In this document: positions 1-64,000 of the stretch, piece by piece | How the letters are laid out: each line of letters begins with the position of its first letter | How positions within the stretch are numbered: position 1 is the stretch's first letter | Origin: Calothrix sp. PCC 6303 | GTDB taxonomy: Bacteria > Cyanobacteriota > Cyanobacteriia > Cyanobacteriales > Nostocaceae | DNA length: 64,000 nt | Assembly (NCBI RefSeq): GCF_000317435.1 | Contig: NC_019751.1 | Coordinates: 1,364,001 to 1,428,000 of the forward strand | Reading direction: 5' to 3' | The notes under the pieces: model-generated | What the model was told of the DNA's origin: nothing | The model's database searches: none | Seen by the model: the letters and a program-made list of their open reading frames with translations, nothing else | Position numbers and translations under genes: made by a program

Positions 1-1034
1 ATGCCATCGGTGTACATGAGTTGGAAGTTGGTATCCCGGCAATGGGTGAGGAAGAAATGCGCGCTATTGCCACCATTTCTGACTTAGGTTTGTCTGCCAG
101 ACTGCTGGGATGGAACCGCGCTATCATCTCCGATATCCAAGCTTCCATAGCTTGCGGACTTCGACGCGTTCATATTTCCATACCTGTTTCCGGCATTCAA
201 ATCGCTGCCAAGTTCCATGGACAATGGCGAGTTACACTACAACAACTCAAAGACAGTATCAGCTTTGCTGTTGATCAGGGACTTTGGGTTGCTGTTGGTG
301 GGGAGGATTCTTCTAGGGCAGATGAGTGCTTTCTCCAAGATGTTACCCAATATGCCCAAGAATGGGGTGCATCAAGGTTTCGCTTCTGTGACACAGTGGG
401 GGTTCTCGATCCCTTTACCACCTACACACAAGTCAAAAAACTAGTGACTGGATTACAGATACCTGTGGAAATCCATACACACAACGATTTTGGCTTGGCA
501 ACTGCCAACGCTTTGGCAGGGTTGAAAGCTGGTGCAACATCGGTAAATACCACTGTTAATGGACTAGGTGAACGTGCGGGAAATGCTGCCTTGGAAGAGG
601 TAGTCATGGCATTAAAACGCTTGCATGGTGTTGATTTGGGTATTCATACTCCCAAATTACTAGAACTTTCCCGTTTGGTAGCTGCTGCATCTGGTAGTAG
701 TGTTCCACCTTGGAAAGCAATCGTGGGTGAAAATACCTTCGCTCATGAATCAGGAATCCATGCCCACGGTGTCATGCAAAACCCCACAACTTACGAGCCA
801 TTCGCACCAGAAGAAGTGGGTTGGGAACGAAAATTGGTAGTTGGTAAACATTCTGGTCGTCATCTACTATCCAGTTTGTTACAACAACATGGAATTGTTC
901 TCAATCGTGAAGAAACTCAATCAGTTTTGGATGCGGTGCGACGCGAGTCAACCCAGAAAAAACGTAGTTTAACTACCCAAGAACTTTTGAATTTGGTACT
1001 AGAGCAGAGGTATTCCCATGTCACAATCCGATGA
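1..1034 (+). CDS. nifV: Homocitrate synthase NifV, 5' end cut by window edge
   Basis: NifV condenses acetyl-CoA with 2-oxoglutarate to homocitrate, the organic ligand of the nitrogenase FeMo cofactor. The frame is open to the left edge (codons from position 3 read AIGVHELEVGIP), so the TTG at 21 is an internal Leu and the true start lies outside. The HMGL-like TIM barrel shows the metal-binding HTHNDFGLATANA stretch (about nt 475-515) and the GLGERAGNAALEE loop. The C-terminal segment with HESGIHAHGV and VGKHSGRH is typical of homocitrate and isopropylmalate synthases. LeuA is the main alternative, but nifZ and nifT follow directly. The last 17 nt overlap nifZ, so the genes are probably translationally coupled. 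Confidence 0.95.
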   Translation, partial: AIGVHELEVGIPAMGEEEMRAIATISDLGLSARLLGWNRAIISDIQASIACGLRRVHISIPVSGIQIAAKFHGQWRVTLQQLKDSISFAVDQGLWVAVGGEDSSRADECFLQDVTQYAQEWGASRFRFCDTVGVLDPFTTYTQVKKLVTGLQIPVEIHTHNDFGLATANALAGLKAGATSVNTTVNGLGERAGNAALEEVVMALKRLHGVDLGIHTPKLLELSRLVAAASGSSVPPWKAIVGENTFAHESGIHAHGVMQNPTTYEPFAPEEVGWERKLVVGKHSGRHLLSSLLQQHGIVLNREETQSVLDAVRRESTQKKRSLTTQELLNLVLEQRYSHVTIR

Positions 1035-1302
1035 GATGGAATTATATTCGCCACCCGCTTTCAATATGGGCGATAAAGTTAGAACTCGTAAATTGCTGAA
1101 GAATGACGGCACATTTCCCGGTCAAGAAATTGGCAAGGTTCTTGCTGATAAAGGTGAAATTGGTTATGTCGTCAGTATTGGCACATTTTTACAGAGTTCT
1201 TACATCTACGCAGTACATTTTCTGGAGTCAGGATTTGTAATTGGTTGTCGAAAAAAAGAACTTGAACTTATTCAAAAAAACCCTGACCAATATAAGGATT
1301 AA
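1018..1302 (+). CDS. nifZ: Nitrogen fixation protein NifZ
   Basis: NifZ is a small protein that helps mature the P-cluster of the nitrogenase MoFe protein. This 94-residue product fits the family length and has the expected core: a basic region (GDKVRTRKLLKNDG), then GEIGYVVSIGTFLQSSYIYAVHF and a C-terminal KKELELI. The start ATG lies inside the end of nifV, a 17-nt overlap. The stop is two bases before nifT, so nifV-nifZ-nifT read as one operon, an arrangement known in Anabaena-type cyanobacteria. Identification rests on sequence pattern plus context. Confidence 0.93.
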   Translation: MSQSDEMELYSPPAFNMGDKVRTRKLLKNDGTFPGQEIGKVLADKGEIGYVVSIGTFLQSSYIYAVHFLESGFVIGCRKKELELIQKNPDQYKD

Positions 1303-1304
1303 TC

Positions 1305-1508
1305 ATGAAAGTAATGCTACGTAAAAATAGCACAGGAAATTTAACAGTTTACGTTCCCAAGAAAGATTTGGAGGAGGAAGTTGTTAAGCAAGCTGATTCA
1401 GAAGCAGGTAAAATTTTTACTTTGGCAAACGGCTGGGAATTGGAATTTAACGATTTGGAAGATCCTCTAAAATTGCCAAAAACCCACGAAGCTAAAAGAA
1501 TATCATAG
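1305..1508 (+). CDS. nifT: NifT/FixU family protein
   Basis: NifT is a small (about 70 residue) protein of unknown biochemical role encoded in many nif clusters. This 67-residue product starts MKVMLRK, has the central YVPKKDLEE segment and the conserved NGWELEF stretch. It begins two bases after the nifZ stop and appears to be the last gene of the nifV-Z-T operon, since about 440 bases without a gene follow. No catalytic motif is visible and its loss is usually tolerated in other diazotrophs, which is family knowledge. Confidence 0.92.
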   Translation: MKVMLRKNSTGNLTVYVPKKDLEEEVVKQADSEAGKIFTLANGWELEFNDLEDPLKLPKTHEAKRIS

Positions 1509-1947
1509 GAATAAACCTAAGCTTGAATAGTTTGTTTAGGAATGTATTTCTGTTTATTTGTGCCTTTTAGTTAGCATCATCAGGCAGAATAATTTTACAG
1601 GGTGGCACACTACCAAATTGATACAGCACAAATGCAAAGAGAGATTTGATATGTCACGTCTCTATAGAGTTTCAGCTATTGTCATAAATATGCTGGAATT
1701 GTGCTAATCATATTTAATAGTTAGCAGTAATTAGGGGTAATTTGAATCCAACTAATCTCTGATACCTGGTAACTAAATCATGGGGCTGGGCGTAAATTAT
1801 ATTAGGTCTTTGGGAATCCTTACATAGTTGACAATTCTGGAAACTTCCAGATTTAAGTAGTCAGAAGTCATGTATCTATTGGGAAATAGCTAAATATTTT
1901 CACAAATAAGACAATCTATAATTGCCGAAAAAACACCCACCCCCTGG
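1509..1947. other. Intergenic region after nifT
   Basis: AT-rich stretch with no supportable gene. It must hold the end of the nif operon and the promoter of the ferredoxin-like gene that starts at 1948. I see no clear hairpin terminator with a T-run. Confidence 0.5.
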
Positions 1948-2556
1948 ATGAAAAATAAAATGGGTAAAAATTACCTGAAGCTATCAGAGTTTAACTTAGA
2001 AGGCGAATTTCTGGGTTTTGTTGATCGTAGTCACAAGAAATTCAAGTATCTGCAATTATCATTATCAAAATCCAATACAATTGCATCCTCTGCGGTGGGA
2101 AGTTTAGAAATCAAATTGCCTAAAGAGTTACGTAAGGAACTTGGTTTGTCTTTGGTTCCTGGGGTACCAATTCGTGTTATTGGATTGAGCAAATTTTCGC
2201 CTCGAAAAAATGCAATTAAATTGAAAGCGTATGAAGTGATGCCACTGGCTGTATGTCCCATCACAGCAACTCCAGTATCATTAGTAGAAACTACTGCCAG
2301 CAAGTGTTTACCAAAAGCCAGAATTATGGTTTGTCAAAAATCTGGGTGTTGGAAACGGGGAGGTAAACACCTGTTGTCAAAAATAGAAAAGACTTTAGGC
2401 GATCGCGGTTTGCATGAGCATGTGAAGATTACCACCACAGGCTGTATGAAACGTTGTTCTAAGGCTCCCAATTGCGTGGTGCAGATGGGAAGAAAGAAAT
2501 ATACCCAAATCAAGCCGGATGCGATCGCGTCTTTGCTGGAAGACCATTTAAGTTAG
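1948..2556 (+). CDS. Thioredoxin-like [2Fe-2S] ferredoxin domain protein
   Basis: The 202-residue product has two parts. Residues 1 to about 110 are a cyanobacterial N-terminal domain of unknown role. Residues about 125-200 resemble the thioredoxin-like [2Fe-2S] ferredoxin fold, with cysteines in MVCQKSGCWKRGG and TTGCMKRCSKAPNC, an invariant-looking spacing for this fold (as in NuoE or Shethna-type proteins). It probably acts as a small electron carrier or redox sensor in the cytoplasm. The start may be the ATG at 1948 or the one four codons later (MGKNYLK). It stands alone; its position after nifVZT is suggestive but it is also found away from nif clusters. Confidence 0.8.
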   Translation: MKNKMGKNYLKLSEFNLEGEFLGFVDRSHKKFKYLQLSLSKSNTIASSAVGSLEIKLPKELRKELGLSLVPGVPIRVIGLSKFSPRKNAIKLKAYEVMPLAVCPITATPVSLVETTASKCLPKARIMVCQKSGCWKRGGKHLLSKIEKTLGDRGLHEHVKITTTGCMKRCSKAPNCVVQMGRKKYTQIKPDAIASLLEDHLS

Positions 2557-2598
2557 GCTGCTGATTCTTGGATTTTTTGGTTTTTGTGCTGCCTTTTT

Positions 2599-2627
2599 CT
2601 GGTTCCTAGGCTGTAGCTGGGAACCAG
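2599..2627. repeat. Palindromic repeat between convergent genes
   Basis: A 29-base imperfect palindrome (CTGGTTCCTAGG at the left, CTGGGAACCAG at the right) between two converging genes. It could act as a bidirectional terminator. The same TGGTTCCTAG half is the insertion site of the IS at 15735-17481, so this is a dispersed repeat family. Confidence 0.65.
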
Positions 2628-2657
2628 TAATTTTCCTAACTTACTACTGAATATTGT

Positions 2658-3470
2658 TTAGTCGAATTTTGCATCTAATAAATTTGCATGTTGAAATGAC
2701 GTTATAGTAACGCTATTAATTTGTTTAATAACTTGAGTAAAACACAACAAACTCATTCCAACCATAATCAAAGCCAGAATTGTATAAAATATTCCCAGTA
2801 GCAAATTTCCCGAACTTAAATAAATGGCTGATAAACTACTAATTAAAAATGCCAATCCATAATTATTGATCGATCCAGCCATGGCGATCGCAATGTTTGT
2901 GAGAGTATTTCCCATAATTTTCCCATAAAAACCTTGAGATGGGGAAGCAAACACAAAACAGATAACCGCAGAGATTATAGCGGCTATTGCTGCGGATGCG
3001 ATCGCTAGTTGAGGATTGTTGCCTGTGCTGCTACCACCATAGTAAAAACCCAATAATGCTGCGGATGCGGCACCGGAGGTAATTTTCATTAATCGTTGCC
3101 AGATTGAACTATTTTGGAGAAAGCTGGCAATTCCACTACTCAATCCGGCTAGTGCCAAGCTGACGAATAAAGCAATTTTAAACGACCAAGTGGTATCCTC
3201 TGGTGTCTTCTCCACAACACCAAAACTCATTTGAGAAATGGCTACAAAGTTTATGATGGCAACAAATACAGCAACTACTATTAATATGATTGTTAGTTTC
3301 GGACTGCGACCAATTTTCGCTCCTAAAAAATTAGCCCCCTGTAACTGTGCGTAACTGAAATTACAGCCTCGAATATCCGCACCTCGAAAATCTGCACCCT
3401 GTAGGTCGAGTCCTTGAAAGGAACGGTTTTGTAAGTTACTATCAACAAAGTTACGATCTTGTTGATTCAT
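2658..3470 (-). CDS. Pentapeptide repeat membrane protein, C-terminus apparently truncated
   Basis: The 270-residue product starts with a short pentapeptide-repeat block (residues about 10-52: NLQNRSF, GLDLQGADFRGADI, ANFLGAKI), followed by six or so hydrophobic segments (about 60-250). The end, SFQHANLLDAKFD, looks like the opening of a second pentapeptide block but hits a TAA. Cyanobacterial proteins of this layout usually continue with many more A(D/N)LXX repeats after the membrane region, so this copy looks shortened (inference). Function is unknown; it sits in the membrane and probably scaffolds through the repeats. It faces the 1948 gene tail to tail across a palindrome. Confidence 0.75.
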   Translation of the reverse strand: MNQQDRNFVDSNLQNRSFQGLDLQGADFRGADIRGCNFSYAQLQGANFLGAKIGRSPKLTIILIVVAVFVAIINFVAISQMSFGVVEKTPEDTTWSFKIALFVSLALAGLSSGIASFLQNSSIWQRLMKITSGAASAALLGFYYGGSSTGNNPQLAIASAAIAAIISAVICFVFASPSQGFYGKIMGNTLTNIAIAMAGSINNYGLAFLISSLSAIYLSSGNLLLGIFYTILALIMVGMSLLCFTQVIKQINSVTITSFQHANLLDAKFD

Positions 3471-3573
3471 AAAATTGGCTCAAGCAAAAGTTATAATCTC
3501 TAAATATATCAGGTGTTGATTTTTTCACAAACAAAAGAAAATTAATAACAGCAAAAAATCGTACAATCGAATA

Positions 3574-4551
3574 ATGCTTTTACTCAATAATTTACGTAGC
3601 CATTTAGATATCTATCTAAATCAATATTCCCAAACACAAAAATACTTGACCATTGCTGGAGGCATTTTACTTGCTTTCCCATTAATTTATTATAATTGGT
3701 TGCATTTTCTGCGCCCTCATCGCATTGATGAAAAACAAGAGCTATTTCCAGGTGTTGTTTATCAGCGTTCTGCTAAATCAACTCCACGTCCTTTATTAAT
3801 TCATATTGTTACTATCGACTTGACGAAACCCAAAATCAAGCCTTTTGTTACACCAGGAGTTGAGGATGGTAGTAGTGAAACAATTGCCCAAACTGTTCCA
3901 GAATTTTTAACTAAGCATAAATTACAAATAGCGATAAATGGTAGCTACTTTCATCCATTTAAAGAAACTACACCTTGGGATTTCTATCCCCGCAGCAGTG
4001 AGCAGACTTTTGTCCTGGGGCAATTAATTTCCAATGGCAAAATCTATTCTGAACCAGAGAAAAACTGGCATGTTTTATGTTTTGCTCCGAATAATCGGGT
4101 GCAAATTACCGGAAGTATAAATTGTCCTCAGGGTACGGTTCATGGAATAGCAGGTGAAGAAGTATTAATATTCCAAAATCAAGTTAAAAATAGCTTTTAT
4201 CTCCAAAAATATGAGTTCAAAAAGAAAGAACCAAAAGAAGAAGATTTGAAAAAAGATAAACCTTATTCCCGTGCTGCTGTTGGCATAGATAAAGAAGGAA
4301 AAAAATTATGGTTGGTATTAGTTGATGGCAAGCAACCCTTATATAGCGAAGGGATGACTAAAGCGGAATTGACAAAACTATTTGTGGATTTGGGTGTGTA
4401 TAGCGCTCTAAATTTAGATGGGGGTGGTTCCACAACTCTGGCTATTGCCAATGAAAATAATGGAGTGAAGCTATTAAACGCAGTTATCCACACTAAATTA
4501 CCAATGCGCGATCGTCCTGTCGCTAACCATTTAGGTTTTTATGCTGAATAA
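3574..4551 (+). CDS. Phosphodiester glycosidase (NAGPA-like) family protein
   Basis: The 325-residue product has one N-terminal membrane anchor (about residues 23-45, IAGGILLAFPLIYYNWLHF) and an extracytoplasmic domain of the phosphodiester glycosidase family, also annotated as exopolysaccharide-related. Family hallmarks seen are AINGSYFHPF (about 130-140), RAAVGID, LVLVDG and NLDGGGSTTLA (about 285-295). By family knowledge such enzymes cleave sugar-phosphodiester bonds, so a role in cell-surface glycan or teichoic-like polymer turnover is likely. Single gene, preceded by an AT-rich leader and followed by 84 bases before the helicase. Confidence 0.8.
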   Translation: MLLLNNLRSHLDIYLNQYSQTQKYLTIAGGILLAFPLIYYNWLHFLRPHRIDEKQELFPGVVYQRSAKSTPRPLLIHIVTIDLTKPKIKPFVTPGVEDGSSETIAQTVPEFLTKHKLQIAINGSYFHPFKETTPWDFYPRSSEQTFVLGQLISNGKIYSEPEKNWHVLCFAPNNRVQITGSINCPQGTVHGIAGEEVLIFQNQVKNSFYLQKYEFKKKEPKEEDLKKDKPYSRAAVGIDKEGKKLWLVLVDGKQPLYSEGMTKAELTKLFVDLGVYSALNLDGGGSTTLAIANENNGVKLLNAVIHTKLPMRDRPVANHLGFYAE

Positions 4552-4635
4552 TTCACTTTAATAATTGCTAGAAAGCATCACATAACTGGTAATATCTAAG
4601 TTCAGTACTAACTATAAGTAATACCTGTTGCCGCC

Positions 4636-7600
4636 ATGATGACTTTTGAGGTTGTTAACCAAAAACTACAGGCACAACTTGCGGATAAATACCGCCAGCA
4701 ATCACAATTAGAGCAAAAAATTATACAGTTGTGTTCAATTATTTATGAGCCGTTTACTGTTATTTCTTTGGTGAGTTGTTTGGAACGGGCGGAAATTTAC
4801 GATGGAAAAAATAGGATATTTACTAGTCAAAGCCTACTATCATATACCAATCGCCTCATTGAAAATGGCTTGATAGTGAAGGAAAGCAAACAGCACTATT
4901 ATCGCTGTCATAGTTTGTTGATGGAGATAGCCACCAGGGATGCGGTGAAATCTGGGAATTTTGCTGAGTATGCAAAAGCGGTGGATTTAGGGCAACCTGT
5001 TAGAACCTTTGCACACAATGGTGCTCGGAATTTTCAAAATGATCAGCAGTTTATTCGAGAAGTGCGGATTGCTTTGTATTCCCACGATGCTGATGCTGTT
5101 AACAAGCATGTTGAAGATTATGAAAAATTTAGCTACCGGGGTAATCAGTTATCCCTGGAAGAAATTTTATTAGATGTATGCAATAATCCCTTCGATGGGG
5201 AGTGGATTTCCAGCCTACCAGATAATTTGTATGACAATTGTATGTGGATGATTTTAAGATATTCATCCCATCATTTGGTGCCTGCGGATGAGGCTTTTGC
5301 TACCCTTCAAGAAAACTTTTTGGATGCTTCCGGTAATCATTCTTCCGAACTGTTGGGTTTGATGTTGACAGAACAACTCCTGTTACGGGGTTGTGTTGAC
5401 GAAGCACAGGAAATTTTGGAGTCTTTACCGGGGAATACATATCACACTTCTCCCTATTGGGGATGGTTGTGCTTTTTACAGGGTGAAAACGCAAGAGCAA
5501 CAACATATTTCACTCAGGGGTTGGCAGAACTCAGGAAAGCTGCGGGGAAACGCACAGTTTATTTTAGTACAACTGGTGGTGTGTTTTATATTCTGGCTTT
5601 GATTAAGGAGGGTTCACCCAAATCCTTACAGGAGGCTTTAGAACATACTACCCGGTTGGCTCGCCAGTCTGACCATTGGTTGAGAATGGTTTATTACTAT
5701 TTGAAGGTATTACTACAAGTTCATACCGGGGATGTTACCCAAAAAAGGTTTATTCAGGAAGGTAATATTTTATTTCCTGGGGAAACTCATAGTTTAGAGG
5801 TGCTACTTTACGTTCTTTGCTATTACTGGGTGGATATGGATGGTGCCGAAATTCTCTCAGATTTATTAGAGGTTTATTACAAAAATGCTGTGTCATCAGG
5901 CTACCACTGGTTGGGGATGGAAGCGGCTGAATTACTGGCAAGGATGAAATCGGAAAGTAGTTATGATACCCAAGCGGAAATTCTCCGGGAAGATATTGGG
6001 ATAACTAGCAGTATTGTGGATGTAATTAAGCCTGTGGAGGAATGGGAACAATGCTTGACAGCTTTGGCGAATTTGAATAAGGAACCGACTAAGATTCAAA
6101 TCCAAAGCGAAAATCGGATGGCATGGTTTTTGACGCTTGGTAGTAATAATAGCTACACTCTCCAGGCGAAAGAACAAAAAATTAATAAAAAGGGAGAATG
6201 GAGTAAAGGTCGTCCCATCGCCCTCAAACGGTTGCGGGAGGCGGGAGAGTTTGACTATTTGACTCCCCAAGATTTACGGATTTGTAGCTGCGTTGAAGTT
6301 AGTTATGACACTTACTACTACGGCAAAGGTGATTATCGCTTCAACTCTAAGGTAATTTGCGCCCTCATCGGACATCCCCTAGTATTTTTGGAAGATACTA
6401 AGGGAACTAGGGTGGAAATTGTGAAGGGAGAACCGGAATTAATCGTCAAAAAAACCAAGCAGGGAAAATTAACCTTGGAATTTTCTCCCAAACTTAAAGA
6501 AGAGGACAAAATTCTCACCATTAAACAAACCCCCACCCGTATCAAAGTAATTGAAGTCACCTCTGAACATCGCCGCATCGCCGAAATTCTCGGTAAGAAG
6601 AACAAACTTCAAATCCCCGCAATTGCAGAGAAACAAGTTCTCGCTGCCATTAATGCAGTTTCCGGTATCGTCACCGTCCATTCTGATATTGGTGGAGAAA
6701 TGGCAGGTGCAGAGGAAGTACCAGCCCAAAGTATTCCCCATGTTCACCTTTTACCCCTAGCAGATGGGTTGAAAATTACCTTTTTATCCTGCCCTTTTGG
6801 GAGTGGGGGTTCTTATTTCCGTCCTGGAAGTGGAGGAGAGACGGTAATTGCCGAGATAGCAGGGAAACGACTGCAAACGAAGCGGAACTTACGAGAAGAA
6901 AAGCAGTTGACGCAGAATGCGATCGCGTCCTGTCCCACATTGAGTAAAATCGAGGAAGAAAATGGGGAATGGCAAATCCCGGAACCAGAAGACTGCTTGG
7001 AATTACTCCTACAACTCCAAGCTTTGGGGGATACGGTAATTATTGAACATCCCGAAGGTGAAAAATTCCGCGTCTCTCACCAAGCAGATTTGAAGAACTT
7101 CAGTTTGAATATCCAACGGCAACAGGATTGGTTTGCAGCGAGTGGAGAATTGAAACTAGATGACAGTTTGGTGCTGGACATGCAGAATTTGATGGAATTG
7201 CTAGAACGCACCCCCAGTAGGTTTATCCCCCTAGGTGATGGCAAATTCGTGGCATTGACGGAAGCTTTCCGCAAACGTCTAGATGAATTACGGATGTATT
7301 CGGAAAGCAATGGGAAGGGAATGCGGTTCCATCCCCTAGCGACTTTCGGATTAGAGGATTTTGTGGATGAGGTGGGCAAATTCAAGGCAGATAAACATTG
7401 GAAGGAACATATCAAGCGGTTGAAGGAAGCGCGAGATTACCAACCAGAAATCCCCTCCACCTTCCAAGCCGAACTGCGGGAATATCAAACCGAAGGCTTT
7501 AACTGGATGGCAAGATTATCACATTGGGGTGTGGGTGCTTGTTTAGCAGATCAAATGGGACTAGGAAAAACTGTCCAAGCTTTAGGTGTTATCCTCACCC

Positions 7601-8847
7601 GCGCTCAAAATGGAGCCACTTTAATTATCGCTCCCACCTCCGTTTGTAGCAACTGGGTCAGCGAAGCCGAAAAATTTGCCCCCACTTTAAATATCATCCA
7701 ATTTGGTAGCGGCAACCGCCAAAAAACCCTCGACGAACTCCAACCTTTCGATATGGTGGTGTGTAGTTACGGCTTGTTGCAACAGGAAGAAGTTGCCCAA
7801 ATGCTGGCACAAATCGAATGGCAAACCATTGTCCTGGATGAGGCACAAGCCATCAAAAATATGACTACCAAACGTTCCCAAGCGGCGATGAATCTCAAAG
7901 CTGGGTTTAAATTAATCACCACCGGAACCCCCATCGAAAACCATCTGGGAGAACTGTGGAACTTATTCCGCTTCATCAACCCCGGTTTACTGGGTTCCTT
8001 CGACAGCTTCAACCAAAAATTTGCCGTCCCCATCGAGAAATACCAAGATAAAGCAGCTAGAACCAAACTCAAAAAACTGGTGCAACCCTTCCTACTGCGA
8101 AGAATCAAAAATGAGGTACTCCAAGAATTACCTTCCCGCACCGAAATTTTGTTACATGTGGAACTAAGTAAAGAAGAAACCGCATTTTACGAGGCTTTGC
8201 GCCGAGAAGCGATCGCTAAACTCAGCGACAGCGATTCCACAGCCGGACAAAAGCACCTCCAGGTACTGGCGGAAATTATGCGGTTGCGTCGCGCTTGCTG
8301 TAATTCTCGTTTAGTAATGGCAGAAAGCGATTTACCCAGTTCCAAATTACAATTGTTTGGGGAAGTATTAGGGGATTTATTAGAAAACCGCCACAAAGCT
8401 TTGGTATTTAGTCAATTTGTTGACCACCTCCACATCATTAAAAACTACCTCGAAGATCAAAATATTAAGTATCAATACTTAGATGGCAGCACCCCCGCAG
8501 CCGAACGAAAAAAGCGTGTCGATGCCTTCCAAGGTGGAGAAGGCGACGTATTCCTAATTAGCCTCAAAGCCGGGGGTACAGGGCTAAATCTCACCGCTGC
8601 CGATTATGTAATACACATGGATCCCTGGTGGAATCCAGCCGTAGAAGATCAAGCAAGCGATCGCGCTCACCGCATCGGGCAGCAACGCCCAGTGACAATT
8701 TATCGGTTAGTAGCAAAAAATACCATCGAAGATAAGATTGTCGATCTACACAAGCATAAAAGAGACTTGGCAGATAGTTTATTAGAAGGTGCAGACATCA
8801 GCGGCAAAATGTCTACAGATGTACTCTTGAAATTGATGGGAGTTTAG
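4636..8847 (+). CDS. Giant SNF2/RapA-type DEAD/DEAH helicase
   Basis: A 1403-residue protein. Residues about 1-110 resemble a winged-helix or coiled region, and about 110-480 look helical and TPR-like. About 500-950 hold bacterial SNF2-associated domains. The ATPase engine is at about 950-1400: Walker A LADQMGLGKT, motif II DEAQ, motif III TGTPIENHLGELWNLF, and motifs V-VI SLKAGGTGLNLT and DQASDRAHRIGQ. This is the Swi2/Snf2 class that translocates on double-stranded DNA to remodel protein-DNA complexes. The target is unknown. A protease and nuclease-type genes follow, so a defence or maintenance role is possible but unproven. Start chosen at the first of two adjacent ATG codons. Confidence 0.93.
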   Translation: MMTFEVVNQKLQAQLADKYRQQSQLEQKIIQLCSIIYEPFTVISLVSCLERAEIYDGKNRIFTSQSLLSYTNRLIENGLIVKESKQHYYRCHSLLMEIATRDAVKSGNFAEYAKAVDLGQPVRTFAHNGARNFQNDQQFIREVRIALYSHDADAVNKHVEDYEKFSYRGNQLSLEEILLDVCNNPFDGEWISSLPDNLYDNCMWMILRYSSHHLVPADEAFATLQENFLDASGNHSSELLGLMLTEQLLLRGCVDEAQEILESLPGNTYHTSPYWGWLCFLQGENARATTYFTQGLAELRKAAGKRTVYFSTTGGVFYILALIKEGSPKSLQEALEHTTRLARQSDHWLRMVYYYLKVLLQVHTGDVTQKRFIQEGNILFPGETHSLEVLLYVLCYYWVDMDGAEILSDLLEVYYKNAVSSGYHWLGMEAAELLARMKSESSYDTQAEILREDIGITSSIVDVIKPVEEWEQCLTALANLNKEPTKIQIQSENRMAWFLTLGSNNSYTLQAKEQKINKKGEWSKGRPIALKRLREAGEFDYLTPQDLRICSCVEVSYDTYYYGKGDYRFNSKVICALIGHPLVFLEDTKGTRVEIVKGEPELIVKKTKQGKLTLEFSPKLKEEDKILTIKQTPTRIKVIEVTSEHRRIAEILGKKNKLQIPAIAEKQVLAAINAVSGIVTVHSDIGGEMAGAEEVPAQSIPHVHLLPLADGLKITFLSCPFGSGGSYFRPGSGGETVIAEIAGKRLQTKRNLREEKQLTQNAIASCPTLSKIEEENGEWQIPEPEDCLELLLQLQALGDTVIIEHPEGEKFRVSHQADLKNFSLNIQRQQDWFAASGELKLDDSLVLDMQNLMELLERTPSRFIPLGDGKFVALTEAFRKRLDELRMYSESNGKGMRFHPLATFGLEDFVDEVGKFKADKHWKEHIKRLKEARDYQPEIPSTFQAELREYQTEGFNWMARLSHWGVGACLADQMGLGKTVQALGVILTRAQNGATLIIAPTSVCSNWVSEAEKFAPTLNIIQFGSGNRQKTLDELQPFDMVVCSYGLLQQEEVAQMLAQIEWQTIVLDEAQAIKNMTTKRSQAAMNLKAGFKLITTGTPIENHLGELWNLFRFINPGLLGSFDSFNQKFAVPIEKYQDKAARTKLKKLVQPFLLRRIKNEVLQELPSRTEILLHVELSKEETAFYEALRREAIAKLSDSDSTAGQKHLQVLAEIMRLRRACCNSRLVMAESDLPSSKLQLFGEVLGDLLENRHKALVFSQFVDHLHIIKNYLEDQNIKYQYLDGSTPAAERKKRVDAFQGGEGDVFLISLKAGGTGLNLTAADYVIHMDPWWNPAVEDQASDRAHRIGQQRPVTIYRLVAKNTIEDKIVDLHKHKRDLADSLLEGADISGKMSTDVLLKLMGV

Positions 8848-8887
8848 ATTTTGAGAATAATCTAATTAGTGAAATGAGGTGATAAAA

Positions 8888-9340
8888 ATGCTTGAATTTA
8901 ATCGATTGCAACATGTGAAAAATGAAGATATGGGGGAAGTTAGGGTCAAGGTTAAGTTAACCAATTCTATTGATGAAGAACTAGTTAGTCGAGGGTTACT
9001 TAATCCCAATCAATTACGTTTTTATGAAGCAGAAGCACTAGTAGATACGGGTGCTGTACGTACCGTGATTCCAATGGAAATTGTCCAGTATCTAGGTTTG
9101 AGAATTCGTAGTCAACAAATGGCTAAATATGCAGACGGCAGACAAGAAAATGTCGGATTAACTACACCCGTAATCATTGAAATCGCCGGAAGGGAAACAA
9201 CAGAAGCGACATTAGTCACTGGCGATGAAATTTTAATTGGTCAAACTGTTTTAGAAACACTAGACTTATTAGTAGACTGTAAAAATCAACGTTTGATTCC
9301 AAATCCAGAACATCCAGAACATTCAATATTGCGTATTTAA
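8888..9340 (+). CDS. Retropepsin-like (clan AA) aspartic protease
   Basis: A 150-residue protein with the single aspartic-protease signature EALVDTGAVRTVIP (about residues 54-67), the downstream hydrophobic GDEILIGQTVLETL flap/helix region and a C-terminal LVDCKNQRLIP strand. Such half-size proteases must dimerise to form the active site, as retroviral proteases do. The ATG at 8888 is chosen because a good ribosome site (GAGGTGA) lies 6 bases upstream; a GTG three codons earlier is the alternative. It follows the helicase by 40 bases and precedes the nucleotidyltransferase. It is related in fold but not closely in sequence to the two proteases at 22661 and 23654. Substrate unknown. Confidence 0.85.
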   Translation: MLEFNRLQHVKNEDMGEVRVKVKLTNSIDEELVSRGLLNPNQLRFYEAEALVDTGAVRTVIPMEIVQYLGLRIRSQQMAKYADGRQENVGLTTPVIIEIAGRETTEATLVTGDEILIGQTVLETLDLLVDCKNQRLIPNPEHPEHSILRI

Positions 9341-9374
9341 TGTAATTTACAACTTATTTGGAGAGATAAATTTT

Positions 9375-9665
9375 ATGCAGCGTGAAGATGTCATTGCCAG
9401 CTTAAAGAGTCTATTAACAAATTTAAAAAAATTGGGTGTTCGTTCCCTGGCTTTATTTGGTTCTGTTGCCAGAAATGAAGCAAGAGATGATAGCGATGTA
9501 GATATCTTAATTGATTTAGAACCTCCCATTACTTTCGATCGTTACATGGACGTGAAATTATATTTAGAGGAACAATTGGGAAGTCGGGTAGATTTAGTTA
9601 CTTGGAAGGCATTAAAACCTCAAATTCGAGAAAATGTAGAGCGAGATATCATTTATGTCACGTAA
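9375..9665 (+). CDS. MNT-domain nucleotidyltransferase (MntA-like antitoxin)
   Basis: A 96-residue minimal nucleotidyltransferase. The Pol-beta-fold signature is LALFGSVARNEARDDSDVDILID (about residues 27-49), the GSx10DxD motif that binds metal and nucleotide. In MntA-HepT toxin-antitoxin systems this enzyme AMPylates and silences the HEPN RNase HepT. A ribosome site (GGAGAG) precedes the ATG. Its stop overlaps a 12-codon remnant that begins like HepT, so here the antitoxin appears to be without a working partner. Confidence 0.88.
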   Translation: MQREDVIASLKSLLTNLKKLGVRSLALFGSVARNEARDDSDVDILIDLEPPITFDRYMDVKLYLEEQLGSRVDLVTWKALKPQIRENVERDIIYVT

Positions 9666-9693
9666 TCTCAAATTATATTTAGAAGATATTTGA
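9655..9693 (+). pseudogene. HepT toxin remnant (12 codons)
   Basis: Starting at an ATG that overlaps the end of the MNT gene by 11 bases, the frame reads MSRNLKLYLEDI and stops with TGA. This matches the usual first residues of HepT (HEPN-domain) toxins and the usual overlap of mntA with hepT. The rest of hepT is absent; the next gene begins 16 bases later. Interpreted as a toxin deleted after its first dozen codons. Confidence 0.6.
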
Positions 9694-9709
9694 TTTCTCC
9701 AAAAATAAC

Positions 9710-10336
9710 ATGGTACAAACAATCCAAGCTAGCGAATTAAGCTTAGGGGAAGTCGAACAAAAATTTAACCTCCAGGAAAACTTAGATTTAAGCTTCTTCC
9801 CTGAATGGCAAAATGATTTACCCGAATTAAGCGAAACTGAAAAACAAACCCTAGACAAAATAAAAAGTAATTTTCTCTACCTCAGTAAATATCCCATGTC
9901 TGAGGAAGTAGTGAAATTGGTTGTTATATCTCCTCTACTATCTCTAGCAGGTTTTTACAGTCCACCATTTCGGCTGCGTACAGAAAATCCCATTAAAATC
10001 GCATTAGAAAAAGATGACGAAGAAGTTCGCGGCAGAATTGATATCTTAGTTCTCCAAGAACTTTTATGGGTGTTAGTAATTGAATCAAAAGAAGCAGGAT
10101 TTTCCTTAATCGAAGCCATTCCCCAAGCCTTAACCTATATGATGGCAACCCCAACTCCCCAAATTCCTGCATATAGCTTAGTCACTAATGGTAGCGAATT
10201 CCGTTTTATCAAACTGCAAGTTCAACCAACACCCGAATACAGCTTTTCCGATTTATTCACATTACAAAGACGGCATAATGATTTGTATGGGGTGGCAAGT
10301 ATTTTAAATAAAATATCGGATTTAATTAGCAAATAA
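9710..10336 (+). CDS. HSDR_N-like PD-(D/E)XK protein
   Basis: A 208-residue protein resembling the N-terminal nuclease domain of type I restriction R subunits. The likely core is VRGRIDILVLQELLWVLVIESKEAG (about residues 103-128), giving Asp plus ExK, followed by EAIPQALTYMM and a SLVTNGSEFRF strand. No helicase domain is present and no HsdM/HsdS gene is nearby, so it is a stand-alone member, which is common in cyanobacteria. It could be a mobile-element nuclease or a defence component; activity is not established. It lies just after the MNT/HepT remnant, on the same strand. Confidence 0.75.
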   Translation: MVQTIQASELSLGEVEQKFNLQENLDLSFFPEWQNDLPELSETEKQTLDKIKSNFLYLSKYPMSEEVVKLVVISPLLSLAGFYSPPFRLRTENPIKIALEKDDEEVRGRIDILVLQELLWVLVIESKEAGFSLIEAIPQALTYMMATPTPQIPAYSLVTNGSEFRFIKLQVQPTPEYSFSDLFTLQRRHNDLYGVASILNKISDLISK

Positions 10337-10410
10337 TCAACTATTTAGAACCTAATAAATTGAATGATAATATTGTGAGTTTAAGGATGAGCGTTGAGTC
10401 AATCTTAACA

Positions 10411-11016
10411 TTACCAAATTCTGCTCATACTCAACACAAAACCTGGCATCACCTCACCACAATCGATGGAATCAGGCGACTCCAATATCTCCGTCGCTGC
10501 TCCTAGTCGATAGATCTCCACCTGCTGATTTTTTGGATTAATCAGCAACCCCAACCTCACCCCCAACCGTTGATATTCCAACATCTTCTCCTGCAACGAT
10601 TTCAAATTGTCTGTCGCCGAACGCAATTCAATTACAAAATCAGGGACAATGGGAATAAACCCGACAATTTCTACCCCCTCCAACCGAGACTTCTCAATCC
10701 AAGAAACATCTGGTGATAGCTTCCCACCGCCAAACGCTGTGAAATCATAGCCCGTTGATGAGTCAAATGCTTCCCCTAGATTAGTTTGTCGATTCCAAAT
10801 ATTAACATCGGTGGCTAAGTCAAGATTTCTTCTACCACTTTCACCACCCGTTGGAGCCATAACAATTAATTCTCTATCCTTAGTTAATTCAAGCCGTAGA
10901 TCTGGGTTATCAATGCAAAGTTGATCAAAATACTCTGACGTTACAGTTAGCTTTGCATTTGTAACATTTAGCAGCAAATTGTTAACAGATGATTTAGGAT
11001 CTGTGGTAGTTGTCAT
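10411..11016 (-). CDS. Uma2 family (DUF820) endonuclease-like protein
   Basis: A 201-residue member of the Uma2 family, PD-(D/E)XK-fold proteins that are highly amplified in cyanobacteria and have no settled function. Visible features are LRLELTKDRELIVMAPTGGESGRRN (about 36-60), GKLSPDVSWIEKSRL (the Asp of the fold) and PDFVIELRS (the Glu), then the helix with KMLEYQRLGVRLGLLI and VEIYRLG. It is one of three in the window (also 39491 and 50058). It is transcribed towards the HSDR_N gene, with convergent 3' ends. Confidence 0.85.
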   Translation of the reverse strand: MTTTTDPKSSVNNLLLNVTNAKLTVTSEYFDQLCIDNPDLRLELTKDRELIVMAPTGGESGRRNLDLATDVNIWNRQTNLGEAFDSSTGYDFTAFGGGKLSPDVSWIEKSRLEGVEIVGFIPIVPDFVIELRSATDNLKSLQEKMLEYQRLGVRLGLLINPKNQQVEIYRLGAATEILESPDSIDCGEVMPGFVLSMSRIW

Positions 11017-11406
11017 ATAACCTCCAAATATCTTCGGGAGCTAGATTATGGCACCTTCTATTCTATCATTAGTATTGTAAAACCAAGACTGGAAGCCCCT
11101 TCTCTACTGGATTCTGGATTTGTACATAACCGTCAAAATAAAAGTCAAAGTTGTCAAATTCAGCAAGATTAAAACTGAGTTTCCTGCACCCCACGAGGTG
11201 TTATGAAGACAGCAGGGGAGTAGAGGCAAAATCATCTTTAGCCAAGATTTACAAAAACGGCACAAGTAACCACATTAGTTAAAGATGTATTATTTATACG
11301 AGCAAATAACTATAATTATACAGATATATACCAATACTTAATTTAACCTTTTGCCATCTTTGAGTACGGTTCCCCTACAACTAAAACGCTATAGCAGAGC
11401 AAAAAT
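11017..11406. other. Intergenic region with MITE fragment
   Basis: Divergent promoter region between the Uma2 gene and the 11407 gene. At about 11128-11143 the sequence AACCGTCAAAATAAAA matches the inner terminal part of the 12790-12900 element, a probable decayed fragment. Nothing else recognisable. Confidence 0.45.
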
Positions 11407-12453
11407 ATGAAACTCAATGGATTTTCCGTCACCATATCAGAAGGTAAGGAAACAGCAGATGGTTACGTTCAAATGAAGCATGGTACACAATACACAATCT
11501 TGCTTCAGAATGAATCCCATCGATGCTGTGACGCTGAGGTTTATCTTGATGAGCAGCTAGTCGGTATCTGGAGAATCAACTGCAATAGCACAGCACGGAT
11601 TGAGCGACCCGTACACGATCATGGTAGGTTCACCTTTTATCAAGTTGGTACCCCAGAAGCCCTTAAAGCTGGTATCAGTCAAAACAGTAGCACTGGGTTA
11701 ATTCGCGTTTTGTTCAAGCCAGAGCAGATATATTTAAAATCAGCGCCGTCCGCTTCTCGTTCTTTTATGGCTGGAGGTACAGGTTTATCTGGTCATAGCG
11801 AGCAAGAATTTATCACAGTTGAAGCCCTTGAATACGCGCCAGAGGATTTTGTGACAATCAACCTGCGTCTTGTGTCCCTGGTGGATGAACCTCGTCCCTT
11901 GTTTCATTCTACACCGATTCCCCCCGCCGTAACTGAGGAAGTTAAGGTGCAATCTCAACAGAAAGCCATGACATGGAGCATACTCAATATAACCATTCTC
12001 GATGGCAAGCCCTATGCTTTATTTGGTGCGGATGCTGTTACCAATCCCTACAGCGGAGATACTGACGTTAAGCTAGTCTTACCAATGCTTTGCATCAAAA
12101 AAATGGGTCTACCGAAACCAGCGGGACTTCAGAGTTCAACAATGACAAATGGCGGGGCAATGAGAGGTACTTGGTCTGGTGGGAAAGTAATTGTGGTTCC
12201 TGATGTGCAAGGCAAATCATTAAGTTCTCAAATGGTCGCCGATCTCCAATGTCGATTACAAGGGTTAAAGGTTTTGGGGGAGGATGGTTTTCGGATGGCA
12301 GAATTTCATGATGGTGATCGAGAAGCTGGCATTGCCGGATGGGATTTTTGGGCAGATGCTTCAGGAATAGAAATGTTGAAGATATCAGATCAGCGCTATT
12401 GGGTGAGTATTAACGATCAACCAGCTAATCCCTGGGGATGCAGCACTATCTAA
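11407..12453 (+). CDS. Unrecognised 348-residue protein
   Basis: I do not recognise a described family. Residues about 20-85 form a beta-rich module: MKHGTQYTILLQNESHRCCDAEVYLD, LVGIWRINCNSTARIERPV and GRFTFYQV. It is reminiscent of a structural or carbohydrate/virion-like beta-sandwich, but that is only impression. Residues about 155-345 form a second part with mixed alpha/beta content. No signal peptide or membrane segment is seen. The gene stands alone between repeat-rich spacers, which suggests accessory status. Confidence 0.7.
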   Translation: MKLNGFSVTISEGKETADGYVQMKHGTQYTILLQNESHRCCDAEVYLDEQLVGIWRINCNSTARIERPVHDHGRFTFYQVGTPEALKAGISQNSSTGLIRVLFKPEQIYLKSAPSASRSFMAGGTGLSGHSEQEFITVEALEYAPEDFVTINLRLVSLVDEPRPLFHSTPIPPAVTEEVKVQSQQKAMTWSILNITILDGKPYALFGADAVTNPYSGDTDVKLVLPMLCIKKMGLPKPAGLQSSTMTNGGAMRGTWSGGKVIVVPDVQGKSLSSQMVADLQCRLQGLKVLGEDGFRMAEFHDGDREAGIAGWDFWADASGIEMLKISDQRYWVSINDQPANPWGCSTI

Positions 12454-12484
12454 AAATTTTGTCTCGCCAAATAATCAAGTATTT

Positions 12485-12696
12485 AGGGCTTGCTGATTAA
12501 AGCTATAACCTTTGCCAAACAAGGGTTTTAAGCATTGTTGAACCAGACAAGTGCAAGGTTATGGCATTTAGATGCTCAAAAACCATGCACTTTGGAGAAA
12601 AATCGCGGGGTGAATTTTAGATCTAACCTCTAAAACCACCATTATTTAAGCTGTGTGGCATCTAGATTCGCTTTGTAGCTTTTTTCAGCAGACCCT
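12485..12696. mobile_element. MITE with AGGGCTTGCTGA ends and ATTT target duplication
   Basis: A 212-base non-coding element. Its 20-base terminal inverted repeats are AGGGCTTGCTGATTAAAGCT (left) and AGCTTTTTTCAGCAGACCCT (right), with three mismatches. ATTT is present on both sides (12481-12484 and 12697-12700), consistent with a 4-base target duplication. No transposase is encoded, so it would need to be mobilised in trans. Confidence 0.7.
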
Positions 12697-12700
12697 ATTT

Positions 12701-12775
12701 AGGGCTTGCTGAATAACTAAGCTGACGCGCATCTAAATTTAATAATTTAGCGTCTGAAAGCATTTGCTGCCTTAG
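12701..12775. repeat. Second, partial copy of the AGGGCTTGCTGA element
   Basis: Directly after the ATTT on the right of the first MITE another AGGGCTTGCTGAATAA end begins, followed by AAGCTGACGCGCATCTAAAT and a short hairpin (AATTTAATAATT). No matching right terminus is visible. A related AAGCTTAGACGCATCTAAAT segment occurs at about 22222-22240. A third left end lies at 24375. Confidence 0.5.
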
Positions 12776-12789
12776 ATTACCCTTTAAAA

Positions 12790-12900
12790 CTAGTAGTCTG
12801 TCAATTTTATTTTGACGGTTATATACACATCCACAATCCGGTAGAGACGTAGTAGTGCTACGTCTCTACAACCGTCATTTTTATTTTGACAGGCTACTAG
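12790..12900. mobile_element. 111-base MITE with CTAGTAG ends
   Basis: Inverted ends: CTAGTAGTCTGTCAA at the left and TTGACAGGCTACTAG at the right, then further matching TTTGACGGTT and AACCGTCA. The centre is a GTAGAGACG hairpin repeat (12844-12870) that is itself dispersed through the window. The element lies in the upstream region of phnD. Confidence 0.7.
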
Positions 12901-13097
12901 GTGCGGAACAGCTTATGAGTACTTTTTCAAAGTCATATTTAATACTTTATATCACTGCGTAAGCCCTCTAATCCACATTTCTAAGTAAATTAACTGTAAG
13001 TATTGACTTTAGGAATAAAATACTGAAGAATTTATACTAGTAATATTGATATTTATTTGCAATATTAATGCAAAAATTTAGTAAGGAACGTTAATCA

Positions 13098-14045
13098 ATG
13101 TCAAGAAATCAGAAGGTTATATTGGGAGCTGGTGCTGCGACATTAGCGTTGACAGGAATATTTGCTTCTGTTGGTGGAATGGAAGGATTAACAAATCTTG
13201 TAGCTCAAGCCCAAAATCCTAAGAGTCTAACAATAGTATTTCCTAGCAGATCGGATTCCACTGACTTACAAAATAAAGCCAATTCAGTAGCTGCATTTCT
13301 TTCCAAACAATTAGGAATGCCAGTGAAAGCGCAAGTGGGTGACGATACCGCAGCAGTTGAAGCATTGCGCGCAAATCGTGCAGATGTAGCTTTTTTGAGC
13401 AGTCGTCCAGCATTGAAGGCAGAGCAGTTAGCAAATGCCAAGCTATATTTAGCGGAAGTTCGGGATAACTACTCTGGTAGATACACTTACAATTCTGTTT
13501 TTGTAGTTCCTGCCAATAGTCCCCTGAAAGGGAAAAATACGGGTAAAGCCACACTGGAACAGTTACGTGGTAGAAAAATTGCTTTCACTTCTCCTACTTC
13601 CGGTTCAGGTTTTATTTTCCCCACCAGCGAACTAGTTAAAACCGGGTTGGTGCAAAACCGCGATCGCTTGGGCAATTTCTTTGGTCAAGTTAGCTATGGT
13701 GGTAACTATAGTAAGGCTCTACAAGCTGTGTTACGTGGACAAGCTGAAGTTGCCACAGTATCAGAGTATGCCCTATTTCCTCCCTACATTACCAGTCAAG
13801 AAAAAGCTCAATTACGAATTCTCTACAAAATTCCAGGAGTCCCCGCACATGGTATAGCGATTGATGACGATGTTCCAGCACCTATGCGTGAACGGTTAAT
13901 CAATGCCATGTTGAAGCTGAATCAATCGCCAAATAACTCATTACTGCGGAATCTTTACAATTCTAATGAATTAGTTCGTGTTGATCATACCCGCCATTTG
14001 GCACCTGTTCGTGATGCTCTCAAACGTGCTGGGATTGATCCGTAA
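13098..14045 (+). CDS. phnD: Phosphate/phosphite/phosphonate-binding protein (PhnD-like)
   Basis: A 315-residue periplasmic binding protein for an ABC importer of phosphonates, phosphite or related oxyanions. An N-terminal signal segment is visible (residues about 7-36, ending near AQAQ). The mature protein has the type II binding-protein pattern: SDSTDLQNKANSVAAFLSKQLGMPV, ALRANRADVAFLSSRPA, and the SPTSGSGFIFP ligand-loop region (about 170-180). phnC and phnE follow, but no C-P lyase (phnG-M) or phosphite dehydrogenase is nearby, so the substrate is open. Four MITE-like elements crowd its upstream region. No convincing Pho box was seen. Confidence 0.9.
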   Translation: MSRNQKVILGAGAATLALTGIFASVGGMEGLTNLVAQAQNPKSLTIVFPSRSDSTDLQNKANSVAAFLSKQLGMPVKAQVGDDTAAVEALRANRADVAFLSSRPALKAEQLANAKLYLAEVRDNYSGRYTYNSVFVVPANSPLKGKNTGKATLEQLRGRKIAFTSPTSGSGFIFPTSELVKTGLVQNRDRLGNFFGQVSYGGNYSKALQAVLRGQAEVATVSEYALFPPYITSQEKAQLRILYKIPGVPAHGIAIDDDVPAPMRERLINAMLKLNQSPNNSLLRNLYNSNELVRVDHTRHLAPVRDALKRAGIDP

Positions 14046-14072
14046 ATAATACCGGATGATTCGTGAAGGATT

Positions 14073-14093
14073 AGACGACCCACTGGGTCGTCT
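14073..14093. promoter_or_regulatory. Perfect hairpin between phnD and phnC
   Basis: A 21-base perfect inverted repeat, AGACGACCCA-C-TGGGTCGTCT, lies in the 68-base gap. It has no T-run, so it may be an RNA-stabilising or processing hairpin that favours binding-protein mRNA over the downstream genes. The ending TCGTCTCTAC also resembles the dispersed GTAGAGACG repeat. Confidence 0.5.
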
Positions 14094-14113
14094 CTACATG
14101 GAATATTTTAATA

Positions 14114-14860
14114 ATGAATGAAACTGTAATTGATTGCCAGAATTTGGAAAGCATCTATTCTAAATCCCTCAAACGACCGATTATCAACGGAGTCAATTGC
14201 CAGATTCAACGTGGTGAGTTTGTGGTTTTGTTGGGTTTAAATGGTGCAGGCAAGTCTACGTTATTGCGATCGCTTGTTGGACTTGTCCCTTTGCTGAAGG
14301 GAAATATTAGTATTGACGGGATCACAATGAACTCCCACACATTACCAAAAATTCGCCGCCAAATTGGAATGTTGTTCCAAGGTGGTGGGTTAATTCCCCA
14401 ATTATCTGCCGTTGAAAATGTCTTGTGTGGTCGTTTAGGGGTACGAAAACCTTGGCAAACTCTATTGGGATTTCCGCAAAAAGACCAACATTTAGCATTA
14501 GAACTTTTGCAGCAACTGGATTTACGCGAACAAGCATATCAAAGAACCAGCTTACTTAGTGGTGGACAACAGCAACGAGTTGCCATTGCTCGTGCTTTGA
14601 TTCAATCACCGCAAATTCTCCTTGCTGATGAACCCATCACTGGATTGGATGTTGTCGCAGCAAAACAGGTAATGGAAACCCTGTTAAAGTTAAATAGCGA
14701 TCGCGGTATTACAGTTGTGACGGTATTGCATGATTTGGGTATGGCAATGGAGTTTGCCCAACGTGCCATTGTTCTCAATGCTGGGTGTATTATTTATGAT
14801 GGCATTTGCGATAACCTGCCTACAGAATTTGCTCAACTTAACCAAACTGTATATCAATGA
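14114..14860 (+). CDS. phnC: Phosphonate-type ABC transporter ATP-binding protein
   Basis: A 248-residue ABC ATPase energising the import of the PhnD ligand. Walker A GLNGAGKST (about residues 42-50), Q-loop FQGGGLIPQ, signature LLSGGQQQRVAIARAL (about 151-166), Walker B ILLADEP and the H-loop VLHDLG are all present. Its last four bases overlap the start of phnE (ATGA), indicating translational coupling. Family assignment to PhnC rests on the flanking PhnD and PhnE. Confidence 0.9.
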   Translation: MNETVIDCQNLESIYSKSLKRPIINGVNCQIQRGEFVVLLGLNGAGKSTLLRSLVGLVPLLKGNISIDGITMNSHTLPKIRRQIGMLFQGGGLIPQLSAVENVLCGRLGVRKPWQTLLGFPQKDQHLALELLQQLDLREQAYQRTSLLSGGQQQRVAIARALIQSPQILLADEPITGLDVVAAKQVMETLLKLNSDRGITVVTVLHDLGMAMEFAQRAIVLNAGCIIYDGICDNLPTEFAQLNQTVYQ

Positions 14861-15654
14861 CAAACCTAGCAAAAATAACTAAAAACCGTTCCTGGTTAAG
14901 TAATTTATTAATCATCCCCATTATATTTTTACTAGTTATTATTTATACTTGGTCTCTTGAAGGCATAGGAATTAATACTGAAACACTTAATAATGCTTGG
15001 TTTTACGTTACAGATTTTATCTCCCGTTTTTTTCCACCTAATTTCGATGTTTTAGAAAACGCTTGGAAAGCATTAGTCCAGACTATTCAAATGTCTCTAT
15101 GGGGAACCACAGTTGGGGCTATTGTATCAGTACCAATTGCCATCGCAAGTTCTAGCAATGTTGCACCGATATGGCTGCAATGGTTAGCGAATTTTTTACA
15201 AAATACAGTTCGTTCTGTACCATCAATAATTCTCGGTTTAATATTCGTTGCTGCAACGGGATTAGGGGCACCTGCGGGTACGTTGGCTTTGTCCATATAT
15301 ACGATAGGTTATCTTGCTAAATTTTATCAGCAGGCTATAGAAGCAGTTAATCCACGTTCAATAGAATCTTTACGAGTAATTGGTGCTTCTAGATGGCAAA
15401 TTGCTCAATACGGAATTTTGCCCCAAGTTTTACCACTTGCCCTAGGTTATACGCTGTGGATGTTTGAATATAATATCCGTGCGGCTTCGGTTTTAGGTGT
15501 GGTTGGTGCAGGTGGTATTGGTTTTGAGTTGAAAAGTTATATTGATGGGTTTGAATATAACAAAGCGACGACATTTATGTTGGTGCTTTTGGTGGTGGTG
15601 ACAATTATCGATTTTTTGAGTAGTCTGATTCGTAGAAAGTTAGATGCAATTTAA
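14857..15654 (+). CDS. phnE: Phosphonate-type ABC transporter permease
   Basis: A 265-residue inner-membrane permease with about six hydrophobic segments. The first is at residues 15-33. The coupling-helix region reads EAVNPRSIESLRVIGASRWQIAQYGILPQ (about 166-195), close to the EAA motif of PhnE proteins. It completes the phnD-phnC-phnE set and ends about 80 bases before the IS element, so any further operon genes might have been separated by that insertion. Confidence 0.9.
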   Translation: MTNLAKITKNRSWLSNLLIIPIIFLLVIIYTWSLEGIGINTETLNNAWFYVTDFISRFFPPNFDVLENAWKALVQTIQMSLWGTTVGAIVSVPIAIASSSNVAPIWLQWLANFLQNTVRSVPSIILGLIFVAATGLGAPAGTLALSIYTIGYLAKFYQQAIEAVNPRSIESLRVIGASRWQIAQYGILPQVLPLALGYTLWMFEYNIRAASVLGVVGAGGIGFELKSYIDGFEYNKATTFMLVLLVVVTIIDFLSSLIRRKLDAI

Positions 15655-15734
15655 CTAACTTTAGGGGTCTAAAGTTTGATATGATTTTCACGCTTTTTGT
15701 TCATACAGTTTTTGTGTCATCGACTGGTTCCTAG

Positions 15735-17481
15735 AGCACCAGTCCAGTAGAAGTAGTTGACAAGATACATAGTTTTTGCAGAGGCTAATTTATAGGAGAA
15801 TAAGGAGAATAAGGTATGAGGAGTGCAAACTATGCGTCCATTAATATGGGAACCTCCAATCTCCCTGTCAAGCAAAGAAGAAAAAGTTGCGAAACGTATA
15901 CGCAAAGCAAAGTTATTTGTATTTTTGCGGCAAATACGACACGAATTATTTGACCCAGACTTCCAAACGGAGTTAGCAAGGGTATTCAAGGACAGTAGTG
16001 TTGGTTTATCTCCAATACCACCAGCACAACTTGCACTTGCAGTAATTTTACAAGCATATACAGGGGTTTCAGATGACGAGGCAATAGAAGCGATTGAAAT
16101 GGATAGGCGATGGCAGCTAGTTTTAGATTGTCTCGATTGTGAACAAGCTCCATTTGGCAAAGGGACACTAGTTAGATTTCGTGCGCTTTTGATGTCAAAG
16201 TCTCTTGACCAGAGGATTGTGGCGAAAACAGTTGAAATGGCACATTTTCATGAAGGTTACAATCCGAAGTCGTTAAAAGTAGCCTTAGATTCAAGCCCGT
16301 TATGGGGAGCGGCACGTGTGGAAGACACGTATAATTTGTTAGGTCATGCACTAAGGAAAGCATTATTCGTAATAGCTCAGAATTATGAACAGGACGATTC
16401 TGGTGTTACAGGCGTTACAGCGACTATCGGTGCAGAAATCATCACGGGAACGAGCCTGAAAGCTGCCTTAGATTTAGATTGGGATGACCCGGAAGCTCGT
16501 AATGTTGCACTATCTACAATATTGCAAACATTAGACTCAGTTGAGTCTTGGGTCAAACAAAAAACTGATTTGGATGAAAAAACAAGCACTCAAGTCAACA
16601 AGAGCATTGAAGATGCGAGGCAAATTGAATCACAAGATGTTGAGGAGAAATCTGATGGCTCCCCAAAGCTCCGTAAAGGTGTTGCTAAAGATAGACGCAT
16701 TTCAATTGAGGATGAGGATATGCGTCATGGTCGTAAAAGTCGCAGCCAAAAAATTGATGGTTACAAACGTCATATTTTCAAAGACTTAGAATTGCAAATG
16801 GTAAGAGCTGTTGGTGTTACCAGAGCAAACGAACCAGAAGCATCTGTAACTATGGCAATTGAGTTCGACTTAAATGCCCAGAACGTAACAACTCTTGACA
16901 TCAAAGAGCTACATATTGACCGTGCATATTTAGCTAGTCATTGGGTTAAACAACGCACACCTGATATGACTATTATTTGCAAGGCATGGAAAGTCCGCAA
17001 CGGTAATTTTTTTGATAAAAATGCCTTTGTTCTGGATTGGGAAAATCATTTCATTCGCTGTCCCAATGGAGTTAGTTTACCCTTTAATGAGGGGACTGTT
17101 GTCCACTTCCCCAAACACGAATGTCAAACCTGTCCTTTACGCTCTCAATGTACAGAGAGTAAGCAAGGTCGCAGTATCTCTATTCACCCTGACGAGTCTC
17201 TACTTGTAGAGCTACGGGAACGTCAAACTACACAGAGTGGACGTGAGAAACTCCGCGAGCGCGTTAGTGTTGAGCATAGTTTAGCTCATATTGGTCAGTG
17301 GCAAGGAGATAAAGCTCGCTACATTGGCTTACGCAAAAACCTTTTTGACCTTCGACGTATGGCTGTTGTTCATAATCTCCACGTTCTTGCTCGTATGTTT
17401 GAAACTAATAATAAAGAAATTTCTAATTTTAATAATTCATACTCTGCCTGATTTGTCAATATCTTCTACTGGACTGGTGCT
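15735..17481 (+). mobile_element. Intact IS1182-like insertion sequence
   Basis: A 1747-base element with perfect 19-base terminal inverted repeats (AGCACCAGTCCAGTAGAAG at 15735-15753, its complement at 17463-17481). Similarity continues inward towards TTGACAA. CTAG flanks both ends (15731-15734 and 17482-17485). It could be a target duplication, although CTAG is its own reverse complement. Joining the flanks restores TGGTTCCTAGGCTCTGCC, a palindromic repeat like the one at 2599, so the element inserted into such a repeat. Confidence 0.85.
15832..17451 (+). CDS. IS1182-family transposase
   Basis: A 539-residue DDE transposase. The N-terminal DUF772-type domain (about residues 30-120) includes PIPPAQLALAVILQAYTGVSDDEAIEA. 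The catalytic core shows ALDSSPLWGAARVEDTYNL (first Asp, about 150), then LHIDRAYLASHWV (second Asp, about 367) and the C-terminal REKLRERVSVEHSLAHIGQ with Glu. A Cys cluster (CQTCPLRSQC) precedes it, as in this family. The frame is intact, so it is probably active. Start at the ATG is preferred to a GTG three codons upstream. Confidence 0.88.
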   Translation: MRPLIWEPPISLSSKEEKVAKRIRKAKLFVFLRQIRHELFDPDFQTELARVFKDSSVGLSPIPPAQLALAVILQAYTGVSDDEAIEAIEMDRRWQLVLDCLDCEQAPFGKGTLVRFRALLMSKSLDQRIVAKTVEMAHFHEGYNPKSLKVALDSSPLWGAARVEDTYNLLGHALRKALFVIAQNYEQDDSGVTGVTATIGAEIITGTSLKAALDLDWDDPEARNVALSTILQTLDSVESWVKQKTDLDEKTSTQVNKSIEDARQIESQDVEEKSDGSPKLRKGVAKDRRISIEDEDMRHGRKSRSQKIDGYKRHIFKDLELQMVRAVGVTRANEPEASVTMAIEFDLNAQNVTTLDIKELHIDRAYLASHWVKQRTPDMTIICKAWKVRNGNFFDKNAFVLDWENHFIRCPNGVSLPFNEGTVVHFPKHECQTCPLRSQCTESKQGRSISIHPDESLLVELRERQTTQSGREKLRERVSVEHSLAHIGQWQGDKARYIGLRKNLFDLRRMAVVHNLHVLARMFETNNKEISNFNNSYSA

Positions 17482-17486
17482 CTAGG

Positions 17487-17828
17487 CTCTGCCTGGAAAC
17501 CCTGACTTTGAGACTCTGCCTCTTATCCAGACTGGAAGCAGAGCCTCCAAATCTCTATTCCTTGCCAGAGACAAGGAACAAGTTATGTCACAGATATTGC
17601 GTGAACTTTTAGCTGCAAAAAAGCACAGAGTCAACAGCCTAGTACGTCAAGGCAGTAGTGAGTAGGGGAAAGCCTTTATTACTGCGCCTTTCACGCCCCC
17701 GTTAAGTTCGTGCTGTTTTGTGTCGGGGTTAAATCCCCGTTACAAAACATAATTGCTAGCTACCGCTTCTCGCTCTGCGAGTGATGTTGGAAGCCCTAAC
17801 CTCAGCGAAGCAGGTTGGGGTACCTCAC
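17487..17828. other. Intergenic stretch with repeat debris and hairpin
   Basis: Begins with the right half of the palindromic repeat split by the IS, with further GCAGAGCC-type copies around 17510-17550. At 17715-17748 a 34-base inverted repeat (GTTTTGTGTCGGGG / CCCCGTTACAAAAC) forms a strong hairpin that could terminate the gldG-like operon on the minus strand. No gene seen. Confidence 0.55.
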
Positions 17829-19463
17829 TTATCTTCGTTGCCACCAAATTAAACCGGATGCGAGAAAACCAATTAGGGGTAGGAATAATAATGAAGTCCA
17901 TCGCAATAGTGATATTTGGGCAATTGAAAGATTTATACGGCGGTTTTTTGCTTCTTTCGGACGGATGGAAAGGGGTTTTTGATCTTGTTGACTTAACCAG
18001 GTGACGGAGTTGAGAAAGACATCACCGTTAAGTTGCAGGGGAAATGGATCATTGGTGGCAAAATCTGAATTGCCAATAACTACTAACCGAGATTCGGCTG
18101 TGGTTTTGAGGGTTTTTGGAGTTGGAGTTGGGGAACTAGAAGCAGTGGGAGTTACCTTTGGTGACGCTGTAGGAGTTGGAGTTGGGGTGGGTGTTGGTTG
18201 GGATATAACTGTTTCCGCTTTACGAGAAAGTGCGACTCCCAGTGTTAGGGGACCTTTACGATCTTTGCCTTCGTTATATTCGAGTTTTTCGCTTTTTTGG
18301 TCGCTTTCTGCCCAGCTATTGGGGTAAGGTTTGGTGATGAGTAAGGGTGTGGCTTCGATACCTGGTGTGGGGGTTGTGTCTACAGGTCGTGCTAGTCTGT
18401 AGAAAGAAATGCCATTACCAAAGTCTTTGGTGATGGGATGGTTGCCGTATTCGGTGATAATGGGGACGGCTGGACCAAAGGCTTCATTGCCTGCGATATC
18501 GACTGCAAGACGGTTATCTAGTTTGACACCCCATTGGTTGAGTAGGGGGTTGATTCCTAGGTCTGTATCTGGGTCGATCATGAGGAGAATGTTACCACCA
18601 CCGTTGAGATAATCTTGAAGGGCTTGAACTTCTGTATTTAATAGCGCACGTTTTGCCCCAGCTATAACTAAAACTTTGGTGTCACGGGGAATGGTATTTT
18701 TTTCAACGAGATTTAATGCTGCGGTGGTAAAGCTTTTATCGTTGAGTGCTTGTACTGCTTGGGAAATTGATTCTCCATTTCCAGATATTTGGTGTTCGCC
18801 GTGACCTTGGAGGAAGTAAACTTTGGTAGGATTAGCACTGGTGATTTGTTGAATACGATTTGTCAGGCTAATTTCCGATAAGCGATCGCGTTCGTTAATT
18901 ACCTGGACTAATTGACGTTGATTGTTTGCCTCTAAGTATACTTCTCCTTGTTTTGCGGCAAATTCTTTGACTAATCCCGGTTTGGCTTGGGGATCAACAT
19001 ACTCAAATTGAAATTTGGGATTTTGTCTTTGGTAGTTTTCTAGTAAGTTCCGATCTATGGCATTTTGATTAATCTCAAATATCCATACTTTGATATTTTT
19101 TTGTAATGAACGTACCAACTCCCGCGATTGGGGTGCAAGGCTAAATAATTTGGTTTCTGTTAAATCGTTGCGAAAATGATAGCGGGTTCCTAAAAAGTTA
19201 ATAGTTCCTAGAATCGTAATCACGGCAATTGTGGCAATAATGGCGTTGGTTCCTGCTTGGGTAGAACGTTTTTGCCACCATTTATTTTGTTTACTTTGCC
19301 AAATAAACCAGAGAATAATTATAACTATTCCAGGTATTAAAAGTATGAGGGGAGTAATTCCCCAGTTCCCGGAAATTAAGCCAGTAGTTAAACCTGCTGT
19401 GAGCAAGAATGGACCCAGTAAAAATAGATATTTCCAAGGTTTTTTTGGATTACTTGTTTTCAT
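17829..19463 (-). CDS. GldG-like ABC transporter auxiliary protein
   Basis: A 544-residue protein with two N-terminal membrane helices (about 11-53), a third at 72-92, and a C-terminal helix (about 515-540). Between them is a large extracytoplasmic domain of the ABC-type uncharacterised transport family (GldG in gliding Bacteroidetes). Recognisable parts are VYFLQGHGEHQISG, VLVIAGAKRALL and GGNILLMIDPDTD. A Pro/Thr low-complexity linker (about 415-450, many TPTP units) precedes VIGNSDFATNDP. It is last in an operon with the ATPase, permease and a small membrane protein. The cyanobacterial substrate is unknown; export or surface assembly is plausible. Confidence 0.8.
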   Translation of the reverse strand: MKTSNPKKPWKYLFLLGPFLLTAGLTTGLISGNWGITPLILLIPGIVIIILWFIWQSKQNKWWQKRSTQAGTNAIIATIAVITILGTINFLGTRYHFRNDLTETKLFSLAPQSRELVRSLQKNIKVWIFEINQNAIDRNLLENYQRQNPKFQFEYVDPQAKPGLVKEFAAKQGEVYLEANNQRQLVQVINERDRLSEISLTNRIQQITSANPTKVYFLQGHGEHQISGNGESISQAVQALNDKSFTTAALNLVEKNTIPRDTKVLVIAGAKRALLNTEVQALQDYLNGGGNILLMIDPDTDLGINPLLNQWGVKLDNRLAVDIAGNEAFGPAVPIITEYGNHPITKDFGNGISFYRLARPVDTTPTPGIEATPLLITKPYPNSWAESDQKSEKLEYNEGKDRKGPLTLGVALSRKAETVISQPTPTPTPTPTASPKVTPTASSSPTPTPKTLKTTAESRLVVIGNSDFATNDPFPLQLNGDVFLNSVTWLSQQDQKPLSIRPKEAKNRRINLSIAQISLLRWTSLLFLPLIGFLASGLIWWQRR

Positions 19464-19863
19464 ATTTTAGCTGATTCGAGCGGACTTCAATATCTTCTAA
19501 TGTTTGGAGTAAAAGCCGCTTGGCTTGGAGTTTCCAGCCTAATTTTTGAATGGCGATGGCGGCTGCTGTTCCGGCTACCGCAGCAACTAAACCGATGGGT
19601 TGATCGAGGGAAATTCCTAATAATAAACCTAAACCACCAATTCCCCAAAATGGTAAAGCTGCTGCTTGCCGTTGTTCTTCAACAATCTTATTGATGCCAC
19701 CTGTTGACATTTGTGCCAGTAGTTCTTTTTTTACTTGTTCCTGCTGCATTTTGGACAAAGATAAACCGATTTTGCGACGCATTTTTTCAATTTTACGGGC
19801 ATCGGTGCTGTACTCGGTGAGTTCATCTTCAGCCATTTTTAGGAGTCTTTCGAGTTGTTCCAT
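19450..19863 (-). CDS. Small coiled-coil membrane protein of the ABC operon
   Basis: A 137-residue protein, not assigned to a named family. Residues about 1-65 are charged and heptad-like (MEQLERLLKMAEDELTE, KMRRKIGLSLSKMQQEQVKKEL). Residues about 71-105 are two hydrophobic segments, and the tail is again helical. It starts 5 bases after the permease stop and overlaps the gldG-like start by 14 bases, so it is part of the operon and probably an accessory subunit of the transporter. Confidence 0.7.
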   Translation of the reverse strand: MEQLERLLKMAEDELTEYSTDARKIEKMRRKIGLSLSKMQQEQVKKELLAQMSTGGINKIVEEQRQAAALPFWGIGGLGLLLGISLDQPIGLVAAVAGTAAAIAIQKLGWKLQAKRLLLQTLEDIEVRSNQLKYENK

Positions 19864-19868
19864 GGTTT

Positions 19869-20669
19869 TTACTGTCGCTGAAAGCGGAGTGCATCAATTG
19901 ATTGTGCTGTTAAAAAAATACCAAAAATAATGTAGCTAGCAAACAATATGATGCTGCTGGTGTCAAAAATTCCTTGAACTAATTCGTTGTAATGTTTCAG
20001 TAGTGACAAATGGTTGAGGATTTCCCCAATTCCCCCACCGAGATTTTGCGCGATCGCATTCATGAACAACAGTAGTAAAGTTACGGCAAAGGTGAGAATA
20101 GCCGAGAGAATCGTGCTATCGGTGAGGGAGGAAATAAACATCCCTAAAGATAATATTGCTGCTGCTAATAAGATTAATCCTAAATGACCTACGAACATGA
20201 TGTTTGGGGAAATAGCAGGACTTGCTGAACTCAAAACAATGGCTTCAAAGACCATTAATGGCATCACCAAGGTAACAAAAAATGTTAATACTCCCAGTAG
20301 TTTCCCCACTGCAACAGCCCAATTTGTAATGGGTGATGTGGCTAAAAGTTCTAGTGTGCCACGCTTCCGCTCTTCAGCATATAAACCCATGGAAAGAATT
20401 GGCAGTATAAATAATAACAACCAACCCATCCGATCCAGAAAAGCACGAATAAACTCATAAGGGACATCAATGGCTCTAACTGGTGCCCCTACTTGTCCTT
20501 GAAGGTCTAATTCTGCCACATATTGGAGAATATCTTGGAGAATCAGCACGAAAAACAGTCCAGATAAGAACCAAAAGATTCCTGCGATCGCATAAGCTAA
20601 CGGTGAGACAAAATAACTTTGCAGTTCTCGGCGATATATCGCCAAGATATTATTAATCACGACACCCAT
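19869..20669 (-). CDS. ABC-2 type permease (GldF-like)
   Basis: A 266-residue membrane protein with about six hydrophobic segments. It starts MGVVINNILAIYRRELQSYFVSPLAYAIAGIF, the typical opening of ABC-2/GldF permeases, and has EERKRGTLELLATSPI (about 104-119), the conserved cytoplasmic motif of ABC-2 exporters. It abuts the ATPase gene (stop 20670) with no gap, indicating coupled expression. The transported substrate cannot be read from the sequence. Confidence 0.88.
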   Translation of the reverse strand: MGVVINNILAIYRRELQSYFVSPLAYAIAGIFWFLSGLFFVLILQDILQYVAELDLQGQVGAPVRAIDVPYEFIRAFLDRMGWLLLFILPILSMGLYAEERKRGTLELLATSPITNWAVAVGKLLGVLTFFVTLVMPLMVFEAIVLSSASPAISPNIMFVGHLGLILLAAAILSLGMFISSLTDSTILSAILTFAVTLLLLFMNAIAQNLGGGIGEILNHLSLLKHYNELVQGIFDTSSIILFASYIIFGIFLTAQSIDALRFQRQ

Positions 20670-21680
20670 TTAGTTAGTTTCTCCTGCGATATTTTCCTGG
20701 GACTCTTTGGGGGAATCCACGGTTTTTTCGGCGGTGGTGAGTTGTAAAAACACATCTTCTAAGGTAGCGCTGACTCGTCGCATCTCATACAAACCAAAAT
20801 CAGCACGCAACAAAGCTGTAGCTATCTCGTTTGCTGGTTCGCTTCCCGGTTGGGATATAACTCGCAAACAGGTGCGATTCGCCTTAAGGAATGTCTGCCC
20901 AGTATTCACCGTCGGAATCGATTCTACCAAACTCACGCCAGGTAGATGTTGTAATACTTGTTTGGCTAAATTTGCCTCTCCTTCTATTTCCAGTTCATAA
21001 CCTGAGCCACTTGTCAACTGTGTCATCAAGTTTTCCGGTGTATTGGTTGCCATAATTTCACCACGATTGATGATGGCAACCCGACTACAGGTCATGCTCA
21101 CTTCTGGGAGGATATGGGTAGAAAGGATAATTGTGTGGGTACCTGCAAGGCTTTTAATTAAGTTCCGCACATCAATAATTTGCCGAGGATCTAGTCCTAC
21201 CGTCGGTTCATCTAAAATAATTGCTGGGGGGTCATGAACAATTGCTTGGGCAATTCCCACCCGTTGTTTATAACCTTTGGAAAGCTTGCGAATAATTGTA
21301 TTTTTTCTGTCGCTGAGGTTGCACCGTTGCAGGGCGGCTGTTACTTTGGTTATGCGATCGCCTGCGGATACTCCTTTAATACGTGCCACAAAATGCAGAA
21401 ATCCTTCAATTGTCATTTCTGGGTATAAAGGGGGATTTTCCGGCAAATAACCGATTTTTTGGCGCACTGCCAGCGAATTTTCATGAACATCCAACCCTGC
21501 GATTCTAGCTGTGCCACTAGTTGCAGGCAAATATCCAGCTAAAATTCGCATCGTCGTCGTTTTCCCGGCACCATTAGGTCCCAAAAACCCCAAAATTTCC
21601 CCTGGTTCCACATTAAATGTGACATCGGAAATTGCTGGGGTTGAGCCATAGGTTTTATTTAGATGCTCAACTTCAATCAT
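20670..21680 (-). CDS. ABC transporter ATP-binding protein (GldA-like)
   Basis: A 336-residue ATPase, first gene of the operon. Walker A GPNGAGKTTT (about 34-43), Q-loop YLPENPPLY, signature KLSKGYKQRVGIAQAI (about 133-148), Walker B AIILDEPTVGLDP and the H-loop STHIL are present. The C-terminal 110 residues form the extension common to ABC-2 drug/Gld exporters. Nucleotides 21610-21648, encoding the first beta strands (TPAISDVTFNV), are repeated exactly at 23091-23129. No close upstream gene on this strand; 70 bases separate it from an orphan antitoxin. Confidence 0.92.
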   Translation of the reverse strand: MIEVEHLNKTYGSTPAISDVTFNVEPGEILGFLGPNGAGKTTTMRILAGYLPATSGTARIAGLDVHENSLAVRQKIGYLPENPPLYPEMTIEGFLHFVARIKGVSAGDRITKVTAALQRCNLSDRKNTIIRKLSKGYKQRVGIAQAIVHDPPAIILDEPTVGLDPRQIIDVRNLIKSLAGTHTIILSTHILPEVSMTCSRVAIINRGEIMATNTPENLMTQLTSGSGYELEIEGEANLAKQVLQHLPGVSLVESIPTVNTGQTFLKANRTCLRVISQPGSEPANEIATALLRADFGLYEMRRVSATLEDVFLQLTTAEKTVDSPKESQENIAGETN

Positions 21681-21749
21681 CGGTTTGGATGCTTTGCAAA
21701 TGATCTAGATTTCCAACCATATTAAAGCATCAAGGGGAAATACAGCTTT

Positions 21750-21968
21750 TTACATGTAATCTTTGAGATCTTCTACCGGAGCGTCGAAGTCGTCGGACAT
21801 GGTGAACATACCTTTCATGGTTCCGGCTTGGCGATATTTTTGGGGGTGATTTTCTGAAGGTAGGGTTTGGGTGTATTTGGTGGCGAGGTATTCGGCGTAG
21901 TGGAGGATTTCAGTTTGGAGATCTGGAGGAAGTTTGTTGAGGGTGGCGATGAGTTGGGACGAGAGCAT
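21750..21968 (-). CDS. DUF2281-type orphan antitoxin
   Basis: A 72-residue protein with the DUF2281 pattern: MLSSQLIATLNKLPPDLQTEILHYAEYLA (residues 1-29), then a linker and a C-terminal acidic tail (DDFDAPVEDLKDYM). Members usually precede a PIN-domain toxin. Here the downstream side holds only about 70 bases before the ABC operon, so the toxin is missing. A damaged PIN gene lies upstream on the same strand (22132-22451), possibly from a separate pair. Confidence 0.7.
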   Translation of the reverse strand: MLSSQLIATLNKLPPDLQTEILHYAEYLATKYTQTLPSENHPQKYRQAGTMKGMFTMSDDFDAPVEDLKDYM

Positions 21969-22131
21969 GGGTTTTCTCCAAGGCGATGGATGGGTGTAAT
22001 TCTATGATGGCGCGAAATTGATGCTTCTGAGTCGATTTGTCCCAATGCATAGACTGCACTCTTGCCCACGTCGCTATCAAAACAGAAGAATTGCTCTCGG
22101 ACGCAGATAACTTTTTCCTCTAAACGAGATC

Positions 22132-22451
22132 TTAAATTCGTTCCGGTGCAGCAGGCTTGTTATACGGCGACTTCTCGCAGTTTTGAAAGTGTGCATCCCG
22201 TGTCACTAATATCAAATCATAAGCTTAGACGCATCTAAATGACATCTTTTGAAGTCTAAAAGGCTTGCTATAAAGCTTTTGCGATTACAAACTAAGTGCG
22301 TTTTAGCTTACTGCAATGCTAGTGCTGCAATCCAAATGTCATTTTCAGGTAACGGATGACCTTTAACTGTCCGCTGCATTTTAATAGTGAGACCGTACCT
22401 CACAGATCGCTTATGATCAATATATTCTCGTATGTTTGGGAGTTGAACCAT
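22132..22451 (-). pseudogene. Broken PIN-domain (VapC-like) toxin
   Basis: Two in-order fragments on the minus strand. The first (22451 to 22308) ends in GHPLPENDIWIAALALQ and a stop; this is the conserved third motif of PIN toxins. The second (22215 to 22132) reads LILVTRDAHFQ, the motif that normally follows within a few residues. About 92 bases separate them, and this segment carries AAGCTTAGACGCATCTAAAT, related to the repeat at 12701. The first half of the toxin, with its two initial Asp residues, is absent. So the gene lost its 5' half and was also split by a small insertion. Confidence 0.65.
22216..22307. repeat. Short insertion inside the PIN pseudogene
   Basis: About 92 bases with no PIN coding sense lying between two consecutive PIN motifs. 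It contains the GACGCATCTAAAT segment seen in the 12701 element and an AAGGCTTGCTATAAAGCTTT stretch resembling the AGGGCTTGCTGATTAAAGCT end at 12485. It is therefore likely a decayed piece of that MITE family. Confidence 0.5.
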
Positions 22452-22668
22452 GTCTCTCACCGATTTAATTCCTCTTGTCAATAATCTTAATCAGTCAGAC
22501 AAATTATCACTCTTCAAACTCCTAGCCGCACAAATCCCACACGCTGAACTACAAGTCATCTTTTCTGCATCAGAGTACCCGATCTGGTCGCCCTACGATG
22601 CAACAGAAGCCGCAAATATTTTGATGCAGATGATTCAGGATGATCGAGAGGCATCTAATCATGCCTAG
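22450..22668 (+). CDS. Small partner protein of aspartic-protease cassette, copy 1
   Basis: A 72-residue protein beginning MSLTDLIPLVNNLNQSDKLSLFKLL and ending with an IWSP segment and an acidic, helical tail (DDREASNHA). I know no named family. The second cassette (24066-24326) encodes a clear relative: shared are MSL, (D/E)L(I/L)P, VN, DKL, IWSP and the EAS tail. The amphipathic helical start resembles DUF2281-type antitoxins. Its last 8 bases overlap the protease start (ATGCCTAG), which suggests co-translation as a pair. Confidence 0.75.
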   Translation: MSLTDLIPLVNNLNQSDKLSLFKLLAAQIPHAELQVIFSASEYPIWSPYDATEAANILMQMIQDDREASNHA

Positions 22669-23053
22669 TACCGTCGAGTTTCCCTTTTCTGACGATGAAG
22701 CCTTACCCAAGATTCTTATCACTCTAAGTCATGCAGACTACTCTGTTTCTGCGAATGCGCTTCTAGATACTGGGTCTACGGTCAACCTATTACCTTATGA
22801 CATTGGACTACAATTGGGTGCAGTTTGGGAGGAGCAAACTGTCCGTTTACCATTGGCTGGAAATCTCGCAAAGGTTGAAGCACGAGGTTTATTTGTGCAT
22901 GTTCAAATTGCGAATCTGGAACCAGTTCGCCTAGCATTTGCCTGGACACAAGCCTCTCAAGTACCTTTAATTCTTGGGCAAACAAACTTCTTTCGGGAAT
23001 TTGATGTTTGTTTTCAGCGATCGCAACGCACAATCGAAATTACCCGCTTCTAA
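22661..23053 (+). CDS. Retropepsin-like aspartic protease, cassette copy 1
   Basis: A 130-residue protein with the clan AA signature ALLDTGSTVNLLPYDIGLQLG (about residues 28-48). Then come a flap-like PLAGNLAKVEARGL, FAWTQ, and LILGQTNFFREFDVCF, the ILG hydrophobic-hydrophobic-Gly motif. Length fits a half-protease that works as a dimer. The start at 22661 is chosen because it gives the same 8-base overlap with the upstream gene as in the second cassette; an ATG seven codons earlier is possible. Target unknown: cleaving the partner or a host protein are both open. Confidence 0.85.
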   Translation: MPSTVEFPFSDDEALPKILITLSHADYSVSANALLDTGSTVNLLPYDIGLQLGAVWEEQTVRLPLAGNLAKVEARGLFVHVQIANLEPVRLAFAWTQASQVPLILGQTNFFREFDVCFQRSQRTIEITRF

Positions 23054-23090
23054 TAAGCATTAGATCTTCAACGTGGTCTAACTATATTAG

Positions 23091-23129
23091 ACATTAAATG
23101 TGACATCGGAAATTGCTGGGGTTGAGCCA
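23091..23129. repeat. Exact 39-base copy of part of the ABC ATPase gene
   Basis: Identical, in direct orientation, to 21610-21648 inside the GldA-like ATPase gene (starts ACATTAAATGTGACATCGG, ends GGGGTTGAGCCA). Neither flank matches. It probably records a local duplication when the segment holding the orphan antitoxin, PIN fragment and first protease cassette arrived. Confidence 0.8.
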
Positions 23130-23184
23130 ACAGCACTACTTAATCCTCGATATTTAGACCAAAAGGATGGTAGCGTTGCAGACT

Positions 23185-23415
23185 TCATAATTGCTCATAA
23201 TCCATAGGTGTTGATTGACCTGCTGCAATTTCTTGTTTCGCTTTTCTGGCTGCTGCGACTAAATTATCCTGTGTCCTTCTAAATGAAGTATCCCAAAGCT
23301 TTTCATCCTCTAAATCGCTAATATAGTCACGAATATGCTCTACAAATTTTTCTTGCAAATCATCGGGCAGGGACTCAACCATCTTAACAAGCGTAGTGAT
23401 AGCAGCAGAAGACAT
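23185..23415 (-). CDS. Small antitoxin-like protein
   Basis: A 76-residue protein if started at MSSAAITTLVKMVESLPDDL (11 codons inside the longest frame). The core LPDDLQEKFVEHIRDYI and the tail AARKAKQEIAAGQSTPMDYEQL match small cyanobacterial proteins usually annotated as antitoxins of ParE/RelE-type pairs. No toxin follows on this strand; 56 bases downstream the 39-base ATPase copy begins. Probably orphan. Confidence 0.6.
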   Translation of the reverse strand: MSSAAITTLVKMVESLPDDLQEKFVEHIRDYISDLEDEKLWDTSFRRTQDNLVAAARKAKQEIAAGQSTPMDYEQL

Positions 23416-23524
23416 AAATTTATCAATAATAATGGAATGGATTATCAATTCTATTTTACAAGCTAGAACTCACTGTAAGTAACGATGAGTGCGATGTGTT
23501 TTTCTACTTAAGTGCATATGAGAA

Positions 23525-23611
23525 TATGTAAAATTTTATACCGAAAATCCTATGGTTCGGCATCGTCCCACAAGAAAAGCTTCTAAAACTAAAGCTTTGA
23601 TCTTGAGAGCG
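23525..23611. repeat. 87-base dispersed repeat, copy 1
   Basis: Core: GTAAAATTTTATAC, then GGTTCGGCATCGTCC, CAAGAAAAGCTT, ACTAAAGCTTTGATC and GAGAGCG. AAAGCTT and AAGCTTT form a short stem. Weaker similarity to copy 3 continues to about 23650. All three copies (also 24446 and 25779) are in the same orientation and alternate with genes of the patch. Confidence 0.8.
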
Positions 23612-23653
23612 AAGCTTGCCTGAGGTGAAGCGCGATCGCATATAGTTTTAAAT

Positions 23654-24073
23654 TCATCTTTCCTTTGGGCAAACCTCAAAAGCTAATTCATGTCTATAAA
23701 AACACACGTTAAATTCCGCAAAGAAATTCATGTGCCCAAGAATTACAGGTGTATCTCTCATTTCAGTCCAAGCAAAAGCAAGTAAAATAGGAGGGAACTG
23801 GGCAATCGTTCCAGACACAACCAAACCTCGTGAATCGCTCCGAGCCAAATTTCCGCTCAATGGAATGGAGACAGTTTGATTCTCCCAGACAGCCCCTAGC
23901 TGTATACCAATCTCGTAGGGGAGAACATTAACACTCGCACCTGTATCCAACAGTGCCATAACTTCTAGAGAACGATTCCCCAATGTGAGAATCAAAGGTA
24001 AATATGGCATGATGACCGAGCGCCCGAGACTATCAGTTCGTTCAGTGAATGAATAACGCTGCCCATCAAGCAT
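23654..24073 (-). CDS. Retropepsin-like aspartic protease, cassette copy 2
   Basis: A 139-residue protein. ALLDTGASVNVLPYEIGIQLG (about residues 40-60) carries the catalytic Asp. GAVWENQTVSIPLSGNLA, FAWTE and VILGHMNFFAEFNVCF follow. It is obviously homologous to the 22661 protease over its whole length but well diverged, so the duplication is not recent. The start at 24073 is preferred because ATGCTTGA makes an 8-base overlap with the partner stop, mirroring cassette 1; a longer frame opens 42 codons earlier but would run through the partner gene. Confidence 0.85.
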   Translation of the reverse strand: MLDGQRYSFTERTDSLGRSVIMPYLPLILTLGNRSLEVMALLDTGASVNVLPYEIGIQLGAVWENQTVSIPLSGNLARSDSRGLVVSGTIAQFPPILLAFAWTEMRDTPVILGHMNFFAEFNVCFYRHELAFEVCPKER

Positions 24074-24326
24074 CGGATGCTTCCTTTGCTGCAACCAGAA
24101 GATCTGACAATGCTTGAACAGCCGCACTATCTGCTTGAGGCGACCATATTTCTGCTCCAGTGGATGCAAGTTGCTGGAGTAACACATTCTCTGAATCACT
24201 CTCTCCAGTTACCTCTAGGCTACATCCTTCCTCTTTCGCAACAGCAAGAAGGAGAAAGTGAATGAGTCGAAGTTTATCTTGATGCGGCAGTTGGTTGACA
24301 ACAGGTAGAAGTTCGTTGAGAGACAT
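24066..24326 (-). CDS. Small partner protein of aspartic-protease cassette, copy 2
   Basis: An 86-residue protein starting MSLNELLPVVNQLPHQDKLRLIHFLL, with IWSPQAD and AAKEASDA near the end. It is the counterpart of the 72-residue protein at 22450. The middle (residues about 30-58) is longer and poorly conserved. It is transcribed together with the protease that overlaps its end. Function unknown; small size, helical start and overlap suggest an inhibitor, adaptor or antitoxin (inference). Confidence 0.75.
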   Translation of the reverse strand: MSLNELLPVVNQLPHQDKLRLIHFLLLAVAKEEGCSLEVTGESDSENVLLQQLASTGAEIWSPQADSAAVQALSDLLVAAKEASDA

Positions 24327-24445
24327 GTCATTCGTCTGAGAAGTTGAGACACTTATTAGTCTACCTGACTATTTAGGGCTTGCTGATTTTCTAATTTTCG
24401 TCAGTAACCTCAATGCCTCATTCACAGAAGCCGCGCATGTGATAG

Positions 24446-24532
24446 TATGCAAAATTTTATACTAGTAACACTATAGTTCGGCATCGTCCAACAAGAAAAG
24501 CTTGTAAAACTAAAGCTTTGATCTTGAGAGCG
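24446..24532. repeat. 87-base dispersed repeat, copy 2
   Basis: Same core as copy 1: CAAAATTTTATACTA, GTTCGGCATCGTCCAACAAG, AAAGCTTGTAAAACTAAAGC and GATCTTGAGAGCG. It lies between protease cassette 2 and the methyltransferase. Just upstream, at 24371-24388, an ATTTAGGGCTTGCTGATT end of the 12485-type MITE is present alone. Confidence 0.8.
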
Positions 24533-24559
24533 ATCGCTTAAACCCCCAAAGCGTCTTTA

Positions 24560-25693
24560 TTAGCTCTTTACCCCACAAAAAGCCACCCACCCCGCATTGG
24601 CATTTCCCTGTTTGGCGGCATAGTACCCCGGCACAGAATACATGTGAAACTCATCTGGCGCAAACCCCGCAGCTAAAGCATAGGTGGGAAAATCCTCGAA
24701 TTTTGATGAAGCCAGATAGGGTTCTGAATTCGCCCAGACCTCTGTGTCGCGGAAATATCGAGCAACTAGCGTGGAAGGTTTAAGAAATAATTTGCTCTCC
24801 AAATGCACCATTACTCCCCCAGGCTTCAGTAGGCGATAGCTTTCAGCAAATACTCGCTTCCTTGCCACACCAGGGATTTCGTGCAGAAGAATATGGCTCA
24901 CTACCAAATCAAAAGACTGATCAGCAAATTCGGTGCTTTCGGCATTCTGTTGAGAGAAATACACTGTTTTGTTCAAAATTCTGGCGCGCGCGATCGCATA
25001 TCTCAACAACGACGCTCCTAGATCAATCCCCCAAACTTGGGCTTGCGGATAAGCTGATTGATAGGGTAAGGTGCTGTGACCAACTGAACACCCTAAATCC
25101 AAAATCCTCTGGGGTTGAAAATCTGGGTAGTGCTGTGCCAAGACATGATGAATCAAGGTCTGACCGAGTTCATCATTGAGGGATCCTAACCACCCCCGTC
25201 CATACAGAAAAACCCCATGGTCGTACAGTACCCCTGCCTCAAAATTATCCTCTTCAAGATTTTGAAGATACCCCCCCGGCATTCTGTGGATTTTGGTCTT
25301 AAGTTGGTGTGAGGGAATGTCCAGATCTGGATTTAGTTCCAGTCCTCCTTTTCCCGACCGATGGCATCGATAGACATCTTCGAGACGCTTTCGATCATCG
25401 TCGATGCTTGCCAAAACTCTCAACCATAGAAGATCTTGAAGCATACTGCGACGATGGTGAACCTCTTTTACCTCGGAACATCCATCTAGGACTGGGCGAA
25501 CTTTGAGGTACAGTCTGTCCTGATTTTCTTCATTGGGATAATCAGAGATAATTTCATCCGTCTTCCGCTGAAACAGTTGAAACATAGAGAACCGAAAGGC
25601 TTCCATTTCACTGGCAAGTCCCAAGTCTTTTTCAGGAGAACGACTTTGGGGAATCAAATCATGCTGGAATTGAGGGAAAACTGTATTGCTCAT
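24560..25693 (-). CDS. Class I SAM-dependent methyltransferase
   Basis: A 377-residue protein with a Rossmann methyltransferase domain at about 200-310: motif I RILDLGCSVGHSTLPY, acidic VWGIDLG, FSQQNAES, and motif IV SFDLVVSHILLHEIP, followed by RLLKPGGVMVHLE. The 190-residue N-terminal extension is helical and unassigned. Substrate unknown; small-molecule or natural-product methylation is possible. It is bracketed by repeat copies 2 and 3, which suggests it arrived as a cassette. It is not obviously co-transcribed with its neighbours. Confidence 0.82.
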   Translation of the reverse strand: MSNTVFPQFQHDLIPQSRSPEKDLGLASEMEAFRFSMFQLFQRKTDEIISDYPNEENQDRLYLKVRPVLDGCSEVKEVHHRRSMLQDLLWLRVLASIDDDRKRLEDVYRCHRSGKGGLELNPDLDIPSHQLKTKIHRMPGGYLQNLEEDNFEAGVLYDHGVFLYGRGWLGSLNDELGQTLIHHVLAQHYPDFQPQRILDLGCSVGHSTLPYQSAYPQAQVWGIDLGASLLRYAIARARILNKTVYFSQQNAESTEFADQSFDLVVSHILLHEIPGVARKRVFAESYRLLKPGGVMVHLESKLFLKPSTLVARYFRDTEVWANSEPYLASSKFEDFPTYALAAGFAPDEFHMYSVPGYYAAKQGNANAGWVAFCGVKS

Positions 25694-25778
25694 TTCACCG
25701 CACTCATACTCATCAATAAAATGTGTGCCTTAAGTATAAGTAATATATAAAAACTCCACAATCTTAACAATTTCACCA

Positions 25779-25864
25779 AATGTAAAATTTTATACTAAAA
25801 AAAATAGGTTCGGCATCGTCCAACAAGAAAAGCTCTTAAAACTAAGGCTTTGATCGTGAGAGCG
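25779..25864. repeat. 87-base dispersed repeat, copy 3
   Basis: Shares AATGTAAAATTTTATACTA, GGTTCGGCATCGTCCAACAA and GCTTTGATCGTGAGAGCG with copies 1 and 2. It lies upstream of the methyltransferase gene, in its probable promoter region. The rest of the 25694-26048 gap holds a degenerate GTAGAGACG repeat at about 25927 and no gene. Confidence 0.8.
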
Positions 25865-26048
25865 TAGTTTACCACCGTAGGTATCGCGTATGGTTTTACA
25901 AGCAATTTTCAGGTAAATAGACCACACGTAGAGACGTTCCGGTGGAATGTCTAGATAAGGTTTTGGTATTGATGACGACAAAGAAGGTGGATGCGATAAC
26001 CATAAAGTTGACGCACCCACCTTCACATACGGTCAAAAAAATTAAAAC

Positions 26049-27461
26049 TTAACTACCAATCACCGCATCGGCTTGTTTCTCCAATGGTTTCTGTGGTTCC
26101 ACAGGTTCTTTAAATGCTAATCTCAACAACGGTGGAGCGATAAAGGTTGTCAAAATCACCATCATAATAATTGCTGCTTGTAACGGTTTATCTAACACAC
26201 CACTTGCAGAACCAATCCCCGCAAACACCAAACCAACTTCACCACGGGGAATCATTCCCACACCAATGGCAACTCGATTAATTCCCGGTTGCCCAAAAAC
26301 TGCCCAACCTGTGACAAATTTACCAACGATTGCGATCGCAATCAAAAATATGGCGATAAATAATCCTTCCCGGTTGGTGGGAATTGCTGGATTGAGTACA
26401 CTCAGGTCAACTTTTGCCCCAACTGTAACAAAGAATATCGGTACTAAAATATCAGCAATTGGTTTAACTTGCTCGTCTAGTTCCTTACGTTTGTCGGTTT
26501 CATCCAGTACCAAACCCGCAGCAAACGCACCCAAAATGGCTTCTAAATGAATTGCGTTACCAATAAAAGCCATGAAGAAGGCAAATATAAGCGCAGGAAT
26601 AATGATGTTTCCTCGCGTTTGCAACTTATCAGCAATCCCCACAAAGGATTGATTGAAGAATTTTCCCAGTAATATTGAACCAATCAAAAATGCTGTTGCA
26701 CTGACAATTAAATAGATAACGTTAGCTATATCTACTTCACCTGTTTTTGCCAAGCTTGCAACCACTGCTAACACAATGATTCCCAGAATGTCATCAATTA
26801 CCGCAGCACCAACGATAATTTGACCTTCACGGGATTTTAATTGACCAATTTCGGAAAGCACTTTGGAGGTAATACCAATACTAGTAGCTGTGAGTGCGGC
26901 ACCTGCAAAAATCGCGGGAATTGCGGGAAAATGGAAAAAGTAAATTAACCCAACTGTACCTGCAATAAAGGGAACTGCCACACCTACGCAAGCTACAACT
27001 GTTGCTTGATATCCAACTTTTTTTAATTCTTTTAAATCCGATTCTAAACCGATTTCAAATAGGAGAATAATCACCCCTATTTCCGCTAAAACTGAAACAA
27101 CTTCGCTTTGAGCTTCAAAAATTGAGGTTGCGGCATCGGGAGTCAGATTGTTGATGAACTGTAAAAGTCCTACAATTACGGAGTTGGATGCTTCTGCACC
27201 ACCTTCGGGAAACACCAAAAGATGTAAAGCGGAAGCACCAACGATGACACCAGCTACTAATTCACCTAAAACTGGTGGTAAGTCGATTTTTCGGGAAATT
27301 TCACCACCCAGTTTACTGGCAATGTAAACAACAATCAGGCTCAGTAATACTCCGGTGAGGATGATGGGGCTATATTCTGATGGGGTAGCTGTTCCTAGCA
27401 AAGGGTGGGAAATCAGCTTTGATAAAGGGGTAATGATATTTACTGAGTCTATAAAATTCAT
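26049..27461 (-). CDS. Monovalent cation:proton antiporter (CPA2 family)
   Basis: A 470-residue inner- or thylakoid-membrane protein with about 12 hydrophobic helices. It shows PPVLGELVAGVIVGAS (about 61-76), LFEIGLESDLKELKK (about 134-148), TATSIGITSKVL, and AAVIDDILGIIVLA (about 218-231), whose Asp pair is the ion-binding centre of NapA/NhaS3-like antiporters. By family it exchanges Na+ or K+ for protons and supports pH and salt balance. Sodium export would also sustain the Na+-driven SbtA encoded just upstream on the same strand (inference). No RCK/TrkA domain is attached. Confidence 0.9.
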   Translation of the reverse strand: MNFIDSVNIITPLSKLISHPLLGTATPSEYSPIILTGVLLSLIVVYIASKLGGEISRKIDLPPVLGELVAGVIVGASALHLLVFPEGGAEASNSVIVGLLQFINNLTPDAATSIFEAQSEVVSVLAEIGVIILLFEIGLESDLKELKKVGYQATVVACVGVAVPFIAGTVGLIYFFHFPAIPAIFAGAALTATSIGITSKVLSEIGQLKSREGQIIVGAAVIDDILGIIVLAVVASLAKTGEVDIANVIYLIVSATAFLIGSILLGKFFNQSFVGIADKLQTRGNIIIPALIFAFFMAFIGNAIHLEAILGAFAAGLVLDETDKRKELDEQVKPIADILVPIFFVTVGAKVDLSVLNPAIPTNREGLFIAIFLIAIAIVGKFVTGWAVFGQPGINRVAIGVGMIPRGEVGLVFAGIGSASGVLDKPLQAAIIMMVILTTFIAPPLLRLAFKEPVEPQKPLEKQADAVIGS

Positions 27462-27511
27462 ATTTATCGCCGTTGCATGAATTGTTGGGAACTGTAGAAA
27501 CCCGATATGTC

Positions 27512-27559
27512 AAAGACGCGATGTTACGGTGCGGGAAGCGCTTCGCTCTACGCGTCTTT
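27512..27559. repeat. Hairpin repeat upstream of the antiporter
   Basis: AAAGACGCG at the left pairs with CGCGTCTTT at the right, with an inner GAAGCGCTTC palindrome. It is a variant of the GTAGAGACGCG family and lies between sbtB and the antiporter gene, so it may shape the 3' end of the sbt transcript. Confidence 0.55.
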
Positions 27560-27718
27560 ACATTCATTATTGTTTGAGATTAAATGCTTCCCGGCTGTGT
27601 AAAATAGCTGAATAAATCACCTTGGGAACTGTATTCTGAAGATGGGGAAACATTTTGTCATTGTCAAGATGTTGGCAAATGAATACACCCATCCCAACTA
27701 GTTCTGCGTCGTCTCGAT

Positions 27719-28069
<351 letters not shown>

Positions 28070-28136
28070 TTATGTACATTGATCTACTTGAATTGCTGGG
28101 TCAAGGGATCGCTCAAAGACCTTGACCGGTTTGGAA

Positions 28137-29258
28137 TTACTTACCGGCTTGCTGGGTGATCGCCTGGGCAAGTCCGATGAAGAAGGGTATACAGATACCG
28201 ATGGCAACTGGCGTACCGACAGCTGTGGATGCACCTATATAGGCGGAGGGATTCGCTGAGGGGATACCTGCTCGTAATGTGGGTGGACCTGAGATGTCTG
28301 AACTGGAGGAGGCAATGACAGCTAGGATGACAACGCCACCCATGCTGAATCCCGCAACTTGGTGGGCAATCATGCCGAGACCGAAGGCAATTAACCCATG
28401 TAAAAATGGTGCCACCACACTATACACGACGTACCACTGGGCTACCTTACGCAATTCGCCAATTCTTGACCAAGCTTCTATACCCATGACCAGCATCAAG
28501 ATGGAAAGCAAGCCGCGAAAGGCAGGATCGTAGAAGCTTTTATAGACACTTTCCGGTTGGGTGAATAGTCCAAGAGCCAGACCTAATAACATTGCCGATA
28601 GGGCAGAACCCTGGAGGCTTTCCTTGATAATTGGCCATATCTTGACCTTGTTATCCCCATCCCCCTTCTGCTGGTTGAGATACTCCTGACGGTTGCTGGG
28701 ATAATCTTGTTGATCGGGATAATCGCCAGCCGCAACGGGCTGTTCAGTAGAGTAGGCTGCTTGTTTAACCTTCCTCTTGTTGAGGTAAATGTTAGCCACC
28801 ACAATCGCAGTTACGAGCGCTGGGATATCCATGAAGGGATAGAGTGCACCAGCCCATGCCTCGTATGGAATTTTTTGTTCTTCCAGTACCGTCAAGCCTG
28901 CTGCCATGGTAGAACCACTCACCGCACCAAACAAACCCCCAGTGGCGATGGCATCCACGACTTTCACCTTTGGTAGTTTGGCTAAGGTATAGCGGGCGAT
29001 GAAGACAACAATAATCCCTACCATGATGGCAAAGAGCATGGGTAACACCATCTGTGTCAGGTTGGAATTGCGGATCGCAATTCCACCTGTCAGACCGATT
29101 TTAGTGAGCAGCATGAAGACGATGATCGTACAAATCGACTCTGGAATGATTAATTCGCTACCAAGGGCAGCAATGATCATCCCACCAATCAAAAAGGCGA
29201 GTGTTGGGGATTGCAACTGGGCAACGAAGTCTGTCAAGAAAAGGGACAAGAAATCCAT
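28137..29258 (-). CDS. sbtA: Sodium-dependent bicarbonate transporter SbtA
   Basis: A 373-residue membrane protein, the usual SbtA length, that imports HCO3- with Na+ as part of the cyanobacterial CO2-concentrating mechanism. Two five-helix halves are separated by a hydrophilic loop (about residues 165-210: TEQPVAAGDYPDQQDYPSNR...). Conserved patches include GGLFGAVSGSTMAAGL (about 106-121) and ASSSSDISGPPTLRAGIP near the end, both lining the substrate site by family knowledge. First gene of the sbtA-sbtB operon, preceded by a long spacer that probably holds a CO2-responsive promoter. Confidence 0.96.
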   Translation of the reverse strand: MDFLSLFLTDFVAQLQSPTLAFLIGGMIIAALGSELIIPESICTIIVFMLLTKIGLTGGIAIRNSNLTQMVLPMLFAIMVGIIVVFIARYTLAKLPKVKVVDAIATGGLFGAVSGSTMAAGLTVLEEQKIPYEAWAGALYPFMDIPALVTAIVVANIYLNKRKVKQAAYSTEQPVAAGDYPDQQDYPSNRQEYLNQQKGDGDNKVKIWPIIKESLQGSALSAMLLGLALGLFTQPESVYKSFYDPAFRGLLSILMLVMGIEAWSRIGELRKVAQWYVVYSVVAPFLHGLIAFGLGMIAHQVAGFSMGGVVILAVIASSSSDISGPPTLRAGIPSANPSAYIGASTAVGTPVAIGICIPFFIGLAQAITQQAGK

Positions 29259-30171
29259 GTAGTAAATTTTCCTTAATGGTCAGATAAGTTAATTAGATAA
29301 CCAGTGAGTAGTAGATTAGCATCTGTCTATGTCCTTTTAAATAAACGGCTTGATAAATCATCAGATGCTTCCTTTAAACTAAGCTTTAAATCTTGGCTTA
29401 AGAGGATGAAATTATAGGTAGAGAGATAATTGCAGCAGCTACACTGCTGAAGATATCATCGCGCAAATTGCGTAATTTGATTTTGTTAGTTATTCCCATT
29501 GTTCACAACAATTTATAAGGTTAGATGCTTGATGACTTGGCAACAAATGGTTTATTTTCAGAATCTAGTAAATTATTTTTGTTTGATTCAAAATTTTCTA
29601 GCATTAAGTCCGATACCAGTATTTGATTTTGTCGCCAAAATAGTACGTTAATCTCTATTAAATCCCTAGAACAACCAAATGTACACAACTATTTCAGCGT
29701 GCTATATTAGTTAAATATATGTCTTCAGTTACTAAAGTTTATAGAGATAAATTGCTTTGAACTAATTTTTCAGAGATTTATAATTTGTACATGGCAAAGT
29801 TAAAAAAGTTATTTAAAAGTGGTTTAGTTACCAGTTTAAATAACTTGGCTGGATTGCTTATTAAGTTTTCCTCAAAGATTGAGATACTATTCCTAGATAG
29901 GAAAAAGCCTAGCAAGAAATATATGTTTACTCCTTGCCTCTATATTTTGATGGATTCCTTAGTCAACTATGATTGTGGGAAGTACGATTCAATTAATTAG
30001 AGTTTTAGTATTGCCAGATACTAGAATTAAATCGATAAGTACAGCTTACAGCCTTTCTGGTCTCAGTGATCACCCTTTTCATCATAAATATAAAATGAAT
30101 ATTAAATATTATTCATAGCATTAAATCTATAGATAGTTTTTAACCGCTCAAAAATTGTTTATAATGTAGGT
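29259..30171. other. Long AT-rich spacer upstream of sbtA
   Basis: About 900 bases between divergent genes. It should contain the inducible sbtA promoter (LysR-type CmpR/NdhR control in other cyanobacteria), but I cannot point to a definite operator. A 71-codon frame at 29785-30000 is AT-driven and not convincing. The right end leads into a probable promoter with TATAAT at 30160. Confidence 0.5.
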
Positions 30172-30252
30172 TAAAATCTAAGCCAGCTACGCCAACACGT
30201 AGGATCTCCGGTGTAAAAGCTGCTGTAAAGTTATGCACGGAGGGGCTTTTTT
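30172..30252 (+). ncRNA. Candidate structured RNA or leader before the NUDIX gene
   Basis: Downstream of a TATAAT box (30160-30165) the sequence can fold into three helices. An outer stem pairs AAGCC (30180-30184) with GGCTT (30244-30248). Hairpin CTACG-CCAACA-CGTAG lies at about 30187-30202. A second arm pairs CTCCG (30206-30210) with CGGAG (30238-30242). The outer stem is followed at once by a T-run, like an intrinsic terminator. It ends 33 bases before the NUDIX ATG. It could be an independent sRNA of about 80 nt or a terminator-type riboswitch/attenuator. I do not recognise a known class. Confidence 0.5.
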
Positions 30253-30284
30253 AGGTAGGAAACTTTACAAGACTTCGTTGTGGT

Positions 30285-30764
30285 ATGCAAAAAGTCAAGT
30301 CATGCGGTGTGATTGTGATGCGATTCTCCACAGGAGAGGCTACACGAAAGCATAATCTCTCAAATGTAGAATCACCGTCTAATTTGAGCTTTTTATTGAT
30401 GCATAAACCCAAGCGCTATGACTTGCCGAAGGGACATATGGAGCATAATGAGGATGAGTTGGGTTGTGCTTTACGGGAATTAAGGGAAGAAACAGGGATT
30501 TTAGCTAGCGATTTGGATATTGATACGAATTTCCGCTTTGTTGATACTTATAAGGCTTGCTATCAGCGTTTTGGTAGGAAGGTTGTGGAAAAAAATGTGA
30601 TTATTTTTCTCGGTTGGCTCAAACATGAGGTTAATATCAAGTTAACTGAGCATAGTGGATACACTTGGGTAGATTGGAATCCACCCCACGTTATTCAAAC
30701 TAGAACTATTAATCCTTTGTTGAGGGAATTGGAACTATATTTAAATAGCAATTTTGGTTTATAG
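30285..30764 (+). CDS. NUDIX hydrolase
   Basis: A 159-residue NUDIX hydrolase. The NUDIX box runs from GHMEHNEDELGCALRELREETGI (about residues 50-72), giving the GX5EX7REUXEEXGU metal-binding motif. It resembles diadenosine tetraphosphate hydrolases of the bis(5'-nucleosyl) group: KPKRYDLPKGHME and EKNVIIFLGWL fit. It would hydrolyse a nucleoside diphosphate linked to another moiety, perhaps Ap4A. Its 5' leader carries the structured RNA described above. Confidence 0.88.
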   Translation: MQKVKSCGVIVMRFSTGEATRKHNLSNVESPSNLSFLLMHKPKRYDLPKGHMEHNEDELGCALRELREETGILASDLDIDTNFRFVDTYKACYQRFGRKVVEKNVIIFLGWLKHEVNIKLTEHSGYTWVDWNPPHVIQTRTINPLLRELELYLNSNFGL

Positions 30765-30942
30765 CTGTTGTTTTTGTCAAAATTCAGCAGAACCATGTAG
30801 AGACGCGACTCATCTCTACATGGTTCTAAAATCTGTTGTATAACTTGGGTGTTTTCTCAGTTGATAGTGTTGCCCCACAGTATTTGCAAAGGGAAAATTG
30901 CGGAATTTTTGGTATTCTGTATCGGTATGGGAGTATGTCACT

Positions 30943-32280
30943 ATGCCAAAATCTTTCCGTTTCCTACCCGTTTTATCATTGGTATCACTAGTTATACTTG
31001 GGGGTTGCTCATCTCCCAAGGCTAAAACTAGTGGTGCGGTAAATCACAATAGTACAACAGTTAATGCGGCGGCACCTGTAAAACAACCTTTGATTGTAGC
31101 GGCTGTAAATCCAGATCCTGCAACGAATTCCCAAGTTAATAAATATGTGAAATCCTTAGCTGTTGTTAGTGCTTCTCAGCAATTACACGGTGTTTGGATG
31201 CAATCGGGTAGTGGTTTGTTGGCAAATTACCAGGGGACAACACCAGTAAAAGCGGCTTCTATTAGTAAGGTTGCCACAACTTTAGTTGCGTTGAAAACAT
31301 TAACTCCTGACCACCGCTTTATCACACAGGTGGGGGGAACAGGTAGAATGGAGAACGGAGTATTGAAGGGTGATTTGGTAATTGAGGGTGGTGGTGATCC
31401 TTTGTTTGTTTGGGAGGAAGCGATCGCACTGGGCAACGAAATCAATAAAATGGGGATTAAGCAGGTTACAGGTGACTTAGTTATTACAGGTAAGTTCTAC
31501 ATGAACTTTAACCGGGATGCTGTAGCTGCGGGAAATTTTTTCAAGATAGCTTTGGATAGTACTAAGTGGACACCTGTTATTCAGCGTCAATACCAAACTT
31601 TACCACCTGGTACGCCTCGACCGAAAATAGCGATCGCTGGTAAGGTGAAAGCAGTAAATAGTGTTCCTAGTAATATAACTCCTCTAATTCGCCATAGTTC
31701 TTACCCCTTGGCTGAATTACTCAAAAAAATGAATCAGTACAGCAATAACGATATGGCAGAAATGTTTGCTGATGCTGTGGGGGGTGCTGCTGTAATTTCC
31801 AAAACAGCTGCTGCAATCGTGGGTGTTCCAGAAAATGAAATATATTTAGTTAATGGTTCTGGATTAACCTACGAAAATCAGATTTCTCCCCGTGCTGCAA
31901 CTGGTTTATTGCGGGCAGTTGAAGACTACCTAAAACCCTACAATATGACAGTTGCAGATGTTTTTATGGTGATGGGGCAAGATAAAGGTGTTTTGGAAGC
32001 GAGGAAAATTCCGAAGTTTGCAGTTGTTAAATCCGGTAGCTTGGATACTGTTAGTGGGTTGGTGGGGGTGATTCCTACCCAAAAACAAGGAAATGTCTGG
32101 TTTACAATTATGAATTCCACCGGAGACTTGAACAGTTACCGCAAGCAGCAAGATGTCTTTTTAACTAATATTGTGAAACAATGGGGGATAGTGGCAACTT
32201 CTCCTCCTGAATTAACTCCAAGTCCAAATCGCCAAAACAAAATATCCACTAACGAAATACTCTATCGCGTCACGGAGTAA
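30943..32280 (+). CDS. D-alanyl-D-alanine carboxypeptidase, PBP4-type (S13), lipoprotein
   Basis: A 445-residue peptidoglycan hydrolase that trims or cuts D-Ala cross-links. Start at MPKSFRF is chosen because it gives a lipoprotein signal (LSLVSLVILGGC, lipobox LGGC); the longer frame adds 15 residues upstream. Penicillin-binding motifs: SISK (ASISKVATTLVALKTL), SNN (YSNNDMAE) and KSG (VVKSGSLDTVSG), as in family S13. It is probably anchored to a membrane and acts in the periplasm. Some relatives act as cell-division amidase partners, but nothing here points to that. Confidence 0.9.
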   Translation: MPKSFRFLPVLSLVSLVILGGCSSPKAKTSGAVNHNSTTVNAAAPVKQPLIVAAVNPDPATNSQVNKYVKSLAVVSASQQLHGVWMQSGSGLLANYQGTTPVKAASISKVATTLVALKTLTPDHRFITQVGGTGRMENGVLKGDLVIEGGGDPLFVWEEAIALGNEINKMGIKQVTGDLVITGKFYMNFNRDAVAAGNFFKIALDSTKWTPVIQRQYQTLPPGTPRPKIAIAGKVKAVNSVPSNITPLIRHSSYPLAELLKKMNQYSNNDMAEMFADAVGGAAVISKTAAAIVGVPENEIYLVNGSGLTYENQISPRAATGLLRAVEDYLKPYNMTVADVFMVMGQDKGVLEARKIPKFAVVKSGSLDTVSGLVGVIPTQKQGNVWFTIMNSTGDLNSYRKQQDVFLTNIVKQWGIVATSPPELTPSPNRQNKISTNEILYRVTE

Positions 32281-32290
32281 GTCAAAAGCT

Positions 32291-32530
32291 TTAGGCTTCT
32301 CTTTCCTGAACTAAATCCCGAATTAGTGAGGTACGGGAGTGGATATACATACTAAGTTTATCAGTTTCTTCATTACTTAGGGTTTCCCGATAGCTGATTT
32401 GCTGCAAAATTTGCTTGACTAAATCCCCATCATTGAGATTGAGAAGCAGATTTGCCTGGGTTTGTTCAACCACATTCCACAGCTGACGCAATCTGGAGAC
32501 GTTAATCGCTGGCACTTGATATTGATTCAT
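32291..32530 (-). CDS. Conserved small cyanobacterial protein
   Basis: A 79-residue helical protein (start MNQYQVPAINVSRLRQLW; a longer frame adds 15 AT-rich codons). It has LRQLWNVVEQTQANLLLNLND and TDKLSMYIHSRTSLIRDL. No named domain is recognised. It converges with the carboxypeptidase gene, with only 10 bases between stops. A role cannot be read from the sequence. Confidence 0.6.
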   Translation of the reverse strand: MNQYQVPAINVSRLRQLWNVVEQTQANLLLNLNDGDLVKQILQQISYRETLSNEETDKLSMYIHSRTSLIRDLVQEREA

Positions 32531-32799
32531 GATTCCAGACAATTTAATATTTTCTTTATATTCTAGCATTATCAAATTGGTCTGCTAGGTTGTGTGTCAC
32601 CGATGCTGGGTAATTATACAGGTTAAATCCTTGGTATTCTCTGAACCAGATGAAACCAGAGAGGCTGAATAGCCGATTTTAGGGCAAATATATGGCTTTT
32701 TATGTCCTAAAAGGCATCCTACGTTAAGAAACTTTGTGTAAATTAATATTTTATTTATATTTTCTTTAGAATTAAATATTGAAGCTCACCCAATACCCT

Positions 32800-34437
32800 A
32801 TGCTGGATCTATGGAAGCTGTTAATCGTTGATGATTGTGCAGCGGATAGGAAAGTTTATCGACGTTTACTATCTAAAGACCCTCAGCAGTCATATCACGT
32901 TTTAGAGGCTGAATCAGCTGAAGATGCACTGAGTATTTACAAGCAGCAGCGATGTGATGTGATTTTGCTGGATTTTTGCCTACCCGATATGAGTGGGTTA
33001 GAGTTTTTAGATCAATTAAAGTTGCAAATAATTGATACTTCCATGCCAGTTATCATGCTAACAGGATTTGGAGATGAAGTTGTTGCTGCACAAGCGATGA
33101 GGATGGGTGTTCAAGATTACCTTGTGAAGCAGCATCTCCAAGCGGATGCATTACAGTTAGCAGTACGTAATGTGATTCAGCGATCGCATTTACAAACGGA
33201 GTTAGCAAAAACGCGAGATCGGCAGCGTCTTATTGCTACCACGGCTTTAAGAATTCGTCAATCCCTGAATTTGGATCAGATTCTCCACACAGCAGTTACA
33301 GAGGTGCATCAACTCCTAGATTCCTATGTGTTGCGCCAAGGTGCGACGAATTTGCGGGTGATGATTTATCAGTTTTCGCAAAATAACAATATCAATTTTG
33401 GATCATGTTTTCCCAATGAGATGGAATCGGGGATTCACAATGTCTGCATGAGTGAGGAATGTCAAAAGGCTATTTCCCATATCTACGAAGCTGGGGAAAG
33501 TTTAGATTCTACCGAAGCTGCGAATATCTTGAATGTTCCCCATAATTTGGTTGCGCCAATTATCCTACCAGAAAATGGTAAGCCGACTCCAACTTTATGG
33601 GGGTTATTAATTGCACACCAATCTTTACAAGTGAGGCAATGGCAAAGTGATGAAGTGGAGATGTTGCATGAATTATCTGTACAGTTAGCAATTGCTATTC
33701 AGCAAGCTGAACTTTTGAAAAAGACTCAATGTGCTTTGGAAAAGGAACAAAAATTAAATATCTTCAAATCCCAAATTATCACGACGGTTTCCCATGAGTA
33801 TCGCACCCCTTTAACTTCGGTTTTAACAGCAGCATCGACTCTAAAAAAACACTATGTTCATCTTAGCGAAGAACGAAGAACTAAATTTTTAGATATTATT
33901 GAAGTTAAAGCTAGGCACATGTCAAAATTAGTAGATGATATGTTGCTTGTAAATGAGATTGAACTGAGTAAAACTAAATTCAAGCCTTTACCTTTAGATT
34001 TACTGAACTTTTTTTCTGACCTGATAGAGGAACAACGTTTAACATTAGATGAACGACATATTTTAAGTTTTAAGGTAACTGGAAACAATAAAGGTTTTTG
34101 GGGAGATAGATGTTTACTAAGACAGTTGTTTGTGAATCTAATTTCCAATGCCATTAAATATTCTCCCCATGGTGGTGAAGTTGAGTTTCACTTGATGGGA
34201 AGTGAGTCACGAGTTACTTTTACAATTACAGATTACGGTATTGGTATTCCTGATAGCGAACAAGGAAACATATTTCAATCATTTAGTCGGGGAAGTAATG
34301 TAGATACCATACCGGGTACAGGTTTAGGTTTACCAATTGTAAAAGCTTGTGTGGAGATTCATGGTGGTGAAATTGGGGTTGAAAGTGAAGTGAACCAAGG
34401 AACTAAGGTGACTGTGACTCTACCCAAGAGACTGTAA
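32800..34437 (+). CDS. Hybrid response regulator/histidine kinase (REC-GAF-HisKA-HATPase)
   Basis: A 545-residue signalling protein. REC domain at about 5-120, with phosphoacceptor Asp in VILLDFCLPDMSG and Lys in YLVKQH. A GAF-type sensor spans about 150-310, followed by a short coiled coil. HisKA has TTVSHEYRTPLTSVL (H-box, about 330). HATPase shows N-box LISNAIKYSP, G1 DYGIGIPD and G2 GTGLGLPIV. A receiver placed before the kinase suggests control of the kinase by phosphorylation from another kinase. The ATG at 32800 is preferred to a TTG 21 bases earlier. It stands alone. A GTCAGAGGA/TCCTCTGAC hairpin at about 34498-34518 may close the transcript. Confidence 0.9.
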   Translation: MLDLWKLLIVDDCAADRKVYRRLLSKDPQQSYHVLEAESAEDALSIYKQQRCDVILLDFCLPDMSGLEFLDQLKLQIIDTSMPVIMLTGFGDEVVAAQAMRMGVQDYLVKQHLQADALQLAVRNVIQRSHLQTELAKTRDRQRLIATTALRIRQSLNLDQILHTAVTEVHQLLDSYVLRQGATNLRVMIYQFSQNNNINFGSCFPNEMESGIHNVCMSEECQKAISHIYEAGESLDSTEAANILNVPHNLVAPIILPENGKPTPTLWGLLIAHQSLQVRQWQSDEVEMLHELSVQLAIAIQQAELLKKTQCALEKEQKLNIFKSQIITTVSHEYRTPLTSVLTAASTLKKHYVHLSEERRTKFLDIIEVKARHMSKLVDDMLLVNEIELSKTKFKPLPLDLLNFFSDLIEEQRLTLDERHILSFKVTGNNKGFWGDRCLLRQLFVNLISNAIKYSPHGGEVEFHLMGSESRVTFTITDYGIGIPDSEQGNIFQSFSRGSNVDTIPGTGLGLPIVKACVEIHGGEIGVESEVNQGTKVTVTLPKRL

Positions 34438-34570
34438 AATTCTCATTCACCGATCTTCCCATCGTTCGAGGGGACAGGGAACGGGCAACAGGCAACAGTC
34501 AGAGGAGATTCCTCTGACTTCGTGAGGATTTTTGAAGAGATACGGAAATTGTTGCCTATTCGTTCCCTCT

Positions 34571-35719
34571 AGGACTTACGCATTGACAGGAAAGCTAGTT
34601 TATGTATTCAAGCGGCACAACTAGCATTCAAGTTATCCAAAACATATTCACGAATAACTTTTGTGAATAGATTCCTTTGTACTTCATACCAATTGTCAAT
34701 GATGTTTTCAGAACGCATTTTCTCTAAACGAACAAATGCTTGAAGTGAGCAGAATATATGTGTTTTGATTGCGTGGCTATCTCTAACCATAAACCTACAA
34801 ATGCCACATAGCTGTTTTACTGCTCTATGGAAACTTTCAATACCCCAATGTGTGTCATGAATAGTGATAAATTCAGTTCTAGTTATTTGTTGTAAGACTT
34901 CTTTCTGATTCTCGTCATCAGGCTGATAAAATATGTAGTGTCTAGAGTCTTCTTTCTTAAACACTTTCCTAAACAACTTTACAAATCCAAATTCTCTTAA
35001 ATGAGTTATCAAACCTTCATCGTAAATCTCTAAAGTACTTACCTGACAGTACTTTCCAGGCTCATTTGATACTGTTCTATTTTTTTCAACTCCGAATAAA
35101 AAACCTAATTTCTGGTTTCTCAAAAATTTCAGATTTTCTACTCCTGAGTACCAACTATCCCCTGTGACTATTCGCGGCTTTAATCCCCAATCAGTCACTT
35201 CTATTAGCATCTCTTGGAAATAATCATTTTTGGTTTTTCCCTCCTTCTTATCGTATATCCTGTAATTTATGGGAACACAATTGCCTCGAATATCGCTGTA
35301 ATAAAGTGTTATTAAATTTAAACCTTTAATCGTTTTATGATATTTACCAGACCAAAAATATCCAATTAATTCTGCGTATTTTGGGTTGCTGTACAGCTTT
35401 TCTATTACTGTATCATCAACACTTAAAATCCCTCCTTCTATATTGATTATCTCTTTTACTATGTCAAATAAATCTTTTGGCTCGTATCTTTCTCTCAGCA
35501 AAAACCTATTCACACTATCATGTGAAACATCTCCCAAGATTTCTGCCAATCGACTGCACCCTCCATGCTTTGGCTCCGATAGCAAGAACAGGGTGTAATG
35601 TTCCAAATTACATTGTGCTGTCGAGGGTTTGCTGATTTCTCTAATTGTCCGATACCTTGAAAGTAGACGACACCGTTTTCCAATGCATTATTTTACCATC
35701 CCGTCAATGCGTAAGTCCT
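34571..35719 (-). mobile_element. Insertion sequence with AGGACTTACGCATTGAC ends
   Basis: About 1149 bases. Terminal inverted repeats: AGGACTTACGCATTGACAGG at the left, and the complement of AGGACTTACGCATTGACGGG at the right (one mismatch in 20). CCCTCT lies directly outside the left end and again one base outside the right end, consistent with a short target duplication. It carries one transposase gene on the minus strand. The IS separates the histidine kinase from the sugar transporter. Confidence 0.85.
34608..35606 (-). CDS. DDE transposase (IS701/IS4-like)
   Basis: A 332-residue DDE transposase. The catalytic pattern is visible as SVDDTVIEKLYS (first Asp, about 62), RIVTGDSWYSGVENL (second Asp, about 147) and HWGIESFHRAVKQLCG (Glu, about 260), which fits the IS4/IS701 clan. 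The start shown is a TTG. The frame stays open upstream to about 35687 with STAQCN directly before it and another TTG near 35680, so the protein may be about 25 residues longer. Intact, therefore possibly active. Exact IS family is uncertain. Confidence 0.8.
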   Translation of the reverse strand: MEHYTLFLLSEPKHGGCSRLAEILGDVSHDSVNRFLLRERYEPKDLFDIVKEIINIEGGILSVDDTVIEKLYSNPKYAELIGYFWSGKYHKTIKGLNLITLYYSDIRGNCVPINYRIYDKKEGKTKNDYFQEMLIEVTDWGLKPRIVTGDSWYSGVENLKFLRNQKLGFLFGVEKNRTVSNEPGKYCQVSTLEIYDEGLITHLREFGFVKLFRKVFKKEDSRHYIFYQPDDENQKEVLQQITRTEFITIHDTHWGIESFHRAVKQLCGICRFMVRDSHAIKTHIFCSLQAFVRLEKMRSENIIDNWYEVQRNLFTKVIREYVLDNLNASCAA

Positions 35720-35864
35720 ACCCTCTTAAATAGTGAGTGTGGGTAATGGGTTTATTCCCAAAACCCCATTCCCAATTGTGAATATTTATTCATGGTGTAA
35801 AAGCTGTACAGTTGATTATCTAAAATTTAAATATTCTTTATGATTGCCCTTCATCCTATATGCG

Positions 35865-37139
35865 ATGAGAAAAAGCCTATTAAACTTCATTGGATTGGTA
35901 GTTGCGATCGCACTCAGCATCATAGGCTGTAATTATCTGCCACTATCAACTAAATCACCAACAGTCAATATTACAACTATCAAGCTTAGTGGTTGGAGTG
36001 CTTCTCCTGCCGAACAACGATTGCTTAAAAGCGTATTGCGCGATTTTGAAGTCCAGCACCCAAGTATAAAAGTAAAATATGAGGTCATTGCCGACCAATA
36101 TATGGACGTGATCAAAACACGTCTTGTTGGTGAAGCTGCTCCCGATGTATTTTATTTGGATGCATTGGAAGCACCTTTTTTGATGAGTCAAGACGTTATC
36201 GAACCCCTCGATACTTACATCAAGCCCGAATTTGACTTACCTGATTTTCAAGAAGCCCTGCTTAACACTTTCAAATACAAAAATAGCATCTACGGCTTAC
36301 CCAAAGATTATTCGACTTTGGCACTTTTTTACAACAAACAAGCCTTTGCAAATGCAGGTCTAGAAAATCCTCCCACAACTTGGGAAGAATTGCGTGCTGA
36401 TGCCAAAAAACTCACAAAAGACACAAATAATGACGGTAGAATTGACCAATATGGTTTTGGCGAAACACCTGAATTAGCAAGACAAGCTTATAAAATCAAA
36501 GCCTTTGGTGGAGAATTAATTGACAGTAATAGTCGCGCTAATTTTGCAAATCAACAAGCATTACAAGGGTTACAGGTTGTTGTAGATCAGTATCAGAAAG
36601 AACATTCATCGGTACAGAAATCTGATGTAGGCACCAACTCAGGAACTGAAATGTTTGGTCAAGGTAAAGCTGCAATGGTCATTGAAGGTAATTGGGCAAT
36701 CCCTTTTCTCAAGGAAACATTTCCCAACTTAGGTTTTGCCACCGCAGAAATACCGAAGGTAAATAAAAAATTAGGCACAATGATATTCACTGTCGCCTAT
36801 GTGATGAACAAACAAAGCCAGCATAAACCCGAAGCATGGGAATTAATTTCCTACCTCACCGGGAAACAAGGAATGCAGAAGTGGACGGGAACTGGCTTTG
36901 CTTTACCAACTCGTCAATCTGTAGCTGCAAATTTAGGTTATGAACAAGACCCCTTGAGATCATCTTTAGTAGCAGGTGTAAATTATGGTACACCTTGGCA
37001 AGTGGGGAAGTTTCCCGCAGCAATTACGAATAATTTTGACAACCAATTTATTAGTGCCATGTTGGGAGAACAGACGTTGATGCAAGCAATGGAAAAGGCG
37101 CAAAATCAAGCAAATCAATTGATTAAGACACTTGATTAG
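35865..37139 (+). CDS. Sugar ABC transporter substrate-binding lipoprotein
   Basis: A 424-residue extracellular solute-binding protein family 1. Start MRKSLLNF gives a lipoprotein signal with lipobox SIIGC at about residues 18-22; a TTG frame starts seven codons earlier. Mature features are IKLSGWSASPAEQRLLKSVLRDFE, GEAAPDVFYLDA (about 90-101), a calcium-type loop DTNNDGRIDQYG (about 187-198) and GKAAMVIEGNW. It probably binds an oligosaccharide or osmolyte such as glucosylglycerol, sucrose or trehalose (inference). The permeases lie 1.4 kb downstream, separated by a toxin-antitoxin pair and MITEs. No ATPase gene is present in the window. Confidence 0.88.
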   Translation: MRKSLLNFIGLVVAIALSIIGCNYLPLSTKSPTVNITTIKLSGWSASPAEQRLLKSVLRDFEVQHPSIKVKYEVIADQYMDVIKTRLVGEAAPDVFYLDALEAPFLMSQDVIEPLDTYIKPEFDLPDFQEALLNTFKYKNSIYGLPKDYSTLALFYNKQAFANAGLENPPTTWEELRADAKKLTKDTNNDGRIDQYGFGETPELARQAYKIKAFGGELIDSNSRANFANQQALQGLQVVVDQYQKEHSSVQKSDVGTNSGTEMFGQGKAAMVIEGNWAIPFLKETFPNLGFATAEIPKVNKKLGTMIFTVAYVMNKQSQHKPEAWELISYLTGKQGMQKWTGTGFALPTRQSVAANLGYEQDPLRSSLVAGVNYGTPWQVGKFPAAITNNFDNQFISAMLGEQTLMQAMEKAQNQANQLIKTLD

Positions 37140-37263
37140 AAATTAATTTTTGGATTTAGCTATTTATAAGAGTTGAAAATTCGTTAATGTCGAGGAGAAC
37201 TAGACATATCTTCATGCGATTGCGCTGGTAGAATAAGAGCAAATATTTAGGCAATTAGTATTT

Positions 37264-37527
37264 ATGGAAAATTCTCCATCGATTTCAGAGCAACCTCTAA
37301 GTAATTTGACAGCAGCAGACTTAGAAATATTAATTACCCAAATTGTCAAGAAAGTTATTAAACAAGAAACACAGCAACAACAAGCAGATCTTCCCGTGAC
37401 GCAAGAAAGCTACGCTTTGCTAACACGAACGCAAGAATTATTAAATACATTTGGGAGTTGGGAGGATACCCGGAGTACAGAAGAAATAGTTGATGATATT
37501 TACGCAAGCCGTACAGTCAGTGAATAA
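37264..37527 (+). CDS. Probable antitoxin of vapBC-like pair
   Basis: An 87-residue acidic, glutamine-rich helical protein (SNLTAADLEILITQIVKKVIKQETQQQQ). The C-terminal DTRSTEEIVDDIYASRTVSE resembles the toxin-binding tail of small antitoxins. It ends 5 bases before a PIN toxin gene. No classical DNA-binding fold is obvious at the N-terminus. Assignment is mainly from context. Confidence 0.7.
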   Translation: MENSPSISEQPLSNLTAADLEILITQIVKKVIKQETQQQQADLPVTQESYALLTRTQELLNTFGSWEDTRSTEEIVDDIYASRTVSE

Positions 37528-37532
37528 CCATA

Positions 37533-37937
37533 ATGGATAATTTACTCGATACTGACACTTGCATCTACTGGCTTAATGGTCGTGAGGTTGTTAGAAATAA
37601 ACTGTTATCTATCGGCTTGAATAACGTCTCAATTTGTTCTATTTCTGTTGCCGAATTATATTACGGTGCTTACAATTCTAGTAGAGTTGAAGAAAATTTG
37701 ATCCGTGCTGAAAGATTTATACAAAACATGACTGTTATCCCTTTAAATAATGATTCATTGAAATTATTTGGAGAATTAAAAGCCGAACTTCGTAAACTTG
37801 GACAACCAGTTGCAGATTTCGATTTACTAATTGCCAGTGTAGCGATTACAGAAAGACTAGTCTTAGTAACAAATAATACTCGGCATTATGAGCGTATTCC
37901 TAATATCCAATTAGAAAATTGGACGCTGATTGACTAA
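37533..37937 (+). CDS. vapC: VapC-like PIN-domain toxin
   Basis: A 134-residue PIN ribonuclease. The acidic active site is visible as LLDTDTCIYWL (first Asp, residues 4-14), SVAELYYGAY (Glu, about 42), PVADFDLLIAS (Asp pair, about 92-102) and VLVTNNTRHYERI. By family such toxins cut tRNA or rRNA and are neutralised by the antitoxin encoded just upstream. Complete by length and motifs. Its TAA stop abuts the left end of a MITE-like element. The pair sits between the binding-protein and permease genes of a sugar transporter. Confidence 0.88.
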   Translation: MDNLLDTDTCIYWLNGREVVRNKLLSIGLNNVSICSISVAELYYGAYNSSRVEENLIRAERFIQNMTVIPLNNDSLKLFGELKAELRKLGQPVADFDLLIASVAITERLVLVTNNTRHYERIPNIQLENWTLID

Positions 37938-38188
37938 CAATACCTTCGCTATTTTACGATAAATAAAGCTTTAAGTCTCCAGGGTAAATTAAGGCTTTCT
38001 GTTTTTTTTGGCAAAACTAAAAGCCGTATAAACATGGTGCTGGTTTTCCCGTACAGGGTTTTATTTACGTTCTTTAGCCCATAAGGGTTTTAAGCTTTTG
38101 CTGTCGGCTGAAAATAAAACCCTTATTTTTCAGGAATCCGATGATTTTGCATGGTTTTTGTGATATTCCGTTTTGGCGAAGGTATTGT
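37937..38188. mobile_element. MITE-like element with ACAATACCTTCGC ends
   Basis: A 252-base segment bounded by ACAATACCTTCGCTA at the left and GGCGAAGGTATTGT at the right, an inverted repeat of about 13-15 bases. The inside has AAGGGTTTTA and TAAAACCCTT arms, giving further pairing. No coding frame. Its left edge touches the vapC stop codon, so it may supply the 3' end of that mRNA. Confidence 0.6.
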
Positions 38189-38234
38189 CAAGATAGACGA
38201 GGTTTATGTATTTTTTAATTAAGTTTTTAATCTT

Positions 38235-38337
38235 ATACCAATTCAAATAATGATTGCAACACATCAAACAGTAGAGACGTAGCAGTGCTACGTCTCTACA
38301 AATATCTATCTATCGCATTGTTTTTTCAAATTGGTAT
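38235..38337. mobile_element. 103-base MITE, copy 1
   Basis: Ends ATACCAATTCAAAT and TTTCAAATTGGTAT are inverted repeats. The centre is a perfect GTAGAGACGTAGCA / TGCTACGTCTCTAC hairpin. It is identical to the copy at 41201-41303 except for one base (A or G near the right end). The rest of the 38338-38502 spacer shows only the promoter region of the permease gene. Confidence 0.85.
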
Positions 38338-38502
38338 TAAATTAGAGGGTTGAAAAATTTCAATAATAATAAGGGATATTAACTTTCGAGAGGGATGATA
38401 TTTTTGCTTTTATACATCTATCTAAAGGAGTATTATAGATTATCATGCATCTTATTTCGCTACAACTAAATTTAAGTGTATGAAAGGTGCGGAGATTGAC
38501 AA

Positions 38503-39408
38503 GTGATTGAAGCAAGAAGACGAAGAAGAAACACCAAGTTATATCTGACTGAAAATATAGCTGGATATGGGTTTATGACTCCAACTATTTTGGTGTTGGG
38601 GACATTTATTGTATTACCTATTATTTATGCGGTATTTTTGTCACTGCATAAAGTCCAGCTACTTGGTGGAATTAAATACGAATTTATTGGGTTTCGCAAT
38701 TTTAACAACTTAGTGGAAGACGATCGCGTTTGGATTGCGTTACGAAATACAATCGAATATGTGACGATTGTAGTCCCATCGCAAACGATTTTGGCTTTGA
38801 TTTTAGCTGTCACCTTGAACTCTGGGATTCGCGGGAAAAATTGGTGGAGAATTCTCTATTTTTTGCCAACTGTCACCTCATCAGCAGTATTAACGCTGAT
38901 TTTCATGTGGATATATAACAGTAATGGTTTATTAAATAATTTTCTTGCCTTTTTAAGATTACCTACCTACAACTGGTTAGGCGACCCTAGCGTAGCACTC
39001 AAAGGGATTATGATCATGAATATCTGGTCAACCGCGCCATTTTTCATGGTAATTTATTTAGCAGCCTTGCAAGATATTCCGCGATCGCTTTACGAAGCGG
39101 CTGAACTAGATGGAGCAAATCCTTGGCAGCAAATTATACACATTACGATTCCCATGTTACGTCCAGTGACATTTTTTGTGTTAGCAATGGGGATTATTGG
39201 TACATTCCAGTTATTTGACCAATCTTACATTTTTTCCAACGGCAATGGTGGTCCCAATAATGCCACCCTCACAGTAGTATTACTCATATATCAAGCAGTC
39301 TTTCGCAACTTACAGATGGGATATGGATCTGCGATCGCATTTCTACTTGCAAGCGTTATTATCGTCGTAACCCTGATTCAACGCCGCTTATTTGGTGAAA
39401 AAATATAA
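38503..39408 (+). CDS. Sugar ABC transporter permease (MalF/UgpA type)
   Basis: A 301-residue inner-membrane permease with a GTG start. Six hydrophobic helices (first at about 23-47, FMTPTILVLGTFIVLPIIYAVFLSL). The EAA coupling loop is RSLYEAAELDGANPWQQIIHITIPM (about 203-227), typical of carbohydrate ABC permeases of the MalF side. It pairs with the 40158 permease and with the binding protein at 35865. The ATPase must be encoded elsewhere, as shared MsmX-type ATPases often are. Confidence 0.9.
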   Translation: MIEARRRRRNTKLYLTENIAGYGFMTPTILVLGTFIVLPIIYAVFLSLHKVQLLGGIKYEFIGFRNFNNLVEDDRVWIALRNTIEYVTIVVPSQTILALILAVTLNSGIRGKNWWRILYFLPTVTSSAVLTLIFMWIYNSNGLLNNFLAFLRLPTYNWLGDPSVALKGIMIMNIWSTAPFFMVIYLAALQDIPRSLYEAAELDGANPWQQIIHITIPMLRPVTFFVLAMGIIGTFQLFDQSYIFSNGNGGPNNATLTVVLLIYQAVFRNLQMGYGSAIAFLLASVIIVVTLIQRRLFGEKI

Positions 39409-39490
39409 CTTATATTTTCATGATTTGCTAGTTTAATGTAAGTCTGAATCAATCACTATTAACCACTAACCAATAATAAATAAGTTAAAT

Positions 39491-40132
39491 ATGCTACTAG
39501 AATTAAGTCGTTTAGAAGTGCCACCAGGACAAAGAGTTTTATTAAGAAATGTTAGCTGGGATGAATTTGAAATAATTCTGGAAGAATTGGGAGAAAAGCG
39601 TGCTGCAAGAGTCGCTTACAATAGAGGGATGCTGGAAATTATGACACCACTACCCGAACACGAACGCAGTAAAGAAAATATTGGCGATTTAATCAAAATA
39701 CTATTTGAAGAATTTGATATAGATTTTTCACCTTTGGGTTCAACTACTTTTAAAAATCAGTTAATGTTGCAAGGAGTTGAGCCAGATAATTGCTTTTATA
39801 TTCAGAATGAGGCATTAATTCGTGCTAAAACTAGAATTGATTTGACCATAGATCCACCACCAGATTTAGCACTAGAAGTCGATGTTACTTCTCGGACTAA
39901 TAGAGAAATTTATCAAAGATTAGGAGTACCAGAATTGTGGAGATTTGAGCGGGACAAATTACAAATAAATATTTTGATAAATAGTTTATATGTTGAAACA
40001 GAATTTAGCCCATATTTTCCAAATATTCCACTTACTCAAGTAATTCCTCAACATCTCTACAAGTTAAAAACTGAATCAAAAAATAAAACAATGCGAGAAT
40101 TTAGATCTTGGGTAAAAGAGCAAATTATTTAA
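39491..40132 (+). CDS. Uma2 family endonuclease-like protein
   Basis: A 213-residue Uma2/DUF820 protein. GQRVLLRNVSWDEFEIILEELGE at the start, YNRGMLEIMTPLPEHER, then PPDLALEVDVTSRT (nuclease-fold Glu/Asp) and YQRLGVPELWRFE. It lies between the two permease genes of the sugar transporter, in the same direction, leaving 26 bases to the second permease. It is therefore likely co-transcribed although functionally unrelated. Confidence 0.85.
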   Translation: MLLELSRLEVPPGQRVLLRNVSWDEFEIILEELGEKRAARVAYNRGMLEIMTPLPEHERSKENIGDLIKILFEEFDIDFSPLGSTTFKNQLMLQGVEPDNCFYIQNEALIRAKTRIDLTIDPPPDLALEVDVTSRTNREIYQRLGVPELWRFERDKLQINILINSLYVETEFSPYFPNIPLTQVIPQHLYKLKTESKNKTMREFRSWVKEQII

Positions 40133-40157
40133 TAATTAATGAGTAATCAAACTAAAA

Positions 40158-40988
40158 ATGTCTCGTACATTCCCAATCTGGAAAATACTCCTATACACAC
40201 TGCTAACTCTATATGCAGTTATTACCCTTATTCCTTTTCTTTGGGCACTTTCAGCATCATTTAAATCTCTTGCAGAAATTTCTAACGGAGATTCTAATTT
40301 CTTCCCCAAAAACTTTACTCTCGATAATTACAAACAAATATTTTTCCAGGAACCATTATTTTTACGCTGGCTATTTAATAGCGTAATTATTGCCGTTGCT
40401 GTCACAGCCTTAAACCTCTTATTTAACACAATGGCAGGTTACGCACTAGCAAGACTCAGTTTTGCAGGTAAACACTTTTGGTTTTTACTTATTCTGACTA
40501 TTTTAGCAATACCCGCGCAAATTACACTAATTCCTACATTCCTTATTTTAAAGACTTTAGGCTGGTTAAATTCCTATCAAGGAATGATTGTTCCGAGCAT
40601 GGTAAATGCCACATTTATATTTATGATGCGGCAATTTTTTATCAATTTTCCCAAAGAATTAGAGGAAGCAGCAGCTTTAGATGGATTGACACAATTTGGT
40701 ATTTTTCAACGCATAGTTTTACCATTAGCAAAACCAGCATTAGCTGCACAAGCAGTATTTGTATTTATGGGTAGTTGGAATAACTTTTTATTACCTGTTG
40801 TAATTTTATTTGACCCCGAAATGTTTACTTTGCCGTTGGGTTTAAATACTTTCAAAGGTCAATATATCAGCTTTTGGAATTACATCATGGCAGCTTCGAT
40901 GATATTTACCATCCCCGCTTTGGTTATTTATGCATTCTTTAATCGTTATTTTATTCAAAGCGTAACATTTACTGGCGGAAAAGGATGA
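40158..40988 (+). CDS. Sugar ABC transporter permease (MalG/UgpE type)
   Basis: A 276-residue membrane protein with six helices. The MalG-side EAA loop is ELEEAAALDGLTQFGIFQRIVLPLAKPA (about 171-198). LIPTFLILKTLGWLNSYQGMIVP (about 115-137) is also diagnostic. It forms the heterodimeric channel with the 38503 permease. It ends about 200 bases before the second copy of the 103-base MITE, so the permease block is bracketed by the two near-identical elements. Confidence 0.9.
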   Translation: MSRTFPIWKILLYTLLTLYAVITLIPFLWALSASFKSLAEISNGDSNFFPKNFTLDNYKQIFFQEPLFLRWLFNSVIIAVAVTALNLLFNTMAGYALARLSFAGKHFWFLLILTILAIPAQITLIPTFLILKTLGWLNSYQGMIVPSMVNATFIFMMRQFFINFPKELEEAAALDGLTQFGIFQRIVLPLAKPALAAQAVFVFMGSWNNFLLPVVILFDPEMFTLPLGLNTFKGQYISFWNYIMAASMIFTIPALVIYAFFNRYFIQSVTFTGGKG

Positions 40989-41200
40989 ATAAGAATGTAC
41001 ATATTGAAAATAGGAATTAGGCATAGATCTCTCCGAAAATTATGTAAGTAAGGCTGAACGGACGTACTCCGAAACTGACAAGAAAGCTACGCAAAGATGA
41101 AAAATTACACATTCATTTCTATACTTCACACGGCTATAGATTGAGCTTTGGAAACCAAGGCTATGGCTTTGAGTATGACTTTTGGTTTAATAAAAAACTC

Positions 41201-41303
41201 ATACCAATTCAAATAATGATTGCAACACATCAAACAGTAGAGACGTAGCAGTGCTACGTCTCTACAAATATCTATCTGTCGCATTGTTTTTTCAAATTGG
41301 TAT
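41201..41303. mobile_element. 103-base MITE, copy 2
   Basis: 102 of 103 bases identical to 38235-38337, same orientation. Such identity implies very recent transposition or gene conversion. Direct copies on either side of the permease block could recombine and delete it. Confidence 0.88.
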
Positions 41304-41345
41304 CAGTTTGTGAACGTGCAAAGTATAACAGTCGGATGACCTAAT

Positions 41346-41363
41346 AATTCGCAATTGCGAATT
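41346..41363. repeat. 18-base perfect palindrome
   Basis: AATTCGCAATTGCGAATT, a perfect palindrome between convergent gene ends. It has no T-run. It could be a protein-binding site or a small hairpin closing the atzE transcript at 41408. The remaining spacer (40989-41200) holds nothing recognisable. Confidence 0.55.
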
Positions 41364-41407
41364 GTTTTGACATCGTGCATTACGACTTAAAACGATGATA
41401 TTTAAAA

Positions 41408-42802
41408 CTAATTACCAACCACAGTTGCGGAAATTACACCCATTTTTTCCAATAATCCGGCAACTTGTAAAATCTTCGCTTCATGATGAGGTGCTGCGAT
41501 AATTTGCACACCTAAAGGTAAAGCATTTGTTCTTTTAATTGGTACTGATAAAACTGGTAAACCAATAAATGATAAAGGTTGTGTAAATTGTCCTAAATAT
41601 GGACGTACTAAAATTTCTTCCCCATCTAAAAGCATCGTTTCTTGACCAATTAACGGTGCAGCGATGGGTGTAGTTGGTGCGATAATTACATCTACATGTT
41701 GAAAGATTTCCCTCACTTCGTTTTGGTACCATCTTCTAAATCTTTGAGCTTGGATATACCATTGACTAGGAATTAAAGTACCTGCGAGGAATCTATCTCT
41801 AGTGGCGGGATCAAAATCTTGGGGACGGTGTTTTAAATTGTGAAAGTGTAAATTTGCACCTTCCACAGCGGTAATAATAAAAGCTGCTGCCCTAGCGCGG
41901 TGTGATTCGGGGATGCTAACATACTTCTTCACCCCCAATGCATCTGCAACTTTTTGCACTGCTGCTAGTGCTTCCGGTTCACATTTCTGGGAAAAATACT
42001 CAGATGCGATCGCTATTTTAATTCCATCTATATTATTCAATGATGCCACATGTTGAGTTTTCACAGGTGGAAGTTGACTACAAATAGGATCTCGACTATC
42101 TACACCTTGTAAAACATCAAAAATCACTGCTATATCTCGAATTGAGGTTGAAAAACCTCCAATATGGTCAAAACTGGCTGAAAATAACTTTACACCACCA
42201 CGGGATAATCTCCCGTATGTGGGTTTCAAACCGTAGATACCACACAATGCAGCAGGAACTCTGATTGAACCATTGGTATCTGAACCCAAAGAAATTGGTA
42301 CTAACCCAGCAGCAACAGCAGCAGCGGAACCTCCCGATGAACCTCCTGCAATGCGGGTGATATCATGGGGGTTGTGAGTTGTTCCGTAGTGGGAGTTTTC
42401 CGTTACAAACCCATAAGCGTATTCATCCATATTCAACGCACCCACCAACACTGCACCTGCTTCCTTTAACTTGGTGATAGCAGTTGCATCTTGGGTTGCT
42501 GGGGGATTCTCGGAATTAATTTTGGCACCTGCGAGGGTTGTTAAACCTTGGATATCAAAGAGGTTTTTCACAGCAAAGGGGACACCTGCAAGAACTCCAG
42601 GTTTTTTCCCTGCTGCAATTTCCCTATCTATTCTTTCGGCATCAAGGAAAGCGCTTTCGGTAGTGATAGCAGTAAAGCAGTTTAATTGTTTGTTTCCTAT
42701 TTGAATCTGGTGTAAAGTTCTTTGAATAACTTGCGATGCCGCTATTTTACCCGTTTGTACTGCTGATGCGATCGCAACAGCGTCAGTTCTATCTAAATTC
42801 AT
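41408..42802 (-). CDS. atzE: AtzE-type amidase (carboxybiuret hydrolase-like)
   Basis: A 464-residue amidase-signature enzyme. The Ser-cisSer-Lys triad is visible: AVKNLFD (Lys about 77), AGGSSGGSAAAVAAGL (cis-Ser, about 152) and GSDTNGSIRVPAALCG (nucleophile Ser, about 176). The AtzE assignment rests on overall pattern and on the small DUF4089 partner directly upstream, which in known systems is the AtzG subunit. AtzE with AtzG removes the carboxamide from 1-carboxybiuret in the cyanuric acid/urea-type pathway. GatA is the alternative, but gatC and gatB are absent. Confidence 0.82.
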   Translation of the reverse strand: MNLDRTDAVAIASAVQTGKIAASQVIQRTLHQIQIGNKQLNCFTAITTESAFLDAERIDREIAAGKKPGVLAGVPFAVKNLFDIQGLTTLAGAKINSENPPATQDATAITKLKEAGAVLVGALNMDEYAYGFVTENSHYGTTHNPHDITRIAGGSSGGSAAAVAAGLVPISLGSDTNGSIRVPAALCGIYGLKPTYGRLSRGGVKLFSASFDHIGGFSTSIRDIAVIFDVLQGVDSRDPICSQLPPVKTQHVASLNNIDGIKIAIASEYFSQKCEPEALAAVQKVADALGVKKYVSIPESHRARAAAFIITAVEGANLHFHNLKHRPQDFDPATRDRFLAGTLIPSQWYIQAQRFRRWYQNEVREIFQHVDVIIAPTTPIAAPLIGQETMLLDGEEILVRPYLGQFTQPLSFIGLPVLSVPIKRTNALPLGVQIIAAPHHEAKILQVAGLLEKMGVISATVVGN

Positions 42803-42820
42803 CCAAAAATACCTTGATAT

Positions 42821-43006
42821 CTACGGCTGAAAAGTTGGTGAAATCTCAATTTCTTCTGGTAATTCAAACTCATTTACAATTTGAGCAATATTTTGGATGC
42901 GTTGAAAGTTGGCAATAACACCATCCTTATATTCATCACGTAGATTCAACCCAATTAAAACAGCCATATTTTCCACAAAATGCTGTAAGTTTCCTTTATT
43001 CTCCAT
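42821..43006 (-). CDS. atzG: DUF4089 protein, AtzG-like subunit
   Basis: A 61-residue protein, start MENKGNLQHFVENMAVLIGL chosen inside a longer frame that would run into the photolyase gene. The DUF4089 pattern is seen: VENMAVLIGLNL, EYKDGVIANFQRI and ELPEEIEISPTFQP, resembling GatC/AtzG. It would bind and stabilise the AtzE amidase, whose gene starts 19 bases downstream. Confidence 0.78.
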   Translation of the reverse strand: MENKGNLQHFVENMAVLIGLNLRDEYKDGVIANFQRIQNIAQIVNEFELPEEIEISPTFQP

Positions 43007-43041
43007 AATTGAGTTTTTCTCCAATGCTGATTTCCGATAGC

Positions 43042-44529
43042 TCAATGATACCAATTATCTACTTGTTGTTGAATACTTTCCAATTCCTCTGCTGACATTT
43101 TATCTAGGTTTTTTAAAATAAAGCTCATTCTTCCTTGCTTCATTAACTTATTGCGGTGACGGTGGAGAAAGTTCCAGTAAAAGAAGTTAAATGGACAGGC
43201 TTTTTCGCCAATTTTTTCTTTATGGTTGTATGCACAATTTTTACAGTAATCGCTCATTTTATTGATGTAATTGGCTGAGGATGCGTAGGGTTTTGATGCT
43301 AAAATTCCGCCATCGGCAAACAGTCCCATCCCAATTACGTTGGTTTGCATTACCCAGTCATATCCATCTATAAATGCCCCATGAAACCAGTTTTCTACTT
43401 CTTGAGGTGAAAACCCCGCTATCAATGAAAAGTTACTTAAAATCATCAATCTTTGGATATGATGTGCATATCCTGTGTTATGAATTTGCTTAAATGTCTG
43501 ATGTAGGCAATTCATATTTGTTTCACCTGTCCAGAAAAATTCTGGTAATGGGTGGGTGTGTTCAAAATAGTTTTCTTGGAAGTATGATGCTTCTACATAA
43601 TGATATAAGCCATGCATATATTCTCTCCATCCTAATATTTGACGAATAAATCCTTCGACGCTATTTAGGGGGATTTTTTCCTGTTGGTAGGCTGTTTCGG
43701 CAGCTTGAATAACTTCCAATGGATGTAATAAACCAATATTTAAATATGGAGATATCAAAGAATGCCACATGGTTTCTTCTCCTGTAACCATTGCATCTTG
43801 ATATGTGCCAAACTCAGTTAAATTGGTACAAATAAAATACTCTAATACTTCTAGTGCTTGGGTTCGGTTGACTCCCCAATTAAAGGATGTGAGGGAACCG
43901 TAGGTTGGTATTTCTAAGTTATTTACTACTTCTATAACTTCCAAAGTAATGTCATCTGCCTCAAAGTGTTTTGGTGGAGGTGGATTTAATTTACCTTTGG
44001 GTGGTTGACGATTTTCTTTGTCGTAGTTCCATTCTCCTCCTATTGGTTTTTTCCCCTCCATCAAGATATTAAACTTCTGTCTTCCTTCCCGGTAAAAATA
44101 TTCCATCAACAGGCTTTTTCTCCCTTTTGCCCATTCTTGAAATTCTGTTTTTTGCCAAAGGAAATGATTGTTGGCAATCACGGTTACTTTACAGGGTAAT
44201 TCTGCAATGATGTCCAAAAATCCCCTGTCTGGGGGTTCCATGATGCGAATTTCGCTGATGTTGTTTGCTTTTACCCATGCTTTGAGAGGTGTAATAAAGT
44301 CGTGACTGACTTCATAGGTAACTGCATACCCCTGTTGACGGAGTTCCTCAGCAAAATGACGCATTGCTGACCAGATTAACACGAGTTTTTGCTTGTGGTA
44401 AGGTCGCTTTTGGATGTGTTGAAGGGATTCAATGAAGATGACGGGGGTATTTTCTTGGTGACTACAACTTTGGATTGCTGCTTGTTGTTGTGAAAGTTGA
44501 TTTCCTAGTACCCATATTCCGGTTGCCAT
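43042..44529 (-). CDS. FeS-type bacterial (6-4) photolyase/cryptochrome
   Basis: A 495-residue member of the FeS-BCP class, which repairs (6-4) photoproducts or senses light using FAD, a lumazine antenna and a [4Fe-4S] cluster. Four cysteines are at about residues 341 (NMNCLHQ), 429, 432 (DYCKNC) and 445 (KACPF). Their spacing equals, as I recall it, that of the cluster ligands in Agrobacterium PhrB. HHIQRLMILSN (about 356) and DGYDWVMQTNVIGMG (about 388) belong to the FAD pocket. First of an operon with atzG-atzE. Confidence 0.9.
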   Translation of the reverse strand: MATGIWVLGNQLSQQQAAIQSCSHQENTPVIFIESLQHIQKRPYHKQKLVLIWSAMRHFAEELRQQGYAVTYEVSHDFITPLKAWVKANNISEIRIMEPPDRGFLDIIAELPCKVTVIANNHFLWQKTEFQEWAKGRKSLLMEYFYREGRQKFNILMEGKKPIGGEWNYDKENRQPPKGKLNPPPPKHFEADDITLEVIEVVNNLEIPTYGSLTSFNWGVNRTQALEVLEYFICTNLTEFGTYQDAMVTGEETMWHSLISPYLNIGLLHPLEVIQAAETAYQQEKIPLNSVEGFIRQILGWREYMHGLYHYVEASYFQENYFEHTHPLPEFFWTGETNMNCLHQTFKQIHNTGYAHHIQRLMILSNFSLIAGFSPQEVENWFHGAFIDGYDWVMQTNVIGMGLFADGGILASKPYASSANYINKMSDYCKNCAYNHKEKIGEKACPFNFFYWNFLHRHRNKLMKQGRMSFILKNLDKMSAEELESIQQQVDNWYH

Positions 44530-44631
44530 TGTTGAGTTGTTAGTTAGTACATAGTTTAATATAGACTATGTATTATGAATTGATACTATATTTTAATTTG
44601 GAAACACTAGCTATCTAAATATACTTCCCGT

Positions 44632-45327
44632 TCACCATAGGGAAGTTAAATGCAATCCTACCAACAAACTACTTTGGGATGTTATATCTACCCAGCAGCG
44701 ATGAACGCGACGATAAGTTAACCGAGTTACTTTAGCTGTGGATGGGTGCTTTGCGGTAAACAGTGCGTGACTTTGAGGGTGACGGGAAAATGTGATGTAG
44801 TTCCGCAAATAGGTTGCTGTTTCTACGTCATAGTGATTCCAATCCTGTTTCCTAACTAAAATTCTTTGATTCTCCAAATCTACATCTACTAGGTTTAGCG
44901 CTAAGATTTCTCCTATTTTCAGCTTGGTGCTGTAAATCAATCTAATTAATGCTGACATTCTCAAGTCTTTCTCTACAAATTGACATAGCTGAGTCATTTG
45001 TTCTGCTGTAATTTCACTTTCTTGTGTTTTCACAACTTTGCATCTTTTCAACCGGGAAATTGGGTTGTAATCTAGATATCCCTGCTCTACTCCAAAGTTA
45101 AAAACGGCTTGAATCACGGCTTGGTGACGATTACGGGTACTGTTGGAGATATTTGGGATGTTTTGGAGATATTTAATAATTGTGTCCCGATTAATGCTTT
45201 GTGGTGAGTGTTTCCCATACTGTTGCAGAAGTGGCATTAAGGTAGATATATAGGAGTTGTATGTAGTTTTATTTAGTTCTCTTTTATCTAAAAAAATCGA
45301 CACTAACCTAGCGAATGTAATTGACAA
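44632..45327 (-). CDS. Truncated, probably inactive tyrosine recombinase
   Basis: A 231-residue protein with the N-terminal SAM-like core-binding domain (about 1-90, SYISTLMPLLQQYGK) and the start of the catalytic domain. Box I reads STKLKIGEILALNLVDVD, where the catalytic Arg is replaced by Lys. The HxxR box and the tyrosine region are missing: after CWVDITSQSS the sequence leaves the family and stops. It may be a decaying integrase or a DNA-binding protein kept for regulation. It is divergent from the XRE regulator, sharing a 58-base control region. Confidence 0.72.
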   Translation of the reverse strand: MSITFARLVSIFLDKRELNKTTYNSYISTLMPLLQQYGKHSPQSINRDTIIKYLQNIPNISNSTRNRHQAVIQAVFNFGVEQGYLDYNPISRLKRCKVVKTQESEITAEQMTQLCQFVEKDLRMSALIRLIYSTKLKIGEILALNLVDVDLENQRILVRKQDWNHYDVETATYLRNYITFSRHPQSHALFTAKHPSTAKVTRLTYRRVHRCWVDITSQSSLLVGLHLTSLW

Positions 45328-45338
45328 GGTATTTTATT

Positions 45339-45383
45339 AACCTATACTAAATATCAAATAAACTATACTATAACCTATACTAA
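45339..45383. promoter_or_regulatory. Iterated CTATACTA operator
   Basis: AACCTATACTAA occurs at 45339-45350 and again at 45372-45383, three bases before the regulator ATG, with a CTATACTA core between them at 45363-45370. The iterons fill the gap between the divergent integrase-like and XRE genes. Likely binding sites for the XRE protein itself, giving autoregulation (inference). Confidence 0.6.
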
Positions 45384-45385
45384 CT

Positions 45386-45829
45386 ATGAAAGACCCTAAA
45401 CTACCCCTACCTGGGGAAACCCTGGGAACATACATCCACCGACTCCGCACTGAATTAAAAATGAGTCAGCAACAATTAGCGAAGGCGATGGGTATACATA
45501 TTCAAAGTGTTGGTAAAATTGAACGAGGACAAACATCACGCTTGAATACTAAGACTAAATCCGTTTGTGCGATCGCGCTTTCAATTCCGGTAGGATATTT
45601 GGATGCGGTGGTGCGGGGTGAGGTGGTATCTATTCCCGAAAAACAGCAGTTTTGTCCCAAATGTTGGACTCCAGGAAGTGAACCGGATGCAGTTTGGTTA
45701 ATTCATCGGGCAAAATATTGTTTGTTATGTGGGACTAAGTTACGTTCTTTTTGTCGCAGTTGCGGTGAACCTTTAGCATCTTTTAAACACAAATTTTGTC
45801 CCAACTGTGGAACTGGTTATCAGGAGTGA
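45386..45829 (+). CDS. XRE-family regulator with C-terminal zinc ribbons
   Basis: A 147-residue protein. HTH_3 at about residues 12-70: YIHRLRTELKMSQQQLAKAMG, then IQSVGKIERGQTSRLN. The C-terminal half has four CxxC knuckles: CPKC (about 92), CLLC, CRSC and CPNC (about 137), which should bind two Zn ions (double zinc ribbon). This combination suggests a DNA-binding regulator with a second nucleic-acid or protein contact. Divergent partner is the degenerate recombinase; an iterated operator lies in between. Confidence 0.82.
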   Translation: MKDPKLPLPGETLGTYIHRLRTELKMSQQQLAKAMGIHIQSVGKIERGQTSRLNTKTKSVCAIALSIPVGYLDAVVRGEVVSIPEKQQFCPKCWTPGSEPDAVWLIHRAKYCLLCGTKLRSFCRSCGEPLASFKHKFCPNCGTGYQE

Positions 45830-45914
45830 CTCTAAAGGCTAAAATTAAGAGTGTGCGTCACAGGTAGGCTATTGGTAAAATTTTAAATTTATTCAGAAAC
45901 ACCATATTTAACTA

Positions 45915-46517
45915 ATGTCATACAAAAATTTCACCACAATTGGCAAGGTAAAGGAAGCTTTTGGTTTGACTACGGTGGAGGGTGTTTGTTTCCTTCCAAA
46001 TATCGACGCGATTACTCCTAGTGGAACTTTAACTGCGTTTTTAGAGGAGAGTTTACCCTTAGCAGTTGCGACAGGTAGTGAAAAAGCACGTTCAGAAATG
46101 ATTATTTCCCCTGTTTTGATTGAAGTTCGCAAAATTCTCCAACGTCAAGTCAGTCTATTTTCTGGGGAAGAGTTTGATGTTGATGCAGAAGTGGGATTAA
46201 ATGGGTTTTGCGATTTTTTAATTAGTCGTTCTCCAGAACAGTTGGAAATTGAAGCTCCTGTTGTCATAATTGTAGAGGCTAAGAAGGCTGATTTAAAATC
46301 TGGAATTGGGCAATGTGTTGCTTCTATGGTTGCTGCACAAAGATTTAATGCGATGAAGAATAATTTGATTCCTGTTATATATGGTTGTGTCAGTAGTGGT
46401 ACCCAATGGAGATTCATGAAGTTGGAGGAAAAAATAGTCACTATCGATTTTACTGATTATCCTTTGTCTCCAGTGGGTCAAATTCTTGCTAGTTTAGTTT
46501 GGATGGTTGAAAAATAG
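45915..46517 (+). CDS. PD-(D/E)XK-like protein, member 1 of a convergent pair
   Basis: A 200-residue protein. The probable nuclease core is NGFCDFLISRSPEQ (Asp, about 98) and PVVIIVEAKKADLKSGIGQCVASMVAAQRF (ExK, about 118-122). YGCVSSGTQWRFMKL resembles the final strand of HSDR_N-type folds. The 46558 product shares the same pattern, so they are distant paralogues or members of one family. It follows the XRE regulator. No methyltransferase or specificity gene is nearby. Role unknown; such proteins are common in cyanobacteria. Confidence 0.72.
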   Translation: MSYKNFTTIGKVKEAFGLTTVEGVCFLPNIDAITPSGTLTAFLEESLPLAVATGSEKARSEMIISPVLIEVRKILQRQVSLFSGEEFDVDAEVGLNGFCDFLISRSPEQLEIEAPVVIIVEAKKADLKSGIGQCVASMVAAQRFNAMKNNLIPVIYGCVSSGTQWRFMKLEEKIVTIDFTDYPLSPVGQILASLVWMVEK

Positions 46518-46559
46518 TCTATATGCTTCATGGTTATATAACTATAAAGCATATAGACT
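46516..46559. repeat. 44-base near-perfect palindrome between convergent genes
   Basis: AGTCTATATGCTT at one end and AAGCATATAGACT at the other, centred on GTTATATAAC. It spans the stop codons of both PD-(D/E)XK genes. It is copy 1 of a 28-base palindrome family (TGCTT...GTTATATA...AAGCA) found five times up to 47986. It may act as a bidirectional 3' hairpin. Confidence 0.75.
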
Positions 46560-47154
46560 ATGAAATTGAGTTCTCAAAGATATAATTAACAGCAGCAAAC
46601 AACTTATCTAACTCTTGAATCGTATACAGATTTTTATTTCTGGTGAACACATCTATTGTGAGTTTTCCAAACTGCCAAATTTTCCCGTTGGAGACAATAC
46701 CAAAAATATCTGTTTCTAAATTTTCGTTGATGCGCTGTATTGCTACCATCTCTGCTAAACATTGTCCCCATCCTTCTTCAAATCGATCTTGTTTTGCTTC
46801 AACTGCAATAAAGTAGGGTTTGTCGAAGACTACGGGACTGAGTGGATTCCGCTGAGAAACTATATAATCGGGTACTCCCGATAAATCCTCATCATAGTTT
46901 AAGGTTTGATGACTCCACAGTGTCAGTTTACTACGGTAGTTTTTCCATACTTCTTTAAGAACCGGATAAATCAGGTTTTCACAGATTGCATCTTCGGAGT
47001 TATCTACAACTCCATCTGTAAAAAGGATATCTAGTTCTTCTTTAAAGCTATCTTTGACTGGAAACTCAATTTCTTCCATGAAATTGGTTTGAATATACTT
47101 GATTTGGAATTTTTTGATGACTGTGCTGATGCTTTTATAGTTGCTGAATGACAT
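46558..47154 (-). CDS. PD-(D/E)XK-like protein, member 2 of a convergent pair
   Basis: A 198-residue protein. SGVPDYIVSQRNP (Asp, about 108) and PYFIAVEAKQDRFEEGWGQCLAEMVAIQ (ExK, about 125-130) give the fold pattern, then FGIVSNGKIWQFGKL. It shares EAK, GQC and the last strand with the 45915 product. It starts MSFSNYKSI versus MSYKNFTTI in the partner, and both continue with a conserved-length N-terminal domain. It faces the partner tail to tail. A palindrome sits 13 bases before its ATG. Confidence 0.72.
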   Translation of the reverse strand: MSFSNYKSISTVIKKFQIKYIQTNFMEEIEFPVKDSFKEELDILFTDGVVDNSEDAICENLIYPVLKEVWKNYRSKLTLWSHQTLNYDEDLSGVPDYIVSQRNPLSPVVFDKPYFIAVEAKQDRFEEGWGQCLAEMVAIQRINENLETDIFGIVSNGKIWQFGKLTIDVFTRNKNLYTIQELDKLFAAVNYIFENSIS

Positions 47155-47166
47155 CTGAGATTTTCT

Positions 47167-47194
47167 TGCTTGATAGTTATATAACGATGAAGCA
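47167..47194. repeat. Palindrome family, copy 2
   Basis: TGCTTGATAGTTATATAACG...AAGCA, 28 bases, in the 48-base gap between the DUF3082 gene and the PD-(D/E)XK gene on the minus strand. Position just upstream of a start codon would suit an operator or a translational hairpin. Confidence 0.7.
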
Positions 47195-47202
47195 TATAAA
47201 TT

Positions 47203-47508
47203 CTAACTTTCTGAAGATTCTTTATTTGTGAACTTCTCAATGCCCAGTTGTATCCCCAAAGCAAATAATCCTAACGCAACTAATCCAAATATCCCCATTC
47301 CCATCCCAAATACCCCAACAATTAATGTCCTCACTGCAACGGTAATCCTGACTACTATCTCGTTATCTGAGTGAATCGGTTGATTGGCAAATTTAGTTGC
47401 TATAGATACCATAACGTTATATAGTGCATATCCCATGCCTCCGGAAATTAATGAACCTGTGAAGCAACGTAGGGGAGATGAGGTTGGTTGTTCTTGGGGT
47501 GATGTCAT
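47203..47508 (-). CDS. DUF3082-type small membrane protein
   Basis: A 101-residue protein with two hydrophobic segments (about 18-38, SLISGGMGYALYNVMVSIAT, and about 58-88, TLIVGVFGMGMGIFGLVALGLFALGI). The pattern and length fit the cyanobacterial DUF3082 family of unknown function. It is preceded by a heptamer repeat and by the tandem-duplicated ispE tail. Confidence 0.75.
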   Translation of the reverse strand: MTSPQEQPTSSPLRCFTGSLISGGMGYALYNVMVSIATKFANQPIHSDNEIVVRITVAVRTLIVGVFGMGMGIFGLVALGLFALGIQLGIEKFTNKESSES

Positions 47509-47512
47509 GGGA

Positions 47513-47542
47513 ATGAGTAATGAGTAATGAGTAATGAGTAAT
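47513..47542. repeat. ATGAGTA heptamer tandem repeat
   Basis: About 4.3 copies of a 7-base unit (ATGAGTA) directly upstream of the DUF3082 start codon. Short tandem heptamers are common in Nostoc-type genomes and vary in number by slippage, so copy number could alter leader length. Confidence 0.85.
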
Positions 47543-47570
47543 AGGGGAAAATGAAACTTGTACTACTATA

Positions 47571-48057
47571 CATGCTTCATAGTTATATAGCCATCAAGCA
47601 TGTGAAGTAAATTGAATTCCATGGGAAACCATTTTCGTGACGAATAACTCTAAATCCAAATTAGGAATCTTCTCCTGCTACTGAACCTAATATATCCCTT
47701 AAAGGAAACTCTAAGTTTTAAGTGGGTGGATGAGAGCATTTTTCGGAAGTTTCCAAGAGTCCACATGCTTCATAGTTATATAGCCATCAAGCATGTGAAG
47801 TAACTTGAATTCCGTCGGATACCATTTTCGTGACGAATAACTTTAAATCCAAATTAGGAATCTTCTCCTGCTACTGAACCTAATATATCCCTTAAAGGAA
47901 ACTCTAAGTTTTAAGTGGATGGATGAAAGCATTTTTCGGAAGTTTCCAAGAGTCTACATGCTTCATAGTTATATAGCTATCAAGCATGTGAAGTAACTTG
48001 AATTCCATGGGAAACCATCTTCGTCACAAATAACTCTAAATCCATATTAGGAATCTT
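47571..48057. repeat. 193-base tandem repeat that includes the ispE 3' end
   Basis: Unit A 47571-47763, unit B 47764-47956 and a partial unit C from 47957 that runs into ispE. Each starts with the palindrome (28-base cores at 47573, 47766, 47959), then about 78 bases corresponding to the last 25 ispE codons, then a spacer ending GGAAGTTTCCAAGAGT. In units A and B the ispE tail is still open in frame with the stop kept (for example KIPNLDLELFVTKMVSHG), although it has no start. Spacing is exactly 193 in both steps. Confidence 0.9.
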
Positions 48058-48906
48058 CCCCCTTATATATTCCTCAACTTCCTTCGCTTGCTGTTGACTT
48101 TCACAAATTCCAAAAACACTGGGACCAGAACCTGACATCATAGTTCCTAATACCCCTGCATTGTGAAATGTTTCTCTAAGTTCCCTAACTAGGGGATATT
48201 CTGGAAGTACAACTTTTTCTAAGTCGTTGTGTAATTCCTGGCAAATATCTTTCACATCTTTCTTGGAGATAGCTTTTACCATGTTTCCGGAGTGAACTGC
48301 TAGACTATCTATATCCTGGGAATATGTATGCCCAAATTGAGTACGGTAAGTTTTATATGCCCAGGGTGTGGAAACTTCGAGGCTTTTATATTTCCCCAAT
48401 ACTATATATATACCTTCCAAGCTGGGGATGGGTGAAATTTGTTCTCCTCTCCCGGTTGCGATCGCACTCCCGCCTGAGATACAAAATGGAATATCGGAAC
48501 CTATTTCTGCTGATATTTCTTGAAGTTCTCCCTGGGTAAGTCCCAGGTTCCATAATAAGTCTACGGCAACAAATACGGCTGCGGCATTTGTGGAACCTCC
48601 TGCTAATCCGGCGGCGATGGGGATATTTTTGGTAATTTGAATCTCAAATCCCCCGTATTTTGTGAATGCATCAGGAAATTTTTTCCCCATCAATTCGGCT
48701 GCACGATATGCCAAATTACTGTTGTCGCTTGGTACTTGGGAATTTTGGCAACTAACTTGAATCCTTTTATCCCCGCTCAAAATAATATCAACTTCATCTG
48801 CAAGTTCGATACTCTGCATCACCATTGCTAATTCGTGAAATCCATCTGTTCTGCTGCCGATGATTTCTAGATATAGGTTGATTTTAGCAGGTGCTGTTAG
48901 TCGCAT
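47980..48906 (-). CDS. ispE: 4-diphosphocytidyl-2-C-methyl-D-erythritol kinase
   Basis: IspE phosphorylates CDP-methylerythritol in the MEP isoprenoid pathway that feeds carotenoids, chlorophyll phytol and quinones. The 308-residue protein (start MRLTAPAKINLYLEI, chosen inside a longer frame) is a GHMP kinase: PIAAGLAGGSTNAAAVF (ATP loop, about 96-112), DIPFCISGGSA and GTMMSGSGPSVFG (about 262-275). It overlaps the end of rsmA by 10 bases, so the two are translated from one message. Its stop codon lies inside the palindrome, and its 3' end is copied twice downstream. Confidence 0.95.
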   Translation of the reverse strand: MRLTAPAKINLYLEIIGSRTDGFHELAMVMQSIELADEVDIILSGDKRIQVSCQNSQVPSDNSNLAYRAAELMGKKFPDAFTKYGGFEIQITKNIPIAAGLAGGSTNAAAVFVAVDLLWNLGLTQGELQEISAEIGSDIPFCISGGSAIATGRGEQISPIPSLEGIYIVLGKYKSLEVSTPWAYKTYRTQFGHTYSQDIDSLAVHSGNMVKAISKKDVKDICQELHNDLEKVVLPEYPLVRELRETFHNAGVLGTMMSGSGPSVFGICESQQQAKEVEEYIRGKIPNMDLELFVTKMVSHGIQVTSHA

Positions 48907-49754
48907 GGAACTACTTCTGTTGAGGGAATTGAAAGATGGTTGCTCAATTTTACCCATTGTTGCACACTGAGGTCTTCGGCGCGGTCTTGGGGATTCATCC
49001 CTAATTGTTCCATAATTTCATTCATGCGATCGCGTTCCACCACAGATTGCAAATTATTTCGTAACATTTTCCTTTTGGCGGCGAATCCCAATTTTACCAG
49101 AGTTTCTAACCATTTAGGGTCGTCTGCGACTTTCTCCAATTTCCTGGGTGTTAATTTGACGACTGCGGAGTCAACTTTGGGTGCTGGGTGAAATGCTTTG
49201 GCGGGGACTGTGCAGATATACTCACATTCTGCTAAATATTGTACACGAATTGTTAATGCTCCACATGCTCTATTTCCTGGCTTCGATACTAACCTCTCGG
49301 CGACTTCTTTCTGAATTAATAAGACGATAGATTCATAGGGTTCTGGATTTGGATTGCTAATTCTTCCTAAGAGTTTCTCAATAATTGGTCCAGTAATATT
49401 GTAGGGAATATTCGCCACTACTTTGTTGGGTTTTTGAAACTTGGGAAACCCAGCTAATAGTGTTGCTAATTCTACTTCTAAAAAGTCGCTTTGAAGTAAT
49501 AAAAAGTTATCTTTTTCCCCCAATCCTTTAACTAATAATTTGCACAAATTACTATCAATTTCCACCGCTACCAATGCCCCCACCAAAGGTAGTAACCGCC
49601 GTGTGAGGATACCTGTTCCTGGTCCTATTTCCAAAACGCGATCGCATTCTGTGCATTCTGCTGCCCGTGCGATCGCATCCAATGCCTTCTCACTCTTGAG
49701 CCAATGTTGAGCAAGTGCCCTGCGCGTTTTTACCTCTTTTTCTCTTTGTTCCAT
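48897..49754 (-). CDS. rsmA: 16S rRNA (adenine 1518/1519-N6)-dimethyltransferase
   Basis: RsmA/KsgA dimethylates two adjacent adenines in helix 45 of 16S rRNA during 30S maturation. The 285-residue product has VLEIGPGTGILTRRLL (SAM motif I, about 40-55), VEIDSNL and the catalytic motif NIPYNITGPII (about 115-125). Basic C-terminal helical domain (KRKMLRNNL). It is coupled to ispE downstream, a gene order common in cyanobacteria. The 303 bases upstream hold no further gene. Confidence 0.95.
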   Translation of the reverse strand: MEQREKEVKTRRALAQHWLKSEKALDAIARAAECTECDRVLEIGPGTGILTRRLLPLVGALVAVEIDSNLCKLLVKGLGEKDNFLLLQSDFLEVELATLLAGFPKFQKPNKVVANIPYNITGPIIEKLLGRISNPNPEPYESIVLLIQKEVAERLVSKPGNRACGALTIRVQYLAECEYICTVPAKAFHPAPKVDSAVVKLTPRKLEKVADDPKWLETLVKLGFAAKRKMLRNNLQSVVERDRMNEIMEQLGMNPQDRAEDLSVQQWVKLSNHLSIPSTEVVPCD

Positions 49755-50057
49755 AGATGTTTTAGGTTTTACTGGATTTTAGCTTTCTTACTTTTTGCTT
49801 ACTTTTTATGCCCTATTTTTTGCTATTTTTGGCGTTTTAGGGATTGACTTTGACATGCAAATAGTGTTTAGGGCAGAATAAAATATATGGATTCGGGGAA
49901 AACATCATCAAAAATAAATTTAGAAATTAATTAGATATTGCTTAACTTTTAGAGGAATCTGATTCGGACACATGAACCATCAGTTTACCTTAGAAATTAG
50001 GTTTATTTCACAATTTTTAAGTTACCCTTTAAACATAGCTGAATCTGGTGATTCTCA
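49755..50057. other. Divergent intergenic region
   Basis: AT-rich promoter region shared by rsmA (minus) and the Uma2 gene (plus). I see no repeat or hairpin worth naming. Confidence 0.4.
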
Positions 50058-50636
50058 ATGACAGCAATCACAATTAACCTTAAAAATATCATCCAACTTA
50101 CCGACGAGCAATTTTATCAGCTTTGTCGGAACAACCCGGAAATAAAATTTGAACGCAACAGCAACGGGGAAGTTATCATTATGCCACCAACAGGAGGGGG
50201 AACAGGGAAACGAAATGTGGAAATCAGTGCAGATTTTGTAATTTGGAATCGCAAGCATAAACTAGGTGTACTCTTCGACTCCTCCACCTGTTTCAAACTA
50301 CCCAACGGTGCAAATCGTTCCCCCGACGTTTCCTGGATTCGGAATGACAGGTGGGATACCCTAACTACCGAAGAACAGGAAAAATTTCCCCCCATCGCAC
50401 CCGACTTTGTTCTGGAGTTAATGTCACCAACCGATAGTTTGCGAGAAACTCAAGGGAAAATGCAGGAATATATGAATAATGGGGTGAAACTGGGATGGTT
50501 AATTAATCGGAAATTGCGTCAAGTTGAAATATATCGGTTGAGGAAAGCAGTAGAAGTGTTGGAAAATCCCACAGAAATATCGGGAGAAGATATATTACCG
50601 GGGTTTACTTTAGATTTAGAGATAATTTGGCAGTAG
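50058..50636 (+). CDS. Uma2 family endonuclease-like protein
   Basis: A 192-residue Uma2/DUF820 protein: LCRNNPEIKFERNSNGEVIIMPPTGG (about 22-47), ANRSPDVSWIRNDRW (Asp), PDFVLELMSPTDS (Glu) and QEYMNNGVKLGWLINRKLRQVEIYR. It is closely similar in pattern to the 10411 product. Single gene, followed by a degenerate hairpin repeat. Confidence 0.85.
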   Translation: MTAITINLKNIIQLTDEQFYQLCRNNPEIKFERNSNGEVIIMPPTGGGTGKRNVEISADFVIWNRKHKLGVLFDSSTCFKLPNGANRSPDVSWIRNDRWDTLTTEEQEKFPPIAPDFVLELMSPTDSLRETQGKMQEYMNNGVKLGWLINRKLRQVEIYRLRKAVEVLENPTEISGEDILPGFTLDLEIIWQ

Positions 50637-50734
50637 TATATGACGAGTTTACAAGGCATTTAGTGGGAATGCGATCGCGTAACTTTATCGCGCTTTGACT
50701 AGAAACCAGGTTTCACCAGCTAAACCAGATTTAT

Positions 50735-50822
50735 CACGACTTCTCATCTTCGAGAGAAACCGGTTTTAGTCGTGAAATCAAGAATCATCATACTGAGTGA
50801 TGAAAAAACCGGGTTTCTGAAA
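50735..50822. repeat. Dispersed 85-base hairpin repeat, copy 1
   Basis: CACGACTTCTCATCTTCGAG, AGAAACCGGTTTTAGTCGTG, AATCATCATACTGAGTGATG and AAAAACCGGGTTTCTG. GAAACCGGTTTT pairs with AAAACCGGGTTTC to form a long hairpin. Other copies at 52836 and 53641 and a fragment at 54545. It precedes the kinase gene. Confidence 0.8.
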
Positions 50823-50893
50823 AACCTGACAAATAGGTTGATTAAAATCATCAAATTTGGGAAGATGTGAACCAATACTATTGGTGTAACGTG

Positions 50894-52762
50894 ATGCTTC
50901 CAATTGGTACCATCCTCCGTAACCGCTATAAAATTATTAAACACCTGGGAGACGGTGGGTTTGGTGCAACCTATCTTGCAGAAGACTTAAATATACCTAT
51001 CACACCCAAACCCAAATGCGTCGTCAAACATCTACGACCACAAAATTCCGACCCAGCAGTATTAGAATTAGCAAAGCAGCTATTTGAACGGGAAGCAAAC
51101 GCACTATATAGGTTGGGAAACCTTCACGAACAAATACCCAAACTCAGCGAACACTTCCAAGAAAACGGGGAATTTTACCTAGTTCAAGAATTTATCGACG
51201 GAAATGACTTAGATAAAGAGATTTCAGCAGGAAGCAAACTCAACGAAATAGAAGTCCTACAATTACTTCGGGAAATACTAGAAATCCTCGCAGTCGTTCA
51301 CAACAACAATATTATTCACCGCGACATCAAACCGGCAAATATCATGCGTCGTCAAGATGGGAAAATAGTATTGATCGACTTTGGTGCAGTCAAAGAAATA
51401 AAAGGTTTATCTATAAGTCAAGGGCAAGTAAAATCAACAATAACTATTGGGACACCTGGATTTATGCCCAGTGAACAAGCAATAGGTGAAGCAAGGTTAT
51501 GTAGTGATGTATATGCAATAGGGATGCTGGGAATCTATGCATTAACGGGGATACAACCACATCAACTACCAAGAGATCCCAATAATGGGGAAGTAATTTG
51601 GCGGAATTGGGCAAATGTCAACGATAAAACTGCGAAAGTATTAGATAATATGGTGCGCTATCGTTCAGGTGAACGTTATCCCACAGCAGTTCAAGCATTA
51701 GATGCAGTTACAGGGTTGAAGGTAAAGCAGACAATAAAAAGACCGCAAGGAACAGACATATCCCGTCGTCAAAGTTTAAAACTCTTGGGTGGAGTAGGTA
51801 TGGGATTCGGTTTAGCTGTTGTTGGAGGAAATTTATTTAAGGGTGTTTCTCAAAACAATCAACCGGAAGTTCCTAAAACACCTAATATCGCACCAATTAA
51901 TAGTTCCCCAACTGCTTCAGTACAGGAAATAGCTACAGCAAAAGATTTATCTCTACAAACCTTAAATTTTGAAACTGTAATGGTAGATGCGAAGGGGACA
52001 ATAAACAACCGTAGGAAATTAGATGCGAAATACTTGATTGAAGACTTAGGGAATGGGATCACTTTGGAGATGCTACAAATACCAGGGGGAAATTTCTCCA
52101 TGGGTTCTCCAAAAAATGAAGTAGGAAGAAAAGACAATGAAAATCCTCAGCATCAAGTTAAAGTAACCGGTTTCTTCATGGGGAGGTATTTAGTTACTCA
52201 AGAACAATATCAAGCAATTATGGGGAATAATCCTGCTAGTTTCAAAGGTGATAAGCGACCTGTTGAATCAGTGTCTTGGGATAATGCAGTAGAATTTTGT
52301 AAGAAACTAAGCCAAAAAACAGGACGTAATTACAGATTACCAAGCGAGGCAGAATGGGAATATGCTTGTCGTGCTGGTACAAATACAGCATTTTACTTTG
52401 GGGAGACGATTACAACTGATTTAGCAAATTACGATGGAACTAAAGCAGGTTATGGTTCTGCACCCAAAGGAATTTATAGGGGGGAAACAACAGAAGTAGG
52501 AACATTTCCCCCGAATGCTTTTGGTTTGTATGATATGCACGGGAATGTTTGGGAATGGTGCCAAGATGTTGGTAATTACAATTATAATGGCGCACCAATT
52601 GATGGTAGTGCTTGGTTAACTGGGAAGGATATAGATACAAAGTTGCTGCGTGGAGGTTCTTGGAATCTCAACCCATTTTACTCTCGTAGTGCTGGTCGTG
52701 ACTTTCATACGCGGGTTGATAATCGAAGTAGTCACGGCTTTCGTTTGGTATTGCTTCCGTAA
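50894..52762 (+). CDS. Ser/Thr protein kinase fused to SUMF1/FGE-sulfatase-like domain
   Basis: A 622-residue protein (start MLPIGTILRNRY; a GTG lies nine codons earlier). Kinase at about 10-270: G-loop GDGGFGATYLAE, Lys in CVVKHL, HRDIKPANIMRR and DFGAVKE, all catalytic residues present. One membrane helix at about 297-317 (LLGGVGMGFGLAVVGGNLF). The C-terminal domain (about 390-620) has the formylglycine-generating-enzyme fold: FSMGSP, PVESVSWDNAVEFC, RLPSEAEWEYACRAGT, GLYDMHGNVWEWCQD and GFRLVL. In the segment after LRGGSW the two catalytic cysteines of true FGE are absent, so this domain probably binds rather than modifies. Confidence 0.9.
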   Translation: MLPIGTILRNRYKIIKHLGDGGFGATYLAEDLNIPITPKPKCVVKHLRPQNSDPAVLELAKQLFEREANALYRLGNLHEQIPKLSEHFQENGEFYLVQEFIDGNDLDKEISAGSKLNEIEVLQLLREILEILAVVHNNNIIHRDIKPANIMRRQDGKIVLIDFGAVKEIKGLSISQGQVKSTITIGTPGFMPSEQAIGEARLCSDVYAIGMLGIYALTGIQPHQLPRDPNNGEVIWRNWANVNDKTAKVLDNMVRYRSGERYPTAVQALDAVTGLKVKQTIKRPQGTDISRRQSLKLLGGVGMGFGLAVVGGNLFKGVSQNNQPEVPKTPNIAPINSSPTASVQEIATAKDLSLQTLNFETVMVDAKGTINNRRKLDAKYLIEDLGNGITLEMLQIPGGNFSMGSPKNEVGRKDNENPQHQVKVTGFFMGRYLVTQEQYQAIMGNNPASFKGDKRPVESVSWDNAVEFCKKLSQKTGRNYRLPSEAEWEYACRAGTNTAFYFGETITTDLANYDGTKAGYGSAPKGIYRGETTEVGTFPPNAFGLYDMHGNVWEWCQDVGNYNYNGAPIDGSAWLTGKDIDTKLLRGGSWNLNPFYSRSAGRDFHTRVDNRSSHGFRLVLLP

Positions 52763-52835
52763 AGACTTACTTCCACTCTCCTGTCTGGTTTCCTGTGCAA
52801 ACGAGTTAACCCGCAGCCGAAAAATCAGGTTGTTA

Positions 52836-52920
52836 ACGACTTCTCGTCTTCGAGAGAAACCCGGTTTTAGTCGTCACATTAATAATTATCGTGCCGAGTG
52901 ATGAAAAACCGGGTTTCGGA
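52836..52920. repeat. Dispersed 85-base hairpin repeat, copy 2
   Basis: Same layout as 50735: ACGACTTCTCGTCTTCGAGA, CCCGGTTTTAGTCGT, GAGTGATGAAAAACCGGG. It lies between the kinase and the DUF433 gene. Confidence 0.8.
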
Positions 52921-52997
52921 AATCTCCAAAAAACGATGATTGCAGCGAAAATAGTCATAATAAACAATAGCTCAATCAAACCTGACGACAAACAACC

Positions 52998-53246
52998 ATG
53001 CAAAACCTCACCAGAATTACCCGCAACCCAGAAGTTATGGGTGGTAAACCCTGTATTCGGGGGATACGTGTTACTGTCGGTACAATTGTTGGCTTAATGG
53101 CATCAGGACACACTACAAGCCAAATCCTTGCAGCATATCCCTACTTAGAAGAAGCAGATATATATGAAGCACTAGCTTATGCTGCTTGGAGGGTAGAAGA
53201 AATTGAAGTTCCTCTGGAAAATCCATCCATCGCAATATCGTCATGA
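52998..53246 (+). CDS. DUF433 antitoxin
   Basis: An 82-residue DUF433 protein: ITRNPEVMGGKPCIRGIRVTVGTIVGLMASGHT (about 6-38), ILAAYPYLEEADIYEALAYAAWR. DUF433 proteins are HTH-like antitoxins placed before DUF5615 PIN-like toxins, which is exactly the arrangement here, with a 4-base overlap (ATGA). Confidence 0.88.
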   Translation: MQNLTRITRNPEVMGGKPCIRGIRVTVGTIVGLMASGHTTSQILAAYPYLEEADIYEALAYAAWRVEEIEVPLENPSIAISS

Positions 53247-53614
53247 AAATTTTAATTGACATGAACCTGTCCCCAGATTGGGTAAAAGTTTTCGAGAAAT
53301 ACGATATTGAAGCTGTTCATTGGTGTAATATTGGTAGTCCTTGTGAAAAGGATACGGTAATTATGGAGTGGGCAAGAGATAACAAATACATAGTTTTTAC
53401 CCACGATTTGGATTTTGGTTCTCTGCTAGCAGCAACGGGAATGGAAACACCAAGTGTGATTCAAGTACGAACTCAAAATATTTTGCCTACCAGTATTGAA
53501 AATCTCGTAATTTTTGCTTTACGTCAATTTGCATCTGAACTAGATAGTGGTGCTTTAGTTACTGTTGACAAAGCCCAATCTAGGGTGAGAATTTTACCAA
53601 TTAGACGTGACTAA
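53243..53614 (+). CDS. DUF5615 PIN-like toxin
   Basis: A 123-residue PIN-like protein: MKILIDMNLSPDWVKVFEKY (first Asp), HWCNIGSPCEKDTVIMEWARDN, VFTHDLDFGSLLA (acidic pair) and IQVRTQNILP. By family a putative ribonuclease neutralised by the DUF433 partner. Complete. Followed by the third copy of the 85-base repeat. Confidence 0.88.
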   Translation: MKILIDMNLSPDWVKVFEKYDIEAVHWCNIGSPCEKDTVIMEWARDNKYIVFTHDLDFGSLLAATGMETPSVIQVRTQNILPTSIENLVIFALRQFASELDSGALVTVDKAQSRVRILPIRRD

Positions 53615-53640
53615 AATTCTAAGTTCTAATTCAGCTATTT

Positions 53641-53729
53641 CACGACTTCTCATCTTTGAGAGAAACATGGTTTTCGTCGTGAAATTAACAATCATCATCC
53701 TGAGTAATGGAAAAACCGGGTTTCTAAAA
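53641..53729. repeat. Dispersed 85-base hairpin repeat, copy 3
   Basis: CACGACTTCTCATCTTTGAG, TTTTCGTCGTGAAATTAACA, CATCCTGAGTAATGG and AAAAACCGGGTTTC. More diverged than the other two. It lies between the DUF5615 toxin and xisH. Confidence 0.75.
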
Positions 53730-53804
53730 TATTCTCATCTCCACTGTTCTCTGTAGTGACAAATGCCCATAATGGTAGAAGTAATGCGATAAGAGTGAGA
53801 TAAT

Positions 53805-54221
53805 ATGGCAAAAGACCTCTTTCACAACACTGTGAAAATCGCTCTGGAAAAAGATGGTTGGCAGATCACCCACGATCCCTATCAATTGCGCTATGGTGTT
53901 GCTGATGTGTATATTGATCTTGCTGCCGAAAAGACAATCGCTGCCGAAAAATTAGGACGTAAAATAGCTGTAGAAGTGAAAAGCTTTGCAGGCGGATCAA
54001 CTATTTCTGAATTTCATACTGCCCTTGGTCAGTTTCTTAATTATCGCATTGCTCTAGAAGTATCCGCAGAACCAGAACGCATTTTATATTTAGCCGTCCC
54101 TACAGATACTTACCAAATGTTTCTCAGATTTGAACCTGCAAAAACTGTGGTTAAGCGGTATGAAGTCCGGTTAATTATTTACAACCCAAATCGTGAGGTG
54201 ATTGACCAATGGATAGAATAA
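53805..54221 (+). CDS. xisH: XisH family protein
   Basis: A 138-residue protein of the family named after the fdxN-element excision controlling factor of Anabaena. MAKDLFHNTVKIALEKDGWQITHDPY and the PD-(D/E)XK-type core VADVYIDLAAEK with RKIAVEVKSFAGG (Asp, then ExK at about 63-67) are clear. XisH acts with XisI in heterocyst-specific rearrangement in Anabaena, but most copies occur as free pairs of unknown role. Overlaps xisI by 13 bases. Confidence 0.92.
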   Translation: MAKDLFHNTVKIALEKDGWQITHDPYQLRYGVADVYIDLAAEKTIAAEKLGRKIAVEVKSFAGGSTISEFHTALGQFLNYRIALEVSAEPERILYLAVPTDTYQMFLRFEPAKTVVKRYEVRLIIYNPNREVIDQWIE

Positions 54222-54532
54222 ACGAGTACCGTCAAATAGTGCGTGATTTTCTAGAAGACTTTATCAAAAATGATGCCAACGCACAACTTATTTTTGATCT
54301 TGAACGCGATCGCTATCTAATTGTACATAATGAATGGCAGGACGATTATCGCATTTACGGCTGCGCTATGCAACTAGATATTATTGAAGGTCAAATCTGG
54401 ATTCAACACAACAGCACCGAGATTTATATTGAGCGTGAATTGATTCAGCGCGGTGTTTTTCCCAAAGACATTATTTTTGGATTTCGTTCCCCCAGCATCC
54501 GTAAACTTCTCGCTGCTGGTGGCAATAATTAA
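54209..54532 (+). CDS. xisI: XisI family protein
   Basis: A 107-residue XisI protein: YRQIVRDFLEDFIKNDANAQLIFDLERDRYLIVHNEWQDDYRIYG is characteristic, then GQIWIQHNSTEIYIERELI and the tail FGFRSPSIRKL. Partner of XisH, whose gene it overlaps. Directly beyond it, tail to tail, is a large tyrosine recombinase gene, only 6 bases away. Confidence 0.92.
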   Translation: MDRINEYRQIVRDFLEDFIKNDANAQLIFDLERDRYLIVHNEWQDDYRIYGCAMQLDIIEGQIWIQHNSTEIYIERELIQRGVFPKDIIFGFRSPSIRKLLAAGGNN

Positions 54533-54537
54533 ATTGA

Positions 54538-56013
54538 TTAAGGTTCTGAAAAACCGGGTTTCTGAGACTTCAACCTCTCATTCTCCTCCCTCAAAGCTAA
54601 ATTCTCCGCTTCCAACTTCCGAATCATCTCCCCCATCGCTTCTTTCGACATTCCCATCCCCTGAATTACTACTTCCTTGTAAATTTCCAAATTCGTATCC
54701 TCATCCATCCACCTTTGATATGTCTTGGTATGCTCGTGGACGCTGTGTCCCATGTAGTCAGACATAGTTTTTATGGGAACACGCAAACGATGTCCTCGCA
54801 GGGCGAATCCGTGGCGTAAATCGTAAGGTTTGAAGCCGATACCAAGGTTGCGGAAACGGAAGTGGAGTTTTGCGGTGGCATTACTCAAGCTTTCACCCAG
54901 GGATGGGGGTTTAATATTTTTCAAATCGAACAATTCCACCCAATGGGGATGTAAGGGGGGGATTCCACAACTTCTTTCCCCGGTTTTCGTACCTTGGGTT
55001 AAAGTTGGGTTGAGTTTGACTAGGTGAAATGTATTTTCAGAATCGCAAAAAGCTTCCAAATCCACCGCAAACAATTCATGGGGACGCAACCCGTAGGTAG
55101 CTAGCATCCCATATCCCCATTGCCATTGATCAGGGAAAGTGAGATTATCTTTACTGGTGTAGGGGGAAAGGGGTGTCCCCATCAACTCAAAACCCTGGGT
55201 AATTTGTTCATCGCTGGGAATCTTCCGTAAACTAGGTTGGGGAAGGGGAGTTGCGTAGGAAGTAATTAACTTGGTAGCATCAAACTCACAGAAATCACAG
55301 AACTTCTTTAATTGCCAAGCTAAATAGAAGCGAGAATTAGTATTGGGTTTAGTGCTTTGCAGTGCAGATGCGATCGCATTCTCTGAAAGAGGCTGATTCT
55401 GTGGTAGTTTTTTGAGATGCCGTAGGTAGTGGGTGTCCCAAGTTCTGATTCCTTGACGGTTTTTTTCGTGGGTTTTCCAAAACTCCTCTTCGTAAGCTGT
55501 AATTAGTTGTTGGATGGGTGCTTCCAACTTACTACTCACAACTAAATCCAACTTCTGTGCTTGCTTCCCCAATAACTCAGCAGTCCATTGAAACTGCTTT
55601 GTCACCAAGAGTAAATCTAATTCCCGTGCTTTCGCTACCGCAGCTTTGATACCCACATCATTCGCCGTGAAACCCAGAGAAATTGTATACTGCTTATTGC
55701 TGCTACCATTTTTCCCCACATCACCAGCTTTACAGGGGAAAGTACCCTGTAAACCAATAGATTTCCAAGTAGTTAATTTCAACTTAATTTTTACCCTTTC
55801 CAACCTCAAAGCTGAATTAGCAACCTCCACCCCATACTTCAACCGGAGATACTCACGTTCAACCTTTGCAGAATCATCGGTAGATTTTGGCTTCCACTGC
55901 TTCCACTTCCCAGCATCCCAGGTTTCAATAGAGATATCATCCCATGTAGCTTTTCTGGGGTCGTATGTAGTAGTTACGGAAATTAGCATACTTTGGAGAG
56001 GACGCTTCGCCAT
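54538..56013 (-). CDS. Large tyrosine recombinase with YxxR box (XisA/XisC-like)
   Basis: A 491-residue site-specific recombinase. The N-terminal 200 residues form arm and core-binding regions. The catalytic domain (about 270-440) has box I YGLRPHELFAVD (Arg), PYDLRHGFALRG where the usual HxxR reads YxxR, YMGHSVHEHT and the nucleophile in KTYQRWMD. The Arg-Tyr-Arg-Tyr set is, to my knowledge, typical of the heterocyst-element recombinases XisA and XisC, and the length also matches. A C-terminal coiled coil (LEAENLALREENERLKS) ends in QKPGFSEP, which is encoded by a fragment of the 85-base repeat. No interrupted gene or element border is seen nearby. Confidence 0.85.
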   Translation of the reverse strand: MAKRPLQSMLISVTTTYDPRKATWDDISIETWDAGKWKQWKPKSTDDSAKVEREYLRLKYGVEVANSALRLERVKIKLKLTTWKSIGLQGTFPCKAGDVGKNGSSNKQYTISLGFTANDVGIKAAVAKARELDLLLVTKQFQWTAELLGKQAQKLDLVVSSKLEAPIQQLITAYEEEFWKTHEKNRQGIRTWDTHYLRHLKKLPQNQPLSENAIASALQSTKPNTNSRFYLAWQLKKFCDFCEFDATKLITSYATPLPQPSLRKIPSDEQITQGFELMGTPLSPYTSKDNLTFPDQWQWGYGMLATYGLRPHELFAVDLEAFCDSENTFHLVKLNPTLTQGTKTGERSCGIPPLHPHWVELFDLKNIKPPSLGESLSNATAKLHFRFRNLGIGFKPYDLRHGFALRGHRLRVPIKTMSDYMGHSVHEHTKTYQRWMDEDTNLEIYKEVVIQGMGMSKEAMGEMIRKLEAENLALREENERLKSQKPGFSEP

Positions 56014-56027
56014 TCCCGATTATACCA

Positions 56028-56453
56028 TCAGGAATCTGATTCGGAAGTTGGGGGATGTATTGTCACCCAAGGAAAAACAACCTGCATGATTCCTAAAACC
56101 ACCAAAAATATGGAAATTCCGATAATTTGTTCACGGGGAATATCTAGTACACCTTGGAGGATAACTTCTCGTAGTGACGAAACAATAGAGATTTCCACCG
56201 CAGCACTCACCGAAATTTGCCTTGCTTGGAGATAATCAATTAATAAACGGAATAACTCCACCAAAATTAAAATAAATAGAATATCAGAGGTAACTTGACG
56301 CAGATTCAACGGTTGCAACAAAGTGGAAAACATATCCACCAACCGCAGCATCATGAAACAAAATAAACCAATACACAGAGAAATAATAATAATATCTTGA
56401 AATATTTCCAGGTTACGAACTATACGTTCCCTTCCAAACCAGTCACTTAGCAT
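56028..56453 (-). CDS. PsiE-family membrane protein
   Basis: A 141-residue protein with four hydrophobic segments (about 20-42, 55-75, 95-110, 113-130). It shows the PsiE-family pattern LRQVTSDILFILILVELFRLLIDYL (about 51-75) and SLREVILQGVLD. The family is named for a phosphate-starvation-inducible E. coli protein; function unknown. It ends 14 bases before the recombinase start on the same strand. Confidence 0.8.
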   Translation of the reverse strand: MLSDWFGRERIVRNLEIFQDIIIISLCIGLFCFMMLRLVDMFSTLLQPLNLRQVTSDILFILILVELFRLLIDYLQARQISVSAAVEISIVSSLREVILQGVLDIPREQIIGISIFLVVLGIMQVVFPWVTIHPPTSESDS

Positions 56454-56568
56454 AGGAAATCAGGAGTTGAAGCTTTCCTCGACATCATAGAAAATTCATC
56501 TCCACCAAGCTGTACCAACCATGACGCATCTGCAAAACAAAGGGGACAAGTTAGCTTGTCCCCAAGGT

Positions 56569-56733
56569 TTATTTTCGCTTCGGGGTAGTGGTGCGACGGA
56601 GTTCCTGTTTCTCCCTTTCTTGGCGACGGCGATCGCGCCAATCAACTAAGGTAAGATAACCAACACCACCTGTAACAGCAACCAACATCACCAAAGCAGC
56701 TAACGCCAAATAGTTTAGGAATGAAATTTCCAC
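56569..56733 (-). CDS. 54-residue single-helix membrane protein next to petN
   Basis: A short gene with a GTG start. It reads MEISFLNYLALAALVMLVAV and then TGGVGYLTLVDWRDRRRQER, with a basic, charged tail (EKQELRRTTTPKRK). One membrane helix at about residues 7-30 and a cytoplasmic or stromal basic tail, which looks like a small photosynthetic-complex subunit or assembly factor. It lies 7 bases after petN on the same strand, so the two are almost certainly co-transcribed. I cannot name the family. Confidence 0.75.
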   Translation of the reverse strand: MEISFLNYLALAALVMLVAVTGGVGYLTLVDWRDRRRQEREKQELRRTTTPKRK

Positions 56734-56740
56734 AATTCCC

Positions 56741-56827
56741 CTACAGTCCGTTACGACCCCAGACTACCATCGAAATCGAAAAGGTAAAAACAACCAACAG
56801 TGAAACCCAACCCAATGTCAAAATCAT
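56741..56827 (-). CDS. petN: Cytochrome b6f complex subunit PetN
   Basis: A 28-residue gene. It reads [20 protein letters not shown] and ends VVWGRNGL. PetN is a single-helix subunit (subunit VIII) needed for assembly and stability of the thylakoid cytochrome b6f complex. TLGWVS and [11 protein letters not shown] are the family signature; the product is about one residue shorter at the start than usual (MDILTLGW). The ATG lies at 56825-56827. Confidence 0.93.
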
Positions 56828-56952
56828 AGCGATTCTTTAAATATTTTTTACAAAAGGACGTTACCTACCATCATACTTGGAATCGCCATCATTCCACTCA
56901 ACATAAAACTGTGATAACTGTTAACTGATAACTATTCACTGATTTTCATCCC

Positions 56953-57375
56953 ATGAATCACATTTTTGATACTCCCAAGATGGCAGAAAGGCTAGAATCC
57001 CTCAAAGCTGGCATAATTTCCAGTGTTGCCTCAGTATTTGGCTTCCTACTCACAAACATCATTAATACATGGCTACTTCATTTACAGCCATTTTCCTGGA
57101 CTAGCAGCATATTCATCGGTTTTTCTGGTTTCCTATTTGGTGTCACCTACCGCTACATCATCCGTAACGATGATAACCCCCATCTCAAATCAGGAGGAGT
57201 CATGGCATTTGGATTAGTGCGGGGTTTAGCACAAATCGATGGTTCCCTGAAAAATATCGACATCTCCACCATCGCACTCCCCACAGAAAGCATACTTTGT
57301 TTTGCCATCGCTGCTACCATTCTCGACTTCAGCATCCAGCAAAACTGGATTCAACCCTTTCTTGGAAACGATTGA
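56953..57375 (+). CDS. Conserved cyanobacterial membrane protein
   Basis: A 140-residue protein with three to four hydrophobic segments (about 18-40, 48-66, 82-95, 110-125): AGIISSVASVFGFLLTNIIN, SSIFIGFSGFLFGVTYRYI and AFGLVRGLAQID. No known domain. It is divergent from petN, with about 125 bases in between that must hold both promoters. Confidence 0.72.
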   Translation: MNHIFDTPKMAERLESLKAGIISSVASVFGFLLTNIINTWLLHLQPFSWTSSIFIGFSGFLFGVTYRYIIRNDDNPHLKSGGVMAFGLVRGLAQIDGSLKNIDISTIALPTESILCFAIAATILDFSIQQNWIQPFLGND

Positions 57376-57604
57376 GTCGCATATTTTGCAAAATAAAAAG
57401 CGCAAATGTTCACAGCAACCCGCAGAGCTATGGGTGAATCAGTCTATGCTTATGATATTGGAAATGAATATGTGTCCCATCACCACCACACATTTTTATT
57501 TCATCAAACATCAACGTAATTGGGGTTATGTATTTCACTTCATCACCGAAATATGATAACTAACCCCATATTACGAAACCTAGACGAAATCGAGGTAGTA
57601 TCAG

Positions 57605-58072
57605 TTGAACTCTCCACGCGATCATCAAGTATTTCAGTTTGAAAGTCCAGATGACAGTTCAGGATTTTTACTGTGGCAAGTTTCCAATCTCTGGCAGCGC
57701 AAAATGAATGCGGATCTTGGTAAATTGGGATTAACACATGTCCAATTTGTCCTCCTAGCAGGTATTATTTGGCTCAGTGAAAGCCAAGAAACTGTCACCC
57801 AAGCACGATTAGCAGGTCATGCTAAAACTGATATCATGATGACTTCTAAGGTATTACGTGCTTTAGAGCAAAGAGGTTTAGTTAAGCGTGAAACTGATTC
57901 TAAAGATACAAGAGCGAAGTCTTTGAGCATTACTAAGGAAGGTTATGATTTAGCACTAGCAGCTATTCAAGTTGTATATAGAATTGATCATGATTTTTTC
58001 AGTGTATTGGGAGAAGAAGTAAGTAGCTTCAACTCAAATCTTCTCCGTATTCTCAATCCCAGTAAATCTTAA
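57605..58072 (+). CDS. MarR family transcriptional regulator
   Basis: A 155-residue MarR-type winged-helix regulator. A TTG start is used (no ATG in range); the core begins SSGFLLWQVSNLWQRKMNADLGKLGLTHVQFVLLAG (about 18-53). DNA-binding helices TQARLAGHAKTDIMMTSKVLRALEQRGLVKRE and the wing DSKDTRAKSLSITKEG follow. Divergence between the MarR gene and others is absent; it precedes the P450 gene by about 170 bases on the same strand, so it may regulate it (inference). Confidence 0.88.
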   Translation: MNSPRDHQVFQFESPDDSSGFLLWQVSNLWQRKMNADLGKLGLTHVQFVLLAGIIWLSESQETVTQARLAGHAKTDIMMTSKVLRALEQRGLVKRETDSKDTRAKSLSITKEGYDLALAAIQVVYRIDHDFFSVLGEEVSSFNSNLLRILNPSKS

Positions 58073-58243
58073 ATCGAAGTTGCAGAAAATTCAAACCTCG
58101 GCTTACTTGATGCATGTAAGTCGAGGTTCTCAGTATGGGAAAACATGAATCTAAATAAAAGTTGTAAAATTGGATAGGTATTTAGGCAGAAGTAATTCTC
58201 TAGATACTTGTGTATATAATCTTATTTGGGAATAAAAAACTAC

Positions 58244-59626
58244 ATGAAACCACTTAATCCAGTTAAAAGTCATCCCTTTCTCCAAAAAATAAAATGGGTA
58301 ATAGATCCCGTTGGATACATGGAAAATGCAGTTGCGGAGAATGCTGATATCTTTAGCACTCAGATTGTTGGTTTCGGAGATGGTTTGATATTTGTAAATA
58401 ATCCCCAAGCAATTCAAGAAATTTTAACTAACGACCGGAAGAAATATAACGCACCTGGGAAGCTGAATGGAATATTACGACCCTTACTTGGTGATTATTC
58501 CACAATTATGATTGATGGCGATCGCCATCGTCAACGCAGGCAGTTAGTTATGCCATCTTTCCATGGTGATAGGATGAAATCATATGGTGAACTAATTGTC
58601 AACCTGACAAAAAAAGTCATGGATGAGTTGCCAATTAACCAACCCTTCCTTGCACGGGAGAAAATGCAAGAAATTTCCATGCAAGTGATTATCGAGTCGG
58701 TTTTCGGGTTGCATGAAGGTGAACGCTGTCAGGAAATCAAGGGTTTGATGGAGGAAATGTCTCAGTTATTTAGATCCCCATTATCCTCCAGTGCGCTGTT
58801 TTTCCACAGCTTACAAAAAGATTTAGGTGCTTGGAGTCCTTGGGGGAAATTTGTACGCGATCGCGCTAAACTTGATGAGCTACTTTATGCAGAAATTGCC
58901 CAACGTCGCGCTAACCCAGACTCCAGTAGAATAGATATTCTCGAACTGTTAATGTCTGCCAAAGATGAAAATGGGGAAGGTTTAAACGACCAAGAATTGC
59001 GCGATGAATTAATGACACTGCTATTTGCAGGGCATGAAACCACAGCCACCGCCATGTCTTGGGGGTTATACTGGTCACATCACCTCCCAGAAACTCGCCA
59101 AAAAATCCTCCAAGAACTAAGTCAGTTGAGTAATTTTGGGGATACCATGAGTATTTTTAGATTACCGTATCTCACAGCTTTCTGTAACGAGACACTACGG
59201 ATATATCCAGTCGCAATGCTCACATTTCCCCGTGTTGCCCAGGAAGATACAGAAATCCTCGGACATCAAATTCAAAAAGGGGCAACTGTCATAGGTTGTA
59301 TGTACCTCATACATCAAAGAGAAGATTTATACCCTCAGCCTAAACAATTTAAACCAGAACGCTTCCTAGAACGCCAGTTTTCACCATATGAGTTTATCCC
59401 ATTTGGCGGCGGTTCCCGTCGCTGTATTGGTGAAGCATTGGCATTATTTGAAATGAAGCTGGTTTTAGCCACCATCCTCTCAAATTACCAACTGGAATTA
59501 GTTGATTCCCAACCAGAAAAACCCCGTCGTCGTGGTGTCACTTTATCACCAGCTAAGGGAGTTAAAATGATGCTAAAAGGGAAGAATGCAAGTATTAATT
59601 TGAGTAAGCAAGCCGTAACTGTGTAG
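58244..59626 (+). CDS. Cytochrome P450 (CYP110-like)
   Basis: A 460-residue P450. Start MKPLNPVKSHPF is preferred to a TTG six codons upstream. I-helix LLFAGHETTATAMSW (about 261-275) with the oxygen-activating Thr; K-helix FCNETLRIYP (ExxR); heme loop PFGGGSRRCIGEALALFEMKL with the Cys ligand at about 398. The sequence resembles CYP110, a family frequent in Nostoc-type cyanobacteria that oxidises alkanes, fatty acids or terpenes. The substrate here is not evident. Possibly controlled by the upstream MarR protein. Confidence 0.92.
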   Translation: MKPLNPVKSHPFLQKIKWVIDPVGYMENAVAENADIFSTQIVGFGDGLIFVNNPQAIQEILTNDRKKYNAPGKLNGILRPLLGDYSTIMIDGDRHRQRRQLVMPSFHGDRMKSYGELIVNLTKKVMDELPINQPFLAREKMQEISMQVIIESVFGLHEGERCQEIKGLMEEMSQLFRSPLSSSALFFHSLQKDLGAWSPWGKFVRDRAKLDELLYAEIAQRRANPDSSRIDILELLMSAKDENGEGLNDQELRDELMTLLFAGHETTATAMSWGLYWSHHLPETRQKILQELSQLSNFGDTMSIFRLPYLTAFCNETLRIYPVAMLTFPRVAQEDTEILGHQIQKGATVIGCMYLIHQREDLYPQPKQFKPERFLERQFSPYEFIPFGGGSRRCIGEALALFEMKLVLATILSNYQLELVDSQPEKPRRRGVTLSPAKGVKMMLKGKNASINLSKQAVTV

Positions 59627-59675
59627 AATATGCTTTGGCTAAGGTTGTTTTGCTTCAAATTATGAAAGATTGTTG

Positions 59676-59786
59676 GGCGTTGCTGAATTAAGGGATGAAT
59701 TTAAAATGTAGAAACGCAATATATTGCGTCTTCCAACGATTTCAAAATTATGCAGAATCGTTTTCATACATCAAATCAGCAACGCC
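59676..59786. mobile_element. 111-base MITE with GGCGTTGCTGA ends
   Basis: GGCGTTGCTGAATT at the left and AAATCAGCAACGCC at the right are inverted repeats. The inside contains GTAGAAACGCAATATATTGC, a variant of the GTAGAGACG hairpin. It lies in the 347-base gap between P450 and the GerMN gene; the rest of the gap is featureless. Confidence 0.75.
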
Positions 59787-59973
59787 GATTTTTGGATTAC
59801 AGCAATTTTTCACATATTTGAACCGTATCTACCCGCAGGGTATCCCCATCTCAAAACATCCCTACTGTACTTTTTTTTAACATAATTTTATCAAGGAAAA
59901 TATCAATTTATACGGAAATAGATTCCACCGAATAGAAGTTAATACTTAACTCTAATGGCAAGAGAAAGACAAG

Positions 59974-60594
59974 ATGAAATTACAAAAACGTTATATATTC
60001 CCCTTTATCATCGCAACATTAGTCAGCGGTTGTGCATCTAACTCGGTTTCCCAAAATAACACTGCGACACCTTCACCCACCCTGGAAGGCAATAGTATAG
60101 TTACAACACCAACTTCCCCAACTCCCATACCCGATATCAGCATCAATACTTCAGCTTCACCATTCCCTACCCCTAGTGTGGCTAGATTGAGGGCAAAAGT
60201 GGATTCAGACAAGAAAGCTATTACTTATAATCCTAATGTTGTAGGGAAGACTACAGATGTCACCCTGTACACCATTGATAGTCAATGTCAGAACTTAGTA
60301 CCCCAAACAACAACAGTTTCCGCAGATGAACCAATTGCTGGGGCAGTTGGTAAGATTTTAGAAAAACGAGATAATGGTGACTTTAATTTATCTAATTATC
60401 GTGTGAATGTGAAAAATGGTGTCGCTACCGTTGATTTGCGAGTTGCACCCAATTCTCAAAGAACTTTATCCTCCCTTTCAAGCTGTGAACAAACTGCACT
60501 TTTTGGCAGTGTCCGCAAAACTTTAACAAGCAACCCTCAGTGGAAAATTAAAGATGTTCGCTTCACAGAAAAAGGTGAAGAAATTGTCCTGTAG
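59974..60594 (+). CDS. GerMN-domain lipoprotein
   Basis: A 206-residue lipoprotein. The signal MKLQKRYIFPFIIATLVSGC has a lipobox (LVSGC, about 16-20), then a Ser/Thr/Pro-rich linker (about 25-75), then a GerMN (sporulation/germination-type) domain: DVTLYTIDSQCQNLVPQ, AVGKILEKRDNGDFNLSNYRVNVKNGVATVDLR. In non-spore-formers the domain occurs in envelope lipoproteins of unclear function. Confidence 0.85.
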   Translation: MKLQKRYIFPFIIATLVSGCASNSVSQNNTATPSPTLEGNSIVTTPTSPTPIPDISINTSASPFPTPSVARLRAKVDSDKKAITYNPNVVGKTTDVTLYTIDSQCQNLVPQTTTVSADEPIAGAVGKILEKRDNGDFNLSNYRVNVKNGVATVDLRVAPNSQRTLSSLSSCEQTALFGSVRKTLTSNPQWKIKDVRFTEKGEEIVL

Positions 60595-60597
60595 GGT

Positions 60598-60757
60598 ATG
60601 GAGAGACGCGACATGTCTCGTCTCTACAGGTCTGTCAACCAATCATATATTATGAAGATACTTAGGAATCTGAATTAAATAAAATAGATATCTGTTGGAA
60701 ATTAATTATGCGTTACCCAGAACCCTTGTAGAGACCTAGCAATGCTACGTCTCTAAG
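60598..60757. repeat. Two GTAGAGACG hairpin repeats
   Basis: GAGAGACGCGACATGTCTCG directly follows the GerMN stop, and GTAGAGACCTAGCAATGCTA follows at about 60729. Each folds on itself. They separate convergent genes and may act as 3' hairpins. Related copies occur at 12844, 30797, 38271, 41238, 61941 and elsewhere. Confidence 0.7.
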
Positions 60758-61044
60758 TCTTTTTCAGAGATGTCTAAAAGGTTCACAGAATCAGGATTTA
60801 ACCATCCTTCAATTAACTCCGCCACAATATCACTCATTTGTCTATCTTGAAAAAGAGCCTTCGCCTTTAATTGTTTATGCAGCTTTTTTGGTAAATATAA
60901 AGTAGTGCGAACAAATTCAGGATCTGTACTCTTACTTTTAGGAGTCGAAATATCCTCAACGTTTGGTAATATATCACGTTGCTGACGCATCCGAGCAGCA
61001 TCAATTAAATCATCAAAACGACCACTTTTCTTTTTCCCACTCAT
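60745..61044 (-). CDS. Ribbon-helix-helix-type partner of ParA
   Basis: A 99-residue basic protein; start MSGKKKSGRFDDLID is chosen because ATGA overlaps the ParA stop by 4 bases (a frame 13 codons longer exists). The C-terminal half reads FVRTTLYLPKKLHKQLKAKALFQDRQMSDIVAELIEGWL, a ribbon-helix-helix pattern as in ParG/Omega-type centromere-binding proteins. The N-terminal tail is basic and flexible, also typical of those. Confidence 0.75.
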   Translation of the reverse strand: MSGKKKSGRFDDLIDAARMRQQRDILPNVEDISTPKSKSTDPEFVRTTLYLPKKLHKQLKAKALFQDRQMSDIVAELIEGWLNPDSVNLLDISEKDLET

Positions 61045-61631
61045 CCTAATATCTCCTTCCCAATCTCTGCATAACTTCGCCATGCAATTTTTGCATAGGC
61101 ATCCTTCACCATGTTCACTGGAACCCCCTCCAAAGCCGCTTGCTGAAACACAGCTAACCGCCGAATCCCAGAACTAAATAGGGGAACTTCAGCAGCCTTC
61201 AGCATCTCTCTAGCCTCCTCTCCGGCACGATTTGGATAGGGGGGAATCACTGTGAGTAAAACTCGGTAATTCGTGGAGAATTCACGTAAAGTCTCAGCCA
61301 TTTGCAGTGTAGCAGCCAATGCGATCGCATCCGGGGTGGAAGGCACCACCATCATGTCACAACCTTTGGCTAAAGCTTTGAGTTCTAAGGGTTCTGGCTT
61401 TGCTGGGGTGTCAATTACTATATGTTCGTAAAGTGCAGCTAAAGTTACTCCTTGTTTCTCATCGGCAACTTTAAAGGGTAAACTACCACGGTTTGCCCAG
61501 GTTAATGCACAGGAATTTAAATCTCCATCAATTAGTAAGGTGTCTGCTTTGGTTTGCAAGTATGCAGCTAGATGGAATGCAGTTGTGGATTTTCCTACCC
61601 CACCTTTGTATGCGGTTACGGTGATAATCAT
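61041..61631 (-). CDS. parA: ParA-family partition ATPase
   Basis: A 196-residue ParA/MinD-superfamily ATPase with the deviant Walker A KGGVGKSTTAFHLAAYL (about 9-25), LLIDGDLN (A' Asp), and VIDTPAKPEP (Walker B). It lacks an N-terminal HTH, like small plasmid-type (ParF) proteins. With the ribbon-helix-helix gene it forms a type Ib-like partition pair on what looks like chromosome. It may be a plasmid relic or serve positioning of another cargo. Confidence 0.88.
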   Translation of the reverse strand: MIITVTAYKGGVGKSTTAFHLAAYLQTKADTLLIDGDLNSCALTWANRGSLPFKVADEKQGVTLAALYEHIVIDTPAKPEPLELKALAKGCDMMVVPSTPDAIALAATLQMAETLREFSTNYRVLLTVIPPYPNRAGEEAREMLKAAEVPLFSSGIRRLAVFQQAALEGVPVNMVKDAYAKIAWRSYAEIGKEILG

Positions 61632-61733
61632 TAAAAAATAAGTAAGAGTAAGTTTTGTGGGGTCATCGTTAATTGCTAGGAAATTCTGAATATTTATTCA
61701 TTTTTTTCTAGGAGATTTTTAGGAAATATACCA

Positions 61734-61811
61734 TAGATGTGTAGATGTTCAAAAGTTCATAATCCATTTAGATGTTTGAATGTTTAAAATTTTAAATTTA
61801 TAGATGCTTGA
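61734..61811. promoter_or_regulatory. TAGATG iterons upstream of parA
   Basis: TAGATGTTCAA (61742), TAGATGTTTGA (61769), TAGATGCTTGA (61801) and a weaker TAGATGTGTAG (61734), all in the same direction, within 110-180 bases upstream of the parA start. Such direct repeats are typical of centromere sites bound by ParG/ParR-type proteins. The remaining spacer to 61976 is AT-rich, with a GTAGAGACGCG hairpin at 61941. Confidence 0.55.
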
Positions 61812-61976
61812 TTTATAATTGAATCAGTACATAGCTATATCAATATACAAGCAAAATAGTAATATAAAAATATACCAGTATTATAAGCAATCTATATAAC
61901 CATTAAAAGATAGATTAAATTAAAAAAAATCAGAACATGTATGTAGAGACGCGGTATATCGCGTCTCCCCAAACAA

Positions 61977-63560
61977 TTAAAATTCAAAAGCTTCTAAATC
62001 AAGATCATGCCATTGATTGTGATACCAATTACTTGCAAAAGGTTTAACAACAAACTTCGGAGGATTACCAGGTTTGACATCAATCCTGACAAAAGAATAA
62101 GGTAAACATTCCTCATCCCCATAATTAGTACGTCCCAGAAAAAGATGAGAATCAGCAACCTTAGACTGAGAACTTCCAGCAAAAACTTCCATCAACTCAT
62201 TCCCTTCCCGACGTTGACGACGAGGGCGGTGTCCACTACCACCAGAAACAATACAATTAAGATGGGAATCAGCATGTCCCGTATTAGTTGTTTTCAAATA
62301 TTCCAAACAGTGAGCATGACCATTTAAAATGAGGTTAACAACTGGTTGCCCAGCCAGTTTTTCAACACCCAGAGTTGCCGCAACAGCATCAAATACATGA
62401 CGCAAACGACGACGCACAGCTAAAGTTTGTGACTGCTCCCATTTACTTTTTTCGGTAACATAGGGTGGATGGTGGCAATAAATAATTCTTCCCCTCACAT
62501 TTGGATTATTCCAAGATGCAATTAATCTTTGTTTTAACCAGTTGAGTTGTTCAAAATCCACCGCAGTATTTTCATTTGCAGTGAGTTGGGTTTCAATGTC
62601 GATTTTCACCTCATCAATTTGGTTTAACCTTGCCTTGAGGAAATCCAACTTTGTTGCTTCCTCAAAAATTTCAGAATTTAATTGCTGACAAGCAGTCAAA
62701 ATTTGGATTTCTTCCGCTGCAATCTCGTAGTGATATTTTTCTAACTCCCGACGCTTGATTTCACCCTCCTTGGTACTGGGAAGAGGTGGAGGATTTTTGA
62801 AAGTGTTGGAATCTAGGGCAAAAAAGTCAATTCCCCCGTAACAAAAAGTATAGTAGCGGTTGGGAATACGGGTGAAAAAGCCAGGTTCGTAACGTAGACA
62901 TCTCCCGGTATCAGTTTTCGCAGTATAGAAACTATCCAGGTGATTTTCTAGCAGTTTTGGGGAAGGAATAGCAGCTAAATAATCCATGAAAGCTTTAGCA
63001 TAAGCATCACCTTGATTGGAACCATACCAACCAATTTCAATATCTCGGTAACGGAAAAAACGTCGCAAAGATTGAGTACTCCCAGCAATGAGACGATACA
63101 TTAGGGGGACATCATAGTAATCATGGTTGCCAAGAACTGGTAAAATAGGGGTTTTGAAAGTCATGCGATCGCACTTTATATTCTGCGGACTTTCTCCACC
63201 TTCTAAAAACTCCCGGTAAGGTTCAATGAAGTTTTGTTGGTAGTATTCACGGGAACCCACAACGTAGATGACATCCCCAGTGTGGAGGACAAAACTACAT
63301 TCTTTTTGGTGGGGAAGCATCAACTTGGCAACTCGACGCTGGGGAGTGATATCTGATTGGTGCAAGCTATTGGATGAAGGCTTAGTACCACTATCCCCAA
63401 TCACCATAAAGGAAAATTCCGGATTCTCTTGATTCCCATCATCCAACAACATCGAAGTTTGATCTATACCTCGCTGGGTAATTAAGGGATGATTGAAACG
63501 TATTCGTTCCTTCATCTTGTGAATTTTAGTTTCTACCGACGGTTCATTGATGAATTTCAT
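61977..63560 (-). CDS. Metallophosphoesterase
   Basis: A 527-residue calcineurin-like phosphoesterase. Metal-binding motifs in order: VIGDSGTKP (Asp, about 55), LHTGDVIYVVGSREYY (GD, about 95), PVLGNHDYYD (GNHD, about 145), YCHHPPYV (about 367) and LNGHAHCLEY (GHxH, about 415). Residues about 270-340 form a helical insertion, predicted coiled coil. Substrate unknown; purple-acid-phosphatase or phosphodiesterase activity is possible. It lacks a clear signal peptide. Located 9 bases after the acetyltransferase gene, hence probably co-transcribed. Confidence 0.88.
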   Translation of the reverse strand: MKFINEPSVETKIHKMKERIRFNHPLITQRGIDQTSMLLDDGNQENPEFSFMVIGDSGTKPSSNSLHQSDITPQRRVAKLMLPHQKECSFVLHTGDVIYVVGSREYYQQNFIEPYREFLEGGESPQNIKCDRMTFKTPILPVLGNHDYYDVPLMYRLIAGSTQSLRRFFRYRDIEIGWYGSNQGDAYAKAFMDYLAAIPSPKLLENHLDSFYTAKTDTGRCLRYEPGFFTRIPNRYYTFCYGGIDFFALDSNTFKNPPPLPSTKEGEIKRRELEKYHYEIAAEEIQILTACQQLNSEIFEEATKLDFLKARLNQIDEVKIDIETQLTANENTAVDFEQLNWLKQRLIASWNNPNVRGRIIYCHHPPYVTEKSKWEQSQTLAVRRRLRHVFDAVAATLGVEKLAGQPVVNLILNGHAHCLEYLKTTNTGHADSHLNCIVSGGSGHRPRRQRREGNELMEVFAGSSQSKVADSHLFLGRTNYGDEECLPYSFVRIDVKPGNPPKFVVKPFASNWYHNQWHDLDLEAFEF

Positions 63561-63569
63561 TTTGCTAAC

Positions 63570-64000
63570 TCAAACTAACTGCATCGGAATAATAGCTGTA
63601 TGGGGAGAAACACCCAAAACAGCTTGTAACTCTGGAGATAAACTTGTAGGGGAAATAGCAACAAAACCGAAACGGGAATAAAAAGGAATTAGTTCCCGAT
63701 AACAAGATAAATAAAGAGGTTTAGTAGCTTGATAAATTAGGTGTGATACCAGATAGGAACCGAGTTGCCGCCGACGATATCCTGTTTTTAGGCAGAGATT
63801 GAATAATAATGAATATTTTTGATAAACCCTCAACTCTGCACAACCCACCACAGAACCTCGGTGAGAAATAACCCAGAAATTTGTATATTTGCGAGACTGA
63901 GATTCATAGGCTAAATAAATGAGGAAAGAACCCAAAAATAGGAAGAAATTAAAATATAATAGGATGGAGAAAACTGCAATTAGAGCTAATATATTTAAAT
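63570..64000 (-). CDS. GNAT acetyltransferase, 5' end beyond window
   Basis: The frame stays open to the right edge without an ATG, so the start lies outside. Upstream of residue WVISHRGSVVGCAELRVY the sequence is strongly hydrophobic (ILALIAVFSILLY..., FLGSFLIYLAYES), which looks like one or more membrane helices. The GNAT core includes LCLKTGYRRRQLGSYLVSHLI (acetyl-CoA loop R/QxxGxG/A-like, here RRRQLGSY) and ELIPFYSRFGFV. It would transfer an acetyl group to an unknown amine. Confidence 0.78.
   Translation of the reverse strand, partial: LNILALIAVFSILLYFNFFLFLGSFLIYLAYESQSRKYTNFWVISHRGSVVGCAELRVYQKYSLLFNLCLKTGYRRRQLGSYLVSHLIYQATKPLYLSCYRELIPFYSRFGFVAISPTSLSPELQAVLGVSPHTAIIPMQLV

Follow-up and report, generated by a model that had tools for sequence, protein, structure and literature searches.

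The 3′ end of ispE in Calothrix sp. PCC 6303 lies in a real local tandem duplication, arranged around a REP-like palindrome (P) and most probably neutral. The array is located in the window, a 64,000-nucleotide stretch of this genome, and offers a small example of a gene-end palindrome within tandem repeats that include part of an essential gene. We consider it probable that P, a REP-like element of low copy number, favoured a duplication on the spot that took two or more steps, with no function required.

TRF delineated a tandem array at 47570–48058 with a period of 193, 2.5 copies, 94% matches, no indels and a score of 887, and a second repeat search returned the identical register, with spacings of 193 and 193. 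The original prediction of two full units and a partial third at a 193-base spacing is confirmed by both searches. Read in coding order, on the minus strand, the parts are arranged as ispE-T0-P0-X-T1-P1-X-T2-P2, followed by the DUF3082 gene, where T comprises the final ~25 ispE codons, P is a ~30-bp palindrome containing the ispE TGA stop and occurring once per unit, and X occupies 90 bp in each full unit (Table 1). The ispE gene was identified by TIGR00154 (308.4 bits), and the partial third unit of the array is its genuine 3′ end. This anatomy bears out the earlier statement that the ispE 3′ end plus its spacer was amplified in tandem. An in-frame TAG lies shortly upstream of both copied tails, which therefore do not belong to any more extended translated frame. 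In 464 kb of the same genome, comprising the window and 20 stretches of 20 kb (TRF period limit 500), the 193-bp array is the sole one with a period above 135; the other arrays of period above 100 repeat at 105, 120, 126 and 132 bases with 76–86% matches, against 94% here. Immediately upstream of the DUF3082 start, a separate heptamer, AATGAGT, is repeated 4.4 times at 47512–47542.

Table 1. Features of the array and of the neighbouring genes, in positions of the window
Feature	Position	Strand
P0 + T0, real ispE 3′ end with palindrome (last ~25 codons, stop ends 47980); partial third unit	47956–48058	-
Full unit: X 47866–47955, T1 47800–47865, P1 47763–47799	47763–47955	-
Full unit: X 47673–47762, T2 47607–47672, P2 47570–47606	47570–47762	-
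ispE, longest ORF; alternative start possible at 48906	47980–48957	-
DUF3082 gene, usual downstream neighbour of ispE	47203–47508	-
P0 core, holds last ispE codons and TGA stop	47959–47987	.
P1 core	47766–47794	.
P2 core	47573–47601	.
Fourth P copy, outside array, between DUF3082 stop and start of 198-aa ORF	47167–47195	.
Fifth P copy, outside array: 48-bp near-perfect palindrome across both stop codons of the convergent PD-(D/E)XK-like pair	46514–46561	.
XerA/XerC-like tyrosine recombinase ORF, ends early (model positions 7–198 of 263)	44632–45327	-
Protein with HTH domain and double zinc ribbon	45386–45829	+
PD-(D/E)XK-like ORF, convergent pair	45915–46517	+
PD-(D/E)XK-like ORF, convergent pair	46558–47154	-

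Among the loci searched, the array is seen only in this genome. Related ispE loci were drawn from two sets (19 and 80, with at least two genomes in both), and an ungapped test extending up to 2.5 kb downstream, with 722–2500 bases available, found a second ispE tail in 0 of 99. The uses suggested earlier for the copies, spare 3′ ends for recombination or repeated mRNA 3′ structures, are not supported. The best second-tail candidate in these loci was identical at 42 of 81 positions, versus 75 of 81 in this array. The nearest named relatives are MAGs labelled Calothrix and Nostocaceae, whose IspE is 69–70% identical. The common family order is rsmA-ispE-DUF3082, with DUF3082 on the strand of ispE in 87 of 99 loci, and the spacer between the two genes, 471 bases here, is shorter in 79 of those 87. 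In two relatives (L018 and L019), an extra ORF is found between ispE and DUF3082, one of them transposase-like by eye. Partial tandem duplication of a bacterial gene leaves short segments, each with a fragment of the gene, joined head to tail. The array has this character, with head-to-tail copies of equal period that include a gene fragment and a single-copy state in 99 of 99 related loci; it differs by the 90-bp X between copies and by the palindrome in every unit. Literature searches found no report of this array.

Short tandem arrays are prone to misassembly, and a single unit could have been multiplied by the assembler. We regard such an artefact as extremely improbable here. Between the full units 8 of 193 positions differ, and neither unit is identical to the ispE end, so that the array is no plain assembly duplicate and the worry is weakened; in addition, the region belongs to a 6.77-Mb contig in a 4-contig assembly.

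The original prediction overlooked two copies of P outside the array, the fourth and fifth in Table 1, of which the former lies 7 bases past the DUF3082 stop. At up to 3 mismatches, P is found in five places of the 6.96-Mb genome, all within 1.5 kb and at gene 3′ ends, and nowhere else; at up to 2 mismatches, it is absent from 216 other family genomes, the one positive among 217 being the genome itself. The exact P pattern had no match in genome_contigs and viral_contigs, where this genome was perhaps left out. A dispersed repeat family was rejected: below E 0.1, matches to the full units in this genome were limited to the units, the ispE end and the two P copies outside the array, and the ~18 further matches listed have E of 0.36 or more. 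A plasmid search gave no match, and six Rfam matches all fell well under the gathering scores of their families. The one surprising part of these observations is that P is restricted to 1.5 kb.

This restriction would be accounted for if a neighbouring gene product, namely the HTH-zinc ribbon protein, a PD-(D/E)XK-like protein or the XerA-like recombinase, used P as an operator or as a site of recombination or cleavage. All five copies of P lie within 3 kb of these genes, both PD-(D/E)XK-like ORFs match the PADLOC PD_DExK model (E 2.5e-52 and 7.5e-49), and P has by eye two ~12-base arms flanking a 6-base centre. However, the recombinase ORF ends early, and a search for P half-sites within 2 mismatches found none in 43230–46524, so that the region upstream of the HTH gene is without one. 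The convergent pair are paralogues with 31% identity; 202 and 201 of the 217 family genomes (this one included) contain relatives, and for the second ORF many family genomes have relatives at 78–83% identity. When the best 30 loci per ORF were inspected, a repeated palindrome was present in 1 of 30 and 1 of 30, the own locus both times, and in none of the 58 other loci fetched; the same arrangement was found in 0 of 100 control pieces of the genome, and single palindromes at the same threshold were common, occurring in 13 and 11 of the 30 loci per ORF and in 28 of the 100 controls. As only the own locus has the repeated palindrome, the P cluster is no general companion of PD-(D/E)XK-like genes, and a nuclease-cassette reading was abandoned on the same 0 of 58. 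A site for a neighbouring protein is, on balance, unlikely. A more specific version, in which P is cut or bound by an adjacent-encoded protein and recurrent breaks at P, mended with a neighbouring P as template, would actively enlarge arrays of gene 3′ ends, is very improbable; if true, it would amount to a local, site-specific duplication system, with the PD-(D/E)XK-like pair as the most interesting candidates.

Each of the four genes here, ispE, DUF3082 and the convergent pair, has P at its 3′ end, overlapping the stop or no more than 8 bases away from it; this could mean function and counts against our preferred explanation. P might act as a functional 3′-end hairpin, that is, as an mRNA stabiliser, a processing site or a non-canonical terminator, multiplied between ispE and DUF3082. 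We find this unlikely. Four of the five P copies fold as RNA better than shuffles (z −4.2 to −8.4), and the 441-nt array RNA reaches z −6.35, a value that palindromes and repeats alone can give; for the copy at 47167, 42 of 200 shuffles were as good, and it does not stand out from them. Most Synechococcus elongatus transcription units end without known termination pathways, but the noncanonical ends broadly lack strong structure (PMC13289151). A search for terminator-like sites located a single one in 44500–50100, against 4.1 expected, and it lies away from every P copy. The absence of P from the 216 other family genomes likewise argues against a hairpin function. As to the repeated mRNA 3′ structures envisaged at the outset, P can fold as an RNA hairpin, yet has a terminator-like site in none of its copies, and a hairpin role for P is possible but unsupported. 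The copied tails are indeed open with few changes, as first noted, but this is no sign of use: 13 of 234 single changes create a stop in the tail, 76–80% of simulated tails are still open after 4–5 changes, and extrapolation to the 8 differences of the most diverged copy gives ~64% open (0.945 to the 8th power). Open tails are expected by chance, and openness is therefore uninformative.

Differences among the copies are few. Over the shared 103 bp, the T-P copies differ at 5 (T1–T2), 6 (T0–T2) and 9 (T0–T1) positions. T0-P0 is the odd one at five variable positions, one in P and four in T (a nonsynonymous change in codon 5 and synonymous ones in codons 10, 11 and 13); T1-P1 is the odd one at four (codons 8 and 17, nonsynonymous, codon 17 with two changes; codon 15, synonymous); and T2-P2 at one (codon 21, nonsynonymous). 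These counts agree with T1 and T2 as the younger pair, without proof. Codons altered in one copy only comprise three nonsynonymous and one synonymous, against a random expectation of 79%, so the substitution pattern between units, proposed earlier as a check, fits neutrality on tiny numbers. Just beyond the T boundary, the copies carry a Glu codon, GAG, where the real gene has GGG; six relatives have Glu at the same position (GAG in three, GAA in three), and the sharing may be a chance coincidence.

X is present after P0 and P1 and absent after P2, so that a single simple tandem duplication of T-P-X is insufficient; we infer from this arrangement that at least one further step is needed, whether X was inserted or lost or the copying itself was more complex. 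The substitutions were dropped as proof of two steps, since distances of 5, 6 and 9 are too close and barely separate T1 and T2 from T0, lending the two-step order weak support; both units may instead have arisen in one complex event. In the explanation we prefer, a short, low-copy REP-like P lies at the extreme 3′ end of ispE, containing its stop codon; T-P would have been copied beside X, plausibly through template switching or slippage at the hairpin-forming P; exchange between the repeated T-P segments would have produced a further 193-bp unit; and the copies would have drifted. Template switching at hairpins is described with yeast and human examples in PMC7999016.

The origin of X was sought by comparison with shuffled sequences and with other genomes, and these comparisons yielded no source. 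By eye, X gave the impression of an upstream continuation of ispE, an idea dropped on the shuffle tests: one X copy compared with ispE did no better than shuffles (189 and 207 of 500 as good), and the same held against the final 300 bases of the ispE genes of 13 relatives (77–200 of 200 as good) and against the local 7 kb on either strand (257–486 of 500 as good). In the downstream spacers of the same 13 relatives, the best comparison had 22 of 200 shuffles as good. A search of 388 genomes from the order, a subset of a larger group, gave matches of 22–44 bases (E 1.8e-4 to 0.0066) in 8 of the 387 others; the best two, of 25 bases and from one genus, fall within an open frame, show no resemblance outside these bases and were taken as chance.

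The array probably works like published REP clusters. REP palindromes, which span 20–40 bp and fall into the GTAG and CGTC superfamilies, undergo tandem reiteration with flanking DNA, and some supply the stop codons of flanking ORFs (PMC3733652). P resembles the elements portrayed there as a short palindrome near or overlapping stops, clustered in tandem with flanking DNA and supplying a stop: its five copies have a ~30-bp core, P0 contains the ispE TGA, and the copy at 46514 overlaps two stops. Unlike those elements, P is found in five copies confined to 1.5 kb, one of which reaches 48 bp, above the 20–40 bp range, and the copies share no GTAG or CGTC tag, GTAG following straight after the arm in P0 only and being absent from the other four. 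Given that P lacks both the high copy number and the tag, it is not classed as a member of a REP family. In adding codons to a conserved protein gene, P also recalls the Rickettsia palindromic elements, which are fused in frame within genes (PMC2229807); these RPEs measure 105–146 bp and occur in many genes, whereas P measures 30–48 bp and sits at a gene end in one place. Related strains, once sequenced, could show how a REP-like repeat arises or, alternatively, reveal a site-specific process acting locally. Very small mobile repeats of cyanobacteria are reportedly the subject of Elhai et al. 2008, to judge by its title. Elsewhere in the window, another 29-bp palindrome, GTAGAGACGTAGCAnTGCTACGTCTCTAC, is present at 38271–38299 and 41237–41265 and was counted nine times in 400 kb sampled; it starts with GTAG and looks like a REP family.
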